Shown: positions 1 to 45,624 of the stretch, one piece after another
How the letters are laid out: each line of letters opens with the position of its first letter
Position numbering within the stretch: position 1 is the stretch's first letter
DNA from: Spirosoma sp.
Lineage (GTDB): Bacteria; Bacteroidota; Bacteroidia; Cytophagales; Spirosomataceae
DNA length: 45,624 bases
Direction of reading: 5' to 3'
Assembly (NCBI GenBank): GCA_014377625.1
Contig: JACMPG010000152.1
Location: forward strand, 1-45,624
The notes under the pieces: model-generated
Told to the model about the DNA's origin: nothing
Seen by the model: only the letters and a program-made list of their open reading frames with translations
Databases searched by the model: none
Program-made: the position numbers and the translations under genes

Positions 1-76
1 GAATTGATCCTTTTACGTAAGACAGCTCGACGGCCATCTCCTTGAATGTTTCGTCAAACACACGTCGTTTAACCAT
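1..76 (-). CDS. IS3-family transposase OrfA, N-terminal tip (partial)
   Basis: Reading leftward from an ATG at 74-76, the frame stays open to the window edge and gives about 25 residues starting MVKRRVFDETFKEMAVEL. This basic N-terminus resembles the helix-turn-helix OrfA proteins of IS3-type elements, which bind the IS ends. The rest of the gene and the right IS end lie outside the window. The sequence just upstream (77-130) should hold the left IS end. On the minus strand a TGACTGGAGAC-like start at about 129 would suit an IS3 terminus, but without the other end this cannot be fixed. Confidence 0.6.
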   Translation of the reverse strand, partial: MVKRRVFDETFKEMAVELSYVKGSI

Positions 77-106
77 GGTCAAATTGAAGTTTGTCCCCAA
101 ATCTGC

Positions 107-781
107 CTAAAAAAAGTCTCCAGTCAAATGTAGCAAGTTCAGACTGGCCAGAAAACTAATATCCGTGATTTGATTATAGCTCAGGTCTAAGGCCTGCAAC
201 CTAGTCAGACTGGCCAGAAAACTAATGTCCGTGATCTGATTTGAGCTCAGGTCTAAGGTCTGCAACGTGGTCAGACCGGCCAGAAAACTAATATCCGTGA
301 TCTTATTTCCGCGCAGGTTTAAGGTCTGTAACGTGGTCAGACTGGCCAGAAAACTAATATCCGTGATCTGGTTATAGCTCAGGTCTAAGGTCTGCAACGT
401 GGTCAGACTAGACAGAAAACTAATATCCGTGATCTGATTATTGCTCAGGTCTAAGGCCTGCAACCTGGTCAGACTGGCCAGAAAACTATAATCCGTGATC
501 TGATTTGAGCTCAGGTCTAAGGTCTGCAACGTGGTCAGCCTCTCTAACCCGGATAAATTCGTTTTTTTGCCATCAAAACTATTTTCGGAGTCTTGATTTT
601 CTGAAACTACCCATCTTCTGGACTGTTCATCATAGTATCCAAAGCCTAAATTAAGCGCTAGCAGCCAGGTACACTCAAACAACTCCTCTGGCAATTCAGT
701 AAGTCCGCAATTGCCCAGGTCCAGAAAAGGGTTCTGCGTCCTTTGGTTTTCGTGGATTAACTGAAGGGCTAACTTATTCAT
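107..781 (-). CDS. Leucine-rich-repeat protein, probably 3'-truncated by an IS
   Basis: This 224-residue protein begins MNKLALQLIHENQRT and has an N-terminal cap with the motif LDLGNCGLTELPEEL. It then carries six near-identical 22-residue leucine-rich repeats (consensus LTTLQTLDLSSNQITDISFLAS, residues about 80-212). The repeats are of the SDS22/internalin type and would form a curved binding surface. The N-terminal cap resembles that of Cytophagales LRR proteins that continue into Roc-COR GTPase domains; this is recalled family knowledge and not visible here. The repeat run stops abruptly and the last dozen residues (NLLHLTGDFF) do not fit, about where an IS3-type end would lie. The gene is therefore probably cut short by insertion. 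There is no signal peptide, so a cytoplasmic location is likely. Confidence 0.8.
   Translation of the reverse strand: MNKLALQLIHENQRTQNPFLDLGNCGLTELPEELFECTWLLALNLGFGYYDEQSRRWVVSENQDSENSFDGKKTNLSGLERLTTLQTLDLSSNQITDYSFLASLTRLQALDLSNNQITDISFLSSLTTLQTLDLSYNQITDISFLASLTTLQTLNLRGNKITDISFLAGLTTLQTLDLSSNQITDISFLASLTRLQALDLSYNQITDISFLASLNLLHLTGDFF
131..540 (-). repeat. Six 66-bp LRR-coding tandem repeats
   Basis: The 66-nt units coding the 22-residue LRRs are strikingly alike at DNA level. Stretches such as CTAATATCCGTGATCTGATT and GACTGGCCAGAAAACTAAT recur in nearly every unit. This suggests recent duplication or gene conversion and makes slippage or recombination within the gene likely. Confidence 0.85.
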
Positions 782-814
782 GGCGTGGCTGTTTTAGGGG
801 GCAAGGGATAGAAA

Positions 815-842
815 CAAAACTAATCGCTTTTTTCGGCCAAAA
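815..842 (-). promoter_or_regulatory. Candidate Bacteroidota promoter of the LRR gene
   Basis: On the minus strand the -7 box TAGTTTTG (815-822) matches the TAnnTTTG consensus exactly and lies about 35 bp before the LRR start codon. A TTTTGG at 837-842 may be the -33 element, but the spacing (15 bp) is shorter than usual. Confidence 0.45.
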
Positions 843-887
843 CCCGCAGGTCCAGCACAATTTTGGTGGGTGGCCGGTGCAGGTAGT

Positions 888-1072
888 TTCCAGAGCCAAA
901 GCCCGCTTGGTTTACGGCGGCTTGATTTTTGGGCTGGGCCCTGACGGGTGCCTGTCCGGGCCCTCTATTTGCCCGGATTGGTAACGGCTACGGCGTAATA
1001 GTCGTTACCTTACTGAGCGCCATTACCGGAACCTGGCTATATGGCTACTTCCGAAACCGGCTGCCTCACTGA
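888..1072 (+). pseudogene. Remnant of YeeE/YedE (DUF6691) thiosulfate-type transporter, C-terminus only
   Basis: Two + strand frames joined near 932-937 rebuild a familiar membrane-protein ending. The first part reads RLVYGGLIFG. After a frameshift come WALTGACPGP and LFARIGNGYG, ending with FRNRLPH and a TGA at 1070-1072. The GxACPGP motif, with its conserved cysteine, belongs to YeeE/YedE-family transporters of thiosulfate or related sulfur compounds. Only about 60 codons remain, the frame is broken and no start is present, so the gene is dead. It lies upstream of the SQR remnant, which supports a lost sulfur-oxidation locus. Confidence 0.75.
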
Positions 1073-1110
1073 CTTTTGTCGGGTAGAAACACGTTTTATT
1101 CATTACCAGT

Positions 1111-1518
1111 ATGTTCAAAGGCACCAAATTATACAGCATCCTTTTCAATAAATGCCCCCGCTGCCAGCAGGGTGACTTTTTCGTCAAGTCGAGTGCGCTC
1201 ACGCTTCGGGGTTTCGACAGAATGCACGAGCGTTGTTCCAACTGTGGGCTTCGCTACGAGCAGGAGCCGGGTTTCTTCACGGGTTCGATGTACATCAGCT
1301 ATGCCTTTTATGTGGCACTTACGGTGAGCAGTTTTTTGCTGTTTACGGCAATTCTCGATGTCGATGCAGTCGATTTATTATGGGGGCTTATTCCGGCCAT
1401 GGTTATTCTGACGCCGTTCTTTTTCAGGATGGCCCGGCTGATCTGGATCAACTTCTTTGTAAGCTACGACCCTGCCTATACGCATCCGGCCGAGCCTAAC
1501 AACAAGATAAAATTATAA
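1111..1518 (+). CDS. DUF983 zinc-ribbon membrane protein
   Basis: The 135-residue protein starts MFKGTKLYSILFNKCPRCQQ and fits the DUF983 family. It has two Cys pairs, CPRC (residues about 15-18) and CSNC (about 42-45), which probably form a zinc ribbon. Two hydrophobic helices follow at about 66-86 and 90-110, and the tail is soluble. Length and layout are normal for the family, whose function is unknown. It is the only intact gene between the YeeE/YedE and SQR remnants. The shorter start at 1111 is preferred over an out-of-frame alternative because it keeps the zinc-ribbon frame. Confidence 0.85.
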   Translation: MFKGTKLYSILFNKCPRCQQGDFFVKSSALTLRGFDRMHERCSNCGLRYEQEPGFFTGSMYISYAFYVALTVSSFLLFTAILDVDAVDLLWGLIPAMVILTPFFFRMARLIWINFFVSYDPAYTHPAEPNNKIKL

Positions 1519-1538
1519 TTTATCTTGACTGTGTAATA

Positions 1539-1553
1539 TTTATCACTGATAAA
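1539..1553. promoter_or_regulatory. 15-bp perfect palindrome, possible operator
   Basis: TTTATCACTGATAAA is a 7-1-7 perfect dyad in the 79-bp gap before the SQR remnant. Its size and place suit a dimeric repressor or Crp/Fnr-like regulator site, possibly an old sulfide-responsive control. It is too short to exclude chance. Confidence 0.3.
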
Positions 1554-1597
1554 CTCACTGAATAGCTTGTCTTTTGGTCTATCAAAACCCGATAACC

Positions 1598-2046
1598 ATG
1601 AGCAGATACGTTCAGATTCTAATTGTAGGCGGAGGCAACGCCGGTATTTCGCTGGCGGCTCAACTGCTTCGCAAACAGGCCAGTTTAAACATCGCCCTGA
1701 TTGACCCCGCCGAGTACCACTATTATCAGCCCAGCCTGGACCCTGGTGGGAGGAGGTACGTTTAACCTCAGCGATACCCAACGGCCCCAAGCATCGGTGA
1801 TACCCAACGGGGTTATCTGGCTGAAAGAAGCCGCCATCGAGTTCAGACCCGACGACAATACCGTATTGACCGAGGCCGGTAATTGTTGGCTACGGACGGC
1901 TGATTCTGGCCGAGTTCGATTATGAAAATAAACTCGTACAGACCTTTCCGTTCAATCAGGCCAAACCCCGCTGGTCGATGTATCAACTCAAACAGCGCGT
2001 ACTACCCTGGCTTTACTGGAACCGGATTTTGAAAGGTACGGCCTGA
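1598..2046 (+). pseudogene. Sulfide:quinone oxidoreductase-like flavoprotein, frameshifted and internally deleted
   Basis: The ATG at 1598 opens a typical FAD-binding Rossmann start, with ILIVGGGNAGISLAAQLLR and then EYHYYQP. A one-base insertion near 1733 ends that frame. The next frame continues AWTLVGGGTFNLSD and ASVIPNGVIW, as in type-III-like SQRs of Bacteroidota. Near 1880-1888 the sequence jumps to a third frame with the C-terminal part: GYGRLILAEFDYENK, then PRWSMYQLKQ and VLPWLYWNRILKG, stop at 2044-2046. About 250 central codons, including the catalytic cysteine region, are missing. The enzyme would have oxidised sulfide and passed electrons to quinone. This copy cannot work. Confidence 0.85.
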
Positions 2047-2084
2047 AAAATTCGTAACAGGCTACGTTATAGAAAATTAAACAG

Positions 2085-2118
2085 TTGTTTTAAAGTCAGG
2101 CATTTCCTCATACCTTTG
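2085..2118 (+). promoter_or_regulatory. Bacteroidota-type promoter of the TetR gene
   Basis: TTGTTTT at 2085-2091 and TACCTTTG at 2111-2118 fit the -33 and -7 consensus (TTG and TAnnTTTG), with 23 bp between TTG and the -7 box. Transcription would start near 2125, leaving a leader of about a dozen bases before the ATG at 2137. A TetR-type regulator could act here, but no clear dyad is seen. Confidence 0.6.
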
Positions 2119-2136
2119 TCGTACCAATTCAACGCT

Positions 2137-2748
2137 ATGAACGTGGACGTCAGGGATACCGAAACGAAAATAAAGGAAGCCGCCCGCAAGGTATTTCTGG
2201 CGCAGGGGTATGAGCGGACCAAAATCCGTCAGATTGCCGATGAGGCCGGGGTCAACCTAGCCCTGGTCAATTACTACTTCCGCAGCAAAGAGCAGTTGTT
2301 CAAAAGCATATATGCAGAGACCTTTGCCCAGTTTCTGGGACAGATGGTTTTGCTGCTCAACGAAGAGACTCCGCTGGAAGTGAAAATCTGGCGAATCGTG
2401 GATAGATATACTGATTTTATCGTCGCTAATCCGCTGATTCCCGGCTTCATACTGTCAGAAGCGCAGGCAAACGATGGCGCGTTTTTTAAAGAGATGAACG
2501 CCAGAGGGAAACTGAAAGAGTCTGTGTTTAGACGACAGTTGCTGGAAGAGGCCGAGAAGAAAACGATTCGCCCCGTTGACCCAATGCAGGTTATTGTCAC
2601 CATTATGAGCAACGTTATTTTCCCGGTAATGGCCCGGCCCATTGTTTCGTACATCGGCTCATTCGATGAGACCGGCTTTCGGGCCTTCATGGAATCCCGC
2701 AAGCAGATTGTTCCCGAAATGATTATGGCCTACCTGCGGGCAGGGTAG
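2137..2748 (+). CDS. TetR/AcrR-family regulator of the efflux operon
   Basis: This is a 203-residue protein from the ATG at 2137; an in-frame TTG at 2116 is possible but overlaps the promoter. Residues about 5-50 form the TetR helix-turn-helix, with AARKVFLAQGYERTKIRQIA followed by VNLALVNYYFRSKEQLF. The remaining helical part is the ligand and dimer domain. The gene lies 87 bp upstream of an HlyD-type gene and in line with the ABC genes. It is therefore most likely the local drug-responsive repressor, as CecR is for YbhGFSR in E. coli. The ligand cannot be read from the sequence. Confidence 0.85.
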   Translation: MNVDVRDTETKIKEAARKVFLAQGYERTKIRQIADEAGVNLALVNYYFRSKEQLFKSIYAETFAQFLGQMVLLLNEETPLEVKIWRIVDRYTDFIVANPLIPGFILSEAQANDGAFFKEMNARGKLKESVFRRQLLEEAEKKTIRPVDPMQVIVTIMSNVIFPVMARPIVSYIGSFDETGFRAFMESRKQIVPEMIMAYLRAG

Positions 2749-2835
2749 TCATTTTTTTTGACCTCACATTAAACATCAGTTTAAAACCACTATTCAATAC
2801 TGAATACATCATTGGAAACTGAAACCTCTGTTACT

Positions 2836-3774
2836 ATGAAACGCACCTATTTTCTGCTCGCTTGCAGTCTGTTACTCGTTCAGGTTGGCTGCACTACCTC
2901 CGACGATACCGCTGATGCCTACGGTAATTTCGAAGCCATTGAAACCACAGTTTCTGCCCAGGCTACGGGTGTACTTCAACAATTCACCGTTGACGAAGGT
3001 CAGCTTCTGAAAGCGGGGCAGGCCGTTGGTCAGATTGATACGAAGCAATTACGACTCCGTCGGGCGCAGCTATTGGCCAGCAAACAGGCGGTGCAAAATC
3101 GAACGCCGAACGTATCGGCCCAGTTGTCGGCCTTTGCCCAGCAAGTTTCCGTGCAGCAGCAGCAGTTGAAAAATCTCCGGCGCGAGCAGGAACGCAGCCA
3201 GAATTTAGTCAATGCCGGAGCCGCCCCCAACAGACAACTTGATGACGTGAACGCCCAGATTGCCGTTGTGGAGCGGCAAATCGCGCTCAGTCGCCAGCAG
3301 CGGGCGGCCCAGGCATCGGCCCTCAACACGCAGCGGAGCGGTACGGCTGCCGAAGCCGCCCCCCTGGCCGAGCAGGTAAAACAACTTGACGACCAGATTG
3401 CCAGGGCCAGCGTCGTAAACCCCATTGGCGGCACCGTAACGGTCAAATACGCCGAACCCGACGAGGTGGTCAGCTACGGCAAACCGCTTTATAAAATTGC
3501 AACGCTGGACGTCATTACCCTCCGGGCTTACGTAGCGGGCGACCAACTGACACGCGTTAAGCCGGGGCAGACCGTGCGGGTTTTTATCGACGCACCCAAC
3601 AACCAGCTCAAACCGTATACGGGTACCGTAACCTGGATTTCGAGTAAAGCCGAGTTCACGCCCAAGATTATTCAAACCAAAGACGAGCGGGTCAATCTGG
3701 TATATGCCCTGAAAATAAAGGTCAAAAATGATGGCGGTCTGAAAATCGGCATGCCCGGCGAAGTCAGGTTTTAG
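2836..3774 (+). CDS. HlyD/YbhG-type membrane-fusion lipoprotein
   Basis: The 312-residue protein starts at the ATG 2836; a TTG at 2812 would only add residues before the signal. It has a lipoprotein signal with lipobox LVQVGC, so it should be anchored by the cysteine at about residue 20. It then has a biotinyl-lipoyl half (ATGVLQQFTVDEGQLLKAGQ), a Gln-rich coiled-coil hairpin (about 75-190), the second lipoyl half (GGTVTVKYAEPDEVVSYGKP) and a beta-barrel ending KIGMPGEVRF. It is the periplasmic adaptor that would link the ABC permeases to an outer-membrane channel. It is the first structural gene of the efflux operon and is now separated from the ATPase genes by the MITE/IS110 insertion. Confidence 0.88.
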   Translation: MKRTYFLLACSLLLVQVGCTTSDDTADAYGNFEAIETTVSAQATGVLQQFTVDEGQLLKAGQAVGQIDTKQLRLRRAQLLASKQAVQNRTPNVSAQLSAFAQQVSVQQQQLKNLRREQERSQNLVNAGAAPNRQLDDVNAQIAVVERQIALSRQQRAAQASALNTQRSGTAAEAAPLAEQVKQLDDQIARASVVNPIGGTVTVKYAEPDEVVSYGKPLYKIATLDVITLRAYVAGDQLTRVKPGQTVRVFIDAPNNQLKPYTGTVTWISSKAEFTPKIIQTKDERVNLVYALKIKVKNDGGLKIGMPGEVRF

Positions 3775-3894
3775 AAGCTGTTTGAGTTAGCGATTTGAGA
3801 CGAAAAGCAAAGGATTTTGGTCTTAGACAAGGCACTTTCGCAGGCCGTAGCCGTAGCTACGGGCTAAGAAAGTAACCGCACCGATTTCTATGGG

Positions 3895-4902
3895 TTACGC
3901 AAGGGCTGGCGTATAATTTTTGTCATATTTTTTGCCTCGACGGACAACCGCGCAAACCCGGTGGATCAGCTTGTTGCGAACGGCATTTAACACCAGCATA
4001 GTATGCTTGCCCTCACCAAGTTTGCGGACGTAATAGTCCTGAAGATCGCCCTTCACCTGGATGGCCGACATGGTCCCCATGTGGATCAAGGACTTTAGCC
4101 GCTTTCGCGCCTGATGGCTCACTTTGGTCTTACCCCTGATGCTCGTGCCGGAACGGTACTCAAAGGGGGCAACCCCAGCGTGACAGGCCAGCTTTTTAGG
4201 ATCGTTGATGGTCTGCATCTCGTTGGTAGTAATCAGTAACTCGGTCGCAATCACAGGGCCAATGCCCGGTACAGACACCATCAAGTCGAACAATTCTTTT
4301 AGTCGAGCGTCGGCTTCAATAAGTTCTTTAATGGCTTTTTCGACCGCTTTTTGTTCTTCTTTCAGAGCTGCTAAAGATTTGGCAACATTGCCTTTGAGGG
4401 CCTTTTGAAGCGATTTACTGATGAATGTTTCCTGCTCGGCCACTGGAACAGCCAACAGGTTATAAGCCTGATTGAGCCTTTGGCGGGTCGCGCTCAGAAA
4501 GGCCAGTTTCTGGACAACCTCGCGTGGTGGCTCCCACAGGCGCATTTGGTCCTGGAAGCGATAGGCATATTGAGCAATGCGCTGGGCATCGACTTTGTCG
4601 GTTTTACCCCGCTGCATCCCACCTGCCTGTTTGATCTGCAAGGAAGACTCCAGCCAGATCGACAGGGTTTGCTGGTGAAGCAGTTCTAACAAATGGGCAT
4701 TATAAATGCCGGTATGCTCCATACAGAAAACTGCCTGTTTGGGACTCCAGCCGGACAGAGCCTTAAACTCAGTTAAAGCCGCCTTGATACCCGCCGGCGA
4801 GTTAGGCGTGTGTGTGCTGAGTTGCAGACCCTGTTGAGTATAGACGGCCCAATCAAGGGTATCTTTGGCGATGTCGATTCCGATGAAGTAGCAAAAGTCC
4901 AT
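3895..4902 (-). CDS. IS110-family transposase (DEDD recombinase)
   Basis: This 335-residue protein has the two IS110 domains. The N-terminal RuvC-like DEDD part has IGIDIAKDTLDW (first Asp), MEHTGIY (Glu) and GKTDKVDAQRIAQYAYRF (the last two Asp). The C-terminal Transposase_20 part has VPGIGPVIATELL and PFEYRSGTSIRGKTKVS, which contains the conserved serine thought to attack DNA. The region between is helical. The gene is full length and intact, so the element may still be active. By analogy with IS621 the protein would use a bridge RNA from the left end to pair target and donor DNA. Confidence 0.93.
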   Translation of the reverse strand: MDFCYFIGIDIAKDTLDWAVYTQQGLQLSTHTPNSPAGIKAALTEFKALSGWSPKQAVFCMEHTGIYNAHLLELLHQQTLSIWLESSLQIKQAGGMQRGKTDKVDAQRIAQYAYRFQDQMRLWEPPREVVQKLAFLSATRQRLNQAYNLLAVPVAEQETFISKSLQKALKGNVAKSLAALKEEQKAVEKAIKELIEADARLKELFDLMVSVPGIGPVIATELLITTNEMQTINDPKKLACHAGVAPFEYRSGTSIRGKTKVSHQARKRLKSLIHMGTMSAIQVKGDLQDYYVRKLGEGKHTMLVLNAVRNKLIHRVCAVVRRGKKYDKNYTPALA

Positions 4903-4908
4903 GTGGCT

Positions 4909-5129
4909 GTTTAGTTTTGGTGAGTGGTCAACAATTTGCTTTTACTCGAACCCTTTCATGGGCCACGAACCCGCCTTTCTATCCGAGTCTGGGCAAACTA
5001 AACAGAGTGGGGACTGAATCGGTGCTTAGGTCTAACTCCTCGGCGGCCCGTTAGCGTACCCCACTCTGGTTGACTACTGGCAAGCTACCGAATCCCGGAA
5101 TATTACCAGCCCTCAAACCTAAAGGGCGG
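4909..5129 (-). ncRNA. Candidate IS110 bridge RNA
   Basis: Upstream of the transposase, on the same strand, lie two large hairpins. The first has a perfect 10-bp stem (CAGAGTGGGG 5003-5012 with CCCCACTCTG 5059-5068) around a 46-nt loop. The second has a 9-bp stem (GTTTAGTTT 4909-4917 with AAACTAAAC 4995-5003). The first loop, read in RNA sense, has CTAACGG (5054-5048), which matches the left target CTACCGG in 6 of 7, and then GCACCG (5025-5020), complementary to the right target. The second loop has ATAGAAA (4982-4976), identical to the IS right end (3891-3885). Order and polarity match the IS621 bridge RNA: target loop first, donor loop second. The outer boundaries are estimates. Confidence 0.65.
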
Positions 5130-5196
5130 ACCGGTAGGATAAGAGCAAAAGACGAGTTTTGCGGCCAAAGCGATTAACTCAAACAACTTCTTAACC

Positions 5197-6099
5197 ATGA
5201 TACACATCCAGAACATAGCCAAAGCGTTCGGCGAAATACATGCCGTGCAGGACGTATCGTTCGACGTGGCGCGGGGCGAGTTGTTTGGGCTGATCGGGCC
5301 GGATGGGGCGGGTAAAACCACCCTGTTCAAAATCCTGGTGACCCTCCTCCTACCCGATTCGGGCAGCGCAACGGTGGCCGGGCGCGACGTGGTGCAGGAT
5401 TTCAGAGCCTTGCGGCAGATGGTGGGCTACATGCCGGGGCGGTTCTCCCTCTATCCTGATTTGAGCGTGGAGGAGAATCTGGCGTTTTTCGCCACCGTTT
5501 TCGGTACCACCATTCAGGAAAATTACGAGCTGATTCGGGATATATACGTTCAGTTGGAACCGTTCAAAAATCGGCGGGCGGGGGCGTTGTCGGGTGGCAT
5601 GAAGCAGAAACTCGCGCTCTGCTGCGCCCTGATCCATAAGCCCGACGTCCTGTTTCTGGACGAACCCACAACCGGGGTCGATGCGGTGTCGCGGAAGGAA
5701 TTCTGGGAGATGCTGCAAAGCCTGAAAAAACACGGCCTGACCATACTCGTTTCTACGCCCTACATGGATGAAGCGGGGCAGTGCGACCGTATCGCACTGA
5801 TGCAGAACGGACAGATTCTGGCCATCGACACCCCGACGGGCGTAGAAAACCGCTTTGCTAAACCGCTCTTTGCCGTGCGGGCCACCAATATCTACCGGCT
5901 TATTCAGGACCTGCGGCAGGCTCCGTTTACCATCACCTGCTACGCCTTCGGCGAATTTCTGCACCTCACCACGCAGGACGGCGTTTCGACCGGCACTATT
6001 GACACCTATCTGACCGAACGACACCACAAACAACTCGAAATCAAGCCCATCCGGGCGGGTATCGAAGACAGCTTCATGGACCTCATGCAACATGCGTAA
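5197..6099 (+). CDS. ABC transporter ATPase 1 (YbhF N-half-like)
   Basis: The 300-residue protein has Walker A GPDGAGKT (about 33-40), the intact signature LSGGMKQK and Walker B VLFLDEPTTG. The usual switch histidine is replaced: the text reads STPYMDEA where THYMDEA is normal. It would energise export by the two ABC-2 permeases downstream. It overlaps the next ATPase gene by 8 bp, indicating translational coupling, and corresponds to the N-half of E. coli YbhF, which is one fused protein there. The start is seven bases after the MITE, so its native leader has been replaced. Confidence 0.9.
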   Translation: MIHIQNIAKAFGEIHAVQDVSFDVARGELFGLIGPDGAGKTTLFKILVTLLLPDSGSATVAGRDVVQDFRALRQMVGYMPGRFSLYPDLSVEENLAFFATVFGTTIQENYELIRDIYVQLEPFKNRRAGALSGGMKQKLALCCALIHKPDVLFLDEPTTGVDAVSRKEFWEMLQSLKKHGLTILVSTPYMDEAGQCDRIALMQNGQILAIDTPTGVENRFAKPLFAVRATNIYRLIQDLRQAPFTITCYAFGEFLHLTTQDGVSTGTIDTYLTERHHKQLEIKPIRAGIEDSFMDLMQHA

Positions 6100-6826
6100 C
6101 GCCGTAACGACCAACAAACTGACCAAACGATTTGGCGATTTCGTGGCCACCGATGCCATTACGTTTACCGTAGCGCCGGGCGAGATTTTCGGGTTTCTGG
6201 GGGCCAACGGGGCGGGTAAGACCACCGCTATGCGGATGCTCTGCGGGCTGCTCAAACCCACCTCAGGCACCGCCACGGTGGCCGGGTTCGATGTATATAC
6301 CCAATCGGAGCAGATTAAGCAGGTTATTGGCTACATGAGTCAGCGGTTTTCGCTGTACGATGACCTGACGCCCCGCGAAAATATCCGCTTTTACGGGGGC
6401 ATCTACGGCCTGAAACGTGCCGACCTGAAAGCCAAAGCAAACGCTATTATTGAGGAACTGGAACTGGGCAGCGTAGCCGATAAACTGACCGGGTCGCTGC
6501 CGCTTGGCTGGAAACAGCGGCTGGCCTTCTCGGTAGCCCTGATTCATGAACCCAAAGTGGTCTTTCTGGACGAGCCAACCGGCGGAGTTGACCCCATTAC
6601 CCGACGGCATTTCTGGGATATGATTTACGCAGCAGCCCACCGTGGAACCACTATTTTCGTAACGACGCATTATATGGACGAAGCCGAATACTGCGACCGC
6701 GTATCCATTATGGTCGATGGCCAGATTAAAGCACTCGATACCCCCGGTGCGCTGAAAAAACAGTTTGGTGTCGACTCAATGGACGGCGTATTCCAGATTT
6801 TAGCGCGGGGCACATCGACAAAATGA
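6092..6826 (+). CDS. ABC transporter ATPase 2 (YbhF C-half-like)
   Basis: This 244-residue protein has Walker A GANGAGKT, Walker B VVFLDEPTGG with its catalytic Glu, and a normal switch His (TTHYMDEAEYCDR). Its signature is degenerate (SLPLGWKQR instead of LSGGQ), as in the second half of YbhF-type proteins. Together with ATPase 1 it should form a heterodimer with one good ATP site (its own Walker and His with the partner's LSGG) and one weak site. The start overlaps the end of ATPase 1. Confidence 0.9.
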   Translation: MRNAVTTNKLTKRFGDFVATDAITFTVAPGEIFGFLGANGAGKTTAMRMLCGLLKPTSGTATVAGFDVYTQSEQIKQVIGYMSQRFSLYDDLTPRENIRFYGGIYGLKRADLKAKANAIIEELELGSVADKLTGSLPLGWKQRLAFSVALIHEPKVVFLDEPTGGVDPITRRHFWDMIYAAAHRGTTIFVTTHYMDEAEYCDRVSIMVDGQIKALDTPGALKKQFGVDSMDGVFQILARGTSTK

Positions 6827-6835
6827 TGAGAGCTA

Positions 6836-6863
6836 TTACGCAGAGCTGCGCAGCTCTGCGTAA
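6836..6863. repeat. 28-bp perfect palindrome inside the efflux operon
   Basis: TTACGCAGAGCTGC is followed directly by its exact reverse complement. The palindrome lies in the 61-bp gap between ATPase 2 and the first permease. As RNA it would be a very stable hairpin. There is no T-run, so it is more likely an mRNA-processing or attenuating stem or a repeat-element core than a classical terminator. Confidence 0.85.
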
Positions 6864-6887
6864 CAACCCTTTAGAGACCTCAGGACT

Positions 6888-8012
6888 ATGAAACGCTTTT
6901 TCGCATTTGTCATGAAAGAATTTTACCACATCCTACGAGACCGGCGGACGCTGCTTATTCTGTTTGGGATGCCGCTGGCTATGGTGCTGCTGTTTGGCTT
7001 TGCCCTGACCAACGAAATCAAGAACGCCCGCATCGCCGTCCTCGACCTGGACCACGGGCAGCACAGCCGCCAGATTACCGACCGCCTATTGTCGTCGGGC
7101 TATTTTCAGCTAACCAAAACCCTGACCGCCTACCGCGACGTAGAAGCCACGTTTCGGCAGGGCAACGTGAAGCTGGTGGTTGTATTTCCGCCCAACTTCA
7201 CCCGCAACTACGCCCACGACGGCACAGCGCAGGTGCAGTTACTGGCCGATGCCTCCGAACAGAACACGGCCATCAGCCTGACCAACTACGCCACGAACAT
7301 CATTCAAACGTATCGCACCGGCGCACCGGCCACTGAGCAGAGTCCACCCGGCGCGCAGCCGCCAATGCAAATTACGGTGCAGCCACGCATGGTGTTCAAC
7401 CCCGAACTGGCGGGAGCCTTCGTGTTTGTGCCGGGTGTGATGGCCATGGTGCTGCTGCTGGTTTCCGCCCTGATGACGTCCGTAACGATTGCCCGCGAAA
7501 AAGAAACCGGCACCATGGAAGTCCTGATGGTATCGCCCCTGAGTCAGATTCAGATTTTATTCGGCAAGATGCTGCCCTACCTGCTCCTCTCGTTCCTGAA
7601 CGGCGTCATGATCATCACGCTGGGCGTGTTTCTGCTCAACATTCCGCTCAATGGCAGTTTGGGGCTGCTCCTGTCCGAAACCCTACTGTTTATTTTTGTC
7701 GCCCTCGCGATTGGTCTGCTTATTTCTGCCATTGCCGACACGCAACTGGTAGCCATGTTCACATCCATGCTGGCTATGTTGCTGCCAACTATTTTTCTGT
7801 CAGGCTTCTTGTTCCCCATCGAAAGTATGCCGCGTGTATTGCAGGTCATTTCTAATATAATCCCGGCCAAGCATTTCATCATCATCGTAAAAGGTATTAT
7901 GATTAAAGGCACGGGTCTGAATCTGCTCTGGAAACCCACGCTGATTCTGTTCGCCATGGCCACCGTACTAACCATCGTGAGCTTACGGAAGCTAAAACCG
8001 AGACTGGGCTAA
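6888..8012 (+). CDS. ABC-2 type permease 1 (YbhS-like)
   Basis: The 374-residue membrane protein has the ABC-2 fold. There is one N-terminal helix (LLILFGMPLAMVLLFGFAL), a large periplasmic domain (about 45-180) and five or so helices in the C-half. The conserved cytoplasmic coupling stretch is TIAREKETGTMEVLMVSPL. Length and layout match YbhS/YhhJ-type half-transporters. It forms the export channel with permease 2. Confidence 0.88.
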   Translation: MKRFFAFVMKEFYHILRDRRTLLILFGMPLAMVLLFGFALTNEIKNARIAVLDLDHGQHSRQITDRLLSSGYFQLTKTLTAYRDVEATFRQGNVKLVVVFPPNFTRNYAHDGTAQVQLLADASEQNTAISLTNYATNIIQTYRTGAPATEQSPPGAQPPMQITVQPRMVFNPELAGAFVFVPGVMAMVLLLVSALMTSVTIAREKETGTMEVLMVSPLSQIQILFGKMLPYLLLSFLNGVMIITLGVFLLNIPLNGSLGLLLSETLLFIFVALAIGLLISAIADTQLVAMFTSMLAMLLPTIFLSGFLFPIESMPRVLQVISNIIPAKHFIIIVKGIMIKGTGLNLLWKPTLILFAMATVLTIVSLRKLKPRLG

Positions 8013-8036
8013 TTTTGAATGATAAATTGAGAAACC

Positions 8037-9167
8037 ATGAACCGCATCGGCTTTATGATCGAAAAGGAGTTTAAGCAGCTATTCCGCAACAAGGTGTTGT
8101 GGCGGATGATGCTGGCGGCTCCGGTATTACAACTGATTCTGCTGGCCAACGCGGCTAATTTCGAGGTCAAAAACATCAATATCGTCGTGGTTGACCAGGA
8201 CCACACGACCTACGCCCAGCGGCTAACGGGCAAGTTTCGCTATATCGACAACTTCAATTTTCGGGGGTATCGGCCCGCTACCAAACTGGCTTACCAGGAA
8301 CTTCTGGCCGGAACCGCCGATGTAATCCTGGTCATTCCTCCCCACTTTGAGCGCAATCTGACTACGGAGAATCGGGCCGATGTACAGCTATTAGTCAGTG
8401 CTATTGACGGTACCAAGGCGGGTATTGCCTCCGTATATGCGCAGACGATTATCCGCAGCTTCAACGCCGACATCCGCACCGAAACCATTGGTACTACCCC
8501 GGACGGGGTAGCACCGGAGCGTATGGCCGGACTGGACGTTGAAAATCAGTACTGGTACAACCCCCGGCTGGAGTACAAAACGTTTATGGTGCCCGGTATT
8601 CTCTTCGAGCTGCTCCTGCTCATCGGCAGTATGATTGCGGCCCTCAATATTGTGCGCGAGAAAGAAATTGGCACGCAGGAACAGCTCAACGTAACGCCCA
8701 TCAGGAAGCATGAATTCATCATCGGCAAACTTACGCCCTTTGTGCTGATCGGGTTAATTCAGTTTACCCTGGGGCTACTGGTGGGCCGGTTCGTTTTCAG
8801 GATACCAATAGAAGGCAGTCTGCTGCTGCTCTACGGGTTTGCGTTCCTGTTTTTGCTGCTCTGCGTGGGGCTGGGATTACTGATTTCGGCGGTGTCCAAT
8901 ACGCAGCAACAGGCCATGTTTGTGGTATTTTTCTGTCTGGTACTGTTCATTCTGCTCAGCGGACTGTTTTCCTCTACCGATGACATGCCGCAGTGGGCGC
9001 AAATCATTAATACACTGAATCCACTCAAATACATCATTGAAGTTGGCCGTAATGTGTTGCTCAAAGGCAGTACCCTGCGCGACATGCAAACGCAGTTTTT
9101 CACCCTGCTGGCCATGACGATTACCCTGATCGGGCTGGCCTCCTGGCGGTACAAAAAGGTAGGGTAG
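8037..9167 (+). CDS. ABC-2 type permease 2 (YbhR-like)
   Basis: The 376-residue protein is a paralogue of its upstream neighbour. It has an N-terminal amphipathic start (MIEKEFKQLFRNKVLWRMM), one helix, a periplasmic domain and then C-terminal helices with the coupling sequence LNIVREKEIGTQEQLNVTPI. It starts 24 bp after permease 1 ends and closes the operon. No terminator hairpin is obvious after it. Confidence 0.88.
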   Translation: MNRIGFMIEKEFKQLFRNKVLWRMMLAAPVLQLILLANAANFEVKNINIVVVDQDHTTYAQRLTGKFRYIDNFNFRGYRPATKLAYQELLAGTADVILVIPPHFERNLTTENRADVQLLVSAIDGTKAGIASVYAQTIIRSFNADIRTETIGTTPDGVAPERMAGLDVENQYWYNPRLEYKTFMVPGILFELLLLIGSMIAALNIVREKEIGTQEQLNVTPIRKHEFIIGKLTPFVLIGLIQFTLGLLVGRFVFRIPIEGSLLLLYGFAFLFLLLCVGLGLLISAVSNTQQQAMFVVFFCLVLFILLSGLFSSTDDMPQWAQIINTLNPLKYIIEVGRNVLLKGSTLRDMQTQFFTLLAMTITLIGLASWRYKKVG

Positions 9168-9329
9168 GCAGTCCGAAAATTTCGAGTTCCCTACTGTAGC
9201 ATACTGGTCAAGGAATGGATTGTCAAAACTATAAACAGTTTCGTTATCACCGGCTGTGTATTGTTCGGCTTTCCCGTCTTTTTTCACTGAATTAGACCGA
9301 CTAACATCAGTAGGGACAGATTAATACCC

Positions 9330-9620
9330 TTAAAAGTCCATCGGATAACTTATAGGATTATACCGTTTAAGCAGGGGCCGGAGTTGCGCCAGGCTATAGA
9401 ACCGACTTTTAAGCGTATAGCCCTGTGTATAACGCTTTACGGTACGGAGCAATGGTTTGGCGATGCCCCGCACGGTGAAGCGATAGAACTTTCCTTTTTC
9501 GTCAAAAAAAGTAATTTGGGTAGCCTTCAACGTCCCAAACCCGTTGCACAGGCTGAAAAACATACCGTTAAGTAAAGTCAGGCGGCATGTAGATCGAAAT
9601 TTGGCGGACAATGTATTCAT
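9330..9620 (-). CDS. Small protein of unknown function
   Basis: This 96-residue basic ORF starts MNTLSAKFRSTCRLTLLNG and contains ITFFDEKGKFYRFTVRGIAK. No family was recognised. It is alone on its strand between the efflux operon and the island, in a stretch with no better candidate. It may be a real small gene or a remnant; the basic C-half would suit nucleic-acid binding, but this is not established. Confidence 0.35.
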   Translation of the reverse strand: MNTLSAKFRSTCRLTLLNGMFFSLCNGFGTLKATQITFFDEKGKFYRFTVRGIAKPLLRTVKRYTQGYTLKSRFYSLAQLRPLLKRYNPISYPMDF

Positions 9621-9765
9621 TTACGAAAGGTTCCGCAAAATACACAGAGTCGGATTGACTACAGAACTACAAACGGCTGTCAATCAGCTACGAGTAATGA
9701 CGCGGTCATGCGTACAATAACATGTTGGGTGCAGGTCCACACTGTTACTCGCGGGGCGGGTGTCG

Positions 9766-9844
9766 GCGACAGGGGGTACGTCTCGCAGTTCAGGGTCTAA
9801 AAAATCTCCATTTTCAGCCTACCTGCGACAGTTGGTACGTCTCG
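9766..9844 (+). repeat. Direct 20-bp repeat, 59 bp apart
   Basis: GCGACAGGGGGTACGTCTCG (9766-9785) recurs at 9825-9844 with two changes (GCGACAGTTGGTACGTCTCG). They are two units of the GCGACA-centred repeat series that fills this spacer. A third core (GGCGACA) is at 9876-9882. The stretch 9621-9921 has no other gene. Confidence 0.8.
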
Positions 9845-9921
9845 AAAGGCAAGGTCACTGAGAAAGGGAGCATCGGGCGACAAGGGGTAAAGGTTACAAT
9901 ATCTGACAAACACAAAAACGC

Positions 9922-10587
9922 ATGAGCGAGAAGGAAGAGGAGATTGCCCTCACTAAATTGATTAGAAAAAACCGAAAAAGTATTGAAAAAGACTTCAACA
10001 AAAACTTTGAGATACAAGGCAAAACATTAGCTATTCTCACTGGCGGACTTGAACATGCAAATTTCAATAGTTTCAAGACAGTAAGCGTAGTGTGGAATTT
10101 GTCGATTTATCTAAACTTAATCTCTTTTGACCTAAAAGTTATCTGCAAAGACTTGATGTTTGAGGAGGGCGTATGGCAGAGGAAGCTATATGCAAGACAA
10201 GCCTATTTGCTAATATACGAAAGCATGAACGGTTTCCTTTCGTTGATAGGTACTTCCCTGAAGAATGCCATAGATACTTTTGACGACAAAGAAATGTACC
10301 TTGAAAACGTAAGGATTATAGCCGCCAGACTTAACGCTTTCAAAAAAGAATATGAGCAAACAATCGTAACCGTTAGGCATACGTCTATTGCTCACAGAGA
10401 CAAAGACACATTAGTGCAACTCAAATCAATTGAATCAATAAGTTGGCTCAAGGCAACTGAAATTGTCACTAAATTCGACGGGATTGTTCGGGATTTGGGA
10501 CAGGTTTGTCAGTTGTTGATGAATCGGGCAACTGACGAATTGTATCAAGACGAAACGATTCCAAAGGCACGGGTAACGGGGACATAG
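9922..10587 (+). CDS. HEPN-like protein of unknown function (island gene 1)
   Basis: This 221-residue, AT-rich gene starts MSEKEEEIALTKLIRK and is largely helical. A central helix pair (ARQAYLLIYESMNGFLSLI) is followed by VRHTSIAHRDKDTL, an R-x5-H arrangement typical of HEPN domains such as AbiU2-like proteins, where Arg and His form a ribonuclease centre. No specific family is assigned. If the HEPN reading is right, it could be an RNA-cleaving toxin or defence factor. It has its own A-rich leader and stands alone in the first island unit. Confidence 0.6.
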   Translation: MSEKEEEIALTKLIRKNRKSIEKDFNKNFEIQGKTLAILTGGLEHANFNSFKTVSVVWNLSIYLNLISFDLKVICKDLMFEEGVWQRKLYARQAYLLIYESMNGFLSLIGTSLKNAIDTFDDKEMYLENVRIIAARLNAFKKEYEQTIVTVRHTSIAHRDKDTLVQLKSIESISWLKATEIVTKFDGIVRDLGQVCQLLMNRATDELYQDETIPKARVTGT

Positions 10588-10679
10588 TTGGTTGAGACTC
10601 ATTTAATATTCTGCCATTTTGGCGTCTCCGGCGACATCTGAGCCGCCTGACTGTTCGGGGATTTGCATAATCGAATTTA

Positions 10680-10918
10680 CGTTGTTGAGCTTCGCGTTCG
10701 TGAGTGAAAAAATGGACTGTTGCGTTGTGTCCGCTTCGCGTATTTCACCTGTCTGGCGACAGGTGGGCCGCCCCCTATTCGGGCCGACAGCCCAACCGGG
10801 CGTGTGTGTAAAGGTTCGCTTCGCTCCCCATCACCACACGCGGCCGTTGGGTGAACTGGCCAAAATGTGAGTGAGGGGCGGGTTTCGGCGACAAACAGCG
10901 CGGCTCGGATAGGAAACG
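10680..10918 (+). repeat. Long spacer repeat, copy A (pairs with 14999-15258)
   Basis: Blocks shared with the later copy, in the same order, are GTTGTTGAGCTTCGC, GTGAAAAA, AGCCCAAC, GTGTGTAAAGGTTC, GTTGGG, GGGTTTCGG, and GCGCGG...TAGGAAA at the end. Between blocks the copies have diverged. The central part is the attC-like pair with arms GCCCAAC..CGTGTG and CACACG..GTTGGGT. Confidence 0.75.
10790..10852 (+). repeat. attC-like inverted pair (63 bp)
   Basis: GCCCAAC (10790-10796) fits the integron R-type box RYYYAAC and GTTGGGT (10846-10852) fits GTTRRRY. Inside, GGGCGTGTGTG and CACACGCGGCC are imperfectly complementary, giving the long bulged hairpin expected of a folded attC. Confidence 0.55.
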
Positions 10919-11185
10919 TAGTACTTGCATTTCTGGGTTTCGGCTGACAGTTTGAACACTCCGGTTAGGCTAGCTCAGGTTTTAAAGTCCAGCACCTCGG
11001 CGACAAGGTAAACGCCCCGGTTGGGCAGATTTAGTTTAGTAGGGGTGCGTTGCGGTGACAGTAAAAACGCCCCGAAAGTCAAGTTTGGCAAAATTTGCAA
11101 ACTAGTTGAAACAGGTAAATTTCAATCTTTTACGAGAGCTTAATATTATTAATTAGTCAATTATAACCCCTAAACACACAAGATT

Positions 11186-11836
11186 ATGCCAGATGGACAA
11201 CTCACAGATGCAGAGATTGATGTAGTAGCAAAGGCAATAAAAATTAAAAGCCCAGGCTCAGTACCTGTAGGAACTATTCTAGCTTGGGCAGGCGATGGTA
11301 CTTTTTTACCACTTGGAGATGGATGGTTTCCGTGTGATGGTTCATATATACCAGACACACCTGAATTTGCTTCGCTTAAGAAAGTTGTAGGAGATTTTTG
11401 GGGGAAGTTTGATAATTCAAGTGGAATACCTCGGTTTAAGCTTCCTGACTTGCGAGGAGTAATTTTAAGAGGAGTTAACCTAACCAAAGGAGATGATCCA
11501 GCCGATTCCTTAAAGCAATTTAGAGACCCTGATAGAAATAGTAGAGTAAGGTATCCGGGTGCAAGTGGTGCATCTAACGAGGTGGGATCATATCAGTCGG
11601 GCGAGGTTGGAACACATAATCATACGGCTCGTGATTCTGGCCATCAACACGTTACAAAAGGGTTTTCAGCAGGAAATTTTGCGGGAAATGCGGGATCTGC
11701 CACCAGACCGGCAGGGGTTGGAGGACCTTTCGAGCCAACAACATCGGTAGGCAATGCCAATATTACAGTTGATGATAGAATAGGGAGCGAAACAAGGCCT
11801 ATAAATGCCTATGTTCGCTATATTATCAAAGCATGA
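11186..11836 (+). CDS. Phage tail-collar domain protein (island gene 2)
   Basis: The 216-residue protein has the tail-collar pattern. VPVGTILAWAGDGTFLPLGD and GWFPCDGS open the domain, FKLPDLRGVILRG is the core strand, VGTHNHT and SGHQH are His-rich metal-type motifs, and SETRPINAYVRYIIKA is the usual C-terminus. Such domains occur in phage tail fibres and in tail-like protein machines, where they bind receptors. No other phage genes are present, so this is a stray cargo gene rather than part of a prophage. Codon use is AT-rich, unlike the flanking chromosome. A strong terminator overlaps its stop codon. Confidence 0.8.
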   Translation: MPDGQLTDAEIDVVAKAIKIKSPGSVPVGTILAWAGDGTFLPLGDGWFPCDGSYIPDTPEFASLKKVVGDFWGKFDNSSGIPRFKLPDLRGVILRGVNLTKGDDPADSLKQFRDPDRNSRVRYPGASGASNEVGSYQSGEVGTHNHTARDSGHQHVTKGFSAGNFAGNAGSATRPAGVGGPFEPTTSVGNANITVDDRIGSETRPINAYVRYIIKA

Positions 11837-11906
11837 ATCTATTGTATAAGCTCAGACTGATTCTCTGATTAAGATTGAGCTTATACAATAGATTCATATT
11901 TCTTTT
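11834..11906 (+). terminator. Rho-independent terminator of the collar gene
   Basis: TGAATCTATTGTATAAGCTCA (11834-11854) and its perfect complement (11876-11896) form a 21-bp stem around a 21-nt loop, followed by TATTTCTTTT. The first three bases of the stem are the stop codon. The perfect symmetry suggests a bidirectional terminator. Confidence 0.88.
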
Positions 11907-12047
11907 GTAATCTTATCTCATAGTACGTTAGTAAAAAGTTAGGGCGAAGTCACTAAGTTTCACTAATATAATGTTAGGGAAGATCACAATAATACAACCG
12001 AAGATAAGCCAGTTCCATCATCGCTTAAATCCTCAAATTGGAAAGCT

Positions 12048-12377
12048 GTGCATATTGAATACATCCATAGTACAACCAAGGAAAAAGCAGTTCAGAAAAT
12101 AGATACTTTTCTTGATGAACTGATGCAGTGGCAGTTTCCGGGGGGCATTGTCATTAAAGAACCAACTAAGAATTGGTTAGGCGATACCATGAGTTTCTCC
12201 TTTCGGGTAAAAAAAGGGTTTTTAGGAACAACAATAACGGGAACTGTTCGCGTTGATGACCAATTGGTCGTGATTGATATGGACATACCCGGTATAGTAC
12301 TATTTTTTATCTCCGAAGATAGAATTCGTGAAGTCATTAATCGGCAATTAGATGAACTATTCAAAGTTAGTGCATAG
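12048..12377 (+). CDS. Polyhydroxyalkanoate-granule-type small protein (island gene 3)
   Basis: The 109-residue protein starts at a GTG preceded by GGAAAG. The frame is open upstream to 11967 but has no other start. Its layout fits the 'putative polyhydroxyalkanoic acid system' family: an N-terminal strand and helix (STTKEKAVQKIDTFLDEL), then KNWLGDTMSFSFRVKKGFLG, TGTVRVDDQLVVIDMDIPG and a closing helix (EDRIREVINRQLDELF). The fold is small alpha/beta and cytoplasmic, and the function is poorly known. There are no PHA synthesis genes nearby, so the name reflects fold only. Confidence 0.6.
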   Translation: MHIEYIHSTTKEKAVQKIDTFLDELMQWQFPGGIVIKEPTKNWLGDTMSFSFRVKKGFLGTTITGTVRVDDQLVVIDMDIPGIVLFFISEDRIREVINRQLDELFKVSA

Positions 12378-12579
12378 TACGCGCTCCGCGTGTGTCGTTC
12401 TCCGGCGACAGGCAGCGCGTCCCAACAGTCGGGGTTTTAAAAACGAGTTAGGCGGGTTGCGGCTGACAAATCGCACGTCTCTGACAAGCAGACTTTTCGA
12501 TTTCTATTTGGGGCTTGCGGTCGACAGGCTTTAATCAAAAATTAAAAATCCACTTACATAAAACCAAAACCCTTACACA

Positions 12580-14115
12580 ATGGCGAAGACAGTTAATGAC
12601 CAAAAGACTAAAGTAGTAAGGTTTAGTGATAAGTTCAAATACAACAATCCCGTAAACTTTTATGTAACTAATTTGTATGATTTTCCTAAACTTGGAGCTG
12701 GGTTCGATACTAGATCAGGAACATCACTAAACACTGGCACACCTTTCGAAAAATTAGATGTATTAAAGGTTGAGGGTAGTGTTGAAAATACTGCATCTAA
12801 TTATAGCTTTGATGCATTCATGGTGGAAAGTAAAACCAACTTATTAGAAGATTTACAATTTGATATAAGTGTTCAGGCCAAGTATCTTGCTTACAAAGGG
12901 AAAGCGACTTTTAAATTAGAAGACTTTAGTTATTCTCAAGACTTATCAATTGTGTGGCTTGTTATTTGTGAAAAATACTACTCAAGTAATGAACTTAATG
13001 ACATTACTTTCAAAGCAAGCGCTGAGGAGATTCTAACCCAACCAACAAAGTTTATTGCTACCTATGGTGATTCCTTCGTATCTTCCCTTACGTTTGGCAA
13101 CAAAGTCCTAATTAAGTACGAGTTTACCGCTAATACAATAGAAGAAAAAAATAAAATGTCTATTGAAGTGGAGGCATCAATGAAAGCACTTAAGGCTAGC
13201 GGAAAAGTTACATCTACTTTTACTAGTTTAGTCACTTCAGCCTCTGCTTCTCAAAGGCTTAGTGTAAAGATGATTGTATATGGAGATAAACAAGGTCCAG
13301 AATCGATTGCATTCACTGATTTGGAGTCGCTTCAGGCCAAATTAAGTACATTCATAAAAGACTTATCAAAAGCCGATGCCACTGTACTAAGATTCCAAAC
13401 TACCCACTACCCGCAATTGGATAACTACTCAGTTCTTTTAAACATAGAAGCGTCGAAATTATTTTTAGAAAAGTATTTTCAGATAGATGCAGAATTGGTG
13501 TTAATTAATAAACTGCGAGGCATTGCTGATATTAATCAGGATCAGATTGAAGAACTTGAAACATGTACGGTGGAAAGAAAATTGTACAAGAATAAGTTGT
13601 TAAGAAAAATAAAACGGTATTATGACGTTACTACTGATGCTAACGAGGAGGAAACAGTTTTTGAAGAATTGGAAAAATTAATTTTTAGGGAAAAACTACC
13701 TGTAATACCTAAAGTTGAGCCACAACCGGTTTTAAGCTGTACATGGAAAGGAGACGAATCTGTCCCAATTGAACAGTTTAGCACAGGTTGCAAGTTCGTA
13801 GGATTGCCAATAGGTGATTCAGTGACTATAAGAGTAAATCTCAATTTAGCCATTCAAGAGCTGCAGAATAACTACCCACATGTCGTAGGTGTATGGTTTC
13901 AATGTCAGTTATTTATTGATCAAATAATGTTCCTTGACGAAAAGGTCAATAGGAAGGATGTTCAAATACATTCAATTAGTCGTGATTTTAATATCCCAAG
14001 ACCCATTGAAGGAGTAGGAGTAATCCGGTTAAAAACTGTTTTCGCTACTTATCCAGATAGCAATCAAGGCACTATTTTAATTAAAGCAGGGTCATCAATT
14101 GAAGTAATTAATTGA
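12580..14115 (+). CDS. Large island protein, possible MACPF-like pore former (island gene 4)
   Basis: This 511-residue, AT-rich gene starts MAKTVNDQKTKVVRFSDKFK and has no signal peptide. Residues about 80-275 are rich in beta strands. YGDSFVSSLTFGNKVLIKYE resembles the MACPF/SNTX-type core strand with its YG-x-F-V-x-S pattern, and is followed by FTANTIEEKNKMSIEVEASM and a Ser/Thr-rich amphipathic stretch (SGKVTSTFTSLVTSASASQ) like a membrane-inserting hairpin. A helical middle (290-390) and a C-terminal beta domain follow. The MACPF link is my inference from pattern only. Neighbours are an amidase and a collar protein, which could suit a toxin or effector cargo. Confidence 0.5.
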   Translation: MAKTVNDQKTKVVRFSDKFKYNNPVNFYVTNLYDFPKLGAGFDTRSGTSLNTGTPFEKLDVLKVEGSVENTASNYSFDAFMVESKTNLLEDLQFDISVQAKYLAYKGKATFKLEDFSYSQDLSIVWLVICEKYYSSNELNDITFKASAEEILTQPTKFIATYGDSFVSSLTFGNKVLIKYEFTANTIEEKNKMSIEVEASMKALKASGKVTSTFTSLVTSASASQRLSVKMIVYGDKQGPESIAFTDLESLQAKLSTFIKDLSKADATVLRFQTTHYPQLDNYSVLLNIEASKLFLEKYFQIDAELVLINKLRGIADINQDQIEELETCTVERKLYKNKLLRKIKRYYDVTTDANEEETVFEELEKLIFREKLPVIPKVEPQPVLSCTWKGDESVPIEQFSTGCKFVGLPIGDSVTIRVNLNLAIQELQNNYPHVVGVWFQCQLFIDQIMFLDEKVNRKDVQIHSISRDFNIPRPIEGVGVIRLKTVFATYPDSNQGTILIKAGSSIEVIN

Positions 14116-14165
14116 TAAAAAGCTTCATTTGTAAAATTTACTGTTTACTTCTAAACTTTTAAAAT

Positions 14166-14855
14166 ATGTCTGCAAATCCACAAACCTTTCATTTTAAGCT
14201 ATCTAACCAAGATAGGCCCAAATTTATGAGTCCCATACCAGAAATATGGTATCCTGGAGTTAAAGACTATTGGCCAGTTTCTACAACCAAAAGGATTTAC
14301 CATCCAATCAATGGGATTAAAGCAGTTGTAATACATGCTACCGCTGGTTCTAATTCATCCGGCGCTATTTCTCAAATGAAAATTGGGGAAGGAAGCTTTC
14401 ATTGGTTGATTCCAGACGAGAATGAAGAACAACATGAAAAAAATGTATGGGCCTGTGTCCCTGAATCATTAGCAGCGCATCATGTGCTGAAGGATAAGTT
14501 CCACCCAGATGTAAATGATGGAATGAAAAGGGTAAATCACTGGTCACTCGGAATTGAAGTTGTTAATAACCAAGAAATTTCTGACTTTTTCTCTGATTGG
14601 CAAATAAAAATTACAGCTGCTATTGTAAGATATTGTTGGGCAAAATATCCTAATTTAAGTGATGTCGTATCTCACGCGAAATTAGACCCAGGCAGACGCA
14701 GTGACCCTGGAGTTAATTTTCCCTGGTCGCAGTTCGAAACCTATGTTAAGGACACGAATAGCTTTAGCCCAAACCTATTTGCCGCAAATGTTGGTGACGA
14801 TAACTTTAGTGAGTACATGGAGAGAATTTTTAATATAGAAGAGGGAAAACTATAG
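14166..14855 (+). CDS. N-acetylmuramoyl-L-alanine amidase, Amidase_2 type (island gene 5)
   Basis: The 229-residue protein has the zinc amidase pattern. AVVIHATAG carries the first zinc His, VNHWSLGIEVVN is the conserved core, and VVSHAKLDPGRRSDPGVNF supplies the second His and the final Asp ligand. It would cut the bond between muramic acid and the stem peptide. No signal peptide is seen, so it is either cytosolic, exported by other means or released on lysis. The gene is AT-rich and 50 bp after island gene 4, so the two may be co-transcribed. Confidence 0.85.
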   Translation: MSANPQTFHFKLSNQDRPKFMSPIPEIWYPGVKDYWPVSTTKRIYHPINGIKAVVIHATAGSNSSGAISQMKIGEGSFHWLIPDENEEQHEKNVWACVPESLAAHHVLKDKFHPDVNDGMKRVNHWSLGIEVVNNQEISDFFSDWQIKITAAIVRYCWAKYPNLSDVVSHAKLDPGRRSDPGVNFPWSQFETYVKDTNSFSPNLFAANVGDDNFSEYMERIFNIEEGKL

Positions 14856-15257
14856 GCTCGTTGTTGAGCTTCCGGTCGACAACCTAAACGCCCCGGTTTG
14901 TTAAGTCTGGCACTCCTTCGCTCAGCTCTCGCCGACAGGTCGCTTGGCTCGACAACATAGCCCTTGACAAGGCTCGATATAAAAAAAGTTGACGTGCGTT
15001 GTTGAGCTTCGCTTGTCAGCGTGAAAAAGTTTGGATTGTGGGTTGTTGTGCGCTCCGCGTGGGCAGGCTCCCGCTGACAAGATGCACGCCGGTGAGGAAG
15101 CTTTTCAGCCCAACTCAGGCAGGTGTGTAAAGGTTCAAGTGACTTTTATTCAGTGAGTTATTTCGCGTACCATCAACACCCGTTGGCGTTGGGCGAACCG
15201 AACAAATAGTGTTTGCGGGGTGGGTTTCGGTCAACAGGCCGCGCGGTTCGTTAGGAA
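14856..15257 (+). other. Island spacer at right edge: attC-like site and repeats
   Basis: No gene is seen. GGTCGACA (14874), GCCGACA (14931), GCTGACA (15073) and GGTCAACA (15229) continue the spacer motif, and AAACGCCCCGGTT occurs at about 14886. The long repeat copy B (about 14999-15258) with its attC-like pair is here. Confidence 0.7.
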
Positions 15258-15258
15258 A
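14999..15258 (+). repeat. Long spacer repeat, copy B
   Basis: This is the counterpart of 10680-10918, with the same blocks in the same order. It ends GCGCGGTTCGTTAGGAAA directly before the truncated chromosomal gene. Recombination between the two copies would remove about 4.3 kb with four genes. Confidence 0.75.
15108..15194 (+). repeat. attC-like inverted pair (87 bp)
   Basis: GCCCAAC (15108-15114) and GTTGGGC (15188-15194) are perfect complements and fit RYYYAAC/GTTRRRY. Inside, CAGGTGTG and CAACACCCG partly pair. It is longer than the first site owing to an AT-rich central loop. Confidence 0.55.
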
Positions 15259-15479
15259 GGCCAGCCGATGGCGCGTTTATCGACCATCAGATCGACAAGC
15301 CTTACGAGATACACCTGGTGTAGTTCAACTCGGAACAGGACGTTAAAAACTTCATGCAGGACGAGACTCGTAAGCAGTTTCTTCACCTCAACGAGCAATC
15401 CATCCAGGCATCGGTGTTGTCTCAAGGGGTAAACCAGCACCCACAGGCTGTAGCCAGCGTTAGTTTACCGGGCCTTTAG
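15258..15479 (+). pseudogene. Truncated gene with internal stop at island edge
   Basis: In one frame the text reads GAFIDHQIDKPYEIHLV, then a TAG at about 15318, then FNSEQDVKNFMQDETRKQF and LHLNEQSIQASVLSQG, ending at the TAG 15477-15479. Amphipathic composition and continuity across the stop indicate a former gene, perhaps a small alpha/beta-barrel (DUF1330/EthD-like) protein; that family guess is weak. The 5' part is missing exactly where the island repeat ends, so the insertion or a linked deletion removed it. Confidence 0.55.
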
Positions 15480-15580
15480 CAACCCGGTTCGTTCGTGCCG
15501 GGAAACAGGAAAACACGCCCGGTTGCCGGGTAGTATTCAGGGATGATCGTGTTTTTAATGCAGAGTTAAACCAATGATCC

Positions 15581-16888
15581 ATGAACAAACCGCTTCGTTC
15601 TGTTGCCTGTCTCCTTACCGCGCTGCTGACCCTCAACAGCACAACGGGCTTTTCCACACCAATTGCCCCCACCAAACCGGGCGCCAAACGGACCGCTGAT
15701 CCGGCGGTTGTTAAACTCCCGGCAGGATTTTCGGCCACGATCGTCGCGCAGGAGCTGGGATCGGCCCGGCACATTGCCATCAGCAAAACCGGCGACATCT
15801 ACGTAAAGCTGGCGGGGCTGAAAGAAGGCAAAGGCATTTATCGCCTGCGCGACACCAACCACGATGGCGTTATTGATGAGCGGGTTGGCTTCGGCGATTA
15901 TCCCGGCACGGGCATCCTGATCAACAACGGGTATCTGTACGCATCGTCGAACAACAGCATCTACCGGTATAAACTCAACGACAGCGAGGAAGTCATAGCC
16001 CCCGACCAACCCGAAAAACTGGTGTCGGGCCTGCGCGAAAAAGCCCGCGACAAGTCGAAGTCGATTGCGATTGACAGGCAGGGAAACCTGTACGTCAACA
16101 TTGCGTCGGACAACGACCGGTGCCGGGAGCCGGGCACGGGCAAAGGCATGATGCCCTGCTCCCTGCTGGATTCGGCCGCCGGAATCTGGCGGTTTAAAGC
16201 CGACGAACTCAACCAATCCTTTGCCAGTGGTACGCGCTACGCCACCGGCCTGAAAAACGTAGTCGGCCTCGACTGGAACAGCCAAACCAACTCGCTGTTT
16301 GTGATGCAGCACGGCCGCGGTGCGTTCGATGATTTTTACGGCAATTACTACACCCCACAGCAGAGCGCCGAACTCCCCGCCGAAACGATGTACGAGTTGC
16401 ATCAGGGCGACGATGCGGGCTGGCCTTACCTGTATTACGACCATCTCCAGAAGAAGAAAATGCTGGCACCGGAGTACGGGGGCGATGGCAAAAAGACGAG
16501 CACGGCCAAAACCATTGATCCGGTAGCGGCTTTTCCGGCGCATCTGGGTCCGAACGGGCTGCTGTTCTATACCGGCACGGCCTTCCCTGAGCGATACCGG
16601 AACGGTGCGTTCATTGCCTTCCACGCCCAGTCGCAGGCGCTGCACAAAGGCTATCTGGTCGGGTTTGTTCCGTTCAAAAATGGCAAACCGTCGGGCCCGT
16701 GGGAGATCTTCGCCGATAATTTTGCCGGTACCGATCTGGAGAAACCCACCGGACCCGTGCAGCACCGTCCGTGTGGGCTGGCCCAGGGTCCCGACGGTTC
16801 GCTCTACGTTACGGACGACCTGAACGGTACGCTGTTCAAAATCAGCTACCAGGCACCCGGCCACAAAGCCTCTGCGGCTCGGAAGTAG
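15581..16888 (+). CDS. Exported sorbosone dehydrogenase-like beta-propeller protein
   Basis: The 435-residue protein has a signal peptide (SVACLLTALLTLNSTTGFST) and a six-bladed propeller of the PQQ-dependent soluble glucose/sorbosone dehydrogenase type. Typical pieces are LPAGFSATIVAQELGSARHI, YRLRDTNHDGVIDERV, DRQGNLYVNI, YATGLKNVVGLDWN, DDAGWPYLYYD, PNGLLFYTGTAFPERYRNG and GLAQGPDGSLYVTDD. It likely acts in the periplasm on a sugar or alcohol, but the cofactor cannot be shown from sequence. It is a single-gene unit with a hairpin after it. Confidence 0.82.
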   Translation: MNKPLRSVACLLTALLTLNSTTGFSTPIAPTKPGAKRTADPAVVKLPAGFSATIVAQELGSARHIAISKTGDIYVKLAGLKEGKGIYRLRDTNHDGVIDERVGFGDYPGTGILINNGYLYASSNNSIYRYKLNDSEEVIAPDQPEKLVSGLREKARDKSKSIAIDRQGNLYVNIASDNDRCREPGTGKGMMPCSLLDSAAGIWRFKADELNQSFASGTRYATGLKNVVGLDWNSQTNSLFVMQHGRGAFDDFYGNYYTPQQSAELPAETMYELHQGDDAGWPYLYYDHLQKKKMLAPEYGGDGKKTSTAKTIDPVAAFPAHLGPNGLLFYTGTAFPERYRNGAFIAFHAQSQALHKGYLVGFVPFKNGKPSGPWEIFADNFAGTDLEKPTGPVQHRPCGLAQGPDGSLYVTDDLNGTLFKISYQAPGHKASAARK

Positions 16889-16896
16889 GCGGGACT

Positions 16897-16966
16897 TTTC
16901 TCAAACCCGCCCCCCCAGCTCTCTGGCTCCGGTACAACGGCCCGGCGGTGTGGGGGTTTGGGAGAA
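16897..16966. terminator. Hairpin after the sorbosone dehydrogenase-like gene
   Basis: TTCTCAAACCCGCCCCC and GGGGGTTTGGGAGAA pair with a small bulge around a GC-rich loop. It lies just after the stop codon and upstream of ygiQ. It lacks a clear T-run, so it could be an intergenic repeat. Confidence 0.4.
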
Positions 16967-17053
16967 ATTGCCGCCAAGATTATCTCCTTTGGCAGCTAAC
17001 GGGTGAATTATTTACGGTATTCGCTGTTTTGCAGATAGACAATTTACTGCTAT

Positions 17054-18937
17054 ATGTTTGAACGCCCGATTACCGACTGGATGCCGCTGACAATGAACGA
17101 AGTTGAAAAGCGCGGCTGGGACAGCGTAGACATTGTGCTCGTTTCGGGCGATGCCTACGTCGACCACCCCTCCTTCGGCACCGCTGTTATTGGGCGTATC
17201 ATGGAAAGCGAGGGGCTGCGGGTCGCTATTGTGGCCCAGCCCAACTGGAAGGACGACCTCCGGGATTTCAAAAAGTTTGGCCGCCCCAATCTGTTCTTCG
17301 GCGTTACGGCGGGTTGCATGGATTCGATGGTGAACCACTACACGGCCAACAAACGCCGACGCTCCAACGACTCCTACACGCCCGGTGGCGAAGCCGGTTT
17401 CCGGCCCGATTACGCCAGTACGGTCTATACCAAAATCCTGAAAGAACTCTACCCCGACGTACCGGTGCTGCTCGGCGGCATTGAAGCATCCCTGCGCCGG
17501 GTTACGCACTACGATTACTGGCAGGACCGGCTAATGCCGTCTATCCTAGCCGATTCGGGGGCCGATATGCTGGTCTACGGCATGGGAGAACAACCCCTGC
17601 GCGAGATTCTGAAACTGGCCCGCAAAGGCGTTCCGTTCACGTCCATGCGTACCATCAATCAGGTGGCGTTCATGCACGACAACACCACTGAACTGCGCGA
17701 CTACAACGGCTGGAACTCGGTCGAACTGGCCAGCCATGAGGTGTGTCTGAAAGATAAAATGAAGTACGCGGCCAACTTTAAAATCGTGGAGGTCGAGTCG
17801 AACAAGTGGCAGGCCAATCGGATTCTTCAGGTTACCGGCAAGCAGACGCTGGTCATCAACCCACCGTTCAAAACGATGGAAGAAGCCGAAATCGACCAGT
17901 CGTTCGATCTGCCGTACACGCGCATGCCGCACCCGAAATACAAGAAGCGCGGGCCTATTCCGGCCTACGACATGATTAAGTTTTCGGTCAATATGCACCG
18001 GGGCTGTTTCGGCGGGTGTAGCTTCTGCACCATTTCGGCGCACCAGGGCAAGTTCATTGCGTCGCGGTCGGAGAAATCGGTGCTGAAAGAAGTCGAGGAA
18101 ATTACGAAGCATCCGGAGTTCAAGGGCTACATTTCGGACCTCGGCGGGCCGTCGGCCAATATGTACAAGATGAAGGGTAAAGACGAGGCCATCTGCGCCC
18201 GCTGCCAGAGTCCAAGCTGCATACACCCGGTCATCTGCTCGAACCTCGACACGTCGCACAAGCCGATGACGGAGATTTACAAGAAGGTCGATGCGATGCC
18301 CGGCATCAAAAAAGCGTTTGTCGGCTCCGGCGTCCGGTACGATTTGCTGGTCGATGATTTCAACAAGAACAACCAGGACGGCAACCACGACGAATATCTG
18401 GAGCAGCTCGTTACGCGTCACGTATCGGGTCGGTTGAAGGTAGCCCCCGAACACACCGCCGACGATACGCTGCGGGTAATGCGGAAGCCGTCGTTCAAAT
18501 ATTTCAAGCTGTTCAAGCAGAAATACGATAAGATTCAGGAGAAGTTTGGCCTGAGCCAGCCGCTGATTCCGTACTTCATTTCGTCGCACCCCGGCTGCGA
18601 GGAGCAGGACATGGCCAATTTAGCCGCCGAAACCAAAGACCTCGGTTTCCAGCTCGAACAGGTGCAGGATTTCACACCCACGCCCATGACCGTGGCCGAG
18701 GTTATCTACTACACCGGTGTTCATCCGTACACGCTGAAGCCGATAAAAACGGTTAAAACCCGCGAGGAAAAACAGGCGCAGAATCGGTACTTTTTCTGGT
18801 ACAAACCCGAACACAAAGACTGGATCAGAAACCGTCTGGCCAAACTCAACCGCCCCGACCTCGCTGAGCGGCTGCTGGGTACGTCAAAGCCGGAAACGGG
18901 TAAAAAGCAGAAGCAAAAATATTCAGACTGGAAGTAG
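17054..18937 (+). CDS. ygiQ: YgiQ-family radical SAM protein
   Basis: The 627-residue protein has the YgiQ N-terminal domain (GWDSVDIVLVSGDAYVDHPS, then TAGCMDSMVNHYTANKRRR) and the radical SAM cluster motif HRGCFGGCSFCTIS (Cx3Cx2C) near residue 320. Later come VAPEHTADDTLRVM and a short basic C-terminus. A 4Fe-4S cluster and S-adenosylmethionine are expected; the substrate is unknown. The start MFERPITDWMP aligns with other family members, so the first ATG is kept. Cys-rich insertions (CARCQSPSCIHPVIC) are usual for the family. Confidence 0.93.
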   Translation: MFERPITDWMPLTMNEVEKRGWDSVDIVLVSGDAYVDHPSFGTAVIGRIMESEGLRVAIVAQPNWKDDLRDFKKFGRPNLFFGVTAGCMDSMVNHYTANKRRRSNDSYTPGGEAGFRPDYASTVYTKILKELYPDVPVLLGGIEASLRRVTHYDYWQDRLMPSILADSGADMLVYGMGEQPLREILKLARKGVPFTSMRTINQVAFMHDNTTELRDYNGWNSVELASHEVCLKDKMKYAANFKIVEVESNKWQANRILQVTGKQTLVINPPFKTMEEAEIDQSFDLPYTRMPHPKYKKRGPIPAYDMIKFSVNMHRGCFGGCSFCTISAHQGKFIASRSEKSVLKEVEEITKHPEFKGYISDLGGPSANMYKMKGKDEAICARCQSPSCIHPVICSNLDTSHKPMTEIYKKVDAMPGIKKAFVGSGVRYDLLVDDFNKNNQDGNHDEYLEQLVTRHVSGRLKVAPEHTADDTLRVMRKPSFKYFKLFKQKYDKIQEKFGLSQPLIPYFISSHPGCEEQDMANLAAETKDLGFQLEQVQDFTPTPMTVAEVIYYTGVHPYTLKPIKTVKTREEKQAQNRYFFWYKPEHKDWIRNRLAKLNRPDLAERLLGTSKPETGKKQKQKYSDWK

Positions 18938-19028
18938 CACCCCACCCCAACCCCTCCCCCGAAAGGAGGGGCTTTCAGACCCGGATGGTTTTGGCCCCTC
19001 CCTTCGGGGGAGGGGTTGGGGTGGGGTG
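18938..19028. terminator. Bidirectional terminator hairpin between ygiQ and a helicase gene
   Basis: A perfect 26-bp inverted repeat: the left arm is 18938-18963, starting CACCCCACCCCAACCCC, and the right arm is 19003-19028. It sits directly between two convergent stop codons. The GC-rich AACCCCTCCCCC-type hairpin is of a kind often seen between convergent genes in Bacteroidota. Confidence 0.85.
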
Positions 19029-20354
19029 TCACTTCTTTCCGCTCCTTCTAATCGGCTTACCGTATTTGAGCATCTTCTCGGCGGCAATGTCGCGCCGGAC
19101 GTTTACTTTTTGATTCTTCGCCGATTTTTCGTGGTAAGCCGCGCCGGCGTCTTCACGTTTTGGCTTCGGCTCAATGATCTTCATGTTTATTTTCGGCTGC
19201 TCATCGTCGGTCAGCTCGTCGGAGATGGCCAGATTTTCGGGCAGGGGCAGCATGGGGATTTGGGCGTTCATAACCGCTTCGATAGCCGTTTGCCGGTCGG
19301 CTTCGGCGGGGGTGATAAACGAGATGGCAATGCCCGGACGGTCGGCGCGGCCCGTGCGGCCAATGCGATGCACGTAGTTTTCGGGCGTTTCGGGCAAATC
19401 GAAATTCATCACGTGACTCACGCCCGCTACGTCGATGCCCCGCGCCACAATATCCGTGGCAATCAGGATGCGGAACGTACCGTCGGTGAAGCGGTCAACG
19501 GCGTCGAACCGCTGATTTTGGGCTTTGTTCCCGTGAATAACGCCCAACTGTTCCGCAAAATCGGTTTCCAGCAGATCGAACAGTTCGTTGGCTAATTTCT
19601 TGGTCGAGACAAACAGCAGCACCTTCGTCATGTCGGCATCGCGCCGGAGCAGGAGGTTCAGCAGGTTCAGTTTGGTGTAGAAATTCGGCACGGCATAGCC
19701 CCGCTGTTCAATGGTGTCAACGGCACTGCCAGCGGGCGCGGCTTCGACCCGGACGGGGTTCGTGAAAAACGTGTCCATCAGGTCCGACACCTCAGTGGTG
19801 AGCGTGGCCGAAAAGAGCAAATTCTGCCGTTTAACGGGCAGCAAATCCAGAATTGTTTTGAGCTGCGTCCGAAAGCCGAGGTTCAGCATCTCGTCCACTT
19901 CGTCGATAACGAGTCGTTTGAGGGCCTTCATCTTTACGGCCCCGCTCATCAGCAAATCGACCAAGCGGCCCGGCGTGGCTACCAGTACGTCGGCTCCCTG
20001 CTGCACCTCTGCGGCCTGGGGTTTCAGGTTCACGCCCCCATACACACCCACCGTCAGCACGTTCATGTACTGCGTCAGTTCGCGCACGGTTTCGGCCACC
20101 TGCACCACCAGTTCGCGGGTAGGTACGATGATGAGAATCTGGGGCGTCTGAGCGGCCTGAAACTGCCACTGACGCAAGCAGGGCAGCAGATACGCAATGG
20201 TTTTGCCGGTACCCGTCTGCGCAATGCCGCACACGTCGCGGCCCGACATAGCCACGGAAAAGACGTTGGCCTGGATAGTGGTGGGTGTCGTATAACCGAG
20301 GTCTGCGAGAGCGTTAAGCAGCGGTTTATTGAGGTTGAGATCAGCGAAAGTCAT
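19029..20354 (-). CDS. DEAD-box RNA helicase (RhlE-like)
   Basis: The 441-residue protein has the full motif set: Q motif (FADLNLNKPLLNALADLGYTTPTTIQ), AQTGTGKT, PTRELV, TPGRL, DEVD in place of DEAD, SATL, ATDIVARGIDV and HRIGRTGRADR. The tail is short and Lys/Arg-rich. It should unwind RNA using ATP, for example in ribosome assembly or RNA decay. It converges on ygiQ and diverges from the next helicase gene. Confidence 0.9.
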   Translation of the reverse strand: MTFADLNLNKPLLNALADLGYTTPTTIQANVFSVAMSGRDVCGIAQTGTGKTIAYLLPCLRQWQFQAAQTPQILIIVPTRELVVQVAETVRELTQYMNVLTVGVYGGVNLKPQAAEVQQGADVLVATPGRLVDLLMSGAVKMKALKRLVIDEVDEMLNLGFRTQLKTILDLLPVKRQNLLFSATLTTEVSDLMDTFFTNPVRVEAAPAGSAVDTIEQRGYAVPNFYTKLNLLNLLLRRDADMTKVLLFVSTKKLANELFDLLETDFAEQLGVIHGNKAQNQRFDAVDRFTDGTFRILIATDIVARGIDVAGVSHVMNFDLPETPENYVHRIGRTGRADRPGIAISFITPAEADRQTAIEAVMNAQIPMLPLPENLAISDELTDDEQPKINMKIIEPKPKREDAGAAYHEKSAKNQKVNVRRDIAAEKMLKYGKPIRRSGKK

Positions 20355-20564
20355 AAAAGAAGATTTAACCGCATCGGCGGACCGACAGAGGGAACGGAGG
20401 TTTTCACCGGTACGCCGGAGCGGGAGAAAAAGGACAACAGGCTATCAAATTTCACGAGCAGACAACTCTATCTCTCTGTGAAAATACTCTGTTCCTCTGT
20501 GTTAGAAAGTTACTGTTGAAATTACGCAAAGGTAACTCTAATCCCGGCGTCGTACCTTCGGGGC

Positions 20565-21980
20565 ATGACACCCGATTTACAACTGAATTTACTCAACAAT
20601 CTTGGCATCGACGCGCTGAATCCAATGCAGGAAGCCGCGCAAACCGCCATTCTGGATGATACCGATACGCTGCTGATGGCCCCCACCGGCTCCGGCAAAA
20701 CACTGGCGTTTCTACTGCCCATTGCGCAATTACTCAACGCTGATTTGCGCACGGTGCAGTGCCTCATCCTGACCCCCTCGCGCGAGCTGGCCCTGCAAAT
20801 CGAGCAGGTCTGGAAAACAATGGGCACCGGCTTCAAGGTCAACACCTGTTACGGCGGCCATCCCATCGACACCGAAATAAACAACCTCAGCAATCCACCC
20901 GCGCTGCTCATTGGCACGCCCGGACGAATTGCCGACCACCTCGACCGGCAGTCGTTCTCGCCCGACGACATTCATACACTCGTGCTGGACGAGTTCGACA
21001 AATCGCTTGAGCTGGGCTTTCACGACCAGATGGAATTCATTGTAAGTGGCCTGACGGGTTTGCGGAAGCGGGTGCTGGTATCGGCCACGGCGGGTGTTGC
21101 TATTCCCGGTTTCGTCCGGCTTAACAAGCCACAAACGCTGGACTTTACGGAAGACAGTGAGCAACCTGCCAACCTGACGATGCGAGTCGTGTACGCCAGC
21201 GAAGACGATCAACCCGACACGCTGGTCCGGCTGCTGTGTTCGTTTGGCAACGATGCGACCAATCCAGGCGGGGCCAGTCCAGGCGGGGCCAGTCCAGGCG
21301 GGGCCAATCCAGGCGGGGCCAATCCAGGCGGGGCCAATCCAGGCGGGGCCCTGATCTTCGCCAACCTCCGCCATACTGCCGAGTATGTCAGTGCGCTGCT
21401 TAATGAGCGGGGGCTGTCGGCAACGACGTACCACGGCGGGATGGAGCAACCCGACCGTGAACGCGCCCTGATCCGGTTCCGAAACGGCAGCGTCTCATAC
21501 CTCGTTACAACCGATCTGGCAGCCCGCGGGCTGGATATTCCCGATATGCCGCATGTAATTCATTACCAGCTACCCCGCCACGAACACGAGTTTATCCATC
21601 GCAATGGCCGCACCGCCCGGATGCACGCCACTGGTACCGCCTACGTCATGCTGACCCGCAACCAGCCCCGACCTGAGTACCTGCCTGCCGATATGGACGA
21701 AGAAATCCTGCCCTCAAACCGAACCTATTCCCTACCCGCCCCGCCCGACTTTGTGACGCTGTACATCAGTGGCGGCAGAAAAAACAAACTCAGCAAAGGC
21801 GATATTGCAGGCTTCTGTATGCAGAAGGGGCAACTCGACAAAGCCGAGCTGGGCCGTATCGACGTGCAGGACTTTATGTCGTTCGTAGCCGTGAAGCGCG
21901 ACCGCGTAGAGCCACTGCTGGCCCGCATACGTGATGAGAAAATGAAGGGAAAGAAATATAAAATCGAGGTAGCCCGGTAA
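20565..21980 (+). CDS. DEAD-box helicase (DbpA-like) with a PGGA repeat insert
   Basis: The 471-residue protein has APTGSGKT, PSRELA, TPGRI, DEFD (DEAD variant), SATAG, TTDLAARGLDIP and HRNGRTAR. The C-terminal 75 residues (LYISGGRKNKLSKGDIAGFC onward) resemble the DbpA RNA-binding domain. Residues 233-262 are six five-residue units (NPGGA or SPGGA), placed just before RecA domain 2 (ALIFANLRHTAEYVS). This flexible spacer is an oddity of this copy. A likely role is rRNA or mRNA remodelling. Confidence 0.88.
   Translation: MTPDLQLNLLNNLGIDALNPMQEAAQTAILDDTDTLLMAPTGSGKTLAFLLPIAQLLNADLRTVQCLILTPSRELALQIEQVWKTMGTGFKVNTCYGGHPIDTEINNLSNPPALLIGTPGRIADHLDRQSFSPDDIHTLVLDEFDKSLELGFHDQMEFIVSGLTGLRKRVLVSATAGVAIPGFVRLNKPQTLDFTEDSEQPANLTMRVVYASEDDQPDTLVRLLCSFGNDATNPGGASPGGASPGGANPGGANPGGANPGGALIFANLRHTAEYVSALLNERGLSATTYHGGMEQPDRERALIRFRNGSVSYLVTTDLAARGLDIPDMPHVIHYQLPRHEHEFIHRNGRTARMHATGTAYVMLTRNQPRPEYLPADMDEEILPSNRTYSLPAPPDFVTLYISGGRKNKLSKGDIAGFCMQKGQLDKAELGRIDVQDFMSFVAVKRDRVEPLLARIRDEKMKGKKYKIEVAR
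21261..21350 (+). repeat. 15-bp minisatellite, six units, in a helicase gene
   Basis: AATCCAGGCGGGGCC or AGTCCAGGCGGGGCC is repeated six times without interruption. Being a multiple of three, copy-number change would keep the reading frame and alter only the linker length between the two RecA domains. Confidence 0.95.
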
Positions 21981-22007
21981 AGCGAGGTGCAGCCCTGCAC
22001 AGTCATC

Positions 22008-22829
22008 TTAGTCCGTTTCGTCAATGTGTTTATCCGGCTCGGTGGGGTTTTGCTGAAATATCTCTTCCAGCCGGGCAAAGAGTTTAGGATGTTTTTCCTG
22101 CAACAGATCGGGTCGTTTGAAGAAATACTCCGACGTAACGGCAAAGAACTCGGCTTCGTTGGTTATGCCATATGGGTCAATATCGGATTGGTTGGCCTTT
22201 ATTTCGTTGATTTTGGTGTGAATCAGTTTCAGCCAGGGCTTCACGTGGTCTTTGTCGAGGAGGTATTCGGGCAATCCATCAGCGGCCCCGTCGGCCTGAT
22301 CGAGCAGGTGGACGAACTCGTGGATGCCGGTGTTCGATTTACTGCTGTCGATGTCGAAGCCCGCGTGCAGGGCCGGTTTGGAAAGGACCATCGAACTTTG
22401 CAGCGCGCCCCCCTGCCCTACCATACCGAGTACGTTCCGTTCGCTGGTTTCGTCAAAATCTTTACTGAAGTTTCCGTCGTACAGCACCACGTTGGTCAGG
22501 CGGTAATAATCCCAGTTGGCAAAGCCGAAGATAGGAATAATGGCACTACTGGCTACGAGTACGCGGTCTGTGTCATTTACGGTAACGCCCACCCCTTCGA
22601 TGGTGATGCGGGCCAGAAATTGGCTGACGCGGGTTTCGAACTCCTGCTTTTTGTCGTCGGGTAAATCCCGGTAATACCCTACGTGTTTAGTCAGCAGGTC
22701 AGGATACGACGGTGGTAATGGCGGGGCAGGTTCGTTGGTGGTTTTCTGACGCTTTACGTACCACCAGATCAGCCAGACAATGAAAAGAGCACCAATAATC
22801 AGGGCGAGTAAGCTAACAAGTGTGTCCAT
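22008..22829 (-). CDS. MtfA-like zinc peptidase (M90), membrane-anchored
   Basis: This is a 273-residue protein from the ATG at 22829 (MDTLVSLLALIIGALFIVW). A longer frame reaches 22964 but overlaps the divergent promoter and dinB-like gene. One N-terminal helix anchors it, a Pro-rich linker follows, and the peptidase part has HEFVHLLDQADG (HExxH-type zinc site), then AEFFAVTSEYFFKRPDLL and the typical end FARLEEIFQQNP. E. coli MtfA binds the Mlc repressor and controls glucose PTS; that role is not expected here as no PTS is seen. Confidence 0.88.
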   Translation of the reverse strand: MDTLVSLLALIIGALFIVWLIWWYVKRQKTTNEPAPPLPPSYPDLLTKHVGYYRDLPDDKKQEFETRVSQFLARITIEGVGVTVNDTDRVLVASSAIIPIFGFANWDYYRLTNVVLYDGNFSKDFDETSERNVLGMVGQGGALQSSMVLSKPALHAGFDIDSSKSNTGIHEFVHLLDQADGAADGLPEYLLDKDHVKPWLKLIHTKINEIKANQSDIDPYGITNEAEFFAVTSEYFFKRPDLLQEKHPKLFARLEEIFQQNPTEPDKHIDETD

Positions 22830-22874
22830 GATATGGGAATGATACCCGTGTAGAACCACTGCGCAACCGGATGG

Positions 22875-22904
22875 TTTGATGCGTGACGAATAACCGTACT
22901 TTTG
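22875..22904 (+). promoter_or_regulatory. Bacteroidota promoter of the dinB-truC pair
   Basis: TTTG (22875-22878), 18 bp, then TACTTTTG (22897-22904) match the -33/-7 consensus. The start point would be near 22911, about 19 bases before the ATG. Confidence 0.7.
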
Positions 22905-22929
22905 CTGTATACCAATTTTACCCGCAGCT

Positions 22930-23499
22930 ATGTTCCCCACCGCCCAGGACCCCGCCATCGTCACCGACGAACAGCGCGCTTACCTCCTCGACCTGCTAAC
23001 TACCGGTCCTGCCAGCCTCCGCGCTGCCGCAGCAAATCTGACAGATGCTCAGCTTGCCTATAAAGCCAGCCCCAACCGCTGGTCTATCGGCGAGAATATC
23101 GAACACATCGTCCTGGTTGAATCAGCCATGTTTCAGGGCATTCAGAAGGGATTGAGCTACCCGGATAACCCTGACAAACGCGCCGAAATCCGCGTATCAG
23201 ACCTCGACATTATTAAAGCCGTCCGGAGTCGCAATATGACGCTTCCTGCTCCTGAACCCGTTGTTCCGGCAGGCCAGTTTGCGTCGGTTTCGGGGGCGCT
23301 GGATGCGTTTGAACAGGCGCGTACGGCCAACCTGAGCGTTGTTGAAAACGCGACCGAAAACCTGAGAACCCACTTTGCCCGGCACCCGGCGTTTGGCTGG
23401 ATCGACACGTACCAGGCCCTGCTTGTGCTGGGTCTGCACCCGGTGCGGCACCTCAAACAAATCGACGAAATAAAAGCCAGCGCGGATTTTCCGGCATGA
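22930..23499 (+). CDS. DinB-superfamily protein
   Basis: The 189-residue four-helix protein contains NRWSIGENIEHIVLVE and ends with LGLHPVRHLKQIDEIK; the His residues at EHIV and HPVRH are the expected metal ligands of DinB_2 proteins. Many relatives act as thiol-dependent transferases or have unknown roles. It overlaps the TruC-like gene by four bases (ATGA), so they form one operon. Confidence 0.85.
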   Translation: MFPTAQDPAIVTDEQRAYLLDLLTTGPASLRAAAANLTDAQLAYKASPNRWSIGENIEHIVLVESAMFQGIQKGLSYPDNPDKRAEIRVSDLDIIKAVRSRNMTLPAPEPVVPAGQFASVSGALDAFEQARTANLSVVENATENLRTHFARHPAFGWIDTYQALLVLGLHPVRHLKQIDEIKASADFPA

Positions 23500-24227
23500 G
23501 TGACGTAACTGAACCTGTTCCCTTACCCATCCTGTATCAGGACGATGTGCTGGTGGCCATCAATAAACCGCATGGCCTGCTGGTGCATCGTTCGCCCATT
23601 GCCGCCGACGCCAGCGAGTTTGCCGTGCAGCTTTTGCGCAACCAGTTGGGGCAGCGCGTCTATCCCGTACACCGGCTCGACCGCAAAACGGGCGGAGTGT
23701 TGCTATTTGCCCTTACCGAAGCCATGAATGCCGCTATGCAGCAGCAGTTTATGAACGGGCAAACCCACAAAACGTACCTCGCCATTGTGCGCGGCTACAC
23801 ACCCGACACGCTGACGATTGACTACCCACTCCGGCGCGACGACGGGAACGGCGCGGGGGTTTTGCAGGAAGCTGTGACGCATCTGAAAACAAGGCAGCGT
23901 ACCGAGATTCCGCTGCCCTTCGGCAAACACGAAACGTCGCGGTATTCGCTGGTGGAGCTAACGCCCGAAACGGGCCGAATGCACCAGCTCCGCAAACATC
24001 TGGCCCACGTACTCCATCCCATTATTGGCGACCGGCCCCACGGCTGTAATAAACAGAACCGGCTTTTTCTGGAGCAATTCGATATGAACACCATGCTGCT
24101 CCACGCCCGGCAGCTCCGGTTTCAGCATCCGCTAACAAACGAAACCGTCAGTATCGACGCACCCGTACAAACCGAATTTGCGCGAATGCTGACGGTGTTG
24201 TTCAACTCAGTTCTATCGAGAACGTAA
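23496..24227 (+). CDS. truC: TruC-like tRNA pseudouridine synthase
   Basis: The 243-residue protein of the RsuA/RluA superfamily lacks an S4 domain. It starts with ILYQDDVLVAINKPHGLLVH and has the catalytic HRLDRKTGG (Asp nucleophile), then TGRMHQLRKHLAH and PIIGDRPHGC. Size and motifs fit TruC, which makes pseudouridine 65 in tRNA. Its 3' end overlaps the convergent osmC-like gene by 26 bp. Confidence 0.85.
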   Translation: MSDVTEPVPLPILYQDDVLVAINKPHGLLVHRSPIAADASEFAVQLLRNQLGQRVYPVHRLDRKTGGVLLFALTEAMNAAMQQQFMNGQTHKTYLAIVRGYTPDTLTIDYPLRRDDGNGAGVLQEAVTHLKTRQRTEIPLPFGKHETSRYSLVELTPETGRMHQLRKHLAHVLHPIIGDRPHGCNKQNRLFLEQFDMNTMLLHARQLRFQHPLTNETVSIDAPVQTEFARMLTVLFNSVLSRT

Positions 24228-24660
24228 TGGCCGCCGAAGGTCGTAGTTGCGCCGTGGCTGAGCAGTATTTATCCATCGACAGATCAACGGCGCGTTTAAC
24301 GCGGTCGGGGTCGAGTTGCCCTTTGAGTTTATACGTGATGTGGATTTTCTGAAACGGCGCGGGCGTGGCCCCTTTTTCGCGCAGGCCATCGACCGTCATG
24401 CGAAAATCCTCGATCACCTGCTTTTGCTTATTCAGAATCAGAATCACGTCGATGGCCGAGCAACCCGCCAGGCCCATCAGCAGCATCTCCATGGGTCGCG
24501 CCCCGGCGTTGTGTCCACCAATATCGACCGAACCGTCGATATGCTGCGTTACATTCGACTGCCCGGTGGCTTCAAAATGGAAGGCATCATCCACCCGGAC
24601 GAGTTCGACCTGCATAGTCTGGTAATCTGTGGGAGCGTCAACGGCTTGTGAATCAGTCAT
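24202..24660 (-). CDS. OsmC/YhfA-family protein
   Basis: The 152-residue protein has the two-cysteine OsmC arrangement: MGLAGCSAIDV and MDKYCSATAQL. Members reduce organic hydroperoxides or are of unknown function (YhfA type). The glycine-rich DIGGHNAGARPMEMLL is typical. It is a single gene, convergent with the TruC-like gene. Confidence 0.88.
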   Translation of the reverse strand: MTDSQAVDAPTDYQTMQVELVRVDDAFHFEATGQSNVTQHIDGSVDIGGHNAGARPMEMLLMGLAGCSAIDVILILNKQKQVIEDFRMTVDGLREKGATPAPFQKIHITYKLKGQLDPDRVKRAVDLSMDKYCSATAQLRPSAAITFSIELS

Positions 24661-24721
24661 GCTGTTTTTTGCGTTTATTGGGTATCGTTCGTACTTTCAG
24701 GTACGCTAACTAAACAGTGTC

Positions 24722-25075
24722 ATGTCCGAAAAATTCACCGATGACATTTTCGACCTCAAAAACGACCGGCGGCTGAGTGCCTATCTCTACCGGGCGGGTT
24801 TTGGTTGCTGGCTGTTGTACATTGTATCGGGTGCGCGGTTTATGCAGTCTTTTAGCCTGTACCGGACCGATTTTGGCGTATTCGCCTTCTTTTTAATGGT
24901 AGCCGGACTGTCGGCGTCGATGGTCTATGACTACTATCATCAACCGGTTGAGTTCGCCCAGAAAAAGAAATGGCTCGCCATTAGCTATCTGGTGCTGGCC
25001 GGATTAATCTATTTCCTGATTCTGCACAACGAACCCGTCTCCGTCGATACGTTATTCGGACAGGGATTATTTTAG
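24722..25075 (+). CDS. Small membrane protein of unknown function
   Basis: The 117-residue protein starts MSEKFTDDIFDLKNDRRLSA and has three likely helices (about 27-43, 56-76, 90-107). No family was recognised. Divergent from the OsmC gene and followed by a strong terminator, it appears to be a real single gene. Confidence 0.7.
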   Translation: MSEKFTDDIFDLKNDRRLSAYLYRAGFGCWLLYIVSGARFMQSFSLYRTDFGVFAFFLMVAGLSASMVYDYYHQPVEFAQKKKWLAISYLVLAGLIYFLILHNEPVSVDTLFGQGLF

Positions 25076-25088
25076 GGTTTGGGTCTTA

Positions 25089-25139
25089 GCTGACGCAGAA
25101 GTGGCCCCCCGCCCTAAAGGGAGCCACTTCTGCGTCAGC
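25089..25139. terminator. Bidirectional terminator
   Basis: GCTGACGCAGAAGTGGC (25089-25105) and its perfect complement (25123-25139) form a 17-bp stem between convergent genes, seven bases from the aldolase stop. Confidence 0.85.
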
Positions 25140-25146
25140 CAAGAAA

Positions 25147-26229
25147 TTACGCGAGCCGGTTGATACAGTTGAGATCTTCAAAGGCTACTTTCAGCCGCTG
25201 CACCATGCTTTCTTCGCCTTTACGGAGCCACACGCGCGGGTCGTAATATTTCTTGTTGGGCGAATCGGCACCATCGGGGCTACCCAACTGCGTTTGCAGG
25301 TAGCCTTCCTTCGATTTGTAGTACTTCAGAATGCCTTCCCACATGGCCCACTGCATGTCGGTATCCAGGTTCATTTTTACGGCACCGTAACGGATGGCTT
25401 CCCGGATTTCCTCCCGGCTGCTGCCCGACCCACCGTGGAAAACGAAATTCACCGGGCGTTCTGCCGTTTTGTATTTCTCCTGAATGTGCAGCTGCGAGTT
25501 GTTCAGGATGATGGGCTGCAGCTTCACATTGCCAGGCTTATACACACCGTGTACGTTGCCAAAGGCAGCCGCAATGGTGAAGTTTGGCGAGATTTTACTC
25601 AGCTCCTCGTAGGCGTATGCCACTTCCGACGGCTGGGTGTATAGTTTGCTGTCGTCCACGTCAGTATTGTCAACGCCGTCTTCTTCGCCACCCGTAACGC
25701 CGAGTTCAATTTCCAGCGTCATGCCGATTTTGGCCATCCGCTCAAAATACTTCGCGCAGGTTTCGATATTCTCTTCGATGGGTTCTTCCGACAGATCAAG
25801 CATATGCGACGAATACAGCGGCTTACCGGTTTGCTCGAAATGCTTTTCGCCAGCGGCCAGCAGGCCGTCAATCCAGGGCAGCAGTTTCTTGGCACAGTGA
25901 TCGGTATGCAGAATAACGGGAACGCCATACAGTTCAGCTACGTGATGCACGTGCATAGCCCCCGAAATGGACCCGGCAATGGCCGCCTGCTGTCCGTCGT
26001 TCGAGAGTGCTTTACCCGCGTAAAAGATGCCGCCCCCGTTGGAGAATTGAATGATTACGGGCGAGTTAACGGCTTTGGCTGTTTCCAGCACGGCGTTCAC
26101 CGAGTCGGTACCAACGACGTTGACAGCCGGCAGGGCATAATCGTTATCGTTGGCGTGGCGAAACAATTCGGTTACGGTGTTGCCGGTGACAACGCCGGGT
26201 GCAAAGCGGGCGGCAGATTCAGTAGTCAT
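25147..26229 (-). CDS. fbaA: Class II fructose-bisphosphate aldolase
   Basis: The 360-residue protein starts at ATG 26229 (MTTESAARFAPGVVTG); the upstream extension to 26286 is rejected because it overlaps the promoter. Zinc and catalytic motifs are ALPAVNVVGTDSVNAVLETA, ILHTDHCAKK (catalytic Asp and zinc His), EIELGVTGGEEDG, AFGNVHGVYKPGNV (zinc His) and FHGGSGSS, then NLDTDMQWA. This is the class IIA form like E. coli FbaA and a glycolysis/gluconeogenesis enzyme. It is transcribed alone. Confidence 0.95.
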   Translation of the reverse strand: MTTESAARFAPGVVTGNTVTELFRHANDNDYALPAVNVVGTDSVNAVLETAKAVNSPVIIQFSNGGGIFYAGKALSNDGQQAAIAGSISGAMHVHHVAELYGVPVILHTDHCAKKLLPWIDGLLAAGEKHFEQTGKPLYSSHMLDLSEEPIEENIETCAKYFERMAKIGMTLEIELGVTGGEEDGVDNTDVDDSKLYTQPSEVAYAYEELSKISPNFTIAAAFGNVHGVYKPGNVKLQPIILNNSQLHIQEKYKTAERPVNFVFHGGSGSSREEIREAIRYGAVKMNLDTDMQWAMWEGILKYYKSKEGYLQTQLGSPDGADSPNKKYYDPRVWLRKGEESMVQRLKVAFEDLNCINRLA

Positions 26230-26255
26230 TGGATTGGTGATTTTTTGGATTGATT

Positions 26256-26286
26256 CAAGATTAATTTTGTCGAAGCGACGAATCAA
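26256..26286 (-). promoter_or_regulatory. Promoter of the aldolase gene
   Basis: On the minus strand, TTG (26284-26286), 20 bp, then TAATCTTG (26256-26263), one mismatch from TAnnTTTG, lie 27 bp before the chosen ATG. This supports the shorter start. Confidence 0.55.
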
Positions 26287-26479
26287 TGCTACCGCTGCCG
26301 ACGAGGGGTAAAGTTGGGGATAATCTCGAAATAATGTCGCTGGCAGGAAAATTGATTCGTTGGCAAAGACGTACCGACCGGCAAATAAAATCAGTAATCC
26401 GTTTTCTTATGACAGCCTGTTATCCTGTTTCTCCACGTGTCTTTGCCTGACAACCCGCTACATTTCCTAAATTTACTTT

Positions 26480-28048
26480 ATGCTTCGCCCTCTCCTCATC
26501 CTGCTGATTCATCTATCCATATCTACAGCCCGCGCTCAGTTAGCACAGTCGGTACGGATCGAGATCCCATCGAACCCCACCGAGGCTGAAGCCTTCGACG
26601 TAACGCCCCTCGACGATCGGGGGGTACTGATGACCATTCGGACGGGCAGTTTTTTCAACAATTCAGCGTCCCAGTTCTCGTTTCAGAAATTTGACACCAA
26701 TCTGAAACCGCTCTGGCAAACGACGATCAAACAGGACATTCAGTTTCAGCCGCTGCTTTCATACCACAGTCAGCAATACGTTTATCACCTATTTCGCGAA
26801 TACGACAGCAATCGGTTTCGGTTCCTGAAACTCAATATTGAGGACGGTACCATGCAAAGTATCGACGGGATTCTGCTCGATCAGTTCGACGTGCTGGGCT
26901 TCAAGGTCATGGGTAGTCAGGCGTACGTGAGCGGCTATCGAAACCAACGGCCCGTAGTAATGGCATTCTCGTTTTTCGATGGCACATCGAAGGTGTTACC
27001 CGGCCTATACGTCAACCATCTGGAAATCAGCAGTCTGGAACTCAACGAAGCCCGCCGGGAGGTAAACGTACTGATCCACTCCACCCGCCGACGCTGCGCG
27101 TTTTCGATCCGCACGTACGGCTATGACAGTAAACTCCTCCGGGTAGTCAACTTCGACAAAGCCACCAACAGCCTGATTTCGGGCAAACTCCTGCCCGTCA
27201 ACGATCAGGAATCCCTGCTGGTGGGCAACTATTCAACCGACTGCACGCCGTATTCGCAGGGCGTGTACGTGACCCGCATCCGGCACCATCAGCCCGATGA
27301 ACTCTCCGCCGATGTATCGGCCGAAGCGGTGAAAAATATGCAGTACATCGAGTTTTCGGAACTCCAGAATTTCTTCAACTACCTCAAACCCAAACGGCAG
27401 GAGAAACTGCTGGCAAAAGCCAAACGCAAAAAAGACGAAGGCAAAGATTATAAATTCCGCTACCGCCTGCTAGTCCATGACCTGCTGCCTTCGTCTGACG
27501 GGTTTACGCTCGTTGCTGAAGTCTATTACCCGCAGTATCGGGGCGGCAGTCTGGCCTACGGTGGCTACCTGCGCGGAGCCGACCGCTACGATGGCTTTCG
27601 GTACACCCACGCCTTTGTGTGCGGCTTCGACAACAGCGGCAAGTTCCTGTGGGACAACTGCCTGCCCATCAAAGAACTGGTTAGCCCTGACCTGACCGAG
27701 ATGGTACAGCTCTCGCAGCAGGGCGACCGCATGGTGCTGGCCTACCCCAACGAAGGAGAAATCACGACCGAAGTCATTCAGAAAAACAAGGTGCTGACCC
27801 AAAGCGAGAATATTAAACTCCAGACCAACGCCAGCGATGAGCGGATTACCTACTCGGCACAGAACAATCTGATGGCCTGGCATGATCGGCATTTCCTGGC
27901 CTGTGGTTTCCAGAAAATTGCGGCATCGGGCAACTTTACTAAACAACGCGAAGTATTTTACCTGCAAAAACTCACCTACGATCCTGACGCAAAGCCCGCT
28001 AAAACCAGCCCGGCCACTACCCGAAAAAACGCCGGATCAGAACGATAA
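26480..28048 (+). CDS. Secreted protein of unknown function
   Basis: The 522-residue protein has a signal peptide (MLRPLLILLIHLSISTARAQ). The rest is strand-rich with repeating patterns such as FDTNLKPLWQTTIKQD, FDNSGKFLWDNCLPIK and TEMVQLSQQGDRMVLAYPNE, suggesting a beta-propeller-like fold. A Lys-rich helical segment occurs around residues 305-325. No family was identified; similar proteins are common in Cytophagales. Its end overlaps the convergent DUF2905 gene by 32 bp. Confidence 0.8.
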   Translation: MLRPLLILLIHLSISTARAQLAQSVRIEIPSNPTEAEAFDVTPLDDRGVLMTIRTGSFFNNSASQFSFQKFDTNLKPLWQTTIKQDIQFQPLLSYHSQQYVYHLFREYDSNRFRFLKLNIEDGTMQSIDGILLDQFDVLGFKVMGSQAYVSGYRNQRPVVMAFSFFDGTSKVLPGLYVNHLEISSLELNEARREVNVLIHSTRRRCAFSIRTYGYDSKLLRVVNFDKATNSLISGKLLPVNDQESLLVGNYSTDCTPYSQGVYVTRIRHHQPDELSADVSAEAVKNMQYIEFSELQNFFNYLKPKRQEKLLAKAKRKKDEGKDYKFRYRLLVHDLLPSSDGFTLVAEVYYPQYRGGSLAYGGYLRGADRYDGFRYTHAFVCGFDNSGKFLWDNCLPIKELVSPDLTEMVQLSQQGDRMVLAYPNEGEITTEVIQKNKVLTQSENIKLQTNASDERITYSAQNNLMAWHDRHFLACGFQKIAASGNFTKQREVFYLQKLTYDPDAKPAKTSPATTRKNAGSER

Positions 28049-28247
28049 TCAGATTTAGCAGCAGGCTTAGCACGATGCAGGTCACGATCGGACCGTAAAA
28101 CCCGCCCCCGTCTTTACGGTCGATACGAATGTCGCCGGGCAAACGCCCCAGCCAGGTCAGCTTATCGCCGAAGAAGTAGAAGGCCGCGCCAACGAGCAGC
28201 AAAGCAACACCAGCGAACATGAGGTATTTGGCAATTACTGGATTCAT
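28017..28247 (-). CDS. DUF2905 membrane protein
   Basis: The 76-residue protein starts at ATG 28247 (MNPVIAKYLMFAGVALLLVG); an upstream TTG is less likely. Two helices flank the family motif WLGRLPGDIRIDRKDGGGFY, and the C-helix ends RRFFG. The function is unknown. Confidence 0.8.
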   Translation of the reverse strand: MNPVIAKYLMFAGVALLLVGAAFYFFGDKLTWLGRLPGDIRIDRKDGGGFYGPIVTCIVLSLLLNLIIVLIRRFFG

Positions 28248-28329
28248 ACCGGTTAAACACAAAAGAAGGTTGGGTTAATACCAATTTCAGGCAGATTCTA
28301 AAATAAATACAATTTAATACCACCCCTAC

Positions 28330-28360
28330 TTGCTTTTCTGGCACAATACCCTTACTTTTG
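28330..28360 (+). promoter_or_regulatory. Promoter of the DeaD-like helicase gene
   Basis: TTG (28330-28332), 20 bp, and TACTTTTG (28353-28360) match the Bacteroidota consensus exactly. The start point would be near 28367, about 315 nt before the ATG at 28683. Confidence 0.7.
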
Positions 28361-28682
28361 CACCAGATTTTACAAGCGGCATCCGTCGCGTTTCTGTCTC
28401 TCTCCTTTTTTACACGCTGAGTTAGGTCTGACAGAACTTTGTACGGATGTACAGATGGGTTTCTGGCTGGACGTTCCATGGATTGGAACAACTCAAAGCG
28501 ACTATTCCGCGCGTGGGCTAATCGGTTAATTTTCTGGCATCTTCTCCCCTATGACAGGCTGGGGATGGATCGGCTAAGACCCTGAGGGGTCGTTGGGCAA
28601 TTTACACTGGGCTATACGCGCTGTTCGCCAGCACACACTCGTCTTTGCTTGGAAAGTTAATACACAAACTTTCTAACAAGTG
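28361..28682 (+). promoter_or_regulatory. Long untranslated leader of the helicase gene
   Basis: The ~315-nt stretch after the promoter has no convincing ORF. Close to the start codon GAAAGTT (28652-28658) and AACTTTC form a hairpin (about 28651-28674) that would cover the ribosome entry area. Long structured leaders are known for cold-induced DEAD-box helicase mRNAs, so autogenous or cold control is plausible. No known riboswitch was recognised. Confidence 0.45.
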
Positions 28683-31052
28683 ATGAAAACCAAAAAATCA
28701 AAAACAGAAGAGCAGGACGACCTCCTGCTGGCGCAACTTGCTGCCGACGCCAACATTACCGACGAGGGTGAAGCACTTCAGGGCGTAATCGCCAAAGCAA
28801 AAACAACAAAGAAAAAAGCCACCGCTACCACCGAATCCGTTCCAGTAGAAGCGGTGCTGGCAGATACCGGCGTAGCAGATATAACAGAAGCGGCCCAACC
28901 AGACAAACCCGTTAAGACCAGGAAAGCGAAAGTTGAAACGTCTGTTGTGGCCGAAACGTCCATGGATGCAACGGACGATGACAGCGAGACGCCCGTCTCT
29001 GCTGCTGAAGTAGCGCAGCAGGTAGCCGAAGTCATTACGGTACCTGAAACGCCGACGGCCGAAGCTAAACCTGCCGACGCGCCGAAGCTAAAGCCAGCCG
29101 TTCCGGGACAGCCCGCTCCAGCACAACCCGTTGCCGAACAGCCCGCTCCGGCATCCGCCGATCCAAACCAGATTCTGTTCGCCGACCTCGACATTTCCGA
29201 CGAGATTTTACGGGCCGTGACCGACATGGGTTTTACAAGCCCATCGCCGATTCAGGCCGAGGCCATTCCACCCATTCTGGCTGGTCGCGACGTAATTGGA
29301 CAGGCGCAGACGGGTACCGGCAAAACGGCAGCCTTCGGTATTCCCGCCCTTGACCTGATTGACGTGCAGGACCGGTCGGTGCAGACACTCGTGCTCTGCC
29401 CCACCCGCGAACTGGCACTACAGGTAGCCGAAGAGATCAAGAAACTCGCCAAATACAAGCGTGGTATCCGCATCGAAGCCATTTACGGGGGCGACTCCAT
29501 TGATCGGCAGATTCGGTCGCTTAAAACCGGGGTGCATATCGTAATCGGCACGCCCGGTCGCGTCATGGACCACATGCGACGCAATACGCTGAAACTCGAC
29601 AACGTGAAGATGATGATTCTTGACGAAGCCGATGAGATGCTCGACATGGGTTTCCGCGAAGACATTGAAAGCATTCTGGAAGAAATGCCCGATGAGCGGC
29701 AGACGATTCTGTTCTCGGCTACGATGTCGAAGCCAATCCTGCAGATCACCCAGAAATTCCAGAACGATCCGGTACTGGTGAAAGTGGTCAAGAAAGAACT
29801 GACCGCTACCAATATCGAGCAGGTATTTTTCGAAGTGAAGCCGAAGGCCAAAGTCGAGGTAATGTGCCGCCTGATCGACATGTACGATCTCAAACTGCTG
29901 CTCGTGTTCTGCAACACCAAGCGGAAGGTTGACGAGATTGTGGAAGACCTGCAAATCCGGGGCTACCAGGCCGAGGGGCTGCACGGCGATCTGCGGCAGG
30001 CACAGCGTAATAACGTCATGGGCAAGTTTCGCTCCGGTACCACCAGCATTCTGGTTGCTACCGACGTAGCCGCACGGGGCATCGACGTAGACGACGTGGA
30101 CGCGGTTATCAACTACGACATTCCGCTCGACGAAGAGTATTACGTACACCGCATTGGCCGCACGGGCCGCGCCGGCAAAAGTGGCCGGGCGTTCTCGATG
30201 GTTGGCCGCGATGAGAAATACCGCTTCCGCGACATCCAGAACTACACGAAAGTACGGGTTGAAAAAGGCGTGATTCCGTCGTTTGAAGACATCGTAGGTA
30301 TTCGTAAGGCCCGCTTTATCGAGCAGGTACAGAAAACCATTCAGGAGAGCAAAGACCTGAACCTGTACGACGACACCCTGACGCAGTTGCAGCACGCCGG
30401 TTTCTCGACCGAGCAGATTGTAGGTGCGCTGGTGAAGCAGAGCATGGGAATGGAGAAAAACGAATTTGCCGATCAGGACCTCACCCTCGGCGATGACCGC
30501 CGGAAGGAGCGCACCGAAGGCCGCGACCGCTACGCTGACCGCGACGGACGTGGAGCCGGAGCCGGGCGTTTTGACCGCAACCGTAACGACGGACCGGACC
30601 GGGGCAGCTCGTCGCGATTCGGCGACCGTGACAAGGGTAGCGACCGGGGCAGTTATAACGACCGCCCACGTTTTGGAGACCGTGACCGCGCTGCTACCAG
30701 TGACCGTCCCCGTTTCAACGACCGCGATAACGACCGCCCGCGTTTTAACGACCGCGACCGGGGTGGCGAAGACCGCAAATCATCGGACCGTGACCGCGCT
30801 CCGCGTGAGCGTGAAGCCAACATGACCCGCCTGATGGTGAGCATTGGCCGCAAAGATTTTGTGCGTCCGGGCGACATCGTTGGGGCCATTGCGGGCGAAG
30901 CCAACATTTCGGGCAGCATGATCGGTAGCATCGATATTTTCGACAAGTATACCTACGTCGACGTGCCGAAAGACGTAGCCAACCGCGTGGTTGATGCCAT
31001 GGAAGGCAACACCATCAAAGGCCGCCGGATCAGCATCGAAGTAACGCAGTAA
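28683..31052 (+). CDS. DeaD/CsdA-like RNA helicase with long disordered arms
   Basis: This 789-residue protein starts at ATG 28683, directly after an in-frame GTG. It opens with a ~160-residue Lys/Ala/Thr/Pro-rich arm. The core follows: LFADLDISDEILRAVTDMGF, AQTGTGKT (about 208), PTRELA, TPGRV, DEAD (about 314), SATM, ATDVAARGID and HRIGRTGRAG (about 489). A region rich in DR, RF and DRPRF repeats (615-711) leads to a C-terminal DbpA-type RNA-binding domain (RLMVSIGRKDFVRPGDIVGA). The low-complexity arms are likely to drive RNA-protein condensation. It is the third DEAD-box gene within 12 kb. Confidence 0.93.
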   Translation: MKTKKSKTEEQDDLLLAQLAADANITDEGEALQGVIAKAKTTKKKATATTESVPVEAVLADTGVADITEAAQPDKPVKTRKAKVETSVVAETSMDATDDDSETPVSAAEVAQQVAEVITVPETPTAEAKPADAPKLKPAVPGQPAPAQPVAEQPAPASADPNQILFADLDISDEILRAVTDMGFTSPSPIQAEAIPPILAGRDVIGQAQTGTGKTAAFGIPALDLIDVQDRSVQTLVLCPTRELALQVAEEIKKLAKYKRGIRIEAIYGGDSIDRQIRSLKTGVHIVIGTPGRVMDHMRRNTLKLDNVKMMILDEADEMLDMGFREDIESILEEMPDERQTILFSATMSKPILQITQKFQNDPVLVKVVKKELTATNIEQVFFEVKPKAKVEVMCRLIDMYDLKLLLVFCNTKRKVDEIVEDLQIRGYQAEGLHGDLRQAQRNNVMGKFRSGTTSILVATDVAARGIDVDDVDAVINYDIPLDEEYYVHRIGRTGRAGKSGRAFSMVGRDEKYRFRDIQNYTKVRVEKGVIPSFEDIVGIRKARFIEQVQKTIQESKDLNLYDDTLTQLQHAGFSTEQIVGALVKQSMGMEKNEFADQDLTLGDDRRKERTEGRDRYADRDGRGAGAGRFDRNRNDGPDRGSSSRFGDRDKGSDRGSYNDRPRFGDRDRAATSDRPRFNDRDNDRPRFNDRDRGGEDRKSSDRDRAPREREANMTRLMVSIGRKDFVRPGDIVGAIAGEANISGSMIGSIDIFDKYTYVDVPKDVANRVVDAMEGNTIKGRRISIEVTQ

Positions 31053-31069
31053 GCTGTTTCATTGCTAAC

Positions 31070-31104
31070 AAAAAGGGTCACTACTATGTGTAGTGACCCT
31101 TTTT
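31070..31104 (+). terminator. Rho-independent terminator of the helicase gene
   Basis: AAAAAGGGTCACTAC (31070-31084), loop TATGT and the perfect complement GTAGTGACCCTTTTT (31090-31104), ending in a T-run. It also works in reverse for ribF. Confidence 0.92.
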
Positions 31105-31158
31105 GTTGCAGGTTGGATCAAGGCAATGCCTTTTACACGGCTGCTGCGTGATGCCGGC

Positions 31159-32100
31159 CTACAAAACCGCCCGCGCGGCTGCTTCGTCCTGTTTGAGTTG
31201 CTCTACCAGGGCGGGCAGGCCGCTGAATTTCTGTTCGGGGCGCAGGAATTTGCGAAAATGCAGCGTCAGGTGTTCGCCGTAGATGTCTTTGTCGAATCGG
31301 GCCGCCGGGTTTCGGTCGAAGATATAGGTTTCGATGGTCTGATTGGTACCCGCTACGGTGGGGCGGAAACCGATGTTGAGCATTCCGCCCGGCACCTGAT
31401 CGCCGTACAAAACATCGACCGCATAGACGCCATTAGCCGGAATGAGTTTCACGGGATCATCGACCTGCATATTGGCAGTAGGAAAGCCGATGGTACGGCC
31501 CAGTTGACGCCCTTTCACGATGGTACCGGTCAGGCTGTACGGTCGGCCCAGAAAAAGGTTAGCGGTTTCAATATCACCCTCATTGAGTGCGGTCCGGATT
31601 TTTGACGAACTGATGCCCACCGCGTCGATGTCCTGCCGGGGAATTTCCTCGACCTCAAACCCATATTCGTGCTGATGCGCCCGGATATAATCGAACCCGC
31701 CTTCCCGGTCACGACCGAAGCGGTGGTCGTAACCGATGACAAGCTTTTTTGTGCCAATTTTATCAATAAGAATCTGCCGGATATATTGCTCCGAGGTCAG
31801 CTGCGAAAATGAGCGGGTAAATGGAATCACGATCAGGTGATCCACCCCGGCGGCTTCGATTAACTCAACTTTCTCGTCCAGCGTCGACAATAGTTTCAGA
31901 TCCTGACTGTCATTCGAGACCACCGTGCGGGGGTGTGGCCAGTACGTAATCAGTATCGACTGCCCATCGCTGCTTTGGGCCACTTCGGTGAGCCGGGCAA
32001 GAATGGTCTGATGCCCCCGGTGCACACCGTCGAAGGTACCGCTCGTAACAACGGCGTTGGGCAGGGGCTGAAGGTCTTCAAAACCGCGATGGATGAGCAT
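31159..32100 (-). CDS. ribF: Bifunctional riboflavin kinase / FAD synthetase
   Basis: The 313-residue protein has an N-terminal nucleotidyl transferase part (VTSGTFDGVHRGHQTILARL and VIGYDHRFGRDREGGFDY, then ISSSKIRTAL) and a C-terminal kinase part (GRTIGFPTANMQVDD, GVYAVDV and MLNIGFRPTV, FDKDIYGEHLTLHFRKFLR). It makes FMN and FAD. It lies downstream of truB on the same strand, as in many Bacteroidota, with a 152-bp gap. Confidence 0.95.
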   Translation of the reverse strand: MLIHRGFEDLQPLPNAVVTSGTFDGVHRGHQTILARLTEVAQSSDGQSILITYWPHPRTVVSNDSQDLKLLSTLDEKVELIEAAGVDHLIVIPFTRSFSQLTSEQYIRQILIDKIGTKKLVIGYDHRFGRDREGGFDYIRAHQHEYGFEVEEIPRQDIDAVGISSSKIRTALNEGDIETANLFLGRPYSLTGTIVKGRQLGRTIGFPTANMQVDDPVKLIPANGVYAVDVLYGDQVPGGMLNIGFRPTVAGTNQTIETYIFDRNPAARFDKDIYGEHLTLHFRKFLRPEQKFSGLPALVEQLKQDEAAARAVL

Positions 32101-32206
32101 TTTTTTAGATGTAAAGGGGGATAAGGGGTAGGGAATAAGGGGTATCAGGTATAGTGGGCGTTGCTAAATCAGACGAAAGTAATTGTGGTTATACCTAGTA
32201 CACCCC

Positions 32207-32240
32207 TACACCCTATTTACACGTACACTCTATTTACACC
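32207..32240 (+). repeat. 17-bp tandem repeat between ribF and truB
   Basis: TACACCCTATTTACACG is followed directly by TACACTCTATTTACACC, two adjacent 17-bp units. A looser third unit (TTACACCGTATTTTATACC) follows. The surrounding gap (32101-32252) is low-complexity, with GGGGTA-rich and ACACC-rich parts. Confidence 0.8.
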
Positions 32241-32252
32241 TTACACCGTATT

Positions 32253-32933
32253 TTATACCTTATACCTATCAACAAACTCCTCAATTGTATCGGCGTCTTC
32301 TATGCGGAAGTCACCAATGCGGGTTCGGCGAAGTGCGCTCATGTAGGCACCGTTGTTAAGTAAAAGCCCCAAATCACGCACCAGACTACGAATGTACGTT
32401 CCTTTGGAACACACAATGCGGAAATCGACTTCGGGAAACTGCTCGGTGTTCACCTCGAAAACGGAAACCGTTACCTGCCTGCTTTTGATTTCTGTGGTTT
32501 CGCCCCGCCGGGCTTTTTCGTAGAGCCGCTCCCCACCCACCCGAATGGCCGAGTAGATGGGCGGTACCTGCAAAATGTCGCCCGTGAGTTGGCGGACGGC
32601 TTCCTGAATTTGGTCGGGTGTAATACCGGTGGTATCGAACTCGGCATCGAAAGCAGTTTCCAGATCGACAGAAGGCGTAGTTTTGCCCAGCACAAGGGTA
32701 CCGGTGTATTCCTTTTCCTGTGCCTGATACTGATCGATTTGCTTCGTCATTTTTCCGGTACACAGGATCAGCAGCCCCGTAGCCAACGGATCAAGCGTAC
32801 CGGCATGACCGATTTTCTTGAACTTCCCGGCATACTTCAGTTTTCTGACCACATCGAATGAGGTCCACGTCAGCGGCTTATCGACCAGAATGAGCTGACC
32901 CGGATCGGGTTGTTGTTCGTTGAATTGAGACAT
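32253..32933 (-). CDS. truB: tRNA pseudouridine 55 synthase
   Basis: The 226-residue protein starts at ATG 32933 (MSQFNEQQPD); an upstream in-frame start at 32954 would overlap uppP. Key parts are LILVDKPLTWTSFDVVRKLK, GHAGTLDPLATGLLI (catalytic Asp), QVPPIYSAIRVGGERLYEKAR and SKGTYIRSLVRDLG. It lacks a PUA domain, as usual for short Bacteroidota TruB. It starts 10 bp after the uppP stop. Confidence 0.95.
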   Translation of the reverse strand: MSQFNEQQPDPGQLILVDKPLTWTSFDVVRKLKYAGKFKKIGHAGTLDPLATGLLILCTGKMTKQIDQYQAQEKEYTGTLVLGKTTPSVDLETAFDAEFDTTGITPDQIQEAVRQLTGDILQVPPIYSAIRVGGERLYEKARRGETTEIKSRQVTVSVFEVNTEQFPEVDFRIVCSKGTYIRSLVRDLGLLLNNGAYMSALRRTRIGDFRIEDADTIEEFVDRYKV

Positions 32934-32943
32934 GGCAGGCGAA

Positions 32944-33789
32944 TTAAAGCACATCCAGTTTCACACCCGACGCCATAAGGCCCAGCAACAGCAAACCGAG
33001 CGCGATGCGGTAATAGCCAAATAGTTTAAACCCGTAGCGGGTTAGGAAGTTGACGAATCCGCGAATGGCCAGCAACCCGACTACGAACGCAATGGCGTTG
33101 CCAAGTAACAGAATCTGGTAATCGTCGGGCTGGAGGAGTTTATAGGTTTTGAGCAGTTTGTAGCCCGATGCAGCCGCCATAGTGGGCACTGCCAGGAAGA
33201 ACGAAAACTCAGCCGCCTGCTTCCGGTTGAGTCCCTGCGTCATGCCGCCAATGATCGTAGCTGCCGACCGCGAGGTACCGGGGATCATGGCGAGACACTG
33301 GAAAAATCCGATTTTTAGCGCGTCAACAGCCGTTACGTCGTAGTCTTTCGGCTGGTCGGCCAGAATTTTATCGATAAAAACGAGCAGAATTCCGCCTAAC
33401 AGGAGCGTAATAGCCACAACGGTCACGTTCTCGAGCAGCGAGTCGATGAAATCGTTCAGCAGCAAACCAATAACGGCAGCGGGCAAGAAGGCAATCAGAA
33501 TTTTGGCGTAGAAATCGGCCAGTCGCTGCGTCTTTTCCGGCAGCGACTTCACCCAGTTGGGCAGTGGCACATCGCCGGTGCGGGTGTCGGTCAGGAACCG
33601 GCGGTGGTAGAGTACCAGCACCGACAGGATACAGCCGAACTGAATATCGACTGTGTAAAGTTTGGTGAACTCGTTACCCGCAATACCCGCCAGCGACGAA
33701 TAGATAATCATGTGCCCAGTTGACGAAATGGGCAGAAACTCGGTAAGTCCTTCGATAATAGCCAGGACAATGGCGTGAATTAACTCCAT
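32944..33789 (-). CDS. uppP: Undecaprenyl-diphosphatase
   Basis: The 281-residue membrane enzyme has the BacA/UppP signatures EGLTEFLPISSTGHMI and PGTSRSAATIIGGM, both with active-site residues, and about eight helices. It recycles the lipid carrier for cell-wall synthesis. The ATG at 33789 is used; the frame has a TTG just before it. It lies in the ftsX-DUF3098-uppP-truB series. Confidence 0.95.
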   Translation of the reverse strand: MELIHAIVLAIIEGLTEFLPISSTGHMIIYSSLAGIAGNEFTKLYTVDIQFGCILSVLVLYHRRFLTDTRTGDVPLPNWVKSLPEKTQRLADFYAKILIAFLPAAVIGLLLNDFIDSLLENVTVVAITLLLGGILLVFIDKILADQPKDYDVTAVDALKIGFFQCLAMIPGTSRSAATIIGGMTQGLNRKQAAEFSFFLAVPTMAAASGYKLLKTYKLLQPDDYQILLLGNAIAFVVGLLAIRGFVNFLTRYGFKLFGYYRIALGLLLLGLMASGVKLDVL

Positions 33790-33797
33790 CAAAAAAA

Positions 33798-33890
33798 GTT
33801 GTAAGTGGTCCGCTACTGCGGTTATAAAGTCGTAAAGTTGGCGGACTCCGGAGGAACTTTACAACTTTATGACTCTATAACTTTACAACT
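33798..33890. repeat. Imperfect inverted repeat between uppP and DUF3098 genes
   Basis: AGTTGTAA at 33798 and GTTATAAAGTCGTAAAGTT (33821-33839) are answered by AACTTTACAAC...GACTCTATAAC (33855-33881) and TTTACAACT. This ~90-bp hairpin sits inside the operon and may attenuate or process the transcript. Confidence 0.6.
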
Positions 33891-34239
33891 AAACGTTTTT
33901 GGGGCGGCTCAGGATAGCGAAAAACTCCAGCATGAAGCCGCTCATCACCACAATGGGGCCAAGAGTCAGGCCCAGAAAGCCGAAGCCAAACTCTTCTTTA
34001 TCGAGGGTCATGATGAAAAATCCGAGCAGAATTACACCGATACCCGCCAGCATAATGGTGTAGTTACGCCGACCAAACGGCAGCGCGGCAGCGGGCGAAA
34101 CGGGCGCGGCTGCTACGGGCCGGGCCGGCACGGCTTTTGGCTCCTCGGCAATAGTCGTGCTTGGTATGGGGGGCATTTTGCGGGCCGGTTCATCGCCGGT
34201 GATTGTGGCCGCGCCGGTACGTTTTTCTTTCGTTGCCAT
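33889..34239 (-). CDS. DUF3098 membrane protein
   Basis: The 116-residue protein has a Pro/Ala-rich N-terminal 50 residues and then the DUF3098 core: LPFGRRNYTIMLAGIGVILL, a short loop, and LGPIVVMSGFMLEFFAILSR. Two helices are present. It always accompanies ftsX and uppP in related genomes; the function is unknown, perhaps in envelope growth. Confidence 0.85.
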   Translation of the reverse strand: MATKEKRTGAATITGDEPARKMPPIPSTTIAEEPKAVPARPVAAAPVSPAAALPFGRRNYTIMLAGIGVILLGFFIMTLDKEEFGFGFLGLTLGPIVVMSGFMLEFFAILSRPKNV

Positions 34240-34252
34240 AGTTTCTTTTCGT

Positions 34253-35134
34253 TTAGTGTAAATCGTCCAGTGACAGGCCGAGGTAGCGGTTTACGGCCTG
34301 AAACGTACTCAAAAATCCAATGACCACGCCCAGACCTACCAGCCCCCCCCAAAGCAGAACCAATTTTTCGTATTCCTGAAACGCGGCCAGTTCGGGCAGG
34401 CTGCGGATCGCAATTTGCAGGGCAGTCAGCAACAGCATCACCGCAATAATACCAGCCAGGAACCCCTGCCAGATACCCCGCCCCAAAAAGGGCCGGGTAA
34501 TAAAGCTATTTGTAGCCCCCACCAGTTGCATACTCCGGATCAGCATCCGCTGCGAATGCAGCGCCAGCCGAATGGTATTGTTCATCAGCACCACAATGAT
34601 AACCAGCAGCACCAGTGCAAAAGCCGACATGACCATGTAAATACGGGTAATGTTTCGGTTGATACTATCGACCAGGTTTTCCTGATACACTACTTCAAAT
34701 ATTCCGTCTATTTTTTCGATGTCCTGCTTGACGGTAGCCAGTTTCGACTCCTCAAAGTATTCTTCGTTGAGTTTGATCCGGTAACTGTCGCGAAGGGGAT
34801 TTTCGTCTAAAAATTTGGAGAAATCCTCTTTTGTTTCAGCAACAAACTCTTTGGCCGCTTCATCTTTCGAGACCAGCGTAATCTGCGGCTGGCCATTGGT
34901 TTTCAGGACAAACGGCTCGTCGGCCAATGTCTTGAACAGCGTTTCACTTTGGGCTTTGCTCAGGTCTTTATCCAGAAAAGCCCGCATTTCGTAGTTCTCG
35001 CGGATGAACGTAACGAGTCGCTTGGACTGCACGGCCAGCATCCCGCAAAAACCAATTAAAAACAACGCCAGCGTGAGACTGAATAAAATCATGCCGCTGG
35101 GGTACATCCCTACTTTTTTCTTCTTACGAGCCAT
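34253..35134 (-). CDS. ftsX: Cell-division ABC permease-like protein FtsX
   Basis: The 293-residue protein has an N-terminal helix, an extracytoplasmic domain (SKRLVTFIRENYEMRAFLD onward), then three helices with MNNTIRLALHSQRMLIRSMQ, the FtsX core loop. With FtsE it would control peptidoglycan hydrolases at division. It is the first gene of the five-gene cluster; ftsE is not in the window. Confidence 0.92.
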   Translation of the reverse strand: MARKKKKVGMYPSGMILFSLTLALFLIGFCGMLAVQSKRLVTFIRENYEMRAFLDKDLSKAQSETLFKTLADEPFVLKTNGQPQITLVSKDEAAKEFVAETKEDFSKFLDENPLRDSYRIKLNEEYFEESKLATVKQDIEKIDGIFEVVYQENLVDSINRNITRIYMVMSAFALVLLVIIVVLMNNTIRLALHSQRMLIRSMQLVGATNSFITRPFLGRGIWQGFLAGIIAVMLLLTALQIAIRSLPELAAFQEYEKLVLLWGGLVGLGVVIGFLSTFQAVNRYLGLSLDDLH

Positions 35135-35157
35135 TCAGGGGTTCGTGTTTAGATGAA

Positions 35158-35191
35158 CAAATTTAGCGCAATAGACCGCGCAACGGCCCAA
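35158..35191 (-). promoter_or_regulatory. Promoter of the ftsX cluster
   Basis: On the minus strand TAAATTTG (35158-35165) matches TAnnTTTG exactly, with a TTG 23 bp upstream (35189-35191). The leader would be about 15-20 nt. Confidence 0.55.
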
Positions 35192-35213
35192 TTTAAGAAA
35201 ATTTAAGGCATCA

Positions 35214-36761
35214 TCATCGCCAGATGCCCGCCACCGGGTGGATCGTTACGGCCTGCCAGCCATTGCCAAGGAGCCGGATGCCGGTGTTGGCCGGGTCGGG
35301 AAACACCTGGTTAGTCATGGTCACGGCCCCATCATTGGCAAATACCTCTATCGACGAGCGATCAACCCAGATTTGCAGGCTTATACGTCCGTTCTGTGGT
35401 TTCAGTGGGGCGGTATAGCGCCCTGGAAAGTCTTTGTGGAAGCCGGTTTGCCCTACCCGGCTTCGGTCAACGTACAGTTGCTGTTTAACCATATCATAGC
35501 CAATCACAGTGGCGTCAGCATCATTCTGCGGGTTTTTATGTAGCAGAATCCGGTACTCTTTATCGCCGGGTTTTGTTTCCAGCTCGGCCGTGAGCAGGTA
35601 AGCATCGGTGAGTGGTTCGGCGTAGGCAAGCTGCCGGTTAAAGGCCGTAACGTCGGTACCAACCATGCGAAAAGGCGTATCCAGAAGTTGTTTGAGTTCC
35701 TGCACGGGCCGTTGCCGCAGGTCGTAGCGCGTAGTTTTACCCTCGGTCTGCCGCACTAATTTCAGCTCGCGGGGCAGGGTCATGGCTCCCCGGAACGCCG
35801 TTGTGGGCAGGTCGTTGGCATACTGCCAGTTATTCATCCAGCCAATGCTGATGGGTCCCCGGTTGCCGCGAACAGGCAGGTTGTTGTAGGTAATGGCTGC
35901 GTAGTAATCCTTACCGTAATCCACGTAGCGCGGCTCACCGGGTTTGCTCTCGCTCACAAAGGTTTTGCCGTCGAACCGCCCCACAAAATACTGCATACCG
36001 GTACCACCCGCCGGCGCATTGCCCCCCATAGATACCAACAGCACCCACTTGCGTTCTACCGTATTATCGACCGGCACCTCCACCAGGTCGGGGCATTCCC
36101 AAATCGTGGCCGGGCTGTCGGGCGAGGTAAATTCGCCGGTTTTGGTCCACTGCCGCAGGTTAGTCGAATTATAAAAGAAGGCTTTCTTCTCGGTAGGCAG
36201 CAAAACGACCATGACCCAGCGCCGGGTTGGTTCGTGCCAGAATACCTTCGGATCGCGGAAGTCTTTTTTGTTGAGGTTGATAACCGGGTTGGCGTCGTAT
36301 TTGGTCCAGGTACGGCCTTTGTCGGTGCTGTAGGCGATGTGCTGACTTTGCCGGTTTTCCTGATGGCCCGTATAAATAGCTACCATTGGCGGGGTGCTGC
36401 CGCGTCCAAAGCCGCTGCTGTTAGTTTTGTCGACCACGCAGCTTCCCGAAAAAATCATGGTGTCGCCTTCTTCGGCAATGGCGGGTGGCAGTTCGCGCCA
36501 GTGAACCAAGTCGCGGCTGATGGCGTGTCCCCAGGTCATATGCCCCCAGCGCGTACCGAAGGGGTTGTATTGGTAAAACAAATGGTACTCGCCGTCGAAA
36601 TAAACCAGACCATTGGGGTCATTGATCCAGTTGGCGCGGGGCGAAAAATGATACTGCGGACGGAACACCTGCTGATACGTGGTGTCGGCTCCATGACGCT
36701 GCGCCAGACTCATGAACGGCAGTGAGCCAACCAACCAAACACCCAGTAAAACACGGATCAT
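35214..36761 (-). CDS. Glycoside hydrolase family 32 (fructan/sucrose hydrolase)
   Basis: The 515-residue secreted enzyme has a signal peptide (MIRVLLGVWLVGSLPFMSLAQ). The GH32 five-bladed propeller has the nucleophile box NWINDPNG, HLFYQYNPFG and WGHMTWGHAIS, the transition-state stabiliser in KKDFRDPKVFW, and the acid/base Glu in IWECPDLVEV. A C-terminal beta sandwich has IQIWVDRSSIEVFANDG-type strands. It likely cleaves levan, inulin or sucrose in the periplasm. An in-frame TTG nine bases upstream is unlikely to be the start. Confidence 0.93.
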   Translation of the reverse strand: MIRVLLGVWLVGSLPFMSLAQRHGADTTYQQVFRPQYHFSPRANWINDPNGLVYFDGEYHLFYQYNPFGTRWGHMTWGHAISRDLVHWRELPPAIAEEGDTMIFSGSCVVDKTNSSGFGRGSTPPMVAIYTGHQENRQSQHIAYSTDKGRTWTKYDANPVINLNKKDFRDPKVFWHEPTRRWVMVVLLPTEKKAFFYNSTNLRQWTKTGEFTSPDSPATIWECPDLVEVPVDNTVERKWVLLVSMGGNAPAGGTGMQYFVGRFDGKTFVSESKPGEPRYVDYGKDYYAAITYNNLPVRGNRGPISIGWMNNWQYANDLPTTAFRGAMTLPRELKLVRQTEGKTTRYDLRQRPVQELKQLLDTPFRMVGTDVTAFNRQLAYAEPLTDAYLLTAELETKPGDKEYRILLHKNPQNDADATVIGYDMVKQQLYVDRSRVGQTGFHKDFPGRYTAPLKPQNGRISLQIWVDRSSIEVFANDGAVTMTNQVFPDPANTGIRLLGNGWQAVTIHPVAGIWR

Positions 36762-36887
36762 TACAAACAAAGCAAGCTAAATATGGCGGGCAAGTTCGTC
36801 ATTTCATCGGGTTTTACCGCGATTGTCAGCCGTAAAACATCCGTTATAAACAAGCGGTTGCCTTTGTGTAACCGAGACGTTTTTGCC

Positions 36888-37511
36888 ATGACTGCCAATA
36901 ATCCATTTCAGCGCTACGACGAAACCGATGACGCGCAATTTTACGTACAGCCGCGCTTCGTCAACCACATCGACGAGCAGGCCATCCGGGCCACCACCGA
37001 TTTATACCACGACTACCTGCCCACCGGGGGCAACATTCTGGATTTGATGAGTAGCTGGGTGAGCCACCTGCCTGCCAACATACACTACGGGCGCGTGGCC
37101 GGGCTGGGCATGAATGAAACCGAACTGCGGACCAATCCAAAGCTAACGGACTACATAGTACAAAACCTCAACCAAAACCCCGAACTCCCCTATCCCGACA
37201 ATACTTTCGACGGTGGCATGGTTACGGTATCGGTACAGTACCTGACCAATCCCGTAGCGGTCTATTGCGAACTGGCGCGGGTGTTGCGCCCCGGCGCGCC
37301 CTTCCTGACCGTTTTCTCGAACCGCATGTTTCCGACAAAAGCCGTGGCCATCTGGCAAAACCTCGACGACCGGGGCCATCAGCAGTTGGTACGTTCCTAT
37401 TACGAGCAAACCGGTTTGTTTGGCCAGATAGACATACTTGACCGCAGCCCGCGCGGCTGGAGCGACCCGCTGTATGCGGTGGTGGGGCGGGTAAAGAAAC
37501 TAACTGCGTGA
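36888..37511 (+). CDS. SAM-dependent methyltransferase
   Basis: The 207-residue protein starts at ATG 36888 (MTANNPFQRYDETDDAQFY); the open frame back to 36783 has no family features. The class I core shows GGNILDLMSSWVSHLP, VAGLGMNETEL, LPYPDNTFDGGMVTVSVQYL and ARVLRPGAPFLTVFSN. The substrate is unknown. It diverges from the GH32 gene. Confidence 0.85.
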   Translation: MTANNPFQRYDETDDAQFYVQPRFVNHIDEQAIRATTDLYHDYLPTGGNILDLMSSWVSHLPANIHYGRVAGLGMNETELRTNPKLTDYIVQNLNQNPELPYPDNTFDGGMVTVSVQYLTNPVAVYCELARVLRPGAPFLTVFSNRMFPTKAVAIWQNLDDRGHQQLVRSYYEQTGLFGQIDILDRSPRGWSDPLYAVVGRVKKLTA

Positions 37512-37637
37512 ACGGGCGACACCGGGTGGTTATCACCCGTTCAGGCCGTTGCGCCAAACCGCTGCCCAACGCGCTGATGATGGATGAACTGGTTGTAGTC
37601 ATAGATACCGTTGAGTCGTTAACCGCGAACCGTTCGG

Positions 37638-38471
37638 CTACGTAGTGGGCAGTTCGTTGGTGACGAACATCTGCGGCTTGGGTGCCTGAATGCCATCGAC
37701 GCCGAACTGCCGGGCCACGTGTTCAACCATATAATAGTACGTATCCCAGTAATGTTCACTCTTTACCCAAACCCGAACGTCATAATCGCGTGAATTGGCG
37801 TTGAGTTTAGCCAGTAGTACGTCGTGCGTGCGGTCGGTGAGGGCGAACGGACAGGCTGCAACTACGCGCCGGAAGCAGGCTTCGGTAGCGTCGATGGCAT
37901 TCTGACTGCCCACCGTAAACACGTGATCGACCCGAATCACGCCCTTCGTGCTGATGTTGGTAACGGCCGACGTCGACAGGGGTCCGTTGGGTAGAATAAT
38001 CGTTTTGTTGTCGAGGGTAACCAGCGTCGTGTCGAAAATACGAATGGCTTCAACTACGCCCGTAAACCCCTGTGTACTAACCAAATCGCCCACCCGAAAC
38101 GGCTTAAAGGTCAGGATGAGTACCCCACCGGCAAAATTGGCCAGACTCCCCTGCAAGGCCAGACCAACGGCCAGCCCAGCCGCGCCCACAATGGCCACGA
38201 ACGATGTGGTTTGCACGCCAATCATACCGGCAATACTCAGCAGCAACAACACCCGCAGTAGTCCGTTTACGAGCGAAATCAGAAACGGCTGCACATCGCG
38301 GTCAACGTGTCGCCTGGTCATTATGCCGGACAGGAGCTTAACGAGCCACCCGATCAGCCAGAGTCCAACAATTAAGGTGAGAATGGCCAGCAGGATTCGA
38401 CCACCGTATAAAGTAGCAAAGGTTCCAATCTGGTCGTAAAGACGCTGCGAGTTGGATTGTACGGTTTCCAT
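37638..38471 (-). CDS. MscS-family mechanosensitive channel
   Basis: The 277-residue protein starts at ATG 38471 (METVQSNSQRLYDQ). It has three helices; the third is the pore helix (AAGLAVGLALQGSLANFAGG). Then come the beta domain (FKPFRVGDLVSTQGFTGVVE and IILPNGPLST) and the C-terminal alpha/beta part. It releases solutes on hypo-osmotic shock. Confidence 0.92.
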   Translation of the reverse strand: METVQSNSQRLYDQIGTFATLYGGRILLAILTLIVGLWLIGWLVKLLSGIMTRRHVDRDVQPFLISLVNGLLRVLLLLSIAGMIGVQTTSFVAIVGAAGLAVGLALQGSLANFAGGVLILTFKPFRVGDLVSTQGFTGVVEAIRIFDTTLVTLDNKTIILPNGPLSTSAVTNISTKGVIRVDHVFTVGSQNAIDATEACFRRVVAACPFALTDRTHDVLLAKLNANSRDYDVRVWVKSEHYWDTYYYMVEHVARQFGVDGIQAPKPQMFVTNELPTT

Positions 38472-38575
38472 AATAGTGCGTGTTGGTTTATATGCACTGC
38501 TCAGACGTTTACCCGGCAATAAGTAACCGCTCCTTATGCCAGTTTCCCTGTTGCATACGCCCCAAACCACGAGTG

Positions 38576-39526
38576 CTAAAGCCAGTTCTTGCGCCTGAAA
38601 ATCAGCAGTGTCAGGGCCGAGGCAGCAATCATCATAAACCAGGCAAAGACGTAGCCATATTTCCAGTGAATCTCGGGCATCGCATCGAAGTTCATGCCCC
38701 AGATACTCGCCAGCAGCGTGGGCGGCAGAAACACCAGCGACACCACGGTAAAGATTTTGATGACCCGGTTCTGCTCCAGATCGATCAGGCCGAGGTAGGT
38801 ATTTTGCAGAAACTCCAGCCGCTCGAAGATAAAGTTCGTATGATCAATGAGTGAGTTGATGTCTTTGGTCAGGATGCGTAACCGGGCCTGTTCAGCCTCG
38901 TTAAACCAACCGTCGGAGCGGATCATGGCCGAGATAACCCGCTGTTTGTCAACTACATTTTCCCGAATATTCATGGTTAGTTCCTGATAGTCGTTGATGT
39001 TCAGCAGCATCTCGCGGTCCAGGTTAGCGTCGAGATCGAGCATCCGGTTGATGGCTTTGATCTCGCCCGACACCATCTCGATCAGGTCGGCGTCGTAATC
39101 AATGCGTGATTCGAAGATGAAGATCAGAATCTGCGCCCCATCAGTGTACGACGACCGCCTGGATTTGATCCGCTTCACCATATCGGCAAACGACCGCAGG
39201 TCGGCGTTGCGATAGGTAAAAAGCGTGTCGTCTTTCAGAATAAAGCTGACCGGCACCGTCACGTAGCGATGTTCGGGGTCGGGTACCAGAAAATTGGAAT
39301 TGGCAATCAGGTAGTCATCCTCTTCAATGTAGCGCGATGAGCTTTCGATTTCAAGTTGCTCCTGCTGACTCAAAAAATCGACGTCGAACTTTTCTTCGAC
39401 GCTTTTTATCTCAGCGGGCGTCGGGTTTTGCAAATCGACCCAAAGAGTACGGTGCGTATCCTGAAAAGAGTCAATATCGCGGATTTTACGGACGGACGTT
39501 TCGTCCTGCTGGAAGATTCGGATCAT
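38576..39526 (-). CDS. corA: CorA-type magnesium/cobalt transporter
   Basis: The 316-residue protein starts at ATG 39526 (MIRIFQQDETSVRK); a longer frame to 39688 has low-quality sequence. The large cytoplasmic domain is followed by two C-terminal helices with the signature SIWGMNFDAMP (GMN) between them, and a basic end FRRKNWL. It forms a pentameric channel in the inner membrane. Confidence 0.93.
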   Translation of the reverse strand: MIRIFQQDETSVRKIRDIDSFQDTHRTLWVDLQNPTPAEIKSVEEKFDVDFLSQQEQLEIESSSRYIEEDDYLIANSNFLVPDPEHRYVTVPVSFILKDDTLFTYRNADLRSFADMVKRIKSRRSSYTDGAQILIFIFESRIDYDADLIEMVSGEIKAINRMLDLDANLDREMLLNINDYQELTMNIRENVVDKQRVISAMIRSDGWFNEAEQARLRILTKDINSLIDHTNFIFERLEFLQNTYLGLIDLEQNRVIKIFTVVSLVFLPPTLLASIWGMNFDAMPEIHWKYGYVFAWFMMIAASALTLLIFRRKNWL

Positions 39527-39720
39527 ACTAATACGGTTGAGTAGCGAAGTGGCCTGACCGCGAAGTTCGCAGAAATGCTCCGATTTGCCCGTACCATCGC
39601 CCTGATTACACACAAAGTCTCTGTTGTGGCCACTACGCTCGATAGCGGTACCCAACCGCTCTACATTCACAAACCGGTGTTGGCCCATGATTCGTAAGGC
39701 AGAGCGCGTAACTTTGTTCT

Positions 39721-40635
39721 ATGAAACCAACCGATCAGCCCCGTCGGCGCGGGCAGCGTACCGACCAGCAGTTCACCGTTCGGCAACCCGCCGAACTTAT
39801 GACCTTTCTGCTTGAGAACCTGCCGGGTAAAAACCGCAGCAATATCAAGTCCTTGTTGCGCAATAAGCAGATTCTGGTCGATGATCGGGTGTATACGCAG
39901 TTCAATCACGGCCTCCAGCCCGATCAGGTCGTGACGGTGGCGGGCAACCGGGCCGCCGAAATCAGTCAGTACCGGGGCCTTACGATCCTGTTTGAAGACG
40001 ACCACCTGATTGTCATCAACAAACAATCGGGCCTGCTGTCGATGGGTACCAGCAAGGAGCGTACCCGCACCGCGTACAGCATCCTGAGCGATTATACCAA
40101 GCGGGTTGACCCTGACAACAAAGTGTTCATCATCCACCGGCTCGACCGCGAAACGTCGGGTGTGATGCTGTTTGCCAAAAGTGAACGGGTCCAGCATCTT
40201 ATGCAGGCGTCCTGGATCGATACGGTGCAGCAACGCACCTACGTAGCCCTGGCCGAGGGGGTACCGGAGCCGCCAGCGGGGGTGGTGTCCTCGTATCTGC
40301 GGGAAAGTAAAGCCCTGATTGTGTATTCGAGTCAGAATCCGGAGGGTGGTCAGTTTTCCATCACGAACTATAACGTCATCAAAGCCGCCAACGGCTATTC
40401 ACTGATTCATCTCGAACTGGAAACGGGCCGTAAGAATCAGATTCGGGTGCATTTGCAGGATATTGGCCATCCTATCGCGGGCGATGCCAAGTACGGAGCC
40501 AAAACCAACCCCATCGGGCGGCTGGGCCTCCACGCCGAAACCATCGTGTTCGAGCATCCCATCACCCGCGAAGATATGCGCTTTGATGCCCCAGTGCCGA
40601 AGCTGTTTTTGAGCGTATTGAAGCAGGATATTTAA
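39721..40635 (+). CDS. RluA-family pseudouridine synthase
   Basis: The 304-residue protein has an N-terminal S4-like domain (LLENLPGKNRSNIKSLLRNK) and the synthase core: ILFEDDHLIVINKQSGLLSM, catalytic HRLDRETSGVMLFAKS and TGRKNQIRVHLQDIGHPIAG. It is close to RluD in layout and probably modifies 23S rRNA. Confidence 0.9.
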   Translation: MKPTDQPRRRGQRTDQQFTVRQPAELMTFLLENLPGKNRSNIKSLLRNKQILVDDRVYTQFNHGLQPDQVVTVAGNRAAEISQYRGLTILFEDDHLIVINKQSGLLSMGTSKERTRTAYSILSDYTKRVDPDNKVFIIHRLDRETSGVMLFAKSERVQHLMQASWIDTVQQRTYVALAEGVPEPPAGVVSSYLRESKALIVYSSQNPEGGQFSITNYNVIKAANGYSLIHLELETGRKNQIRVHLQDIGHPIAGDAKYGAKTNPIGRLGLHAETIVFEHPITREDMRFDAPVPKLFLSVLKQDI

Positions 40636-40716
40636 CACAGAGGAAGGGGAGTCTGACACAGAGGAAAAGGAGAAAACTCTGTGATGCTCTGTGTCAAACT
40701 CCCCTTCCTCTGTGTT
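40634..40716. terminator. Bidirectional terminator, double-stem palindrome
   Basis: AACACAGAGGAAGGGGAGT (40634-40652) pairs perfectly with 40698-40716, and inside it TGACACAGAG (40654-40663) pairs with CTCTGTGTCA (40687-40696). The arms contain the same ACACAGAGGAA word twice. It separates convergent genes, and the first arm overlaps the stop codon. Confidence 0.9.
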
Positions 40717-40723
40717 ACAACTC

Positions 40724-41407
40724 CTACTTCACAAACCGGTATTTCAGCAGCACCCAGATGGCTTCAATGCCATCGTACCACGATATTTTCTTGCCCTCCT
40801 CTATTGACCGGGGGTAGTAATTAATAGGAATTTCGCGAATACGGATACCGCGTTTGGCGACTTTGGCGGTTACTTCGGGGCAGAACTCAAAACCCCTGCA
40901 ATTGAGCGAAATGGACTGCAAAAACTTACTCTCAAACATCTTATAGCAGGTTGGCTCGTCGGTGAGTCGCTGGTTATAGAGCATGTTGGTGAGCAGCGTT
41001 ACGAGTTGCCCACCCAGATAAAAGCTGAAGTACGAATGCTGGTTTTTGGTATTCAGAAACCGCGAACCGTACACGACCTTCTCGCCTTCGCCGATAATGA
41101 CCGGCACTAACTTCAGGTAATCTTCGGGTTCATATTCAAGGTCGGCGTCCTGCACAATGGCTACGTCGCCCCGAATGTGGCTGATGGCCGTACGGATGGC
41201 CGCGCCTTTACCCTGATTTTTTTCGTGGTGAATCACCCGCACGTTCGGCACCAATGTATAAGTGTACAGACGTTCACGGGTGCCGTCGGTCGAACCGTCG
41301 TCAACAATTATTATTTCTTTTTCAATACTAACTGCCTGAATCTTGGACACAATAGCGTCGATCGACTTCATTTCGTTATAAACGGGAATTAGCACAGAGA
41401 GTAGCAT
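40724..41407 (-). CDS. Family 2 glycosyltransferase (polyprenol-phosphate type)
   Basis: The 227-residue protein has the GT-A start LSVLIPVYNEMKSIDAIVSK, IIVDDGSTDGTRERL, NQGKGAAIRTAISH, QDADLEYEPEDYLKL (DxD) and SRFLN. There is no C-terminal membrane helix. It resembles dolichol-phosphate mannose synthases and may supply a lipid-linked sugar to the downstream GT39-like protein. Confidence 0.9.
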   Translation of the reverse strand: MLLSVLIPVYNEMKSIDAIVSKIQAVSIEKEIIIVDDGSTDGTRERLYTYTLVPNVRVIHHEKNQGKGAAIRTAISHIRGDVAIVQDADLEYEPEDYLKLVPVIIGEGEKVVYGSRFLNTKNQHSYFSFYLGGQLVTLLTNMLYNQRLTDEPTCYKMFESKFLQSISLNCRGFEFCPEVTAKVAKRGIRIREIPINYYPRSIEEGKKISWYDGIEAIWVLLKYRFVK

Positions 41408-41455
41408 AATGGCGAAGATTGAGGATGACTGACAATGTAGGTTAGTTTACGGAGT

Positions 41456-42919
41456 TTATTCTTCCCGAATATAGTAAGTCATAGAGAGTTCCGGGCTGTT
41501 TACCCGGCGGAAATGGGTTTGCAGTCCCTGCCGCAGCTGACCAATGGCACGGGCGTTGGTAGGTTCGGTAAGGGCCGTGCTATCATCAATAACGCTACTG
41601 CGGTTGCCAAAGACCACCAGTTTCAGACTGGTATCGGCCAGGGCGCGGGCGTAGATATCGGGGTGTGATTTGATGTAGTGGGTCGTCTGCATTTCGGTAT
41701 GAATAAACGGCACGTTCGGCTCACGATTCGAAAGAAAATACAGACTCATGGCATTGTCGATCAGCAGTACCTTACCAACCGGCCCGGCCTGTTGCCGGAT
41801 AAATGCACCCGTTCCCTCCTCGCCCGAATAATCGGCCAGGGTAATAAATCGTTTGGCGGCATCGGGACGGTACAGTACCACGCTCACGCCCAGCACTACA
41901 GTAGCTACGGTACCGCCAATGAGCAAATTTCGGTTTAGAGACCCGGCATGCTCCTCTTGCGCCGTCAGCCATTGATCCAGCATAAACGCCATGAAGGGGG
42001 CGAAGAAAACAGCCGCCGGAAAGAAGTAGTGACTGGCCTGCAACTTGAGCAACGACACGCATGAGAATACGGCCAGCAATACGGCCAGCCACAGAGCCGG
42101 AGTCTGCCCAAACCCCGCCCGGAATTTAGGTACAGCCAATAACGCCACCGACGCCAGCAACAGAGCCATAAACCAGCCGAGCTTCACAAAGAACTTAGTC
42201 AGGAATAGTGTGTGCGACGGATACCCGCCGAACGGATAGATGTACGTCCATTCGAGGTGAGTGGCCAGCCGGTTGGTTGCCCAGAAATACACAGCCGACA
42301 GCAGCAGTGGCCCGGCAAACCCAGCCAGCACCAGCGGTCCCCGCGTCAGCATCTGCCCAATGGTTTGCCGCCCCGCACATGTCAGCATCAGGATGTACGC
42401 GCCAAAACCAACCACATAGAACGCAGCCACACTTTTGAAACACATACCTACGCCGAGCAGCGCACCCGCCAGCAGCCACCGCCAAAGCTGCCGACCGTTG
42501 TGCCGGATGGCGACCCCAAACGCGCTCAGCCCACAAATGGCGACCCAGCTTTCGGGTTCAAGGAAGTTCATTTCCATGAAAAAGCAGCTCACCGCCGTCA
42601 GACCAGCCGAGAGCAGGGCCGTGCGCGCACCCAGCACCCGGGTTGCCAGCCAGGACGTCACCACCGCTCCCGCTGCCAGCCCCGTAATGAGCAGCGAGAT
42701 ACTGACGTGATTATAACCGCCGAGCAGACTCAGCAACGCATTGGTGGATGAGTACAGCAGGTATGATTTAGTCAGGATAAAATCATACAGGTCATAGCCT
42801 TTGCTAAGCGTCCGGCCAATAATCAGGTACTCATATGCGTCGTAACCATACCCGGAATTATAGGTAAACAGGAAAAAAAACAAAAAAAACAGAGTCAGAA
42901 AAAGCGGAAAGCGGGTCAT
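41456..42919 (-). CDS. Multi-pass GT39/ArnT-like glycosyltransferase
   Basis: This 487-residue membrane protein has about ten helices. The first periplasmic loop has the acidic pattern GYGYDAYEYLIIGRTLSKGY, and a second MNFLEPESW. Both fit the PMT_2 type, which takes sugar from polyprenol phosphate. The C-terminal soluble part is about 110 residues. The gene precedes the GT2 gene with a 48-bp gap, suggesting joint work on surface glycans or protein glycosylation. Confidence 0.8.
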   Translation of the reverse strand: MTRFPLFLTLFFLFFFLFTYNSGYGYDAYEYLIIGRTLSKGYDLYDFILTKSYLLYSSTNALLSLLGGYNHVSISLLITGLAAGAVVTSWLATRVLGARTALLSAGLTAVSCFFMEMNFLEPESWVAICGLSAFGVAIRHNGRQLWRWLLAGALLGVGMCFKSVAAFYVVGFGAYILMLTCAGRQTIGQMLTRGPLVLAGFAGPLLLSAVYFWATNRLATHLEWTYIYPFGGYPSHTLFLTKFFVKLGWFMALLLASVALLAVPKFRAGFGQTPALWLAVLLAVFSCVSLLKLQASHYFFPAAVFFAPFMAFMLDQWLTAQEEHAGSLNRNLLIGGTVATVVLGVSVVLYRPDAAKRFITLADYSGEEGTGAFIRQQAGPVGKVLLIDNAMSLYFLSNREPNVPFIHTEMQTTHYIKSHPDIYARALADTSLKLVVFGNRSSVIDDSTALTEPTNARAIGQLRQGLQTHFRRVNSPELSMTYYIREE

Positions 42920-43146
42920 ATAGAGGCCAATGCGATCGCAGATAAAGTGATCCAGATAAAGATAAGGCTTTTATGAACTGCCCACACGCGACCGGTAGGG
43001 GCTTCTTAGGCAATGGTAGTAACTCCCTCGTCTCCCGCCTAAGCAGATTCGGCACCCAAAAATTGGCATTCAGCCAGATTGATTTTCCGGGGGCACGTCT
43101 GAGTATCACCTTTGGGGCGTCAAATCAACACCAACAACTACTGGCT

Positions 43147-45624
43147 ATGAAATTTCAGCTACTCATTTTTCTGCTCACGTTTTCAACCCTTTCCTTTGCG
43201 CAAGGCCCCGGTGGGGGTGGTATGGGCGGAAACCGGGGCAGCGCTGGCTCCTCCGACAACAACCGGCCCCAGCGCAGTCAGCCTGCCATAGACGAGGCCG
43301 AACCATTGCCGCGCGGCAACGGTAAAATCAGCGGTATCCTGATCGACTCCACCACGCAGAAACCAGTCGAGTTTGCCACTATTGCTCTCCTTGACGCCAA
43401 AACCAACAAGCCCCTCGACGGCACTACGTCTGACGATAAGGGGAAATTTTCGCTCAACAAACTTCCGGCGGGCAAATTCCGGCTGGAGTATTCATTCATC
43501 GGCTACAAGAGCAAACGAACCAGCCTGATAACTATCGACAAAGGCACCGATATGGACCTCGGTTCGGTTACGTTGCTGGCTGACGTCAGGACGCTGAGCG
43601 AGGTAAACGTAGTGGGGCAGTCGGCCATGATTGAAGAAAAAGTGGACCGGCTGGTCTATAACGCCGACAAAGACATCCTGGCCAAAGGGGGCGACGCCAC
43701 CGACATTATGCGGAAGGTACCCATGCTCTCGGTCGATCTGGACGGGAACGTCAGCCTGCGGGGCAGCAGCAACGTGCGGGTACTGATCAATAACAAGCCC
43801 AGCACCATCATGGCCAGCAGTGTGGCCGACGCGCTCAAGCAAATTCCTGCCGATATGATCAAGACCGTTGAGGTGATCACCAGCCCCTCGGCCAAGTACG
43901 ACGCTGAAGGTTCGGCGGGCATCATCAACATCATCACCAAGAAAACTACCCTTCAGGGAGCCACGCTCGACGTGAACGGGGGCGCGGGCAACCGGGGGGC
44001 CAATCTGGGTCTGAGCGGCAACTACCGCGCGGGTAAGATGGGCTTCTCGCTGAGCGGCTACGGCCGGAGCGAATACAACGTACGGGGTACGTTTGCCAAC
44101 GACCAGACCACCACATCGGCCAACGGCACCGTGCGCACCCTGCAAACCGCCAGCACCCTCAACCAGCGGCTATTCGGCAGCTACCAACTGGGCTGGGACT
44201 ACGACATTGATACGCGTACTTCGCTTACAGCCAGTGTTCGCTACGGAGCCAGAAACGGCAATACCCAGCAGAATAACCTGCTCACCCAGAGCTTTTTACC
44301 TACAACTCCCCTGCCGCTCAGCAGTCAGCGCAACGTAGATACCAAAGATCTGTCTGGAACGGTCGATGCCAATCTGACGTACACGAAAATTTACAAACCC
44401 CAGCAGGAGCTAAGCATTCTGGGCCTGTATAGCCGGAACAACCGCACCAATGACTTCGTAGCCGACCTTCTGGGCGGCACCGATTTTCAGACCATTGCGG
44501 CCCGGCAAAAGAACCTGAACGACAGCTACAATCAGGAATCGACGCTTCAGATCGATTACCAGACGCCCATCAAAAAAAATCAGTCGGGCGCCGGTGCGCT
44601 GCTGGAGTTTGGTGGTAAGGGCATTATGCGGCAGGTGAACAGTAACTTTTCTTACCTCACGGCAACTGGTTCTGACGGGCCATTCGTAACCGACAACAGC
44701 CGCCCGGCCAACGCCCTCAACTACGACCAGGAAATTGCCGCTACGTACCTGTCGTACACGCTCACGACCAAAAGCAAATACACCCTTAAAGCCGGTGCGC
44801 GGTACGAGTACACATTCATCAACGCCCGCTTCAACAATGAATCGAACGGGCCGGACCAGACTATTCCAAACTACGGAAATCTGGTACCGAGCATCAATCT
44901 CTCGAAAAATCTGGGCGGGGGTAAAATCATCAAACTGGCTTATAACCGCCGGTTACAGCGGCCCGGCATCCAGTTTCTGAACCCCAACCTGATTTCGTCA
45001 AACCCCACCAATATCAGCATTGGCAATCCCTATCTTTCGCCTGAACTGACCGACAACCTGGAGTTTGGCACCAGCGCCAACATTAAGGGTATCTACCTCA
45101 ATGCTTCGTTGTTTGCCCGGCGCACCAACAACGAAATCACCGCCGTCCGCGACGTAACAACCCAGCTCGTGGGCGACCCGGCCAACCCCGTCCAGCAGCA
45201 GGTTATCCGTACCAGCTTTCAGAACATTGGCCGGCAGGACGCCATTGGTCTGAACCTGTTTGGCAACGGCACACTGTTTTCCAAATGGCAGCTTGGTGGG
45301 GGTATCGACGTGTATCACGTGAATCTCACCAACGGCGGCAGCAACCCCATCTATGCCGCGTCGAACACGGGCTGGGTAGTGGCCGGGCGGATTATGACGA
45401 GCCTGTCACTTAAAAACGGCTGGGGTTTCCAGGGATTCGGCGGTATTCGGGGGCGCGACGTGCAGTTGCAGGGCTACCAGACAGCCCGCTACTATTACAG
45501 CCTTGGCGCCAAAAAAGACTTCAATGAGAAGCGGGGCAGCATTGGCCTGTCTGCCGAAAACTTCCTGAACCACCCGTTCGTACAAACCACCGAACTACGC
45601 TCGCCCATCCTGACCCAGAACAGC
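43147..45624 (+). CDS. TonB-dependent receptor-like outer-membrane barrel (partial, 3' end off window)
   Basis: The frame from ATG 43147 is open for 826 codons to the edge. A signal peptide (MKFQLLIFLLTFSTLSFAQ) and a Gly/Asn-rich linker lead to a carboxypeptidase-like regulatory domain (ISGILIDSTTQKPVEFATIA, then KFRLEYSFIGYKS). The plug follows: VNVVGQSAMIEEKVDRLVYN, then DIMRKVPMLSVDLDGNVSLR, IKTVEVITSPSAKYDAEGSA and GIINIITKK. Next come beta-barrel strands, including NRRLQRPGIQFLNPNLISSN. This is the OMP_b-brl_3 type; the ligand is unknown. About the last 50 residues are missing. Confidence 0.93.
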   Translation, partial: MKFQLLIFLLTFSTLSFAQGPGGGGMGGNRGSAGSSDNNRPQRSQPAIDEAEPLPRGNGKISGILIDSTTQKPVEFATIALLDAKTNKPLDGTTSDDKGKFSLNKLPAGKFRLEYSFIGYKSKRTSLITIDKGTDMDLGSVTLLADVRTLSEVNVVGQSAMIEEKVDRLVYNADKDILAKGGDATDIMRKVPMLSVDLDGNVSLRGSSNVRVLINNKPSTIMASSVADALKQIPADMIKTVEVITSPSAKYDAEGSAGIINIITKKTTLQGATLDVNGGAGNRGANLGLSGNYRAGKMGFSLSGYGRSEYNVRGTFANDQTTTSANGTVRTLQTASTLNQRLFGSYQLGWDYDIDTRTSLTASVRYGARNGNTQQNNLLTQSFLPTTPLPLSSQRNVDTKDLSGTVDANLTYTKIYKPQQELSILGLYSRNNRTNDFVADLLGGTDFQTIAARQKNLNDSYNQESTLQIDYQTPIKKNQSGAGALLEFGGKGIMRQVNSNFSYLTATGSDGPFVTDNSRPANALNYDQEIAATYLSYTLTTKSKYTLKAGARYEYTFINARFNNESNGPDQTIPNYGNLVPSINLSKNLGGGKIIKLAYNRRLQRPGIQFLNPNLISSNPTNISIGNPYLSPELTDNLEFGTSANIKGIYLNASLFARRTNNEITAVRDVTTQLVGDPANPVQQQVIRTSFQNIGRQDAIGLNLFGNGTLFSKWQLGGGIDVYHVNLTNGGSNPIYAASNTGWVVAGRIMTSLSLKNGWGFQGFGGIRGRDVQLQGYQTARYYYSLGAKKDFNEKRGSIGLSAENFLNHPFVQTTELRSPILTQNS

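Follow-up and report, generated by a model that had tools for sequence, protein, structure and literature searches.

An IS110-group element in a contig of Spirosoma sp. very probably recognizes a dispersed 17-nt repeat by means of its recombinase and a bridge RNA from its left end, pairing this repeat with the ends of its own circle. The exact target repeat, the element boundaries, the two-loop RNA structure, the covariation of three guides with the flanks and the catalytic residues are all read from sequence; transcription, circle formation, cut position and recombination are inferred from IS621. The element is an RNA-guided mobile element of a known kind with an unusually readable set of natural targets, and its mode of action appears to be that of IS621 and ISPpu10, whose insertion sites are REP repeats. 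Bridge RNAs of IS110 elements are covered in PMC11208160, PMC11208158 and PMC11187229.

The element and its recombinase

The element lies in what is here called the window, the whole stretch of DNA that was analysed (45,624 nucleotides, contig JACMPG010000152.1 of assembly GCA_014377625.1), and has the following parts.

3883..5124, minus strand: IS110 element proper, 1242 bp, CTTTAGG...AAATC; bounds from the exact 17-nt repeat obtained on joining the flanks
3895..4902, minus strand: IS110-family DEDD recombinase, 335 aa (Pfam DEDD_Tnp_IS110, 3e-19; Transposase_20, 4e-19)
4903..5124, minus strand: left-end non-coding region with the predicted bridge RNA; structure kept across an alignment of 27 left ends (26 distinct, the window's included)

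The extent is counted from just past the shared core base on the left. The initial annotation had misplaced this left boundary, as the element starts at 5124, 5–7 nt further in. The recombinase has the catalytic residues typical of the IS110 group: D10, E62, D102 and D105 of the RuvC-like DEDD domain and the Tnp-domain serine S251 align with D11, E60, D102, D105 and S241 of IS621, the five residues given in PMC11208158. The closest sequence in the PDB is that of ISCro4 (9t56, E 8e-25), which is nevertheless distant and is likened to the window element by recombinase sequence alone; IS621 follows at E 3e-23. The layout is also that of the IS110 group, with 222 non-coding nt at the left end against 12 nt at the right end and the RNA structure in the left end. 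Assignment to the IS1111 group, where the RNA is in the right end, is ruled out by the mere 12 nt from the stop codon to the right junction. The element also falls outside the CT-core subgroup around IS621, the shared junction base being C, with CC at the left junction and TC at the right. A scan for a sigma-70-like promoter, ill-suited to Bacteroidota, returned none at 4900–5200.

Relatives of the recombinase at E up to 1e-60 occur in 41 of 150 family genomes, its own genome counted in. A reading of the IS as a dead relic, with loops that simply record former guides, draws on this being the only copy found in its own draft genome (378 contigs, 85% complete) and on one mismatch between the left target guide and the present target. 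It is unlikely, as the open reading frame and the catalytic residues are intact, the junction is precise and relatives 83–89% identical over the best segment are found at other sites. Two copies 84–89% identical (best segment) to the window recombinase, L052 and L054, come from a record titled Flavobacterium sp. SUN052, reflecting either a recent transfer or a misnamed genome. The IS110 locus L055/L023 has ~55-base inverted flanks and ends that seemingly come from two different IS subgroups, making it a hybrid element.

The target repeat

The two flanks of the element are the halves of one repeat, referred to as M.

5125..5134, minus strand: CCGGTCCGCC, the left half of M, the 17-nt repeat that serves as target, from flank joining
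3876..3882, minus strand: right half of M, GGTGCGG, from flank joining

When joined at the shared C, the window flanks give exactly CCGGTCCGCCGGTGCGG (17 nt). The same 17 nt are found unoccupied in 12 exact copies in the element's own genome, with 20 more at one mismatch, and the reversed control has none. Form B (CCGGKCCGCCGGTGCGG), searched with up to 3 extra middle bases allowed (none among the matches listed), is present in all 36 genus genomes with 397 matches, and its sister form A (CGGGGCCGCCCGTGCGG) in 31 of the 36 with 219 matches; the reversed controls have 0 in every genome against the 616 copies of the two forms together. Across the family, the combined pattern CSGGKCCGCCSGTGCGG matches in 76 of 150 genomes (control, 2 matches in 2 genomes). 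In a draw at the level of the order, M matches occurred in 9 of the 11 genomes from the family and in 4 of the 137 from outside it, with 3 control matches in 2 genomes; three of those four others have a single match, no better than the control, and the fourth (G183) has 9.

Other copies of the IS, with one exception, do not sit in unrelated targets. Among 39 two-ended elements, joined flanks are exactly form A, form B or a reverse complement in 17 and within 4 mismatches in 38, compared with 0 of 20,000 random 17-mers, a weak control for GC-rich sequence because its base composition was uniform. The exception, L090, has joined flanks 11 mismatches from any M form. The initial annotation had missed that the target is a dispersed repeat. 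In L090 (genome G152, left end at locus base 1503), the element lies outside M and its left flank ends in CATAGAATACC; as this resembles the IS right end, L090 may adjoin a donor-like site. Three M-like matches in the window with 2 mismatches each (at 3563, 19343 and 30158) were put down to chance similarity within coding sequence; two appear by eye to fall in a helicase motif.

The GC-rich halves might instead be the IS's own ends, carried along with it, with the match between loop and flank due to common descent. A GC-rich half is indeed present in 51 of 52 left ends (it is absent in L090), and the identical copies L098–L100 of one genome have the same halves within AT-rich surroundings. However, this explanation is very improbable in view of how common solitary 17-nt repeats without an IS are (219 of form A and 397 of form B in the 36 genomes) and of 7 guide strings for which the same left guide accompanies more than one left half, hybrid or mutated copies accounting for some of these. 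Closely similar surroundings also exist with M alone (L135, genome G160) and with M plus the IS (L100, G149), although L101 shares part of these surroundings, so that a recurring context and not one locus may be involved.

Structure of the predicted bridge RNA

The target-loop stem has two arms.

5059..5068, minus strand: 5' arm, pairing with 5003–5012; helix 2, with 96.2% of cells paired and both-side changes in 5 of 9 pairs
5003..5012, minus strand: 3' arm, pairing with 5059–5068

Two perfect stems, of 10 and 9 bp, had been proposed from the window alone. The first is indeed a perfect 10-bp stem, CAGAGTGGGG/CCCCACTCTG (5068–5059/5012–5003), while the second hairpin folds not as a contiguous stem but as two helices, 7 and 8 pairs long and both containing G-U pairs, on either side of an internal loop. 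The two-loop fold is kept in homologues. The structure alignment comprises 27 left ends (26 distinct) picked by hand from 52 distinct ones; RNAs that had inserted units were passed over, a choice that favours a clean fold. RNAalifold gives a target-loop stem of 9 pairs (5 with both-side changes), a donor-loop stem of 6 (3 such) and an outer helix. Over the 30 consensus pairs, 94.5% of cells are paired compared with 88.1% in shuffled alignments, and both-side changes number 50 cells against 11.9, neither value being reached in 500 shuffles; when the partner is shifted by one column, pairing falls to 47–48%. The outer helix has an alternative because in the single-sequence fold of the window the 3' GCAAATT pairs with an AGTTTGC between the hairpins rather than with the outer strand, its partner in the alignment fold. 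The folding energy of the single sequence is not relied on because its z is only −1.92 (9 of 200 shuffles as good; RNA strand alone), and the opposite strand has z −2.52 (1 of 200); the comparisons among homologues, by contrast, lie far outside their controls. Rfam has no match at the gathering threshold across the window and none at E up to 1 over 3700–5300.

GC-rich units resembling M but of other flavours sit inside the bridge-RNA loops of L029, L115, L054, L061, L058 and L124. L029 and L115, which belong to different subgroups, have an identical unit at the same point, directly 3' of the right target guide.

Guides and their covariation with the flanks

Four guides can be assigned within the two loops.

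5042..5050, minus strand: left target guide CGGGCCGCC; 8/9 against the left target CGGTCCGCC; covariation over 47 distinct guide/flank pairs
5020..5025, minus strand: right target guide GCACCG; complementary at 6/6 positions to CGGTGC, made up of core C and right target; covariation over 32 distinct pairs
4976..4982, minus strand: left donor guide ATAGAAA; identical to the right end, with an A/G change matched in 35 of 35 elements
4951..4956, minus strand: AAAGGG, probable right donor guide; complement of CCCTTT (5126–5121) in the left end

A total of 52 distinct left ends was collected, and right ends were sought in 51, L202, a left end without a target loop, being set aside. A first pattern found 35 right ends and a looser one 4 more (L024, L025, L028 and L090); the remaining 12 have none, in some cases for a contig end or a following insert. 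The four form-A copies L102–L105 of genome G131 all break off after ~290 bases at a CTAGCTAGCTAG linker, leaving no right ends obtainable. G131 is a single 8.8-Mb contig with such linkers and was probably stitched together from contigs.

In most elements, loop 1 shares sequence with the left flank on its 5' side and is complementary to the right flank on its 3' side. The mean longest match between left target guide and left target is 6.96 for the 47 real pairs and 5.15 for permuted ones (permuted maximum 6.06, 0 of 5000 as high). For the right target guide, where only the first 35 right ends were taken (32 distinct pairs), the values are 6.88 and 4.41 (permuted maximum 5.50, 0 of 5000). These permutations ignore relatedness, and part of the covariation is common to clade. 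Individual right target guides follow their right flanks: GCAGCGAT/ATCGCTGT in L051, GCACAGAT/ATCTGTGC in L088, GGTCCGAT/ATCGGACC in L026 and GCACGGAT/ATCCGTGC in L057. Where form-A elements have GCGCGGAT, the flank read is ATCCGTGC, with a single wobble-type G-T mismatch that leaves 5 unbroken nt.

A recombinase protein that alone picks the site, with an RNA that is structural or regulatory and has no guide function, would be compatible with the conservation of the fold by itself. The loop sequences, however, change along with both flanks while the stems stay, and there are paired changes such as that of L088, where an A in the left and right target guides accompanies A2/T11 in the target; we consider a protein-only choice of site exceedingly improbable. 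Fold conservation and guide covariation instead support what the initial annotation had suggested, namely that this is a bispecific bridge-type RNA with readable guides, the target loop preceding the donor loop.

In the window element itself, the left target guide departs from its target at a single internal place, repeat position 5 (G against T), which leaves 5 nt as the longest unbroken match. A match of CTAACGG to CTACCGG had been read here. Its register is right but its extent is not: pairing runs from CGGGCCGCC to CGGTCCGCC at 8/9, and the CTA preceding the guide agrees with the window's left flank by coincidence, since it is invariant in 27 of 27 aligned RNAs whatever the target and its C and T are paired in a helix. 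The right target guide GCACCG (5025–5020), 6/6 complementary to CGGTGC at the right junction, and the identity of ATAGAAA (4982–4976) to the IS right end are borne out, as is the order known from IS621, left then right target guide followed by left then right donor guide. Loop 2 reads ATAGAAA or ATGGAAA, and its third base equals that of the right end in 35 of 35 elements (23 A, 12 G) and in 4 further elements found with the looser right-end pattern. GACC, previously proposed as the right donor guide, is unsupported; that guide is probably AAAGGG (4956–4951), given its complementarity to CCCTTT. AAGG is found in 51 of 52 left ends and CC before TTTA in 52 of 52; this guide is nearly invariant.

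Some relatives appear to read the opposite strand of M. The joined flanks of L026, L110, L112 and L113 equal form B in reverse complement. Their right guides fit over 8 nt and their left guides over just 4–6 unbroken nt, which makes the opposite-strand reading clear on the right side only. Poor guide fits occur in L061 (2 nt, an insert interrupting the loop), L023 (5 nt, ends of two different elements) and L034 (4 nt), and the right guide of L090 has no fit to speak of with its right flank. The guide reading is thus limited by L090, which lies outside M, by the interrupted or hybrid ends of L061 and L023, which misfit, by the 4 nt of L034 and by L202 with its missing target loop.

M as an inserted unit

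The M core of 15–16 bp is, judging from the sequence comparisons below, itself inserted, and the window holds a nest in which the IS110 lies in M and M in a MITE-like element.

5135..5191, minus strand: left part of a ~150-bp inverted-repeat (MITE-like) element holding M; six other copies; outer end by eye
3773..3875, minus strand: right part of the MITE-like element; outer end by eye

Six other MITE copies in the same genome span the site (L004, L005, L006, L007, L010 and L012), and all six are without M and IS, reading CTGCG[TC]TA. With 15 bp of M set aside, the outer flanks in the window, CTTATCCTAC^GTTACTTTC, differ from CTTATCCTGCGTTACTTTT of L006 by two substitutions and no gap (by eye). 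M also breaks transposase genes at exact points, with 15 or 16 bp and without duplication (by eye). The nest lies between an HlyD-type gene (2812–3774) and an ABC ATPase gene (5197–6099). It splits a plus-strand cluster at 2116–9167 of the window that encodes TetR, HlyD, two ABC ATPases and two ABC-2 permeases.

Form B can fold as a CCGG-NNNN-CCGG hairpin with a TGCGG tail. The 20 one-mismatch copies of the own genome vary in the 4-base loop in 13 cases and in the stem in 4 (counted by eye), a loop excess with binomial p 9e-5 when copies are treated as independent, and the target of L088 differs from form A by the paired change A2/T11. Some copies form opposite-facing pairs ~40–110 bases apart around unrelated hairpins (L154, L114, L105 and others among the matches listed). 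In these respects M resembles the REP elements, being a short hairpin with an unpaired tail that partly occurs in opposite-facing pairs. It differs from them in being shorter (15–16 bp inserted) and in lacking, beside its hairpin, the GTAG or CGTC tag by which the REP superfamilies are defined in PMC3733652.

Y1 transposase genes, considered as possible movers of M in the manner of the RAYTs that mobilise REP elements, are found in 29 of the 36 genus genomes. Among 30 Y1 loci, which are part of the listed matches, forms A and B occur only in L196, both on one side, and there is no flanking pair; against such a role, genome G143 has no Y1 match yet 55 copies of the two forms. In its favour, in the own genome another GC-rich unit, CGGTCCGCCGTCGCGG, lies ~40 bases from the Y1 match of L181, and GC-rich units are also present in L186 and L202. 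M and IS110 carriage co-occur in the family (33 of 41 against 43 of 109, p 7e-6) and outside the genus (19 of 27 against 39 of 105, p 0.002), both values being uncorrected for phylogeny or completeness. Solitary M as a scar of IS excision was set aside because excision of the IS621 type restores the LT-core-RT site (the IS621 cycle as set out in PMC11208158) and cannot create it. The genus genome G004, with 11 form B copies and no listed match to the window transposase at E 1e-60, also argues against a scar.

Taken jointly, these observations allow a tentative reading, which we put forward as possible though rather less than probable: M would be a mobile unit among the shortest, moved by neither a known RAYT nor the window IS110, the IS110 clade would have diversified its guides so that M, on either strand, serves it as a landing site that itself moves, and M-like units would insert back into the guide loops.

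Proposed mechanism and comparison with known systems

By analogy with IS621, the bridge RNA would be transcribed from the left end of the IS. Its target-binding loop would present the left guide CGGGCCGCC and the right guide GCACCG, and its donor-binding loop ATAGAAA and probably AAAGGG. The repeat CCGG[T/G]CCGCC^GGTGCGG would be recognized by recombinase and RNA together, its partner being the junction ATAGAAATC^CTTTAGG at which the ends of the excised circle are joined. Top-strand exchange would take place after a core with C as its second base, leaving the IS inserted without target duplication. The junctions read C-C^CTTTAGG on the left, with target core CC, and AAA-T-C^GGTGCGG on the right, with donor core TC; the first core base differs between target and donor, and the second is C in both. 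Placing the cut after this shared C follows from comparison with IS621, whose top strand is cut just after the core according to PMC11208158.

Like IS621 of E. coli, the window element has a DEDD and serine recombinase (E 3e-23), inserts into a dispersed palindromic repeat and has a predicted two-loop RNA from the left end with the guides in the order LTG-RTG, then LDG-RDG. It differs in its shared core base, C here but a nearly invariant T in IS621 and its orthologues; IS621 tolerates changes of the first core base and strongly prefers T at the second, where the window element has C. The right target guide is also longer (~6 nt compared with 4), and in place of the E. coli REP the target is a repeat of 17 nt whose hairpin has a 4-bp stem. 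ISPpu9, ISPpu10 and ISPa11 of the IS110/IS1111 family target REP-like repeats in Pseudomonas, as stated in PMC1525189. The likeness to these is in the type of target; host phylum and repeat family differ. In the literature searched, subscription papers and preprints excepted, there was no earlier description of a Spirosoma IS110, a Bacteroidota IS110 bridge RNA or a Spirosoma palindromic repeat. The thousands of IS110s analysed in PMC11208160 may include relatives of the window element.

Significance

The comparisons made here point to comparatively verified bridge-RNA guides in a Spirosoma-type genus of the Bacteroidota. They provide a natural panel of ~50 guide/target pairs, including matched changes on both sides and the apparent reading of one repeat from its opposite strand, together with a core that has C where IS621 prefers T. 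Such material should help in working out how guides and targets pair and in selecting recombinases that suit other cores. The element also exposes M, a very short dispersed insertion.
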